Origin: Gammaproteobacteria bacterium
GTDB taxonomy: Bacteria > Pseudomonadota > Gammaproteobacteria > Ga0077536
Length of the DNA: 34,112 nt
Assembly: GCA_030830685.1 (NCBI GenBank)
Contig: JAURMM010000222.1
Coordinates: 1 to 34,112 of the forward strand
Reading direction: 5' to 3'
Of this stretch, positions 1 to 34,112 are shown in pieces. Below the pieces are notes generated by a model that was given only the letters and a program-made list of their open reading frames with translations, was not told where the DNA came from and searched no databases. The position numbers and the translations under genes were made by a program. Numbering within the stretch: the stretch's first letter is position 1; every line of letters begins with the position of its first letter.

Positions 1-954
1 AAGACCAATGAGATTGGCTTGCGTGACAGGCCCATGGGCACGCATCTGCGCAATGAGCTGAAGTTCCTGGTGTTCGGCGACGAGTTCGCCGAAGGCTGGG
101 GCATGGACATCGACCAGACGTTCGTAGTGCGCGCACAGGCCACCGTAAACGAGAAAACGGGCCTCGAGCCACCCGTGCGTTTTGTGATAACAGGCAAATC
201 CGGCTATGGCGCTGCCCAGAACTACCTGGCGGCCGGGCCGCTCATCGACAGCCTCGCGCCCAAGGCCATCGTGATGCTGTATTCCTCGCTGATGCCCCAT
301 CAAGACGCCCTTTTCCTCAGGGATGCCGTGATGGAGGGGGAACTCGCCGCCGGCCTCAAACCCGAGACGCTGCAGACCGTGCGCCTGCCTCACGCAGAAG
401 ACTACCCTGCAGCACCGCCGGCGTGGCTGGCAGCTGTCGCGCAGCAGAGTGTGGCGGCAACTTTGCTCGGGCGCTGGCTGTCCCTGCAACGTACGCTACC
501 GGATCTGAAGCCTGGCGACCCGCTCACCGACCGCCTTGCGGGCATTCGTGCGCCGGCCGAAACGCTTGCCGGCGTGCATGCTGCCTCCTTGCGACATGTG
601 AAGGCGCTCGCCGATCTCGCAGCCAGCAAGGGGATCCCCTTCATGCTCATCCATGCCCCTTTGCCACCTCAGGTGGTCGCGGACGCCTGGGATAAGGGGC
701 GCAAGGTTTACCGCGCACCCAATGGCCTGATGCCGGCAGCGGATGAAGAGGTTGTAGGCGCTTTCTGCATGGAAGCGCAGATTCAGTGCCGCAGCCTGCT
801 AGCGCCGCTGCGCGAGGCCTCCACCAAGCTCGAGAGTACGCGTCTCTATCACCCTTCAGAGTTGGCGTTCACGGTGGACGGCGCGCGCGTGGTGGCAGAC
901 TGGTTCGCCGCCGAGATGCTGCAACTGATGGATGCCCAGGGTTGGCGCAACTGA
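1..954 (+). CDS. SGNH/GDSL-hydrolase-like protein, 5' truncated, catalytic residues degenerate
   Basis: The reading frame is open from base 1, and the residues before the first start-like codon (TNEIGLRDRP) already match the N-terminal lead-in of SGNH hydrolases (typically N-x-x-G-[LF]-R-D). The gene therefore begins left of the window, and the TTG at 19 is probably not its start. Block I, normally GDS-F-T-x-G, reads FGDEFAEGWG, so the nucleophilic Ser is Glu. Block II glycine survives in GKSGYGAAQ. The block III N-D is replaced by SLMPHQD. The C-terminal DxxH block reads HPSELAFTVDG without a clear Asp/His pair. The fold is thus recognisable but hydrolysis is doubtful; an inactive carbohydrate- or lipid-binding relative is possible. 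It lies 223 bp upstream of an MMPL exporter on the same strand. Family assignment is fairly sure, activity is not. Confidence 0.7.
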   Translation, partial: KTNEIGLRDRPMGTHLRNELKFLVFGDEFAEGWGMDIDQTFVVRAQATVNEKTGLEPPVRFVITGKSGYGAAQNYLAAGPLIDSLAPKAIVMLYSSLMPHQDALFLRDAVMEGELAAGLKPETLQTVRLPHAEDYPAAPPAWLAAVAQQSVAATLLGRWLSLQRTLPDLKPGDPLTDRLAGIRAPAETLAGVHAASLRHVKALADLAASKGIPFMLIHAPLPPQVVADAWDKGRKVYRAPNGLMPAADEEVVGAFCMEAQIQCRSLLAPLREASTKLESTRLYHPSELAFTVDGARVVADWFAAEMLQLMDAQGWRN

Positions 955-1118
955 GCGCCGAGTTCCGAGACGACAAACCCGCCTGCCCTTGCAACTCTAT
1001 GGAATCCTAGGCAAAGTCGCCCGGATTCTGTGGCCAGGCTTGGTGGGTTGCGCGCAAGCGCGACATCTCCTGAATCGAGACGAATCCCATCCTGTACAAA
1101 GATCGCGGTGAGCCCACC

Positions 1119-1136
1119 GCAGGCGCGCGCGCCTGC
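1119..1136. promoter_or_regulatory. 18-bp perfect palindrome upstream of the RND exporter (candidate operator)
   Basis: GCAGGCGCG followed directly by CGCGCCTGC is a perfect 18-bp dyad ending 41 bases before the exporter start codon. It lies in the 955-1177 gap, which holds no convincing gene. Position and symmetry suit a repressor site, for example of the TetR class, but no regulator gene is adjacent. A GC-rich dyad can also arise by chance or act as a small RNA hairpin. Confidence 0.35.
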
Positions 1137-1177
1137 CGTCACCGCCAACAAGAACGTGTGTTCATCAGGGGAGTGAA

Positions 1178-3592
1178 ATGAATTTCAAGATCGCGAAATG
1201 GGTGATGGCGCACCGCGCTGGCGTGGGGATGATGTTCATCCTGATCACGCTGCTGCTGTCGGCCGGCATACCCAAGGTAGATATCCGCACCATCTTCAAA
1301 GACCTGCTGCCGACGGATGACCCGTTCGTGCAGGTGTATTTCGACCACCCCAACTTCGGCAATCCGCTCCTGATTTCCGTGATGGTCAAGGTGAAGGAAG
1401 GCGATATCTACAACGCCGAGACTCTCTCCAAGGTCTGGAAAATGACGCGCGACATCGACCTCGCGCCTGATGTGAACCATGACACGCTGATTTCCATCAC
1501 CACCGAGAAGTTGCGCTATGCGGAGGCCACTCCCGAGGGCGTGGACATGCAGGCCCTGATGGGCAACGAGGCGCCTTCCACGGCAGAGGAACTGGAAGAA
1601 TTCCGCAAGCGTGTGGCCATGTCACCCAACGCCCGCACTTTCTACATCTCACCGGACGAATCCGCGACCCTCATCAACATCGCTTTTCTTGACTCCGTGG
1701 ACTACGGCGCGGCATTCGAGTTCGTGCAGGATCTGGTGGAGAAGGCGCGCGACGACAAGCATGAAGTCTACGTCGCAGGCCAACCCACCCTGACCGGCTG
1801 GGTCTACAAACTGCAGAAGCAGACCAACTACATCTTCGGCGCCACCATTGGCGTGCTGGTGGTGCTGCTGGTGCTTTACATGCGCAACGTGGCCGGCGTG
1901 ACCACGCCAATTGTGTGCGCGTTGATCGCAGCTCTTTGGGGGTTCGGTTTCATCGGCTGGATGGAAAAACCCATCGAGCCGCTGCTCATGATCGTACCGT
2001 TGTTGCTGGTGGCGCGCTCATTCTCGCACTGTGTTCAGTTCACCGAGCGCTACTACGAAGTACTGCATGTACAGAAGGACAAGCGCCGGGCAGCCGAAGT
2101 CACCATGGGCATCATGATGGTGCCCTCCGTGCTCGGCGTGATGACGGACGTCTTCGGCATCGTGTTCATTGCCATTGCGCCCATCAAGACCATGGTCAAC
2201 CACGCCATCTTCTGCGGCATGTGGGCCTTGTTCATCATCCCGACCGGCGTGTTCCTGGTTTCGATTCTTCTGTCGTACCTGCCAGCCCCCAGGAACATCG
2301 ACGACATCGTCGGTGGCAAGGACAAGGAAGCCGGCGTTCATTTGCTGGAAGAAAAAGCGCTTGCCGGAATCTCCAGGCTGACCGTTGGCAAGCCTGCGAG
2401 GGTGACCTTGGTCGTCACGATCCTCCTCGGTGTTGTGTCCGTCTACCTGAACGGCAAGATCAAGATCGGCAACCCGGTCGAGGGCAGCAACCTGCTCTGG
2501 TACGACTCCGAGTTCAACACCGCAGTGCGCGCCATCAATGCGCACTTCCCGGGAATGAACACGCTGGAAATCGTGCTGGAAGCCAAGGAGCGAAGCCCGG
2601 AACGCCGTATCGCACGTACTCCAGAAGCGGTAGAGGTGTCCTCGACAATCCAGCGGATGATGGAATCCGATCTCTCCATGCCGCCACGCGCCACACTGTC
2701 CTTTGGCGACTACATGGGTGAGGTATCGCGCCTGTTCTCAGGCGGCAACCCCAAGTGGCTCAACATGGATCCGACTGACGAAGCGGTGGCCACGGCGGGT
2801 ATCGTGGCAACCTTCGGCACCAGCCCGCTCAACTTCGCAACCATTTCCGACTATGAATTCCAGAACAGCACGGTGTCCGTGTGGTTTGCGGACAACAAGC
2901 AGGAAACGGTCGACGCCGCGCTCGCCAGCGCCCGGCGCGCAGTGGAGGCCGTGGGCGAAGATCACAAGGAGTTCCGGGTTCGCCTGGGTTCAGGGGTGAT
3001 TGCACTCCAGCAGGCCATGAACAGCGTGGTGGAGCGATATCACTGGTTCATCCTCGGGCTTGTGAACATCGCCGTGATGGTGATCTCCTGGTGGGCCTAC
3101 AAGTCCATCTACGCATCGTTCATCCTGCTGATTCCGGTGAACCTGTCGAATTTCATGCTGGGCGCGACGATGTACGTGCTCGGGATTGGGTTCGACATCA
3201 ACGCCACCATCGTGGCCGTGATGGGCGTTGGTGTAGGTATCGACTACGGCATCTACCTGTTGAGCCGAATCTGCGAGGAAAATCTGGCCCGCAAGGGTGA
3301 TCTCGCAGGAGCTATCCGGGCCTCGCTCACCACCACCGGCAAGGCGATCCTGTTCACTGCCAGCATCATGCTCATCGGCATCGTGCCGTGGTATTTCCTG
3401 TCGGATCTCAAGTTCATGGCCGACATGGGCATGCTGCTGGTGGCCATCATGTTGATCAACATGGTGCTGTCGCTGGTGGTATTGCCGCTGATCGTCTGGT
3501 TCCTGAAGCCGAGTTTTCTCAATCGTACGGATCTCGCGGTGGGCGAGAACGTCGATCTTTCCCAGTTCGCGGTGGGCACCTCCCACAACTGA
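1178..3592 (+). CDS. MMPL/RND-superfamily exporter
   Basis: This 804-residue inner-membrane protein has the two-fold RND layout. TM1 is near residues 15-32, followed by a large periplasmic domain, a bundle of five helices at about 218-375, a second single helix near 405-425, another periplasmic domain, and a final bundle at about 625-790. Charged or glycine-rich intramembrane segments typical of proton-driven MMPL proteins are visible, including GVGVGIDYGIYLLSR near residue 690. The family moves lipids, hopanoids or hydrophobic compounds using the proton gradient. It is not an HAE1/AcrB-type pump (those are about 1,030 residues), so it need not use a TolC partner. A GGGGAG ribosome site precedes the ATG. 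The degenerate SGNH gene upstream may be co-transcribed. The substrate cannot be told from sequence. Confidence 0.85.
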   Translation: MNFKIAKWVMAHRAGVGMMFILITLLLSAGIPKVDIRTIFKDLLPTDDPFVQVYFDHPNFGNPLLISVMVKVKEGDIYNAETLSKVWKMTRDIDLAPDVNHDTLISITTEKLRYAEATPEGVDMQALMGNEAPSTAEELEEFRKRVAMSPNARTFYISPDESATLINIAFLDSVDYGAAFEFVQDLVEKARDDKHEVYVAGQPTLTGWVYKLQKQTNYIFGATIGVLVVLLVLYMRNVAGVTTPIVCALIAALWGFGFIGWMEKPIEPLLMIVPLLLVARSFSHCVQFTERYYEVLHVQKDKRRAAEVTMGIMMVPSVLGVMTDVFGIVFIAIAPIKTMVNHAIFCGMWALFIIPTGVFLVSILLSYLPAPRNIDDIVGGKDKEAGVHLLEEKALAGISRLTVGKPARVTLVVTILLGVVSVYLNGKIKIGNPVEGSNLLWYDSEFNTAVRAINAHFPGMNTLEIVLEAKERSPERRIARTPEAVEVSSTIQRMMESDLSMPPRATLSFGDYMGEVSRLFSGGNPKWLNMDPTDEAVATAGIVATFGTSPLNFATISDYEFQNSTVSVWFADNKQETVDAALASARRAVEAVGEDHKEFRVRLGSGVIALQQAMNSVVERYHWFILGLVNIAVMVISWWAYKSIYASFILLIPVNLSNFMLGATMYVLGIGFDINATIVAVMGVGVGIDYGIYLLSRICEENLARKGDLAGAIRASLTTTGKAILFTASIMLIGIVPWYFLSDLKFMADMGMLLVAIMLINMVLSLVVLPLIVWFLKPSFLNRTDLAVGENVDLSQFAVGTSHN

Positions 3593-3601
3593 GCGGCTTT
3601 A

Positions 3602-3633
3602 CCCCGCTTCTCTCCGCAAGGAGAGGAGCGGGG
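3602..3633. terminator. Strong hairpin between convergent genes
   Basis: A 14-bp stem (3602-3615 with 3620-3633, one G-T wobble) closes a GCAA tetraloop of the stable GNRA type. It sits in the 46-bp gap between the exporter stop and the end of the convergent alkyltransferase-like gene. There is no T-tract on either side, so it may block transcription weakly or mainly protect 3' ends. The stem would form on both strands. Confidence 0.6.
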
Positions 3634-3638
3634 TCCCC

Positions 3639-3962
3639 TCAGGTCTCGCCGTCCCAGCGATACTTCGCGAGATCAAGCACGCCTTCCAGGCCGAAGGACA
3701 CTCCCTCCGCTTCCAGCAACAGACGCTGATGGTCGGGTCGTTCAGGATCCGCGCGCTGGCTCACCTGGCCCTTGGCATTCACCACGCGATGCCATGGCAC
3801 GACAGTGTCTGAGCTGAGCGCCGAAAGGGCATAACCCACCTGCCGGGCCGCGCTGCGCCCGGGCAAGCCCGCGAGCGCCGCGACCTGTCCATAAGTGGCA
3901 ACCTTGCCTTCCGGGATGCACGCAACTAGCTGCCAGACGCGCTGATTGCGGTCGGATGCCAT
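3639..3962 (-). CDS. Alkyltransferase-like (ATL) DNA repair protein
   Basis: This 107-residue protein matches the C-terminal DNA-binding domain of O6-alkylguanine-DNA alkyltransferases: IPEGKVATYGQVA with the base-flipping Tyr, and a helix-turn-helix around GRSAARQVGYAL. The active-site P-C-H-R is P-W-H-R at residues 56-59, so the acceptor Cys is Trp. That replacement defines ATL proteins such as E. coli YbaZ, which bind O6-alkylguanine lesions and hand them to nucleotide excision repair instead of reversing them. It is the last gene of the minus-strand operon, 10 bases after the alpha/beta-hydrolase gene, and ends at the 3602-3633 hairpin. Identification is firm; why it is in this operon is unknown. 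Confidence 0.9.
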   Translation of the reverse strand: MASDRNQRVWQLVACIPEGKVATYGQVAALAGLPGRSAARQVGYALSALSSDTVVPWHRVVNAKGQVSQRADPERPDHQRLLLEAEGVSFGLEGVLDLAKYRWDGET

Positions 3963-3972
3963 GTTTTCAAGG

Positions 3973-4761
3973 TCAGCTGTAGCGCTGAAGAAAAGAAACG
4001 AGCCCGGTGTTGAACTGCCGGGCGGCCTCGAGATTCAGCAGGTGCTGGCTCTCGGGGATGATCAAAAGCTCGGAACCGGCAATGGCCGCATGCAGCTGGC
4101 GCGCGTGCTCCACAGTGGTGCCGGGGTCCAGCGCACCGGCAATGATGAGGGTTGGTGTGGTGATGGCGCGAATGGTTTCGCGTTGATCCATGTCGCGAAT
4201 AGCCGCACCGCAGGCCGCATAACCAGCCGGCGGGGTGCGCAGGATACCCTCGCGCACAGAATGGAGCTCACCCCCCATGCGCGCCAGACCCCGTGGCGTG
4301 AACCAGCGCTGGAGCGTGGCATCCATCACCGAGCCCATGCCGTGAGCCAACACTTGCTGGATGCGTGTCTCCCAGAGCTCAGGTGGCCCCATCCACGCGG
4401 CAGTCGCACACAGCACCAGAGATTGCAGGCGCTCGCCATGAAGTGTCGCGAAGCGCTGGCCCGTCATGCCACCGAGGGAAAGCCCGCAGAAATGAACCTG
4501 CTCCAGATTCAGCGCGTCGATCAGGCCCAGAGCGTCGGCGGCGAGCAGATCCATTGTGCAGGGACCCGGCGGCAGACCGGAGTCGCCGTGGCCGCGCGTG
4601 TCGTAGCGCAACACCCGGTAGCCTGCGGCCAGCAGGGCGGGAACCTGCGGGGCCCACATCGCGAGCGTGGAGGCGAGCGAATTGCAGAGCACGACCACAG
4701 GACCGGCTTCACCCTCCAGCAGGTAGTTTAGAGGTGCGCCATTGATTTCGAGCACAGGCAT
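3973..4761 (-). CDS. Alpha/beta hydrolase, 3-oxoadipate enol-lactonase (PcaD)-like
   Basis: This 262-residue alpha/beta-hydrolase has a clear catalytic triad: Ser95 in the elbow GLSLGG, Asp212 in GALDPGT, and His240 in SQHLLN. The N-terminal pattern (NSLASTLAMW, then RYDTRGHGDS) is characteristic of the PcaD branch, which opens 3-oxoadipate enol-lactone in the beta-ketoadipate pathway. No other pca gene is in the window, so a different ester or lactone substrate is equally plausible. It lies 20 bases downstream of the amidase gene and 10 bases upstream of the ATL gene, as part of an operon. The length is normal for the family and no signal peptide is present, so it should be cytoplasmic. Confidence 0.8.
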   Translation of the reverse strand: MPVLEINGAPLNYLLEGEAGPVVVLCNSLASTLAMWAPQVPALLAAGYRVLRYDTRGHGDSGLPPGPCTMDLLAADALGLIDALNLEQVHFCGLSLGGMTGQRFATLHGERLQSLVLCATAAWMGPPELWETRIQQVLAHGMGSVMDATLQRWFTPRGLARMGGELHSVREGILRTPPAGYAACGAAIRDMDQRETIRAITTPTLIIAGALDPGTTVEHARQLHAAIAGSELLIIPESQHLLNLEAARQFNTGLVSFLQRYS

Positions 4762-4781
4762 GCGTTTTGGCTCCGGTTTTT

Positions 4782-5672
4782 TCAGGCCGAGGTGGGCCGC
4801 CGTACATGCAGGTACTGGGCCGGCCAGTCACGATAGTTGAAGACCTGACCTTCTCTTCGAATGCGCGCGATGGCGGCCAGATCCAGATCCGCAAACACCC
4901 ACTGTGTAGCGTTCATCTGCCCGCACACCAGCACCCCATCCGGCGGAAAACCATAATCCACCGGCGTGTAGACTGCGGCGGCGCCGATGTTGCGGTCCAC
5001 GGATTCAGACCAGGGGCATTCACCGACCGTGGGTGACTGCACCACGAAACACTGGTTCTCCAGAGCCCGCGCCTGACAGCCGATACGCACACGATGGTAA
5101 CCGGCCAGTGTGTCTGTGCAGCTCGGAACCAGGAGAATATTCGCCCCTTGTTCAACCTGTTGGCGCGCAAAGAGCGGGAATTCGCTGTCGTAGCAGATGT
5201 TGATCGCCAGTCGGCCGAAGGCCGTTTCGAAGACCTTGAGATCGCGGCCGGGGGAGACGTGCCATTGCTCGGCCTCGAAGCGCGTCATCTGCAGTTTGTC
5301 CTGCCAGTCGAAATGTCCTTCGGGGGTGAAGAAGTAGCTGCGGTTGCAGTACCGCCCGTCGCCGAGCCGTTCCGGGAAGCTGCCGGCGCAGATGTACACC
5401 GCGTGCTCACGGACGAGAGAGGTGAACAGCGCGAGGAAATCGGGCAAACGCTCCTGTAAACGTGCCAGGGACAGTGGCAGCGAGCGAGCGACTCCGGATC
5501 CGAAGCTCGCCGTGAGCTCCATCGAAAAATATTCTGGAAACACGAGCAAGCCTGCGCCCTGAGCTGCTGCCTCGTGCACCCAGCGCGTGATTTTTTGCGC
5601 AGCTTCATCCCAGGTGGCAAGGTTTTCCGGCCAGTACTGGGCTGCGGCGATACGCACATGCCCCTCGTTCAT
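4782..5672 (-). CDS. Carbon-nitrogen hydrolase (nitrilase superfamily amidase)
   Basis: This 296-residue cytoplasmic enzyme carries the nitrilase-superfamily triad: Glu47 in VFPEYFS, Lys126 in WQDKLQM, and Cys160 in INICYDSEFP. The family hydrolyses amides or related C-N bonds through a cysteine thioester. The start codon overlaps the stop of the upstream GNAT gene by four bases, which indicates translational coupling. B. subtilis YhcX and relatives fuse a GNAT domain to a C-terminal nitrilase domain in this same order, so the pair here looks like the unfused version of that two-domain protein. The substrate is unknown. Superfamily assignment is firm. Confidence 0.9.
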   Translation of the reverse strand: MNEGHVRIAAAQYWPENLATWDEAAQKITRWVHEAAAQGAGLLVFPEYFSMELTASFGSGVARSLPLSLARLQERLPDFLALFTSLVREHAVYICAGSFPERLGDGRYCNRSYFFTPEGHFDWQDKLQMTRFEAEQWHVSPGRDLKVFETAFGRLAINICYDSEFPLFARQQVEQGANILLVPSCTDTLAGYHRVRIGCQARALENQCFVVQSPTVGECPWSESVDRNIGAAAVYTPVDYGFPPDGVLVCGQMNATQWVFADLDLAAIARIRREGQVFNYRDWPAQYLHVRRPTSA

Positions 5673-6274
5673 GGGAGCGCCTTCAGCCAGAACACCATTT
5701 CCTTGGGGCTGGCGCTGGATTCATCGAGATCCTGCCAGTCGAAATGGGTCAGGAGCTCGGGATGCTTCTGGTACCCGAACTTCTGCCAGATGGGGTCGAG
5801 AGGTGCGTAGTCAGGCGGACAGCGCGGATGATCGGGTGCACGCACCACGCCGCACAGTGCCATCCAGCGGAAGCCGCCGAGTGATCGCGCATGATCTTCG
5901 CGTCCCTGGAAAAAGGACTTGTAAAGCCCTCGTCCCCGATAGGTGCGGCGCAAGACGGATTCCCCGCAGTAGAAGACCTCATGGGGTGAGAAGCCGTGTT
6001 CGATGAAAGGCTGCTGCACTTCCGGTGTTTCGGCGTGCAGCGGCAAGCCTGTGGAGACACCGACGACTTCCTCACCATCGCGCGCCAGCACCACCACACT
6101 GTCCGGGCATCGGGTGTAGGTCGTGAGGTATTTCTGCTCGTACTCCAGGGAGCCTGCATACAGGTAGGGGAATTCCCGGAACACCTCGATGCGCAGGCCG
6201 GCAATGTCGCGCAGGAAGGAGCCCAGGGCAGGGTCCTGGCCGGTCAATATCTCGATGCACAGGGTCTGCGCCAT
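5669..6274 (-). CDS. GNAT-family N-acetyltransferase
   Basis: This 201-residue protein has GNAT-like sequence: an N-terminal alpha/beta region with DSVVVLARDGEEVVGVSTG as strands 2-4, then VLRRTYRGRGLYKSFF near residues 108-123. The latter matches motif A (R/Q-x-x-G-x-G/A), which binds the acetyl-CoA pyrophosphate. The start overlaps the stop of the NTF2-like gene by one base (TGATG), and its own stop overlaps the amidase start by four bases, so the three genes are translated as a coupled set. By analogy with YhcX-type fusions it probably works with the amidase. The acetyl acceptor is unknown. Confidence 0.8.
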   Translation of the reverse strand: MAQTLCIEILTGQDPALGSFLRDIAGLRIEVFREFPYLYAGSLEYEQKYLTTYTRCPDSVVVLARDGEEVVGVSTGLPLHAETPEVQQPFIEHGFSPHEVFYCGESVLRRTYRGRGLYKSFFQGREDHARSLGGFRWMALCGVVRAPDHPRCPPDYAPLDPIWQKFGYQKHPELLTHFDWQDLDESSASPKEMVFWLKALP

Positions 6275-6681
6275 CAGGCACCCACCTGGGCGATCCAGTC
6301 CTGCAGATTGTAGTAATTGGTCACTCGCGCGACCCTGCCCTCGCGAACTTCAAAAAACGCGCCTGCCGGGAGCCTGTAGGTCTGGCCACGGGCAGCCGGC
6401 AGACCCTCGTCTGTTACCAGGTACTCCCCGAGGACGGTGAATTCAGCACTGGCGTGGCTGCCATCATCACTGGCCATGATGACCATGTCGACCAGCCGCT
6501 CGCGGTAACAGCGGTTCATGTGCGCCATGAACTCGCCAAACGCGGCCTTGCCCACCTCGCGCTTGCCCTGGTTGATGTCGTGGGCGACATCCTCGGCGAG
6601 AAGACTGAGGAAGGTCTCCATGTCGCCGGCATTGAAGGCCGCGTAATAGCTCTGGATGAGGCCAAGGGTCCGGTCGCGCAT
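6274..6681 (-). CDS. NTF2-like / ketosteroid-isomerase-related protein
   Basis: This small protein of about 135 residues has the SnoaL/NTF2-like cone fold pattern: helix IQSYYAAFNAGDMETFLSLLAEDVAHD, then a sheet ending in FEVREGRVARVTNYYNLQDW. That end pattern resembles the ketosteroid-isomerase-related family. The ATG at 6681 was chosen over an upstream in-frame codon at 6732 because a TTTGAGGA ribosome site sits just ahead of it and the family pattern begins right after it. It is the first gene of the five-gene minus-strand operon. Members act as isomerases, hydrolases, or simply bind small molecules; the role here is unknown. Confidence 0.75.
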   Translation of the reverse strand: MRDRTLGLIQSYYAAFNAGDMETFLSLLAEDVAHDINQGKREVGKAAFGEFMAHMNRCYRERLVDMVIMASDDGSHASAEFTVLGEYLVTDEGLPAARGQTYRLPAGAFFEVREGRVARVTNYYNLQDWIAQVGA

Positions 6682-6751
6682 ACAGGCTGTCCTCAAAGTG
6701 ATTTTCGCGGAATGATAGCGCAAGGGATCCATCTAGAATGCGGGGAAACCA

Positions 6752-7852
6752 ATGCGGAGCTCGGGCATGAACAACCCTCAACGCGTGGAGAATGTGCTCG
6801 CCCTCGCTGCACTGGGTTTTCTGGTACTGGGCTGTCTGACGGTGCTCGCACCGTTTGTTTCAGCCCTCCTTTGGGCGGTGATCCTCAGTTTTTCCACCTG
6901 GCGCATCTACGAGCGCGTGCTCAGGGTCTGCGGGCAACGACAGGGGCTTGCCGCAGGGTTGATGGCATTCGGTCTCGCCCTGCTGCTGCTTGCGCCCGTA
7001 TTGATCGTTGGTGCCCAGCTCGGCGACAACATCGACAACCTCTCAGGTGCAGCGCGGCGTTTTCTCGAGCGCGGCGTTCCGGCGGCGCCGGCGTGGCTGC
7101 TGGCCCTCCCTGTCGTCGGGCCCCGTGTTCCGGAGTACTGGGCACTGCTGCCCGGGGGCGCGGAAGGGGGCGCTGACAGCGCGCAGGCACTTGCCTGGCT
7201 GGAAGCGCAGGCCAAACCCATCAGCGCCTGGCTGCTGCAACGGGGACTGGATCTGGGGCAGGCGCTGCTTCAGCTCACCTTGAGCGTGTTTGCGTCTTTC
7301 TACCTCTACCGCGATGGCGTGGATGTGGTGGCCAGGTTGCGTGCCGGCATGGAACGCATTGCGGGCAAACGGGCTCAGTCGCTCATTGACCTCTCGGCCC
7401 GCACGATTCGCGGGGTGGTCTATGGCATTCTCGGCACGGCGCTGGCACAAGGTGTGGCGGCCGCCATCGGCTTTTCCCTGGCGGGCGTGCCGGGGCCTCT
7501 GGTGCTTGGCGTGCTGACCTTCGTGGTCTCCATCATTCCAGCGGGGCCACCGCTGGTCTGGATTCCAGCGACTCTCTGGCTGCTGAATGAAGGATCTCCC
7601 GGTTGGGCCGTGTTCATGGGCTTGTGGGGATTCTTCATCATCAGCGGGATCGACAACGTGGTACGCCCCTGGCTCATCAGCCAGGGTGCCGCCTTGCCAT
7701 TCATCCTGGTGCTGCTGGGTGTAGTGGGCGGACTGCTGACCTTCGGCTTCATCGGGATTTTCCTCGGCCCCACCCTGCTCGCCGTGGGTTTCGCGATGCT
7801 GAGGGAGTGGACGCGCGAGCGGCGCCTTCAGGGGACCAGTCCGGGCGCTTGA
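6752..7852 (+). CDS. AI-2E family transporter (PerM/YdiK-like permease)
   Basis: This 366-residue integral membrane protein has the AI-2E/UPF0118 layout. Two N-terminal helices (residues about 14-48) are followed by a helix near 68-88, a variable soluble stretch (95-165), a helix near 170-190, and a C-terminal bundle containing GVPGPLVLGVLTFVVSIIPAGPP and a GIDNVVRPWLIS loop, both hallmarks of the family. Members export autoinducer-2 or serve in ion or osmotic homeostasis; function here is not decidable. Two starts are possible, ATG 6752 and ATG 6767, the second with a GGAG eight bases ahead. The gene is divergent from the NTF2-like operon across 70 bp. Confidence 0.85.
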   Translation: MRSSGMNNPQRVENVLALAALGFLVLGCLTVLAPFVSALLWAVILSFSTWRIYERVLRVCGQRQGLAAGLMAFGLALLLLAPVLIVGAQLGDNIDNLSGAARRFLERGVPAAPAWLLALPVVGPRVPEYWALLPGGAEGGADSAQALAWLEAQAKPISAWLLQRGLDLGQALLQLTLSVFASFYLYRDGVDVVARLRAGMERIAGKRAQSLIDLSARTIRGVVYGILGTALAQGVAAAIGFSLAGVPGPLVLGVLTFVVSIIPAGPPLVWIPATLWLLNEGSPGWAVFMGLWGFFIISGIDNVVRPWLISQGAALPFILVLLGVVGGLLTFGFIGIFLGPTLLAVGFAMLREWTRERRLQGTSPGA

Positions 7853-7897
7853 ACCCGGTTGCCCGCAGATAATCTCCGCTGGGCGGGGGGCGGTCCG

Positions 7898-8248
7898 TTA
7901 TTTCAACACGACGATTTCCGCGGCGGTGCCGAGCACGGTCTGCCCGTCATGCGTAGCCAGGCAGCGGAAGCTCTGCTCCTTGAAGCCGTGGATATCCTGG
8001 GCCGCAATCATCACCCGCGACCCGGCACCCTCATCACGGATGCTGAATCCCGCCGCGCGGGCTTCCAACACGAAATCCCGCAGGGGCGCTCCCCCATGCG
8101 CAAATTGCGCACAGAGAGCATCTGTCGCGGCCGCGGTCTTCTTGGTCAGGTGGCTGAGCCAGAGTGTTGCCATCATCAGTGCCACGGCGGGCGCAAGGAC
8201 TGCGGCAAGTGGGCGGGGGATTCGCAAACCTGTGCGTTTTTTCTTCAT
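7898..8248 (-). CDS. Small single-span membrane protein of unknown function
   Basis: I do not recognise a named family. With the start at 8248, supported by a GAGGAG ribosome site six bases upstream, the product is 116 residues: a basic N-terminus (MKKKRTGLRIPR), one hydrophobic helix at about 13-32, then a soluble domain of about 80 residues. That domain is probably periplasmic because the positive residues precede the helix. Its end (FRCLATHDGQTVLGTAAEIVVLK) looks like beta strands. It is convergent with the AI-2E gene and divergent from the LLM oxidoreductase. The frame is open further upstream, but that part overlaps the LLM gene and lacks a ribosome site. Confidence 0.6.
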   Translation of the reverse strand: MKKKRTGLRIPRPLAAVLAPAVALMMATLWLSHLTKKTAAATDALCAQFAHGGAPLRDFVLEARAAGFSIRDEGAGSRVMIAAQDIHGFKEQSFRCLATHDGQTVLGTAAEIVVLK

Positions 8249-8372
8249 CTTGGCTCCTCGGGGCTGGAAGCTGCGGCACCCCGGTGGCACCGCCCATCGG
8301 TTTGAAACAGGTTTTCCCGCTGTGGCTTGGCTACACTCGGCAGGCAAAAAGCACAAAACACAGGAGGGGGAG

Positions 8373-9362
8373 ATGCATCCAGTCCGTTTCGGCGTTTTCA
8401 TCCTGCCGGATTCCATTGCGGCCGCCCAGGCAGCGGCGGTCAAGGCGGAGCAGCAGGGCTTCTATTCGGTTTCGGTGAACGATCATTTCTATTCACCGCT
8501 GGGCAACGCACAGTCGCCGCAGCTGGAATGTTTCACCGCGCTGACCGCCATGGCCTGTGTCACGCAGCGGATTCGGCTGGTCCCGGCGGTGGCGGCCATG
8601 TCGTTTCGCAATCCGGCAATGCTGGCCAAAATCATGACCTGCGTCGATCTGGCAAGCAATGGCCGTTTCACCTGTGGTCTGGGTGCGGGCTGGCAGCCCA
8701 CCGAGTACCACGCGCACGATTATCCCTTTCCCTCCACACCGGTGCGGCTCGAACAGCTCGCCGAAGGTCTGGAGATCTGCAAGGCGATGTGGACCCAGGA
8801 TGAGCCTACCTTCACTGGCAAGCACTTCCGGATCGAGAACGCCTACAACAATCCGCGCGGCGTGCAGAAACCGCATCCGCCGATCATGCTGGGGGGGTCC
8901 GGGACAAAGCTGCTCAAGATCGCCGCGCGCGAGGCCAGCATCATCAACCTCATTCCAGCGACGGGGAACGGCAAGGATTTCGTGAACGATCCGGTCGCCA
9001 CCGTGAAATTCGACATGCCGACCCTCAAGTCGCGCATCGACCTTCTGCACCAGTTCATGCGCGAGGAGGGAAGAGACCCGGGCGAGATGGAAATCGGTGG
9101 CCTGCTGCTGCTCGGCGTGTCCCGGGACCCGAATGATCCCGGTCTGCGCGCACTGGCCACGCAGCTCGGTTTTCCCGATTACGCCACGGCGCAGGCTTCT
9201 CCGGTGGCCATCCTCGGCACACCGGAAGAAGCCCGCGCCGAGCTGCAGAAGCGGGTGCGCGAAACCGGCATGACCTATTACATCTTCGTTGCGTCCTCCG
9301 AAGAATCGCAGGACCTGTTCGTAGAGGAGGTGATGCCAGCCTTTGCGAACGTGCAGGGTTAG
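8373..9362 (+). CDS. LLM-class flavin-dependent oxidoreductase (luciferase-like)
   Basis: This 329-residue protein belongs to the bacterial luciferase-like TIM-barrel family that uses FMN or coenzyme F420. Typical segments are present: the N-terminal strand VRFGVFILP, ECFTALTAMACVTQRIRLVPAV, ASNGRFTCGLGAGW near residues 90-103, HPPIMLGGSGTKLL, and a C-terminal ILGTPEEARAEL. The ATG at 8373 follows a strong AGGAGGGGG site. The open frame continues upstream to 7926, but that part is antisense to the 116-residue gene. Such enzymes oxidise alkanes, nitriloacetate, sulfonates or steroids and their relatives; the substrate here is unknown. It leads a same-strand run with the VOC and SDR genes. Confidence 0.85.
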   Translation: MHPVRFGVFILPDSIAAAQAAAVKAEQQGFYSVSVNDHFYSPLGNAQSPQLECFTALTAMACVTQRIRLVPAVAAMSFRNPAMLAKIMTCVDLASNGRFTCGLGAGWQPTEYHAHDYPFPSTPVRLEQLAEGLEICKAMWTQDEPTFTGKHFRIENAYNNPRGVQKPHPPIMLGGSGTKLLKIAAREASIINLIPATGNGKDFVNDPVATVKFDMPTLKSRIDLLHQFMREEGRDPGEMEIGGLLLLGVSRDPNDPGLRALATQLGFPDYATAQASPVAILGTPEEARAELQKRVRETGMTYYIFVASSEESQDLFVEEVMPAFANVQG

Positions 9363-9373
9363 AAGAGCCATGA

Positions 9374-9411
9374 CGGATGGCAAGGTCAGCCGTTATGCTC
9401 CCCGCCATCCG
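9374..9411. repeat. Inverted repeat between LLM and VOC genes
   Basis: CGGATGGC (9374-9381) and GCCATCCG (9404-9411) form an 8-bp inverted repeat around a 22-base spacer, just after the LLM stop and 50 bases before the VOC start. A direct repeat GCCATGACGG also occurs at 9367 and 9415. It could be a weak hairpin or an operator half-site pair. There is no T-tract, so a classical terminator is unlikely. Confidence 0.3.
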
Positions 9412-9461
9412 GTTGCCATGACGGCAAGCGCCGCCCCATTTCCAGCAGAAGGAGTGATTCC

Positions 9462-10157
9462 ATGACCAAGCTCAACGGTATTCACCATCTCGCAATCATG
9501 ACGGCCGATGTGAAGAAGCAGGTCGAGTTCTTCTCCGACGTGCTCGGGATGAAGCTCTCGGCCCTGTACTGGATGCACAATGTGGAGGGCTGCTTCCATG
9601 CCTTCATGGAGCTCAGCCCGAGCTGTTCCGTCGCGTTCGTGTTCAGCCCGGCCGTGAAGGATATTCCTGTCGAGTTTGGCCTGTCGCATGCGGGCAATCC
9701 AATCAAGCCTTGTTCTGCAGGCGTCATGCAGCACCTTGCCTTCAATGTCGACACCGATGAACAGCTCTACGCGATGCGTGACCGCATCCGCGCCAAGGGT
9801 GTGCGGGTGCTGGGGCCGCTGGACCACGGGTTCTGCAAGTCCATCTACTTCGGAGGGCCCGAGAACCTGGTGCTGGAAGTTTCGACTTCCCAGGCGGCTA
9901 TCGACGCGGAAGCCTGGATAGACCCGGAAGTGGTCGACCTGTGCGGGATCTCGTCCGAGGAGCTGGCGCGCTTCAAGAATCCGCCACCATTCACCCCGGC
10001 CAGCAGCCCAGTTGCACAGCCACCGTCGGGAACTGGCAAGCCGGAATACACGCAAATGGACCCGGGGTTCGGGGGAGCTTTCGATCTTCCCGATGATTTT
10101 GTCACGCGGGAGCTCAGTGAAAGCACCCCGCCAGTGAAGACAGCGAGGGTCGCCTGA
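9462..10157 (+). CDS. VOC-superfamily protein (glyoxalase/extradiol dioxygenase fold) with C-terminal extension
   Basis: The first 145 residues form one vicinal-oxygen-chelate domain: I-H-H-L-A-I at the start (His8/His9), QHLAF near His91, and LVLEVST with Glu139. These are the usual two-His-one-carboxylate metal ligands. The remaining 85 residues are Pro/Gly-rich and do not form a second VOC domain; they end in DPGFGGAFDLPDDFV, possibly a lid or partner-binding tail. An AAGGAG site precedes the ATG. The SDR gene starts two bases after the stop, so the two are almost certainly translated together. Possible roles are ring-cleaving dioxygenase, isomerase or lyase. Confidence 0.8.
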   Translation: MTKLNGIHHLAIMTADVKKQVEFFSDVLGMKLSALYWMHNVEGCFHAFMELSPSCSVAFVFSPAVKDIPVEFGLSHAGNPIKPCSAGVMQHLAFNVDTDEQLYAMRDRIRAKGVRVLGPLDHGFCKSIYFGGPENLVLEVSTSQAAIDAEAWIDPEVVDLCGISSEELARFKNPPPFTPASSPVAQPPSGTGKPEYTQMDPGFGGAFDLPDDFVTRELSESTPPVKTARVA

Positions 10158-10159
10158 CC

Positions 10160-10834
10160 ATGGACTTGAAAGCAAAGACTGTCGTAGTGACAGGGGCCAA
10201 TGGCATCCTGGGTCAGGCCGTGCTCGCCCGCGGCCAGGCCATGGGTGCCGAGGTGATTGGCCTCGACATCCACTTCGATACACGTCCGGCCGATGGTGTG
10301 CGCCGAGAGCTCGTCGACCTGACCGACAAGCAGGCGACAGATGAGCTCTTCCTGCGCCTTGGTCCGATCCACGTGTTGTGCAACGTGGCCGGCGGCTTCG
10401 CCATGGGTGATACCGCCTATGAAATTGCCTCGCCCCAGTGGGAGGCGATGTTCAAGATCAACGTGGCTACCACCCAGAATGCGATTCATGCTGCCATGCC
10501 CATTTTTCTGGCGCAGGGTCGGGGCAGCATCGTGAACATCGGTGCCATGTCCGCGCGCGAAGGTCAGGCCAACATGAGCGCATATTGCGCAGCCAAGAGC
10601 GTGGTGATGCGCCTGACCGAGAGCCTCTCCAAGGAGGTGCGCGTGAAGGGCGTGAATGTGAATGCCATTCTTCCCAGCATCATCGATACGCCCCGCAACC
10701 GTCAGGACATGCCGGAGGCGGATTTCTCGCGCTGGGTGAAGCCGGACGATCTGGCCAAAGTCATCTGCTTTCTGGGCTCTGAAGCTGCTGTCGCCATTCA
10801 TGGCGCACTCATCCCTGTCGTAGGCCTTTCCTGA
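10160..10834 (+). CDS. Short-chain dehydrogenase/reductase lacking the usual catalytic Ser
   Basis: This 224-residue Rossmann protein has the NAD(P)-binding TGANGILG at residues 11-18, the NVAGG segment near 75-79, and the catalytic Y-C-A-A-K at 142-146. The position 13 residues before the Tyr, normally Ser, is Ala129 (NIGAMSAREG), as in dihydropteridine-reductase-like SDRs; Ser131 lies nearby. Asp36, at the end of the second strand (GLDIHFD), favours NAD(H). The gene starts two bases after the VOC stop with no clear ribosome site of its own, consistent with coupling. The substrate is unknown. Confidence 0.85.
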   Translation: MDLKAKTVVVTGANGILGQAVLARGQAMGAEVIGLDIHFDTRPADGVRRELVDLTDKQATDELFLRLGPIHVLCNVAGGFAMGDTAYEIASPQWEAMFKINVATTQNAIHAAMPIFLAQGRGSIVNIGAMSAREGQANMSAYCAAKSVVMRLTESLSKEVRVKGVNVNAILPSIIDTPRNRQDMPEADFSRWVKPDDLAKVICFLGSEAAVAIHGALIPVVGLS

Positions 10835-10887
10835 AAAACGATCCTCAGCTTTCCGCCAGAACCCACCGCGGCTGCCGGCTCGGCCCC

Positions 10888-12315
10888 GTGATTTTCAGGG
10901 CGCTGGCAGCACTGGGGCTCTCGGGCCTCGTCCTCGTATGCCCCGCCGAGGAGGCGCTGCAGATGGAGGACGTGTTGCGTTCGTCCATTCAGCACTTTCC
11001 CCAGATCCTGGCTGCAGAGGAAGGGATCAACGCGAGCGCCGGGCGCGTGCTCGCCAGCAAGGGTGCCTTCGATCTCCAGCTCGAACAGAAAACCCAGTCC
11101 CGGGCCACCGGCTACTACGACGGCACTGTGGTGGACTCCAAGGTGGTCAAGCCTCTGCCGGACTTCAACACACGCCTCTATGGGGGCTATCGCATTTCCG
11201 ACGGCGAGTTCCCGATTTACGAAGATCAGTACCGCACCAACGGGGGCGGTGAGTTCAAGGTGGGTGCGATCTTCTCGCTAATGAAGGATCGCGATATCGA
11301 TGAGCGTCGCCATGCCTTGCGCGACAGTCGGCTCGCATTCAGCCAGAGCGCCCTGGAAGCCCGGCTGGTGCAACTTTCCGTACAGCATCGGGCACTGCGC
11401 AGCTACCTCACCTGGCTCGCTGCGGGCCGCGCGCTGGAGGTGCACCGGGATCTCCTCACGCTTGCCGAAACCCGACAGGTCGGGTTGACCTCGCGTGTAG
11501 AGGACGGAGATCTCGCTGCCGTTTACCTGAACGAGAACCAGCAATACATCCTCAAGCGCAAGGGACGTCTCACCGAAGGAGAACGCTTGCTGCGGGAACG
11601 CGCCAATCGTCTCGCGCTCTATCTGCGCGATGAGCAGGGTCGTCCCCGCACCATGGCGGGAAACTCCATTCCAGCGGGATGGCCTGAACTCGGCGAGATT
11701 CCTGCTGACGGTGTCGATGCGATCATTGCCGCGGCACTCGCTGCACGGCCTGAGCTCGGCCTCAAGGATGCAGACATCGAACGCGCGCGTAACGATCTGG
11801 CGCTGGGACAGAACTCGTTGAAGCCACGGGTCGACCTGAATCTGGAAGCGGCCAGGGATGCCGGCGGCGGCAGCATTACGCGACAGGATACGGACGCGAT
11901 CGTGCGACTGGAGCTCTCCATTCCACTCGAACGTCGCCAAGGGCGCGGCAAGGTCGCCGAGTCGCGCGCGAAAGTGGCGCAGCTGGCGCTGGAGCGCCAA
12001 CTGGCATCCGATCAAATCGCCGTCGAGATCCGGAATCTTTCCAACGATCTCTCAGCTGCCGAACAATTCGTGACACTTGCCACACAGGAAGTCGAGCAGG
12101 CCGCCCTGCTCGCGCGCGCAGAGGCCGAGCGCTTCGCCAATGGCGCCAGTGATTTCTTCCTGGTGAACCTGCGCGAGGAGGCGGCGGCCGATGCCCGCCT
12201 GCGCGAGGTGGACGCGCATCTGCGCTATCTCCTGGCCCTCGCGGATTTTCACGCTGCGACGATGCGCCTCGAGAAATTCCTGATTCCCGATGTGCCGCTG
12301 GATACGGCGCTGTGA
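10888..12315 (+). CDS. TolC-family outer-membrane efflux protein
   Basis: This 475-residue protein opens with a short signal peptide (hydrophobic ALAALGLSGLVLVC, likely cut after CPA near residue 20). It continues with the long amphipathic coiled-coil helices typical of outer-membrane efflux proteins. Two related halves are visible: helices at about 140-250, then PELGLKDADIERARNDLALGQ near 290 with the following beta strand PRVDLNLEA, and a final helical pair ending near 465. The start is a GTG at 10888; no better codon lies in frame upstream. No membrane-fusion protein or AcrB-type pump is adjacent, so its partner is encoded elsewhere. It lies 53 bases after the SDR gene. Confidence 0.8.
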   Translation: MIFRALAALGLSGLVLVCPAEEALQMEDVLRSSIQHFPQILAAEEGINASAGRVLASKGAFDLQLEQKTQSRATGYYDGTVVDSKVVKPLPDFNTRLYGGYRISDGEFPIYEDQYRTNGGGEFKVGAIFSLMKDRDIDERRHALRDSRLAFSQSALEARLVQLSVQHRALRSYLTWLAAGRALEVHRDLLTLAETRQVGLTSRVEDGDLAAVYLNENQQYILKRKGRLTEGERLLRERANRLALYLRDEQGRPRTMAGNSIPAGWPELGEIPADGVDAIIAAALAARPELGLKDADIERARNDLALGQNSLKPRVDLNLEAARDAGGGSITRQDTDAIVRLELSIPLERRQGRGKVAESRAKVAQLALERQLASDQIAVEIRNLSNDLSAAEQFVTLATQEVEQAALLARAEAERFANGASDFFLVNLREEAAADARLREVDAHLRYLLALADFHAATMRLEKFLIPDVPLDTAL

Positions 12316-12420
12316 ATGACGTCGCCCGGCTGCCGCTTGGTGCGCCGTGGTGCTGGATCGTGACACGGATGGCATTGTCGCCGCGCTCACCAGGGTGAGA
12401 AGCTGTCTCGAGAATCCCGG

Positions 12421-12450
12421 GGTGATGCCCGGAGGGCCTGCCTCATCACC
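12421..12450. terminator. Possible hairpin between convergent TolC-like and ggt genes
   Basis: GGTGATG (12421-12427) pairs with CATCACC (12444-12450), with a further GCCC/GGGC stem inside (12427-12430 with 12434-12437). It sits in the 186-bp gap between two convergent genes. No T-run follows on either strand. The rest of that gap holds only a weak 5-bp stem (12479-12492) and no gene that I can support. Confidence 0.35.
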
Positions 12451-12501
12451 TTGCTGACTGCGTCCTGGCGTCTGGTCGCCGGCTGCGGCCGGTGAACGCG
12501 C

Positions 12502-14340
12502 CTACTCCTCCACTCCCGGTACCGGCTCATTGCCGAAGCCTTCGAGCTCCGGCACGAAGCTGCCTTCCTCCTCCGGCGCTCGCTCGAAGGATGAGTCATC
12601 GTAACGCTCGTTGGCCGGTGCTTCATCGGAGAGGTCTTCGCCGACCATCACGGGCGTAGCCCAGACCTCTGCCGTACCCTCACCGCGCGGATCGGAAGCT
12701 GCGGACACGGCATTACTTTCAAGATCCCAGAGAATGGCCTGCATGTTGCCGTAGTCGCGGGTGGAGAGCCTGAACACATGGCCTCGGCTCTCCAGCGCAC
12801 TGCGGGTGGTTTCATCGAAGGCGTCAGCCTCGTGGAGGATCTCGTCCGGCAGGTATTGATGATGGAAACGCGGCCGTGAGACCCAGGACTCAGGGGCCTT
12901 GCCATCTGCGAACTCGAGCGTCCCCAACAGCACCATGGAGATGATGCGACTGCCGCCGGGAGTGCCCAGGATGCCAATACGGTCGGGCGTGATGAGGAAG
13001 GTGGGCGTCATGCTCGACAATGGCCGCTTGCCGGGCGCGATGGCATTGGCATCCACCCCCACCAGTCCGTAGGCATTCGGAGTCAGGGGACGCGATGAAA
13101 AATCATCCATCTCGTTGTTGAGCAGCACGCCACTGCCTGCCGGCGTGTAGCAGGCGCCGAAGGGATAGTTCACGCTGAGCGTGGCGGCGACCCGATTGCC
13201 TTCGCCATCGAGGATGGAGAAGTGCGTGGTGTGGTCTCCCTCTTTCGGCGGTGCGATGGGTTTCAAGCTGCTGCTGGGGGTGGCCTTGGCCATGTCGATG
13301 TCAGCTGCTACCTCACGGGCGTGTGCCTTGTCGGTGAGTCTGGCCACGGGCACGTCGACGAAATCCGGGTCGCCCAGATATTCCGCGCGGTCACGGTAGG
13401 CGCGACGCATGGCCTCGACCACGAGATGCGTTCGGTCGAGCGCGTCCACCTCAGCAAGGGGATAGCCCTCGAGGATATTGAGAGCCTCCAGCAGCACAAT
13501 CCCACCCGAAGAGGGCGGTGGCGCGGAGATGATTTGCAGATCGCGGTACCGACCGACGATGGGATTACGTTCGACGATGCGGTACTGGGCCAGATCCTCG
13601 GCGGTCCAGATGCCACCGCCGGCCCGCACACCTTCGACAAGCTCATCAGCTATCTCGCCGCCGTAGAAACCTGCCGTGCCCTGACGGCCCAGCTGCGTGA
13701 GAGTATCCGCCAGGTCACGCTGCCGAATGACGTGGCCGAGTGCCGGAGGTTCGCCATTGTCGAGGAAGAGCTCACCCGTCTCTGGATCGGCCGCAAGCTC
13801 ACGCTGGCGAAACGTTGCCATCTCGAGGTAACGCTCGGTCACGGGAAAGCCGTCTCTCGCCAGCCGCACGGCGGGTGCGAGGGAACGATCAAGCGGGAGG
13901 CGCCCGTAATACAGCGCGAGATGGACCAGCGCCGCTGGGGCACCAGGGATGGCTGCCGCCAATGCCCCGTTGAGAGACTTCCCCGGAATTACTTCGCCCT
14001 GATCGTCGAGGTAGAGCTTTTCGTGCGCGGCAAGCGGCGCGCGTTCACGGGCGTCGATGAAAAGATCTTCCTGGCCAATGGCCCGGTGCAGGAGAAAGAA
14101 GGCACCGCCGCCGATACCCGAGGAATAGGGTTCGACCACGGCGAGCGCTGCCGCGACGGCAACCGCCGCATCGAAGGCATTGCCGCCTGCTTCGATGATT
14201 TCGCGGCCCGCTGCCGTGGCGAGGGGATGCGCGGAGGCGATGGCTGTCTTGCCGGGTTCACGCGCGGCCTCCGCGGAAGTCGCCGCCAGCAGGGACAACA
14301 GCAGGGCAAGGACAGGTCGAACGGATGCGCGCGCCGGCAT
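12502..14340 (-). CDS. ggt: Gamma-glutamyltransferase (glutathione hydrolase) proenzyme
   Basis: This 612-residue periplasmic proenzyme cleaves gamma-glutamyl bonds of glutathione and conjugates. A signal peptide (RPVLALLLSLLAATSAEA) ends near residue 26. The substrate-binding Arg region is FIDARERAP. The autoprocessing site precedes Thr371 in DHTTHFS, and that Thr becomes the N-terminal nucleophile of the small subunit. GSGVLLNNEMDDF and KRPLSSMTPT complete the family pattern. The ATG at 14340 was chosen because a GAGGAG site precedes it and the signal peptide follows directly; the upstream codon at 14373 would overlap the ferredoxin gene. The C-terminus has an acidic tail of about 35 residues after VMVGEDLSDE, longer than in E. 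coli Ggt. Confidence 0.93.
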   Translation of the reverse strand: MPARASVRPVLALLLSLLAATSAEAAREPGKTAIASAHPLATAAGREIIEAGGNAFDAAVAVAAALAVVEPYSSGIGGGAFFLLHRAIGQEDLFIDARERAPLAAHEKLYLDDQGEVIPGKSLNGALAAAIPGAPAALVHLALYYGRLPLDRSLAPAVRLARDGFPVTERYLEMATFRQRELAADPETGELFLDNGEPPALGHVIRQRDLADTLTQLGRQGTAGFYGGEIADELVEGVRAGGGIWTAEDLAQYRIVERNPIVGRYRDLQIISAPPPSSGGIVLLEALNILEGYPLAEVDALDRTHLVVEAMRRAYRDRAEYLGDPDFVDVPVARLTDKAHAREVAADIDMAKATPSSSLKPIAPPKEGDHTTHFSILDGEGNRVAATLSVNYPFGACYTPAGSGVLLNNEMDDFSSRPLTPNAYGLVGVDANAIAPGKRPLSSMTPTFLITPDRIGILGTPGGSRIISMVLLGTLEFADGKAPESWVSRPRFHHQYLPDEILHEADAFDETTRSALESRGHVFRLSTRDYGNMQAILWDLESNAVSAASDPRGEGTAEVWATPVMVGEDLSDEAPANERYDDSSFERAPEEEGSFVPELEGFGNEPVPGVEE

Positions 14341-14369
14341 GGAAGCTCTCCTCGGGATGCGGGGCCGGT

Positions 14370-14654
<285 letters not shown>

Positions 14655-15149
14655 TCAGGCCTTCTTCCGCTTGCCCAGCCGCTCGGTCAGCGCCGCATGG
14701 ACAATCGGGTGCACGAATTCGCCCACATTGCCGCCGAGGCTCGCGATCTCGCGAATCAGGGAGGATGAAATGTAGGAATAATTTTCGGTAGTCGGCAGGA
14801 ACACGGTGTCGGCTTCCGGCACCAGCTTCTTGTTCATGCCGGCGAGCTGGAACTCGTACTCGAAATCCGAGACTGCGCGCAGGCCTCTCAGCACCGCCTT
14901 GGCGCCGCAGTCGCGGACGAAATGCGCGAGCAGCCCTTCGAAGCGACGCACCTCCACATTCTTGTGCTCGGCAAGCACCTGGCGGGCCAGATCCACGCGC
15001 TCATCGGTCGAAAAGGCAGTGTTCTTGGCAGTGGCGGCGGCCACCGCAAGAATCACGTGGTCGAAGATGCCGGCAGCGCGGGCCACGATATCACTGTGCC
15101 CCTTGGTGATGGGGTCGAAGGTTCCCGGATAAATCGCGATGGTGCCCAA
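14655..15149 (-). CDS. coaD: Phosphopantetheine adenylyltransferase
   Basis: This 164-residue enzyme transfers AMP from ATP to 4'-phosphopantetheine, the fourth of five coenzyme A steps. The nucleotidyltransferase signature is present: [12 protein letters not shown] with the T-x-G-H motif at residues 15-18, the [14 protein letters not shown] substrate loop, and the C-terminal [13 protein letters not shown] with ISSS as the second ATP motif. The length is standard. It sits between rsmD and the ferredoxin gene, the usual arrangement in gammaproteobacteria. Confidence 0.97.
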
Positions 15150-15201
15150 AGCCTGGCCTCCTCTGTTGACCGTCTGAATGCGCGCAAGCCTCTCCTGCGC
15201 C

Positions 15202-15771
15202 TCAGGCGCAGGTGGCGAGGCCGAAACCGACCTGTCTGGTTTCGCCCTCTCGCATCATACGCCATCCCTCCGGCAGCGCGATCCCGGCTCCGCCACGGGG
15301 AAATTCCAGGTACACCAGCGCGTGAGGCGCAAGCCAGCCGCGGACCAGCAAGGGCATGACGTCAGCCATCAACGCGCTGGCGAACGGAGGATCCAGAAAA
15401 ATGATATCGAACGGACTGGAAGCACGGGTTTGCAGGAACTGCAAAGCCTCGGCCTGTACCAGTGTGGCGCGATCACCCACCTGCAGTAGGGCCGCGTTGT
15501 GGGTGAGTTGCTGGAATACCCGCGCATCCCGCTCGACGAAGGTGACATGGGCGGCTCCGCGCGAGAGCGCTTCCAGCCCAAGCACTCCGGTGCCGGCAAA
15601 GAGATCGAGGCACCTGGCACCGGGCAGATGGGGCATCAGCCAGTTGAAAAGTGTTTCGCGCACGCGGTCTGCCGTGGGGCGCAGCCCCTCCGCCGCGGGC
15701 ACCGGCAACCAGCGGCGACGCCATTCTCCGCCAATGATCCGCACCCGGCCGGGCGGCGCACTGCGGGTCAT
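15202..15771 (-). CDS. rsmD: 16S rRNA (guanine(966)-N2)-methyltransferase
   Basis: This 189-residue class I SAM methyltransferase methylates N2 of G966 in the 30S subunit. Visible signatures are the N-terminal [11 protein letters not shown] and [18 protein letters not shown] motif I in [20 protein letters not shown], and the catalytic DPPF in [10 protein letters not shown]. The start overlaps the stop of the upstream M16 gene by four bases (ATGA), so the two are coupled. It completes the conserved M16-M16-rsmD-coaD order. Confidence 0.95.
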
Positions 15772-17069
15772 GGTTCCTGCGCCACAGGCCCCACCAGCAC
15801 CTCGACCATCGTATCGAGCCTGATTCGACGCTGGAACGCGTCGCGGACCTCCTGCGCCGAGACCTTGGCCACGGCTTCCGGATAACGATCCAGCCAGTCC
15901 AGCGGAAGATCATGGAAGCCAATCATCGTGAGGTAATCGGTGAGCTTGCGGTTGGTATCGATGCGCAACGGAAAACCCCCGATGAGGTTGTCGCGTGCGG
16001 CCACCAGTGCTGCTTCGTCCGGCCCTTCTGCAATGTAGCGCGCGACTGTTTCGCGCAGGATCTTGCGCACTTTCGCGGTGTTGGCTTGGTCGGTCTGGAG
16101 GCTGATTTCGAAAGGGCCGGCTACCGCCATGGGCGAGAAATGACTGGAGACCGAGTAGGAAAGGCCTCGCTTCTCGCGAATTTCCTGGAACAACAGCGAG
16201 ACGGCCGTCGCGCCCAGCACATGATTGCCCACCACCAGAGGGAAGTAGTCCGGATCGTGACGCGAAATGCCCGGCTGGGCGAGGCTCAAGTGCGTCTGCG
16301 CGCTCTGGAAGGGTATGTGATGCACGAGGGGTTCGGACCGTGCGGGCACCTCGGGGATCTTCGGTGCCCGCGTGCCCGGCGGGAGTTTGCCAACCAGCGA
16401 TTCGGCGATCCGGAGCGCCTCAGTCTGGCTGAGATCGCCCACGAGCACCACCAGCGCATTGGCTGCCACATAGAAGCGGCGATGAAAGTCCTGCACATGT
16501 TCCCGGCGCAGAGCAGCCAAGGACACTTCGGTGCCACCCGCCGGTTGCCCATAGGGATGACCGGGATACAGCAAGGATTCCATGGCCAAGGCCGCCAGCG
16601 CGGCTGGCGCGCTTTCCTGCTGCTTCAGGCTGGCCTGCATCTGGGCCTGCACGAGCTTGAAGTCTGTCGCGTCAAAACGGGGCTGGACCAGTGCCTCCGA
16701 GGCCAATGCCAGAGCGGGCTCGGCGTACTTGCGGCGAGTGAGGCTCTTGAGGGAAAACCAGGCAAGGTCGCGCTCGACACCGGTATTGAGCCGCGCACCG
16801 GTGGCTTCGAGACGCGCATGCAGATCGTCGGTGCCGAGGCGCACCGTCCCTTCGCCCATGAGCGCTCCGGTGAGCGTGGCAAGACCGGGTCGCTCGCCAT
16901 CCTGCGCACTGCCGGCTGCAAAAACCACGCGGGCGATGAACATCGGAATCTCGGGTGCTGCCACGAACAGCACGGGCACGCCGGCTTTCGTCTCCAATCG
17001 CTGGATATCCGGATGGGCGTGGCAAGCCAGTGAGGTCAGCAGTGCGCACAGGAGCAGGAGTCTAGTCAT
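15768..17069 (-). CDS. M16-family peptidase, non-catalytic partner subunit
   Basis: This 433-residue periplasmic protein has the two-lobed M16 (pitrilysin-like) fold but no H-x-x-E-H motif; the equivalent region reads LATLTGALMGEGT. It is therefore the substrate-binding, zinc-free partner of the active subunit encoded just upstream. A signal peptide (LLLLCALLTSLACHA) ends near residue 18. The C-lobe carries the R-G-L-S-Y-S-V motif found in such partners (KRGLSYSVSS). Its start overlaps the stop of the active subunit by eight bases. Such pairs form heterodimers that degrade small polypeptides. Confidence 0.88.
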   Translation of the reverse strand: MTRLLLLCALLTSLACHAHPDIQRLETKAGVPVLFVAAPEIPMFIARVVFAAGSAQDGERPGLATLTGALMGEGTVRLGTDDLHARLEATGARLNTGVERDLAWFSLKSLTRRKYAEPALALASEALVQPRFDATDFKLVQAQMQASLKQQESAPAALAALAMESLLYPGHPYGQPAGGTEVSLAALRREHVQDFHRRFYVAANALVVLVGDLSQTEALRIAESLVGKLPPGTRAPKIPEVPARSEPLVHHIPFQSAQTHLSLAQPGISRHDPDYFPLVVGNHVLGATAVSLLFQEIREKRGLSYSVSSHFSPMAVAGPFEISLQTDQANTAKVRKILRETVARYIAEGPDEAALVAARDNLIGGFPLRIDTNRKLTDYLTMIGFHDLPLDWLDRYPEAVAKVSAQEVRDAFQRRIRLDTMVEVLVGPVAQEP

Positions 17070-18417
17070 GGCGCGCCTCCGGCATCAGCCAGGCGATGGT
17101 TGCGACGTCGTCGTGGAAATACTTGCGCGCCACCGCCTGGACCTGCGCGGGTGTGATCGCATCGATGTCATCGACGTAGGTATCCTTCAGTCGCCAATCG
17201 AGACCAACGGCGATCAACGAGCCGATCAGCATGGCCTGGCCAAACGGCGAGTCTCTTTGATAGATGCTCTCTGCGATCACCCCGGTCTTGATGCGCGCCA
17301 GTTCCTGCGCATCGGGTGGCGATTCCTGAACGCGCGCGATCTGGGCGCGGAAAGCCTTCTCCAGCTGCGCGAGACTCACGCCCTCACGCGGGATGCCCTC
17401 AAAACAGAAAAGGTCCATCAACCGCGAGCTTGCCGCATAGCTTGCACTCGCCGACAGCGCCGGTCCTCCGTTGCGCACCAAGGCGCGGGGCAGGCGCGCA
17501 CTCGCCCCGCCGTCCAGCAGCGCGGCCAGCACTTCGAGAGCGTAGATTTCCCACTCGGCAGGAGCACCCTCACCCGGCCCGACCTGCGTCAGACCCGGTA
17601 CTTTGTAATTCATCATGAGGGACGGTACGCGCAAACGCGGGTCGATGATTTCAAGTCGCTTGAGGCCCTGCTGCGGGACTTCCGGCCTCGCTTTGGCCAG
17701 CGGCAAGGCGCGGGCCGGAATTTTGCCGAAGGTCTCCTCGGCAAGCGTACGCAACGCCTCGGGTTTCACGTCTCCCACAACCACGACAGCCGCGTTGTTG
17801 GGAGCGTAGTGCCGCACGTACCAGTCGCGGATTTCCTCCAGCTGCATCTGCTCGATGTCCGCGGCCCAGCCGATCACAGGCTGGCGGTAGGGACTGGTTT
17901 GCCAGGTCGCGGCGAGGATCTGCTCGAATGCCGCCGCGCCTGGGTCATCGTCGGTACGCAGCCGCCGTTCTTCGCGGATGACCTTCAGCTCGTTGGCCAC
18001 TTCTTCCGGGTCGAGCAGCAGATGCTGCATGCGTTCGGCTTCCAGACGAAAACTCTCGGCGACATTGCTTGCTGCCCATTGCTGGAAATACGCCGTGTAG
18101 TCAGGCGCGGTGAATGCGTTCTCGGTGCCGCCTCTTTCTGCCACCCGACGCGAAAACTCCCCGGTCGCCAGATGTCGGGTGCGTTTGAACATCAGATGCT
18201 CGAGCACATGGGAGATCCCGGTGATGCCGTCGTGTTCGTGGCTGCCGCCCACGCGGTACCACACCTGGACTACTGCCACAGGTGCGCGGTGATCTTCCTG
18301 CACGATGAGGCGCAGCCCGTTGGATAATTTGTACTCGGTGGCCGCGGGTGGGGCGGCGTATGCAGACGCCGAAAGCACGATCATCAGCAGCAGTAGCAGG
18401 GGCATCGGGCGTTCCAT
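17062..18417 (-). CDS. M16-family zinc metallopeptidase, catalytic subunit
   Basis: This 451-residue periplasmic peptidase has the inverted zinc motif H70-V-L-E73-H74 (GISHVLEHLMF), with the third zinc ligand Glu in the stretch KVIREERR near residue 150. A signal peptide (PLLLLLMIVLSASAYA) precedes the mature chain. The start is uncertain among 18417, 18405 and 18444; 18417 gives a normal signal peptide. The open frame continues upstream to 18855, but that part is antisense to ftsY and is rejected. The gene overlaps its non-catalytic partner and is divergent from ftsY, as in Pseudomonas. Confidence 0.9.
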   Translation of the reverse strand: MERPMPLLLLLMIVLSASAYAAPPAATEYKLSNGLRLIVQEDHRAPVAVVQVWYRVGGSHEHDGITGISHVLEHLMFKRTRHLATGEFSRRVAERGGTENAFTAPDYTAYFQQWAASNVAESFRLEAERMQHLLLDPEEVANELKVIREERRLRTDDDPGAAAFEQILAATWQTSPYRQPVIGWAADIEQMQLEEIRDWYVRHYAPNNAAVVVVGDVKPEALRTLAEETFGKIPARALPLAKARPEVPQQGLKRLEIIDPRLRVPSLMMNYKVPGLTQVGPGEGAPAEWEIYALEVLAALLDGGASARLPRALVRNGGPALSASASYAASSRLMDLFCFEGIPREGVSLAQLEKAFRAQIARVQESPPDAQELARIKTGVIAESIYQRDSPFGQAMLIGSLIAVGLDWRLKDTYVDDIDAITPAQVQAVARKYFHDDVATIAWLMPEARHD

Positions 18418-18505
18418 CCGCGAAGCAGGGCAAGGTGCTAGCATAGCGCAGCCCCCGCCAACCGCGAGGGCCGCACGAATCACGCTGAACCCTGCCGGAT
18501 CCGAC

Positions 18506-19435
18506 ATGTTCAAACGTCTCAGAGAAGGTATCGCGCGCACGCGCGATGGATTGCTCAACCGCATAGGACGCGTCTTCGGGCGTCGCGAACCCGTGGACAG
18601 CAGCTCGCTGGAAGCGCTGGAAACGGCGCTGCTGCTCGCAGACACTGGTGTACAGGTCACCGAGTCCATCATGGCTGCAGTAAAGAAGCGCTCGGGTGAC
18701 GAAGGTGCGCCCTTGCTGGACGTCCTGCGTGCGGAAATGGTGGCGGTTCTTGCGCCTGTCGCGCAGCCGCTCGAAGTCCCCAAATCAGCAGGCGCACCAT
18801 TCGTGCTGCTGGTGGTCGGCGTGAACGGTGTAGGCAAGACCACGACGATCGCCAAGATTGGCCGCTATCTGCAGAGCATGGGACTGAAGGTAATGTTTGC
18901 GGCAGGTGACACCTTTCGCGCAGCGGCAGTGGAGCAGCTCAAGACCTGGGGCGAACGGCTGGACATTCCGGTCATCGCCCAAGGCACAGGTGCGGATCCT
19001 GCTTCAGTGATTTTTGATGCCTATGCCGCCGCTGCGGCGCGCGGCATGGATGTCCTCATCGCCGATACCGCCGGCCGCTTGCATACACAGAGCAACCTGA
19101 TGGCGGAACTTGGCAAGATTCGGCGCGTGCTGGGCAAACAGAATCCCGAGGCACCGCACGAGACGCTGCTGGTGCTGGATGCAACCATGGGCCAGAACGC
19201 ACTTCAGCAGGCACGCACCTTCCATGATGCGGTGGCCTTGAGTGCCGTGGTGATGACCAAACTGGACGGCACGGCCAAAGGCGGCATCGTCTTCGCGGTG
19301 GCACAGGAGCTCAAGCTTCCACTGCGGTTCATTGGCGTGGGTGAACAGTTCGATGATCTGCAGGTGTTCGAAGCCGACGCCTTTGTAGACGCACTGCTCG
19401 GCACGGACGGCCCAGAGACAGCTCAGTCGGGCTGA
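18506..19435 (+). CDS. ftsY: Signal recognition particle receptor FtsY
   Basis: This 309-residue GTPase docks SRP-ribosome complexes at the inner membrane. It has the helical N domain (residues about 1-85), then the G domain with the P-loop GVNGVGKTTT (105-114), the insertion-box region with AAGDTFRAAAVEQL, DTAGRLHTQ, TKLDGTAKGG, and the closing GVGEQFDDLQ. The long acidic A domain of E. coli FtsY (497 residues) is missing, so membrane binding should rest on the basic N-terminal helix (FKRLREGIARTRDGLLNRI). Upstream sequence is antisense to the M16 gene. The usual ftsE and ftsX do not follow. Confidence 0.96.
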   Translation: MFKRLREGIARTRDGLLNRIGRVFGRREPVDSSSLEALETALLLADTGVQVTESIMAAVKKRSGDEGAPLLDVLRAEMVAVLAPVAQPLEVPKSAGAPFVLLVVGVNGVGKTTTIAKIGRYLQSMGLKVMFAAGDTFRAAAVEQLKTWGERLDIPVIAQGTGADPASVIFDAYAAAAARGMDVLIADTAGRLHTQSNLMAELGKIRRVLGKQNPEAPHETLLVLDATMGQNALQQARTFHDAVALSAVVMTKLDGTAKGGIVFAVAQELKLPLRFIGVGEQFDDLQVFEADAFVDALLGTDGPETAQSG

Positions 19436-19440
19436 GGCCC

Positions 19441-19944
19441 TCAGGCCACCCCGGGCAGCCAGCCTTGTGACACCAGCCATTCGCGGGCGTCTTCCGCGTC
19501 GCGCTCGAACCACTCGGCGGCGCTGCCGAGACGGAAACTGTAGCCCCAGGCATCCATGTCGCGCAGCATGCGTGGGCGGCCATAGCCCGGCACGAGATCT
19601 GCGATGAGCACCGAGAGATAGCAGACGGCGCATTCCTCCAGCACATCACCACCGGCATCCGTATCGAGCGCCCCCCTGCGCGCCGCATCCATGCACAGAT
19701 AGTGGCAAGCCTCATGCAGCAGAGAGGTCAGCGGCGTATCTGGCCGCGCATGCAAGGTGTGGCCAGTGAGGCCGGCCTCAGGCGCGCCCCAGTAGCTGCC
19801 GGGGATTTCTGCCTGCGGTGGCAGCAGTGCAAGGGTGAGGCCAAGATTCTCGAAGAAACTGCGCAGGAAAGGCACGGTCTCGGCCGGACTGTCGGCAAGC
19901 CGCATCACGGGAGTCGACGTGCCTGCGTCGCACGACATGAACAT
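19441..19944 (-). CDS. Small HExxH (putative zincin) protein of unknown family
   Basis: I do not recognise a named family. The 167-residue product has no signal peptide. It carries H77-E78-A-C-H81 inside a hydrophobic helix (LTSLLHEACHYLC), followed 22 residues later by EECAVCYLS, with Glu103/Glu104 able to serve as third zinc ligand as in gluzincins. Several cysteines cluster around the site (C80, C84, C105, C108). The C-terminus (AEWFERDAEDAREWLVSQG) is helical. Its ATG shares one base with the stop of the quinoprotein gene, so it is the last gene of the monooxygenase-cupin-quinoprotein operon. A peptidase or a metal-binding accessory role is inference. Confidence 0.65.
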   Translation of the reverse strand: MFMSCDAGTSTPVMRLADSPAETVPFLRSFFENLGLTLALLPPQAEIPGSYWGAPEAGLTGHTLHARPDTPLTSLLHEACHYLCMDAARRGALDTDAGGDVLEECAVCYLSVLIADLVPGYGRPRMLRDMDAWGYSFRLGSAAEWFERDAEDAREWLVSQGWLPGVA

Positions 19945-21728
19945 CAGGGCTCGGTCTTGGTTGGCAGCGCCCAGGCGATGATTTCATCCCCGACGGGATA
20001 GCCATAAAGACTGTTGCCACCTGCGACGACGGCGACGAACTGCTCTCCTGCCACGGCGTAACTCACCGGCGGCGCATTCACCCCGGCCTCCGTGGTGTCC
20101 TCCCAGAGACGCGCACCGGTCGCGCCGTCAAAAGCTGCGAAGCGACCTCGTCCCTCGCCCGTGAAGACGAGGCCACTGCGGGTGGCGAGCACACCGCCCA
20201 CCATGGGCTCGTCCAGCTTCACCTGCCAGCGCAGGCTGCCGTCGGCAAGATTCAGTGCGCTCAGCAAGCCGTGATGCGTGTCCTCCACGGGCTTGAACAT
20301 CGTATAACTGTCGAAGGCCTGGCCGGCGCGCTCGGGCAGCTTGCGCACGAAATAGTCGGCGGGGCCGTGGCTGCCGGCGATGTACACACTGCCTGAGACC
20401 TCGTCCAAGGCGACCGGCGACCAGGAGCACGCTCCAAGGCCGGAAGGGGAAATGCGCACACCCGCTTCAGTCGGAGGCCTGAAAAGATTTTCCTGTGGCG
20501 CGAACGGCGCAGAGCGGTACAGCAGTCTCCCTGTCGCGCGCTCATGCACGAAGAACCAGCCGAGTTTGGACGCCTGGCCCACCGCCTCTACCGGCTTGCC
20601 TTCATACTGCACGGTGAATAGCACCGGGGGACTCGCGACGTCATATCCCCAGCGATCATGCGGGACCTGCTGATACGCCCATACCAGTTTGCCCGTCTTG
20701 AGTTCGAGTGCGACCAGACTCACCGTGTGCAGGTTGTCGCCGGGCCGCGTGGCATCGTCCATCTGCGGAGCAGGATTGCCTGTGCCGATGAAGATAAGAC
20801 CACGTTCGCGATCAACCGCAGGCGTCGTCCAGACAGAGCCCCCGCCGAACTGCCAGCTGCCCGCGTAGCGCTCGCTGCGCGTCCGTTCGTCGATCAGATT
20901 ACGGTTGAGAGCCTCGCCATAGGCGGTGGTCGCGGTGAAGTTCCCGGTCCAAGCGCCATCGGGCACGGTGTGCCAGCGCCAGCGCTCTTCGCCGTTGGCC
21001 GTGTCCAGCGCCACGATGAAGCCCCGCAAGCCGAGTTGCTCCCCGGCCAGTCCGACCACGGACATCCTGGTCTCGCCGTTCTCGCGGGTCTCCACGTGGA
21101 GTCCATAAGCTGTGCCCGTCACGCCAACCAATACGAGACCGTCCACGACTTGCGGAGCCATGTTGGCGCTGTAGCCGGTCTGTCCCGTCTGCGCACTCTC
21201 CGCTAGACCGAGCGACTGATCCGGTGCTGCGCCGGTCAGCAGCTCGGAGAGTTTTTCGGTGGCCACAGGCTGCGAGTCGATGAGAGGCGTCTCCCAGATC
21301 TTCTTGCCGGTGGCTGCGTCCAGCGCGACCACGCGAGAATCGATAGTGGCCATGAAGACCCGTCCTTCAGCCACGGCGACACCGCGGTTGGCAGGCCCGC
21401 AACAGACATCACGGGTGGTCAGCGCGTGCTCGTAATGCCAGCGCTCGGCACCGGTGGCCGCATCGAGGGCGAGAACATGATTGAACGGCGTGGAGACATA
21501 CATCACGCCCTCGCGCACGACAGGCGAGGCCTGGAAGGAGGCCTTGATACCGGTCTTTACGCGCCAGCGACGCGCCAAGCCCGCGACGTTTTGCGGTCTG
21601 ATGCTGGTCAGCGGCGAGAGCCGCTGGTTGGAATAGTCGAGCCCGTAGAGCGGCCAGTCATCAGCCGCATGCACCGTTGCGAACAGTCCGGGGAGAAGCA
21701 GCAGGCTGGCTTTCAGCAAGAGTTTCAT
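19944..21728 (-). CDS. PQQ-type quinoprotein (beta-propeller dehydrogenase-like) with altered active site
   Basis: This periplasmic protein of 594 residues has a signal peptide (KASLLLLPGLFATVHA) followed by the eight-bladed quinoprotein propeller: repeated A-x-D-x-x-T-G-x-x-x-W blades, the adjacent-cysteine pair C109-C110 in TTRDVCCGPANRG, GTGNPAPQMDD, and RPGDNLHTVSLVAL. There is no cytochrome c domain. At the usual H-D-x-W-D-Y-D active-site segment it reads HDRWGYD (357-363), so the Asp regarded as catalytic is Gly361. It may use another base or may not be a dehydrogenase. ATG 21728 was chosen because the signal peptide follows it; the upstream frame overlaps the cupin gene. No pqq biosynthesis genes are in the window. 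Confidence 0.82.
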   Translation of the reverse strand: MKLLLKASLLLLPGLFATVHAADDWPLYGLDYSNQRLSPLTSIRPQNVAGLARRWRVKTGIKASFQASPVVREGVMYVSTPFNHVLALDAATGAERWHYEHALTTRDVCCGPANRGVAVAEGRVFMATIDSRVVALDAATGKKIWETPLIDSQPVATEKLSELLTGAAPDQSLGLAESAQTGQTGYSANMAPQVVDGLVLVGVTGTAYGLHVETRENGETRMSVVGLAGEQLGLRGFIVALDTANGEERWRWHTVPDGAWTGNFTATTAYGEALNRNLIDERTRSERYAGSWQFGGGSVWTTPAVDRERGLIFIGTGNPAPQMDDATRPGDNLHTVSLVALELKTGKLVWAYQQVPHDRWGYDVASPPVLFTVQYEGKPVEAVGQASKLGWFFVHERATGRLLYRSAPFAPQENLFRPPTEAGVRISPSGLGACSWSPVALDEVSGSVYIAGSHGPADYFVRKLPERAGQAFDSYTMFKPVEDTHHGLLSALNLADGSLRWQVKLDEPMVGGVLATRSGLVFTGEGRGRFAAFDGATGARLWEDTTEAGVNAPPVSYAVAGEQFVAVVAGGNSLYGYPVGDEIIAWALPTKTEP

Positions 21729-21741
21729 CGGGCGAGCACTT

Positions 21742-22110
21742 TCAGGGTTGCGGCCAGGGTGCGAACAGCAGGCAGACAGGTCCATCGATGCAACGCGTGC
21801 GATGCCCGCGGCCTTCGGTGTCTGCCGGGAGAAACACACCGCCGCGCCGCCAGCGGCGGATTTCGCCGTCGGTAGTCTCCACTTCTAGAATCCCGTCCAG
21901 CACCACTACGATCTGGCGGGCCGGAGCCTGATGCCAGTCCTGGGACATGCCGGCCGGCAACTGCACGAACTGCACGGCAGGCGAGGCCCAGGGCGACGAG
22001 TGGGTGATGGTGTGACCGAAATCATCCTCGCGGGACTGATCGAGCGGAATCTCCAGCTCCGCGAAACGTGAGCCACCATCGGGTGTGGCGTGAAAGGTGA
22101 TGATTTTCAT
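21742..22110 (-). CDS. Cupin-domain protein
   Basis: This single-domain cupin of 122 residues has motif 1 around W59-H60-x5-Q66 and L-D-G-I-L-E-V (E76), and motif 2 in GGVFLPADTEGRGHRTR with His103. The first motif has one clear His instead of the usual two, so metal binding could be weak or different. It has no signal peptide. The start overlaps the stop of the monooxygenase gene by four bases, and its stop is 13 bases from the quinoprotein start. It may be a small-molecule sensor, an isomerase, or an accessory to the oxidation pathway. Confidence 0.75.
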   Translation of the reverse strand: MKIITFHATPDGGSRFAELEIPLDQSREDDFGHTITHSSPWASPAVQFVQLPAGMSQDWHQAPARQIVVVLDGILEVETTDGEIRRWRRGGVFLPADTEGRGHRTRCIDGPVCLLFAPWPQP

Positions 22111-24038
22111 GCGCGTTGAGCCTCCCGGCTGCTGGTGTGGGCTTCGACGTGGTAATCAGCGAGCCGCGCCTCGCGGGTCATACGGTGAAAATCCACGTTG
22201 CGATAAGGCGAGTTCACCACAATGCGCCCACGCGAATTGCGGTAGTAGGTGGTCATGCCCTCATGGGCCCATACCATGTTCGCGTGGGCCGCATCCACGC
22301 CGGCACGATAGGCCTCGAAGACGTCTGTCCGGCATTCCACGGCACCAATTCCCTCGGCACCCATCTTGCGCAGCATGTCCATGATGTAGCGCATCTGCAT
22401 TTCCGCCACCACCATGAAGCTGCCACCGTGCCCAGGCTGCAGATTGGGTCCGTACAACATGAAGAAATTGGGGAAGCCCGGCACCACGGTGCCGAGATAG
22501 GCAGCGGCATTGTCTCCTTCCCAGAAATCCCTGAGCGCTCGGCTATCGCGCCCGAGTATCTCGTAGGTGTTGAGAAAATTGAGAACGTCGAAGCCGGTGG
22601 CAATCACCAGGGCATCCGCGGCATGGCGCGTGCCGTCGGCCGTGAGCACATGGCCTTCGTCCACTTCCGCGATGCGCGTGTCAATCAGGTTCACGCGCGG
22701 ATTCTGCAGCATCCGGTACCAGCCGTTGTCCATCAGCATGCGTTTGCCGAAGGGTGGATAGTCCGGCAACACCTTGGGCAGGAGATCCTGGCGATCTCCG
22801 AGCTGCTCCTTGATGTAGCGGGTGTAGTAAGCCCGATGTGCATCGTTGGTCGCATTGAGCGAACGCTCCGGGTAGGGCCACGCAGGATCCTTCTGCAAAG
22901 TGGCATGCACGCGGTCGTTGATGGTCCAGCCGAGCCGCACGCGATACCAAGCCTGGTACAGCGGTACTTCCTGGATCAGGAACCGCAGCGCCTCTGGCAC
23001 GGGCTTGCGGAATTGCGGGAAAGGCGCGGCCCAGTGAGGTGAGCGCTGGAAAATGGTGAGTGAAGCGACAGCATGCTGGATCTCGGGACCCACCTGCATG
23101 CAGCTCGCGCCATTGCCGATGATGGCCACATGTTTGCCTGCCAGATCGATATCCTCGGGCCATTCGGCTGTGTGGAAGCAGGGCCCCTTGAAGGAGGAGA
23201 GGCCGGGGATCTTCGGCCAGACCGGTGGATTGAAAATCCCTGCCGCACTGATGAGTACATTGCCCGTCAGGACCTCGGTCGTTCCGTCAGGCCGCGTGAC
23301 GGTGACTCGCCAGCATTGGCAGCCCTCGTCATAGCGCGCCGTTTCCACGCGTGTGCTGCAGTGGATGTGTGGCGCGAGTTCGAATTCGCGCGCCACATGC
23401 TGCAGGTAGGCATGCAGGTCATCTCTCAGCGCGTAATAGGTCGGCCAGTCATATTTGGCGAACGAGAACGAATAGAGATGGTTGGGCGTATCGACGCCTG
23501 CACCGGGATAACGGTTCTCCAGCCACACGCCGCCTACGACTTCGTTCTTCTCCAGCACCGTGAACGGTATCCCGGCAGCCTTGAGGTTGACCGCTGCACA
23601 CAGGCCGGAGACTCCGGCACCAATCACCAGGACGTGGAAACCCTCGGGCACGGAGATACGCTCGGAACTGGGCGGCCGATGTCCGAAAAGGTCCCGCGTG
23701 AACTCGCCATATTCTTCGGGCACGGGCTCGCCCATGGCCACCGACAGCATCTCCACCAGCTCTCCGGGACTCGGGTTCGGCATCGCCACTGGCTTGCCGG
23801 CCCGCCAGGCGAGGATGGCCTCGAGCGCCGCAGCCCGGATCTCCTGCTGGATGGCCTCAGGCAGACCGCCCGAATCGTTGTCCCCCAGACCCACACCGCG
23901 TGAGGGCCGGTAGGGGGGCTGCAACCACCGCCCATCCCCGGTGAGCTGGGCCACGACCATCAGCAGGGTCGGGATGTTGGCAGCCGCGACACCTGCGGCG
24001 TAGCGGTCTCGTTCCGGGGTGTGCTGGGCATCATTCAT
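22107..24038 (-). CDS. Baeyer-Villiger monooxygenase, 4-hydroxyacetophenone monooxygenase-like
   Basis: This 643-residue flavoprotein inserts oxygen next to a carbonyl, using FAD and NADPH. An N-terminal helical extension of about 130 residues precedes the FAD Rossmann motif VIGAGVSG (near 138-145). Next come the BVMO marker GGVWLENRYPGAGVD, the fingerprint FKGPCFHTAEWP (F-x-G-x-x-x-H-x-x-x-W-P), and the second dinucleotide site AIIGNGASCMQV. The extension and length fit the HAPMO branch (about 640 residues), which acts on aryl ketones, rather than cyclohexanone-type enzymes (about 540). ATG 24038 has an AGGAG site nine bases upstream; a GTG at 24065 is the alternative. It leads the operon, divergent from rpoH. 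Confidence 0.87.
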   Translation of the reverse strand: MNDAQHTPERDRYAAGVAAANIPTLLMVVAQLTGDGRWLQPPYRPSRGVGLGDNDSGGLPEAIQQEIRAAALEAILAWRAGKPVAMPNPSPGELVEMLSVAMGEPVPEEYGEFTRDLFGHRPPSSERISVPEGFHVLVIGAGVSGLCAAVNLKAAGIPFTVLEKNEVVGGVWLENRYPGAGVDTPNHLYSFSFAKYDWPTYYALRDDLHAYLQHVAREFELAPHIHCSTRVETARYDEGCQCWRVTVTRPDGTTEVLTGNVLISAAGIFNPPVWPKIPGLSSFKGPCFHTAEWPEDIDLAGKHVAIIGNGASCMQVGPEIQHAVASLTIFQRSPHWAAPFPQFRKPVPEALRFLIQEVPLYQAWYRVRLGWTINDRVHATLQKDPAWPYPERSLNATNDAHRAYYTRYIKEQLGDRQDLLPKVLPDYPPFGKRMLMDNGWYRMLQNPRVNLIDTRIAEVDEGHVLTADGTRHAADALVIATGFDVLNFLNTYEILGRDSRALRDFWEGDNAAAYLGTVVPGFPNFFMLYGPNLQPGHGGSFMVVAEMQMRYIMDMLRKMGAEGIGAVECRTDVFEAYRAGVDAAHANMVWAHEGMTTYYRNSRGRIVVNSPYRNVDFHRMTREARLADYHVEAHTSSREAQRA

Positions 24039-24131
24039 CTGCAGGAGCTCCTGACGGGTTGCCACTCAGAGTCGGGGCGCCCCGGATGGTAGCAGGGCAA
24101 TCCGGACGGAGGTGTCTGATTCTTCCGGAAG

Positions 24132-24159
24132 GGAACTGGAACAGGCCTTAGCACTCTAA
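24132..24159 (+). promoter_or_regulatory. Candidate sigma-E promoter of rpoH
   Basis: GGAACTG (24132-24138), a 16-base spacer, and TCTAA (24155-24159) match the extracytoplasmic sigma-E consensus (GGAACTT, about 16, TCTGA) and the GAACTT-16-TCTGA arrangement I recall for E. coli rpoH P3. Transcription would begin near 24166, giving a leader of about 47 bases. The -10 region lies inside the CIRCE dyad. The match is by eye. Confidence 0.5.
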
Positions 24160-24174
24160 TCGATCGAGTGCTAA
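24148..24174. promoter_or_regulatory. CIRCE element (HrcA operator) upstream of rpoH
   Basis: TTAGCACTC, nine bases (24157-24165), then GAGTGCTAA is an exact copy of the CIRCE consensus TTAGCACTC-N9-GAGTGCTAA. HrcA binds this dyad and represses chaperone operons such as groESL and dnaK until heat stress titrates GroEL. Here it lies 38 bases upstream of the chosen rpoH start, across the predicted -10 box and start site, so HrcA binding should block transcription of rpoH. It is 110 bases from the divergent monooxygenase start, so that operon might also be affected. Confidence 0.93.
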
Positions 24175-24212
24175 ACTTGGACACAAGGAATCTGAAGGAG
24201 GCTATGCAAGCC

Positions 24213-25082
<870 letters not shown>

Positions 25083-25110
25083 AAAAAGGGCGCTGGAGCA
25101 GGGCCTTGAA

Positions 25111-25124
25111 GGCGGGTCACCGCC
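25111..25124. terminator. Small hairpin after rpoH
   Basis: GGCGG-GTCA-CCGCC (25111-25124, extendable by one A-T pair) lies 28 bases after the rpoH stop and just before the end of the convergent membrane-protein gene. No T-run follows. A longer-range pairing of AAGGGCG (25086-25092) with CGCCCTT (25140-25146) would enclose it. Termination is plausible but weakly supported. Confidence 0.35.
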
Positions 25125-25128
25125 TGGT

Positions 25129-25827
25129 TCAGCGCGGAACGCCCTTGCCATGCATCCGGGCGTTCACGGCCAGCAGGTATATGAGCAGGAACAAGGCGAA
25201 GTAGTACTCCTGCGGCTCACTCCACCTAATCTCGAAGGGTAGGGAGCCTGGCCCGGCAAAATCCCTGTAGCGTTCCGGCAGCTTGATGCCTATGGCAAGC
25301 ACGGCGGTCGGGATGCACTCGCGCGCCGGCCAGAACCAGCGCCAGAAAATACTCCGCGGCTGGCCACCCAGCCACCGTCTCTTGAGGGGCAGCAGGATGC
25401 CGCCCACCAGCACCCATAGTTCCAGCAACAGCCGCGGTTTCTGATCGAACCAACTGCTCATGTTGTGCAGATTGGTTTCTTTCTGGTCGTTCAGTTCCGC
25501 CAGGGTCTCGGGCGTTTCCCACTGGAACAACTGTTGGCCCCAGGAAAGCTCCTCACCCGCCAGATAGAAACACGCCAGGGTCAGCCCGAGGGTCCAGATA
25601 CGCATGGGCTGGCTCGGAATGCGGTAGAGATGCTGAAGCATGGAGATACCGACTGCAAACCCGATGAGGGACACCAGTGGCGTGGCAAGTTCCACCAAGC
25701 CGTTTTCAGGCTCGATATAGACGGCGAAGAAGTCGGGGGCGAAAAGGCGGGTCCCGATGACCACTGCGGCAAGAACCGGAGGAAACCACAGCCACAACCA
25801 GGCTGGTAGTCTGGTCCGTTCAGCCAC
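25129..25827 (-). CDS. Polytopic membrane protein of unknown function at the end of the heme synthesis operon
   Basis: I do not recognise a named function. The 232-residue product has about five or six hydrophobic helices: near 10-28, 45-65, 75-92, 130-148, 165-180 and 205-222. A conserved-looking polar segment, GEELSWGQQLFQWETP (91-106), is followed by NDQKETNLHNMSSWFD. Buried Glu, Trp and His residues suggest a catalytic or cofactor-binding membrane enzyme, but this is inference. The start is a GTG nine bases after the cyoE stop with a GAGAG site, so it is probably the last gene of the SURF1-ctaA-cyoE operon. It is convergent with rpoH. Confidence 0.65.
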   Translation of the reverse strand: MAERTRLPAWLWLWFPPVLAAVVIGTRLFAPDFFAVYIEPENGLVELATPLVSLIGFAVGISMLQHLYRIPSQPMRIWTLGLTLACFYLAGEELSWGQQLFQWETPETLAELNDQKETNLHNMSSWFDQKPRLLLELWVLVGGILLPLKRRWLGGQPRSIFWRWFWPARECIPTAVLAIGIKLPERYRDFAGPGSLPFEIRWSEPQEYYFALFLLIYLLAVNARMHGKGVPR

Positions 25828-25836
25828 GAACGGCTC

Positions 25837-26760
25837 TCATTGCAGCGCGGCTCTCACCAAGGGCTGGTAGTGGTCCACGAAGAGCACCACGAAGAGCGCG
25901 GTCAGATAGACGATGGAGTACTTGAAGGTGCGGTAGGCAAGCTCGTCGCTGTCATCGAACTGCATCCGGATCGCGTAATACAGGAAAATTGCATTGAGGA
26001 CGACCGCGCCGACGAGATACACCAACCCGCACATGTAGGTGGCGAAAGGCAGCAGGGTCGCCGCCACCAGCAGCAAGGTGTAGTAGAGCACATGCTGGCG
26101 CGTGAACTCCGTGCCGTGTGTGATGGGCAGCATGGGCAGATTGGCCTTGGCGTACTCGGCGCGCCGGTAGATGGCGAGCGCCCAGAAGTGCGGCGGGGTC
26201 CATGCAAAGATGATCAGGAACAGCAGCAATGCGTGTGGGTCCAGCGTGCCGGTGACAGCCGTCCAGCCGAGCACCGGAGGAGCGGCGCCGGCAGCGCCCC
26301 CGATGACGATGTTCTGCGGCGTGGCTCGCTTGAGGTACATCGTGTAGATGACCGCGTAGCCAATGAGCGATAAGAAGGTGAGCACAGCGGTCAGGACATT
26401 GATATAGGCGACGAGCAGATACATCGACACGGCACCCAGGACCAACGCGAAGGTCAGTGCCTGCTGCGTGGTGAGCTCACCTTGCGGCAAGGGGCGGTTC
26501 TGGGTGCGCGCCATGAGGGCATCGATCCGGTGATCCGCAACGTGGTTGATGGCGGCAGCGGAAGCAGCCGCGAGACCGATCCCCAAAGTCGCGATCACCA
26601 GCACATCCAGCGGCACCAGGCCCGGTGTGGACAGCAGCATGCCGATGATCGCGGTAAAGACGATCAGGTAAACCACCCGCGGCTTGCAGAGCTCGAGATA
26701 ATCCCGCCAGGTAGCGGCCGCAGCAGGGATTGTCGTATCGGGGGCAGTTGGCTTGGTCAT
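25837..26760 (-). CDS. cyoE: Heme O synthase (protoheme IX farnesyltransferase)
   Basis: This 307-residue inner-membrane UbiA-type prenyltransferase adds farnesyl to heme B to make heme O. The Asp-rich substrate motif [15 protein letters not shown] is present with its typical RPLPQG continuation, followed by the second polar loop around [19 protein letters not shown], and about nine hydrophobic helices. The start ATG at 26760 directly precedes the family sequence [14 protein letters not shown]; the frame upstream overlaps ctaA and is rejected. It lies 14 bases after ctaA, whose product converts heme O to heme A for the oxidase. The name ctaB applies equally. Confidence 0.96.
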
Positions 26761-26774
26761 GATCCTGGGTCCGG

Positions 26775-27764
26775 TCAAGGGCCGCTGGGTCGGGTGTAAC
26801 GGTAGAGAGTAATCACGCTGAGGAGCAGTAAGGCAGCAACGCCGTTGTGCATCACGGCCACCGGCAGGGGAAGGCCTCTGACTACATTGGTAACCCCCAG
26901 CGCTATCTGCACCGAGAGCAGCGCGAGTATACACCACCCGATCGCGCGACCGGCCGTGGGCAGCCGGCGAGTCTGGCGGAAAACCCACAACAGGGTCAGC
27001 AGGATCACGACTGCTCCAAGCCGGTGTGTGAAATGGATGGCGGTGCGCGCCGGCGTCTCCAGGACACCAAACTCATAGTTGATTCCCAGACCTCGCCAGA
27101 GCACGAAGCCGTTCGCGAAATCCATCTCGGGCCACCACAGACCATGGCAACGCGGGAAATCCGTACAGGCCAGGGCGGCGTAGTTGGTGCTGGTCCAACC
27201 CCCGAGAAATGCCTGCAGGAACACGGCGGCCACAGCGAACAGAGCCCAAGGACGCAGGGAGTTCACGGCCGGCATATCCGGGGTAGCGCGGCTCGTGCCA
27301 CCGACTTCCAGCAGGTTCCACCAGAGCAGGGAGAGGAGGGTGAAGCCCCCGAGAAGATGCAAAGCCACCACCAAGGGCTTCAACAGCAAGGTGACTGTCC
27401 ACATGCCGAGCAGCCCTTGGAACATCACCAACGGCACCAGGCTGAGCGCAACCCAGGGCTTTTGCGTGCGTCTTTGCTGCCAAGCCAGCGCGGCCAGCAC
27501 CAGAATCAATGCGCCAAGACCCGAAGCCATGTAGCGATGGATCATTTCGCTCCAGGCCTTGCCTGTTTCCAACGGCCGGGCGGCGAGGCTCTCGGCGTCC
27601 GTAATTTCCTGCGCGGTCTCCGGGACCAGCAACTGGCCATAGCAACCCGGCCAGTCCGGGCAGCCGAGCCCGGCGTCAGTCAGGCGTACATACGCCCCCT
27701 TGACGATCACCGTGAAAGCCAGGAGCGGCAGCAGACAGGCGAGGACGAGATGGAGTTTTCGCAT
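26775..27764 (-). CDS. ctaA: Heme A synthase
   Basis: This 329-residue inner-membrane monooxygenase oxidises the heme O methyl group to the formyl of heme A. Visible signatures are [21 protein letters not shown] at the first periplasmic loop, [15 protein letters not shown] with a heme-ligand His, [42 protein letters not shown], and [15 protein letters not shown]. About eight transmembrane helices in two related halves are apparent, the proteobacterial type. It starts two bases after the end of the thioredoxin-like gene, in operon with cyoE. Confidence 0.96.
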
Positions 27765-27766
27765 GG

Positions 27767-28354
27767 TTACTTGATGGCTGAGGCGCGCAACAGGCGCTTG
27801 AGGTCACGCTGGATGTTGGACAGTTCACCGCTTGCCGCATAGCGCATCATGAGCTGATGCCGCCAATCGACCAGCACGATGGCCGGCAGGGGACCGCTGT
27901 CTCCCGCGGAAGGCAAGCGCTCGGCAAGAAACGCGAGCGTCTCTGAATCCGGGTGGACGCGGGTTGCGTGACGCTCCGGCGCACCGGGCAGCCCGGTAAT
28001 GGCATGGGTGGACACACGCACGCCGCCTTGGCCGATCAGCTCACGGAGCGTCAGGAGATCATCCAGTATCTTGCCGCAAGGCCGTTCCGCGCACGCCTCC
28101 GTTTGCAATAACACCACGGCCCATTCACTGGGTTGCAAGCGGAACAGCGGCGAGAACCCCGGGCGTGCGCCCTCTGTGGATAGATCCAGTGGTGGGTCGA
28201 GCAACTGGCCGCGATGGGTGAGTTCATCTCCGGGCAAGGCGAGTCGGCCGCTGGAGAACAACCAGGCAAGCACGATCGGGCCTACGAAGATGCCGACGAT
28301 GAGCAGCAGGACGAGACGATTACGCGTTCTGGAGATTGGCCTGGGTGAGTTCAC
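27767..28354 (-). CDS. Membrane-anchored thioredoxin-like protein of the oxidase cluster
   Basis: This 195-residue protein occupies the position of an unnamed gene in Pseudomonas oxidase clusters. One helix at about 14-34 anchors a periplasmic domain. The domain runs WAVVLLQTEACAERPCGKILDDLLTLREL, RVSTHAITG, LPAIVLVDWRHQLMMRY, then a final helix, an order resembling a thioredoxin or Sco fold. C88 and C93 form a C-x4-C pair instead of CxxC or Sco's CxxxC. A redox or copper role in oxidase assembly is inference. The start is a GTG overlapping the SURF1 stop by four bases (GTGA). Confidence 0.7.
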   Translation of the reverse strand: MNSPRPISRTRNRLVLLLIVGIFVGPIVLAWLFSSGRLALPGDELTHRGQLLDPPLDLSTEGARPGFSPLFRLQPSEWAVVLLQTEACAERPCGKILDDLLTLRELIGQGGVRVSTHAITGLPGAPERHATRVHPDSETLAFLAERLPSAGDSGPLPAIVLVDWRHQLMMRYAASGELSNIQRDLKRLLRASAIK

Positions 28355-29076
28355 TTGGAAGCATCCCGTCGGAAATTGATCTTGAAGTAGAGCAGCAGCA
28401 ATACCCCCGCCATGGCAAACCACTGGGCGGCATAGGCTTCATGCTTGCCGGTCTGTGCATTCAACACGGGCCAGTTCCGATCGTAGCCGTTCTCTGCATC
28501 CGCACCCAAGAAAAGAACAACCTCCGGGAGGATCGTCTGCAGTCTGTCACCCAGCGCCAGCAGGTCCAGATGCTGCACGCGGTAAAGGGTTTCGTCGGTC
28601 TGTTCAATCATTTGCTGATTGGCGAGCCGGATCCCTGTGCTTGGCGCACGGCCGAGACGTCCCTCCACCCGGCGCGGTTTGCCATCCACCTGCACTTTCG
28701 GCATGCGCGATCTGTCGTCACCCGCGGGGATCCAGCCGCGTGCGACCAGAATGATGCCGCCCTTTTCCAGCTCGAAAGGCGTGAACACGTCATAGCCTGT
28801 CACCCGGTTCCTGACCCGATTGTCGAGCAGGAACTGCGTCTGCCGGTAGCGGCCTTGGAGCTTCGTGGCGCGGCCAATGTTTTCTTCCAGCGCGGTGCCT
28901 TCCAGCCAGTCGAGCACGAGTATGGGTGCATCACGCTGGGCTTCCAGCTCTTCATGCAGCGCCTTTTTCTGGGCGGCCCGATCAAGCTGCCAGAAACCAA
29001 GACTGAGCAACGTTGGAAAAAGTAGAATTACGACTACGGTGGATGCCACGCCCGGGCGGAAACGCCGGGGGCTCAT
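28351..29076 (-). CDS. SURF1-family cytochrome oxidase assembly protein
   Basis: This 241-residue protein has the SURF1 layout: an N-terminal helix (STVVVILLFPTLLSLGFWQLDRA) with the conserved F-W-Q-L-x-R, a periplasmic domain containing GRYRQTQFLLDNRVRNRVTG and ILVARGWIPAGDDR, and a C-terminal helix near YAAQWFAMAGVLLLLYFK with the typical Y-A-x-Q-W. SURF1 helps insert heme A into subunit I. The ATG at 29076 follows a GGGAGTGGG ribosome site; the longer frame would antisense-overlap the DUF2909 gene. It leads the SURF1-thioredoxin-like-ctaA-cyoE-membrane protein operon. Confidence 0.92.
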   Translation of the reverse strand: MSPRRFRPGVASTVVVILLFPTLLSLGFWQLDRAAQKKALHEELEAQRDAPILVLDWLEGTALEENIGRATKLQGRYRQTQFLLDNRVRNRVTGYDVFTPFELEKGGIILVARGWIPAGDDRSRMPKVQVDGKPRRVEGRLGRAPSTGIRLANQQMIEQTDETLYRVQHLDLLALGDRLQTILPEVVLFLGADAENGYDRNWPVLNAQTGKHEAYAAQWFAMAGVLLLLYFKINFRRDASK

Positions 29077-29162
29077 CGCACCCACTCCCTGTCCGCCCAC
29101 GGCCGCGCGGTGGGGGCCTGCGTCATGTGGTCCGTCTCCCACTAAATCCTGCTGAGGTATCG

Positions 29163-29381
29163 ATGGATAACCATCCAATCATCAAGTACATCGTGATAGG
29201 CCTGCTGATCATGATCCTGGGCGCACTGGCGACCGCCTTCAAGGCTCTCTTCCGTGGCCCTCGTGGCAGCAGCGCCGGGGTGAAGGCACTCACCCTGAGG
29301 GTTGGACTGTCCATCGGGCTTTTCGTGCTGTTGATGGTGCTCTACGCACTGGGAATCATCGAGCCACGCGGCGGACGGTGA
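29163..29381 (+). CDS. DUF2909-family two-helix membrane protein
   Basis: This 72-residue protein has two transmembrane helices (about 8-26 and 48-66) joined by a short basic loop (KALFRGPRGSSAGVK). The pattern and location beside coxIII and SURF1 match the DUF2909 family of proteobacterial oxidase clusters. It is the only plus-strand gene in the oxidase locus, divergent from SURF1 across 86 bp and convergent with coxIII. A GAGG lies six bases before the ATG. Function is unknown; an oxidase assembly or accessory role is inferred from position only. Confidence 0.8.
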   Translation: MDNHPIIKYIVIGLLIMILGALATAFKALFRGPRGSSAGVKALTLRVGLSIGLFVLLMVLYALGIIEPRGGR

Positions 29382-29398
29382 GCTGCTTCACGGGGATA

Positions 29399-29425
29399 AA
29401 AAAGGGCGCCCGAGGCGCCCTTTTT
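29399..29425. terminator. Bidirectional rho-independent terminator
   Basis: GGGCGCC (29404-29410), loop CGA, GGCGCCC (29414-29420), flanked by A5 on the left and T5 on the right. It serves both the DUF2909 gene (plus) and the coxIII operon (minus), which converge here. This is the clearest intrinsic terminator in the window. Confidence 0.92.
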
Positions 29426-29444
29426 CGTGGTTACCGGGCTGAGC

Positions 29445-30329
29445 TCAGATCCAGTAGACGAAGATGAAGAGACCGATCCACACCACATCCACGAAGTGCC
29501 AGTACCAGGCTACGGCCTCGAAGGCAAAGTGGTGTTCCGGTTTGAAGTGACCCCGAATCGAACGGGCCAGAATCACGGCCAGCATGATCGTTCCCATCGT
29601 CACATGGAAGCCATGGAAACCGGTCAACAGGAAGAACGTGGCTCCGTAGATGCCCGTGTTCAGGGTCAGCCCGAGATGGTTATAGGCGTGGCTGTATTCT
29701 TCGGCTTGCATGAACACGAAGAGGGCTCCCAGGGCCACCGTCAGTGCCAAACCGATGACAAGCTGACTGCGGTTGTTCTTCTGCAGGCCCCAGTGAGCCC
29801 AGGTCACCGTACCACCGGAAGCAAGCAGGATTGCCGTGTTGAGGGCTGGGACGCCCCAGGCGCCAATCACGTCCTTGGCTTCGCTGAAACCATAGTCACT
29901 GGGGAGCTTGAGCAAAGGCCAGTCAGCCAGGAACTCCGGCCATAACACGGCATGCGTGGTGGCCTCGCTTCCCGCACCCGACAGCCACGGCACTGAAAGC
30001 ACACGAGCGTAGAAAAGAGCGCCGAAAAAGGCGGCGAAGAACATCACCTCGGAGAAGATGAACCACATCATCCCCATGCGGAAGCTCGTGTCCTCCCACT
30101 GCCCATAGATGCCTTTTTCGCTCTCGCGGATCACGTCACCGAACCAGCCGAAGAGCATGTAAACGAAAAGGATGAACCCGGCGCCGAGAACCTCAGGCCC
30201 GATTCCACTGTTATTCAGCGTAAGCGCGCCACCTACGAACATGGTGAAGATCGATATCGTGGCGATAATCGGCCATTTGCTCGCTTCGGGAACAAAGTAA
30301 TGGTGGTGCGCCGCTTGTGCGTTTGCCAT
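29445..30329 (-). CDS. ctaE: Cytochrome c oxidase subunit III
   Basis: This 294-residue seven-helix subunit supports the proton-uptake path of the aa3 oxidase. Recognisable segments are SFRMGMMWFIFSEVMFFAAFFGALFY with the membrane-buried Glu, WGVPALNTAILLASGGTVTWAHW, QAEEYSHAYNHLGLTLNTGIYGATFF, TGFHGFHVTMGTIML, and the C-terminal AVAWYWHFVDVVWIGLFIFVYW. The insert between helices (PWLSGAGSEATTHAVLWPEFLADWP) is typical of gammaproteobacterial forms. The ATG at 30329 begins the family sequence (ANAQAAHHHYFVPEASKWP); the ribosome site is weak. It ends at the 29399-29425 terminator. Confidence 0.96.
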   Translation of the reverse strand: MANAQAAHHHYFVPEASKWPIIATISIFTMFVGGALTLNNSGIGPEVLGAGFILFVYMLFGWFGDVIRESEKGIYGQWEDTSFRMGMMWFIFSEVMFFAAFFGALFYARVLSVPWLSGAGSEATTHAVLWPEFLADWPLLKLPSDYGFSEAKDVIGAWGVPALNTAILLASGGTVTWAHWGLQKNNRSQLVIGLALTVALGALFVFMQAEEYSHAYNHLGLTLNTGIYGATFFLLTGFHGFHVTMGTIMLAVILARSIRGHFKPEHHFAFEAVAWYWHFVDVVWIGLFIFVYWI

Positions 30330-30361
30330 GGCTGTGTCTTTCTTATGGCTGGAGGTTGGAC

Positions 30362-30943
30362 TCAGGACTCGGGTTTGACGACGTCCGGCTTTGCGGAAGT
30401 CGACACCTGAACGGTTGAACGGAAGAACGTGTAGCCCAAGGTCAGGGATTCGATGTTCTTCGGCAATCTGGGATCCACGATGAAGCGGACCGGCATCTGG
30501 CGGGTTTCTCCCGGTGCGAGCTTCTGCTCGGTAAAGCAGAAACATTCGGTCTTGCTGAAGTAGCGTGCTGCTTCATTGGGCGCGACACTGGGGACCGCCT
30601 GACCGATGGCGACCTCGTTCGTGCGGTTGGTCGCTTCGAACATCACTTCCATCTGTTCACCGGGCCTGACCTCGACCCGGCTCACCATCGGTTTGAAATT
30701 CCAGGGAAAGCCTGAATTCACGCTGGTCACGAACTCGACAGTGACCAGGCGCGAAAGGTCCGGCGTCATCTTTTCTGCCTGAGCGACACCCATGCGCCCC
30801 GTCTTGCCGTTCAGGCCGGTGACTTCGCAGAACACGTTGTACAGCGGCACCAGCAGGTAACCGAAACCGAACATGGCCACGACGATCACGACCAGGCGTC
30901 TGACAAGACGTCTGGTCGCGCGCTGCTGGGTTTGGTCGGTCAT
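30362..30943 (-). CDS. ctaG: Cytochrome c oxidase assembly factor CtaG/Cox11
   Basis: This 193-residue periplasm-facing copper chaperone delivers Cu(B) to subunit I. One N-terminal helix (LVVIVVAMFGFGYLLVPLYNVFCEVTG) carries the conserved Y-N-x-F-C. The immunoglobulin-like domain follows, with VEFVTSVNSGFPWNFKP and the copper-binding C-F-C-F in SKTECFCFTEQ. The end pattern LTLGYTFF is also typical. It lies between the 47-residue small protein and coxIII, the normal place. Confidence 0.96.
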   Translation of the reverse strand: MTDQTQQRATRRLVRRLVVIVVAMFGFGYLLVPLYNVFCEVTGLNGKTGRMGVAQAEKMTPDLSRLVTVEFVTSVNSGFPWNFKPMVSRVEVRPGEQMEVMFEATNRTNEVAIGQAVPSVAPNEAARYFSKTECFCFTEQKLAPGETRQMPVRFIVDPRLPKNIESLTLGYTFFRSTVQVSTSAKPDVVKPES

Positions 30944-30946
30944 TGG

Positions 30947-31090
30947 TCAGAGCAGGTGCTTGAGCACGAAAATGGCGTAGAACCCCACCACGGTGAGGCC
31001 GAGCACGATGGCTGTGCGTCGGGCGCGCTGCCGTTGACGCATCAGTGTCTTCGGGTCGGTCATCGTGGCCTGTGGCACGTCAGCCTGCAT
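30947..31090 (-). CDS. 47-residue single-span membrane protein in the oxidase operon
   Basis: This short frame lies between coxI and ctaG and ends three bases before the ctaG start. It encodes a basic N-terminal segment (PKTLMRQRQRARRTA) followed by one transmembrane helix (IVLGLTVVGFYAIFVLKHLL) ending at the C-terminus. Small proteins of this shape occur at the same place in other proteobacterial oxidase clusters and are annotated as cytochrome oxidase small assembly proteins. Neither the ATG at 31090 nor the internal ATG at 31063 has a strong ribosome site. Composition and spacing make it likely real. Confidence 0.7.
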   Translation of the reverse strand: MQADVPQATMTDPKTLMRQRQRARRTAIVLGLTVVGFYAIFVLKHLL

Positions 31091-31111
31091 TATCGGGCGA
31101 GCTGGCAGCCA

Positions 31112-32710
31112 TCAACGATAGCCGCCGTCGATGCTCGCTGGCGCCGGCGGGGTGGAGAAGCTGTGGTACGGCGGGGGAGAGGGCAGGGTCCACTCGAGAC
31201 CACGGGCACCCTCCCAGACCGTGTCGCTCGCCTTCGCACCACCGCGGGCACATTTGACGATCACGGCCAGGAACAACAGCTGTGAGAGGCCGAACACGAA
31301 ACCGCCGATGCTCGAGACCATGTTCCAGTCAGCGAACTGCACAGCGTAATCCGGGATGCGGCGGGGCATGCCGGCCAGACCCAGGAAGTGCTGTGGGAAG
31401 AACAGCACGTTGACCGAGATGGTCGACAGCCAGAAGTGCAGCTTGCCGAGGGTTTCGTCGTACATGTGGCCCGTCCACTTCGGCAGCCAGAAGTAGGTTC
31501 CTGCCATCAGGGCAAAGACCGCGCCGGTCACGAGCACGTAGTGGAAGTGTGCGACGACGAAATAGGTGTCGTGGTACTGGAAGTCCACCGGGGTGATGCC
31601 CAGCATGAGACCGGAGAACCCGCCGATGGTGAACAGCACCACGAAGCTGATGGCGAACAGCATGGGCGTTTCGAAGGTCATCGAGCTCTGCCACATCGTG
31701 GCCACCCAGTTGAAAACCTTCACGCCCGTGGGCACGGCAATGAGGATGGTGGCGTACATGAAGAAGAGTTCACCGGCCAATGGCATGCCCACCGTGAACA
31801 TATGATGCGCCCACACGATGAAGGAAAGAAACGCGATTGAGGCCGAGGCATACACCATTGAGCTATAGCCGAAGAGGGGCTTGCGCGCGAAGGTGGGGAT
31901 GATGGCCGACACGATGCCGAAGGCCGGCAGAATCAGGATGTACACCTCGGGATGGCCGAAGAACCAGAAGATGTGCTGGAACATTACCGGGTCGCCGCCG
32001 CCGGCCGCGCTGAAGAACGCGGTGCCGAAGAACTTGTCGGTGAGCAGCATGGTCACGGCGCCGGCCAGCACGGGGATGGACGCGATCAGCAGGAAGGCCG
32101 TGATGATCCAGGTCCATACGAACAGTGGCAGCTTCATCAGCGTCATGCCAGGGGCGCGCAGGTTGAACACCGTGGCGATGATGTTGATGGCACCAGCGAC
32201 CGAAGAAGCGCCCATGAAATGCACTGCGAAAATGAGGAACGGGAACGCTGCGCCCGTCTGCAGCACCAAGGGAGGATACATGGTCCATCCGCCGGCCGGG
32301 GCACCACCGGGCAGGAAAAGCGTCGTGAGCAACAACGTGAAAGCGAAGGGAAGAATCCAGAAACTCCAGTTGTTGAGCCTGGGCAGGGCCATGTCCGGCG
32401 CCCCGATCATCATCGGAATCATCCAGTTGGCGAACCCTGTCCAGGCCGGCATTACCGCGCCGAAGATCATGACCAGCGCATGCATGGTGGTCATGCTGTT
32501 GAAGAACTGCGGGTCAACCCACTGCAACCCCGGCTGGAAGAGTTCGAGACGGATGACCATGGCCATGGCTCCACCCACGAAGAACATCATCAGGGAGAAC
32601 ACGAGGTACATCGTGCCGATGTCCTTGTGATTCGTGGTGGTGAGCCAGCGCATGATGCCCGAGGGGTGATGGGCGTCGTGGTGGTCGTGATGAACAGCTG
32701 CGTCACTCAT
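31112..32710 (-). CDS. ctaD: Cytochrome c oxidase subunit I
   Basis: This 532-residue twelve-helix heme-copper oxidase core binds heme a, heme a3 and Cu(B). Signatures are NHKDIGTMYL, FNSMTTMHALVMIFGAVMP with the heme a His, the Cu(B) region FWFFGHPEVYILILPAFG with the His-Tyr crosslink pair (H-P-E-V-Y), YASASIAFLSFIVWAHHMFTVG with the double His, and YHDTYFVVAHFHYVL with the heme ligands. These mark an A-type aa3 oxidase, with the D- and K-channel context of the family. The ATG at 32710 follows GAGGAA. The N-terminus is His-rich (HHDHHDAHH), possibly metal-binding. Confidence 0.98.
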   Translation of the reverse strand: MSDAAVHHDHHDAHHPSGIMRWLTTTNHKDIGTMYLVFSLMMFFVGGAMAMVIRLELFQPGLQWVDPQFFNSMTTMHALVMIFGAVMPAWTGFANWMIPMMIGAPDMALPRLNNWSFWILPFAFTLLLTTLFLPGGAPAGGWTMYPPLVLQTGAAFPFLIFAVHFMGASSVAGAINIIATVFNLRAPGMTLMKLPLFVWTWIITAFLLIASIPVLAGAVTMLLTDKFFGTAFFSAAGGGDPVMFQHIFWFFGHPEVYILILPAFGIVSAIIPTFARKPLFGYSSMVYASASIAFLSFIVWAHHMFTVGMPLAGELFFMYATILIAVPTGVKVFNWVATMWQSSMTFETPMLFAISFVVLFTIGGFSGLMLGITPVDFQYHDTYFVVAHFHYVLVTGAVFALMAGTYFWLPKWTGHMYDETLGKLHFWLSTISVNVLFFPQHFLGLAGMPRRIPDYAVQFADWNMVSSIGGFVFGLSQLLFLAVIVKCARGGAKASDTVWEGARGLEWTLPSPPPYHSFSTPPAPASIDGGYR

Positions 32711-32759
32711 TGGCAGTTCCTCGTTCGATGCTGGTTTCTTGGCGCGTAGGCGTGCGGTG

Positions 32760-33617
32760 TTACTTGTTGTCTGCAACGGCCACCGGCGCGGCTTGCGCGG
32801 CACCGGCGGTAGCGGTCTTGCGGGCGGCGAGCCACGTCTGGAATTCTTCCTCGGAGACCGCACGGACCACTACTGGCATGAAGCCGTGATCCTTGCCGCA
32901 GAGCTCAGTGCACTGGCCACGGTAGATGCCTTCTTTCTTGATAGTCGCCCAGGACTCATTGATGTAGCCCGGGACGGCATCTCGCTTCCAGCCGAGGGCA
33001 GGTACCCACCAGGAGTGGATAACATCCGCCGCCGTCGTGAGGAAACGGATTTTCTTGTTCACGGGGAGGACTATCTCGTTGTCCACTTCGAGCAGGTAAT
33101 TTTCCACGCCCTCGGGGTTGACGCCGGAACCGAGCTGGCGGGCCTTGTTGCTGGCATCACCCAGGGTGCTGAAGAACGCGACGTCCTGGCCCAGATATTC
33201 GTATTGCCATTTCCACTGGTAGCCAGTGACCTTGATGGTCAAATCCGACTTGGTGACGTCTTCCATCATGACCAAGGCTTTCGTGGCGGGCACAGCCATG
33301 ACAACCAGGATGATGAATGGCACTACGGTCCAGAGCACTTCGACAGTGGTGCTCTCGTGCCATTGCGCAGCCACCGCGCCGTTCGATTTGCGGAACCGCA
33401 GAACCGAATAGAAGATGGCTCCGAACACACCCACACCGATGGCTACACAGACCCAGAGGATCATCATGTGCAGGTCATAGACGGTTTCGCTGTAGGGCGT
33501 GACGCCCCGGGTGAGGTTGAGCTGGTCCCAGGCGGCGTTGGCAAATCCGGGCAACATCAACAGAAGTCCTGCGCAAAGTGCGGCAAGACGGCCTGGTCTC
33601 TTCATCAATCTCATCAT
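32760..33617 (-). CDS. ctaC: Cytochrome c oxidase subunit II
   Basis: This 285-residue subunit accepts electrons from cytochrome c. A signal peptide (RLAALCAGLLLMLPGFANA) is followed by two helices (near 48-70 and 90-112) and a cupredoxin domain with the aromatic W-Q-W-K-W-Q-Y-E-Y electron-entry segment. The CuA site comprises IHSWWVP for the first His and GQCTELCGKDHGFMPV for the two Cys, second His and Met. There is no fused cytochrome c domain. ATG 33617 was chosen over the upstream GTG 33632 because GGGGAG lies seven bases ahead of it. It is the first gene of the structural operon and ends in an Ala-rich tail. Confidence 0.97.
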   Translation of the reverse strand: MMRLMKRPGRLAALCAGLLLMLPGFANAAWDQLNLTRGVTPYSETVYDLHMMILWVCVAIGVGVFGAIFYSVLRFRKSNGAVAAQWHESTTVEVLWTVVPFIILVVMAVPATKALVMMEDVTKSDLTIKVTGYQWKWQYEYLGQDVAFFSTLGDASNKARQLGSGVNPEGVENYLLEVDNEIVLPVNKKIRFLTTAADVIHSWWVPALGWKRDAVPGYINESWATIKKEGIYRGQCTELCGKDHGFMPVVVRAVSEEEFQTWLAARKTATAGAAQAAPVAVADNK

Positions 33618-33675
33618 GCTATGGCTCCCCACAAGCTCCCAAACAGGTGCAGAAACTTACGCTAGTCTCCGCATT

Positions 33676-34112
33676 CTAACGGCTTTTCGTGATGGCGTTA
33701 ATCAGCGTTCGTGCGAGGGCCTCACGTTCTCCATCGGTCAGGAAGTGCCCGATGGTCACCTCTCGACCGTGGGATGCGAAACACAGTCGCGAGGGATGCC
33801 AGCGGTTGGGCGAGGGTCGCAACTCGATGCGTACCCAGGCCTGCTCGAAGTGGTGAACCTCTTCCGGGCCGTCGCGGCCTTTTTCGATGATGACCTCGGA
33901 ACCTTCCAGCCGGACGATCTCGCGATGACGTCCGGTGAGATTGACCCAGTAGAAAGCTCCCCACAGCAACGCGATTTCGAGACCCGCGAAGGGCAGAACC
34001 AGCGGTGCGCCATAGAACGCTGACAGGATGCCGCTAGTGGCGGGAATCAGGCTCAGCAACCACAACCACCGGCGGGCTTTCGCCCAGGTCAGGGAGCGTT
34101 GCGGCTGGATGA
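33676..34112 (-). CDS. DUF2244-like membrane protein, truncated by the window edge
   Basis: The frame is open to the right edge, and the residues upstream of the TTG at 34065 (QPQRSLTWAKARRWLWLL) fit the P-x-R-S-L-[ST] opening of DUF2244 proteins, so the true start lies outside the window. What remains has two hydrophobic helices (around WLWLLSLIPATSG and LPFAGLEIALLWGAFYW), then a soluble beta-rich domain with EVIIEKGR, VRIELRPSP and a final helix DGEREALARTLINAI. Genes of this family often lie beside oxidase subunit II. It is on the same strand as coxII, 58 bases upstream of its start. Function is unknown. Confidence 0.7.
   Translation of the reverse strand, partial: IQPQRSLTWAKARRWLWLLSLIPATSGILSAFYGAPLVLPFAGLEIALLWGAFYWVNLTGRHREIVRLEGSEVIIEKGRDGPEEVHHFEQAWVRIELRPSPNRWHPSRLCFASHGREVTIGHFLTDGEREALARTLINAITKSR

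Follow-up and report, generated by a model that had tools for sequence, protein, structure and literature searches.

We propose that rpoH, the gene for the heat-shock sigma factor sigma-32, is controlled in this gammaproteobacterial genome by an integrated promoter, in which one HrcA operator (CIRCE) lies over two overlapping start signals, one of the sigma-E type and one of the housekeeping type. From sequence and comparison, we give this reading a probability of roughly 0.78. A first-pass annotation had put forward a combined control of rpoH by HrcA and sigma-E, and this proposal gains support from the presence of hrcA and rpoE in the genome, the conservation of the dyad, and a motif that resembles rpoE promoters in sequence and spacing. 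The annotation overlooked a further candidate element, an extended -10 that spans the right arm of CIRCE and the adjoining bases.

The window, the whole stretch of 34,112 nt that was analyzed, belongs to an assembly of 3.09 Mb in 264 contigs, which is 91% complete. The gene downstream of the dyad had been named as rpoH, and this identity holds: it occupies 24213–25082 on the plus strand and matches TIGR02392 (400.7 bits, cut-off 323.1). Two in-frame ATG codons are found at its 5' end, at 24204 and 24213. The start is more likely to be ATG 24213, because the ribosome-binding site AAGGAGG (24195–24201, plus strand) is just 2 nt from ATG 24204; the Shine-Dalgarno spacing is better for ATG 24213, with which the rpoH starts of relatives also align. 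The upstream gene is divergent (22107–24065, minus strand) and therefore rpoH begins its own transcription unit. Also near rpoH, cyoE/ctaB, a ctaA-like gene and a PA0111-like gene are located on the minus strand at 25837–28423. The ftsX gene does not adjoin rpoH here, whereas it lies beside rpoH in E. coli.

The predicted HrcA operator is a perfect 9-9-9 dyad at 24148–24174, TTAGCACTC-TAATCGATC-GAGTGCTAA, and the exact match upstream of rpoH reported in the first-pass annotation was confirmed, with 0 mismatches. The arrangement that marks members of the HrcA/CIRCE regulon, TTAGCACTC-N9-GAGTGCTAA near the target promoter, is found at rpoH, and this is the sole site with up to 3 mismatches in the window. 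CIRCE-like sites numbered 0 in 100 dinucleotide shuffles of the window and reversed-pattern controls also gave 0, and on these grounds we rejected a chance origin. We also considered CIRCE as an mRNA hairpin, which is unlikely, since each of the two predicted starts falls within CIRCE or beyond it, and no transcript would carry both arms. With neither predicted transcript spanning the whole of CIRCE, it should thus act as a DNA operator.

Both regulators presupposed by the earlier proposal are encoded in the source genome, HrcA (TIGR00331, 331.9 bits, cut-off 197.2) and RpoE (TIGR02939, 242.9 bits, cut-off 236.15). A search of the genome for further CIRCE sites with up to 3 mismatches returned two in total, before rpoH and before groES, and the predicted HrcA regulon therefore consists of groESL and rpoH. 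The groES site is of another kind than the one at rpoH: it is placed behind a CTTGAAA sigma-32-like element and has the right flank TAG. The groES CIRCE sites of the sampled genomes (L002, L234–L266) follow immediately after a sigma-32-like promoter of the CTTGA type, and the imperfect form TTAGCACTACTC...GAGTGCTAA is common to many of those in family f1.

We compared the rpoH upstream regions of relatives, which were available for 52 of 58 sampled genomes. Nearly all of these 52 regions contain CIRCE with intact arms and a differing spacer, and the dyad at rpoH is kept in close and distant relatives alike. Among genomes at least 90% complete, CIRCE is present at rpoH in 34 of 35 with hrcA versus 1 of 6 without, in counts that ignore shared ancestry. 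One relative, G048, has hrcA and no CIRCE at rpoH. In G051 (L074, 97% complete), a CIRCE with 1 mismatch is present at rpoH and hrcA was not found; either the assembly lacks hrcA or another factor reads the site. In G037 (L052), hrcA was not detected and GGGAACTTT...TCTCA is kept at the usual spacing with no CIRCE, a pattern expected after the loss of HrcA. Genera g3 and g5, where RpoE was not found over the cut-off, keep CIRCE and lack GAAC. Thus, each element tends to accompany its own regulator.

These comparisons bear on whether the dyad might be a relic or a product of chance, leaving rpoH outside HrcA control. The binding of HrcA to CIRCE is a prediction, and the G051 site without a detected hrcA would suit a relic. 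However, the CIRCE arms are kept while the spacers vary widely, presence of the site tracks hrcA, and none is expected by chance, making this reading highly improbable. We therefore treat the dyad as a predicted HrcA operator, into which the sigma-E type promoter extends.

This promoter is comprised of a -35 element, GGAACTG (24132–24138), and a -10 element, TCTAA (24155–24159), both on the plus strand and separated by N16 (24139–24154). The GGAAC ends 11 nt before CIRCE, and TCTAA takes its first 2 bases from the end of the CIRCE left arm and the other 3 from the start of the spacer. The second half of the motif thus lies inside the dyad, as had been noted earlier, with its TC being the end of the left arm. 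A sigma-E promoter is recognized by a GGAACTT-like -35 element, a gap of about 16 nt and TCnnA; GGAACTG-N16-TCTAA has this form and the spacing of rpoE promoters.

In shuffled upstream sequence, GGAAC would be found 10–12 nt before CIRCE with a probability of about 0.6%. A single copy here would not suffice, and the element is convincing because it is conserved. Of 46 rpoH sites unselected for GGAAC, 20 have a GGAAC separated from CIRCE by exactly 11 nt, versus 0 of 33 groES/hrcA CIRCE sites from the same genomes, which acted as controls. An A occupies the third position of the CIRCE spacer, the final position of TCnnA, in 23 of 27 rpoH sites with GAAC and in 4 of 19 without (Fisher 1.8e-5, a descriptive value only, since the counts ignore shared ancestry). 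The rpoE promoters of relatives provided a positive control, with a GAAC...TC element in 24 of 30 (chance 7% per region). Of 21 rpoE promoters counted, 20 show a GAAC-to-TC distance of 18, as do 26 of 27 rpoH sites. The sigma-E promoter predicted in the first-pass annotation therefore agrees in sequence and spacing with the rpoE promoters of relatives; the rpoE promoter of the source genome itself lies beyond a contig end.

Of the 35 genomes whose RpoE exceeds the cut-off, 27 have GAAC at rpoH, as does 1 of the 17 others. The remaining 8 RpoE-positive genomes have no GAAC at rpoH, and sigma-E input is therefore not universal. These 8 relatives, of which G001 and G004 are in the same genus, keep CIRCE and a T at +3 after it (discussed below). 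They would fit a reading in which rpoH is governed solely by HrcA and a housekeeping promoter, with GGAAC an inherited remnant or a sequence that sigma-E does not use here. The -35 element, GGAACTG and not GGAACTT, points the same way; it continues with TG, while TT is the commonest continuation among the named-genome matches listed. We consider this reading improbable, since the spacing and the -10 element agree with the rpoE promoters of relatives, the spacer A accompanies GAAC and is not kept without it, and GAAC tracks rpoE. A functional sigma-E promoter overlapping CIRCE is the reading that we carry forward.

The right arm of CIRCE and its flank form TGCTAAACT (24169–24177, plus strand), a predicted housekeeping extended -10 element. 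At rpoH sites this region reads TGCTAAnAT or TGCTAAnCT, which we infer to be a housekeeping (sigma-70) promoter. Relative to TGnTATAAT, TGCTAAACT has the TG and the hexamer TAAACT, which matches at 4 of 6 positions. The TG and TAA belong to the CIRCE arm, and thus the flank bases are the sole independent evidence for the extended -10. Here, a T is found at +3 after CIRCE in 45 of 46 rpoH sites versus 1 of 33 groES/hrcA sites, and in 97% among the named-genome matches listed.

The arm-derived TG and TAA and the 4/6 hexamer would also be compatible with a real sigma-E promoter and operator in which TGCTAAnAT is not a housekeeping element, the basal rpoH start being elsewhere or rpoH being transcribed by sigma-E only. 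The difference at +3 between the rpoH and the groES/hrcA sites speaks against this. Furthermore, the T is retained in all 19 rpoH sites without GAAC, where some promoter must drive rpoH. This alternative is therefore unlikely, although more probable than the remnant and relic readings. We prefer a CIRCE that also seems to carry a housekeeping extended -10 element, so that HrcA would silence both the basal and the sigma-E-driven expression of rpoH, probably by blocking the two promoters.

We propose the following circuit. In unstressed cells, GroEL would keep HrcA active, and HrcA on CIRCE would block both the sigma-E promoter GGAACTG-N16-TCTAA (predicted start around 24165–24167) and the housekeeping extended -10 promoter TGCTAAACT (predicted start around 24183–24186). 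Unfolded protein would occupy GroEL, leading to the release of HrcA and the transcription of rpoH, while envelope stress would provide extra rpoH output via sigma-E. Sigma-32 would then direct the production of chaperones, GroEL included, via groESL. Since groESL also has CIRCE behind a sigma-32-like promoter, the recovery of free GroEL would shut down both rpoH and groESL. Sequence and comparison supply the basis of this model, namely CIRCE, rpoH, hrcA, rpoE, their conservation, the spacing, and the association of sites with regulators. What the model predicts beyond this is that HrcA binds, that transcription starts at the two sites given, that GroEL is required and that the stress inputs are ranked.

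The activating role of sigma-E and the freeing of HrcA by GroEL titration are taken from other bacteria. GroE stimulates HrcA in H. pylori and B. subtilis, and HrcA is known to depend on GroEL in Chlamydia as well as in B. subtilis and Helicobacter; the HrcA sites of H. pylori also coincide in part with core promoter elements and transcription starts (PMC6032397). The operator and repressor are the same as those acting at the groESL and dnaK operons of B. subtilis, H. pylori and others, but the target here is a heat-shock sigma factor and the sigma-E -10 element lies inside the operator. A betaproteobacterial rpoH with a sigma-E promoter is found in Bordetella bronchiseptica, where the fam (rpoH) promoter is transcribed in vitro by SigE; CIRCE is unmentioned in that paper (PMC3490749). 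The E. coli rpoH region contains GAACTT-N16-TCTGA and no CIRCE. Its sigma-E promoter, P3, has an equal -35/-10 spacing and the same target gene but is without CIRCE. To our knowledge, E. coli has no HrcA, and its control of sigma-32 is mainly translational and post-translational.

Among the open full-text papers examined on CIRCE, HrcA and rpoH, we found one report of CIRCE before rpoH, a perfect site predicted at position -51 in Geobacter sulfurreducens (PMC545781, 2004). It resembles the present site in being perfect and in lying near the start of rpoH, but it is a prediction for one genome, that of a Deltaproteobacterium, and no sigma-E element or embedded -10 is described (PMC545781). HrcA is not covered in a survey of proteobacterial regulons (PMC5343134), and nothing on CIRCE at rpoH was found in the Xanthomonas and Mesorhizobium papers examined. 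Thus, separate parts are already known, from the Geobacter CIRCE prediction and the Bordetella SigE transcription, and we did not find the combination of sigma-E and CIRCE, or its breadth, described in the open literature. The CIRCE profiles behind the Geobacter prediction reportedly came from Permina and Gelfand 2003, a work on beta- and gammaproteobacteria that may itself report CIRCE at rpoH.

The predicted CIRCE/sigma-E layout is not peculiar to the source genome; it is found widely among gamma- and betaproteobacteria. When named genomes were scanned for exact occurrences of GGAAC-N10..12-CIRCE, at least 118 matches were obtained in at least 117 stretches. Among the 118 matches listed, rpoH follows directly in 103; for 5 the stretch ends too soon, and 10 lie before something else, several of these listed 10 being in Bacillota. 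Isolates with the layout among the matches listed include Alcanivorax, Dyella, Thioalkalivibrio, Pinirhizobacter and Chromatocurvus from the gammaproteobacteria, and Aromatoleum, Azoarcus, Limnobacter, Pseudacidovorax, Uliginosibacterium and Ferrovum from the betaproteobacteria. In a class-level draw, a CIRCE-like site was found somewhere in 279 of 370 genomes and the strict GGAAC and CIRCE form in 60 of 370, with 0 reversed-pattern matches. All 30 of the 30 class-level strict-form loci examined precede rpoH.

If many gamma- and betaproteobacteria gate rpoH by HrcA, the free GroEL pool would set sigma-32 at the gene level too, and HrcA, sigma-E and sigma-32 would constitute one circuit and not parallel systems. 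The textbook account of sigma-32 rests on E. coli, which is not known to have HrcA. It is quite possible, if still doubtful, that an HrcA-gated dual sigma-70/sigma-E promoter is the ancestral form of rpoH control in gamma- and betaproteobacteria, and that the HrcA-free state of E. coli was derived after the loss of hrcA. The CIRCE palindrome itself would then supply parts of both -10 elements. This ancestral reading fits the hrcA-less G037, since its promoter motif is kept without CIRCE, as loss predicts. The predicted layout is precise to the base, and culturable carriers include Alcanivorax, Dyella, Thioalkalivibrio, Azoarcus and Limnobacter.

Finally, a tandem pair of CIRCE-like dyads is found upstream of rpoH in G045 (L058), G023 (L081) and G009 (L083), which suggests cooperative or double HrcA operators in these genomes.
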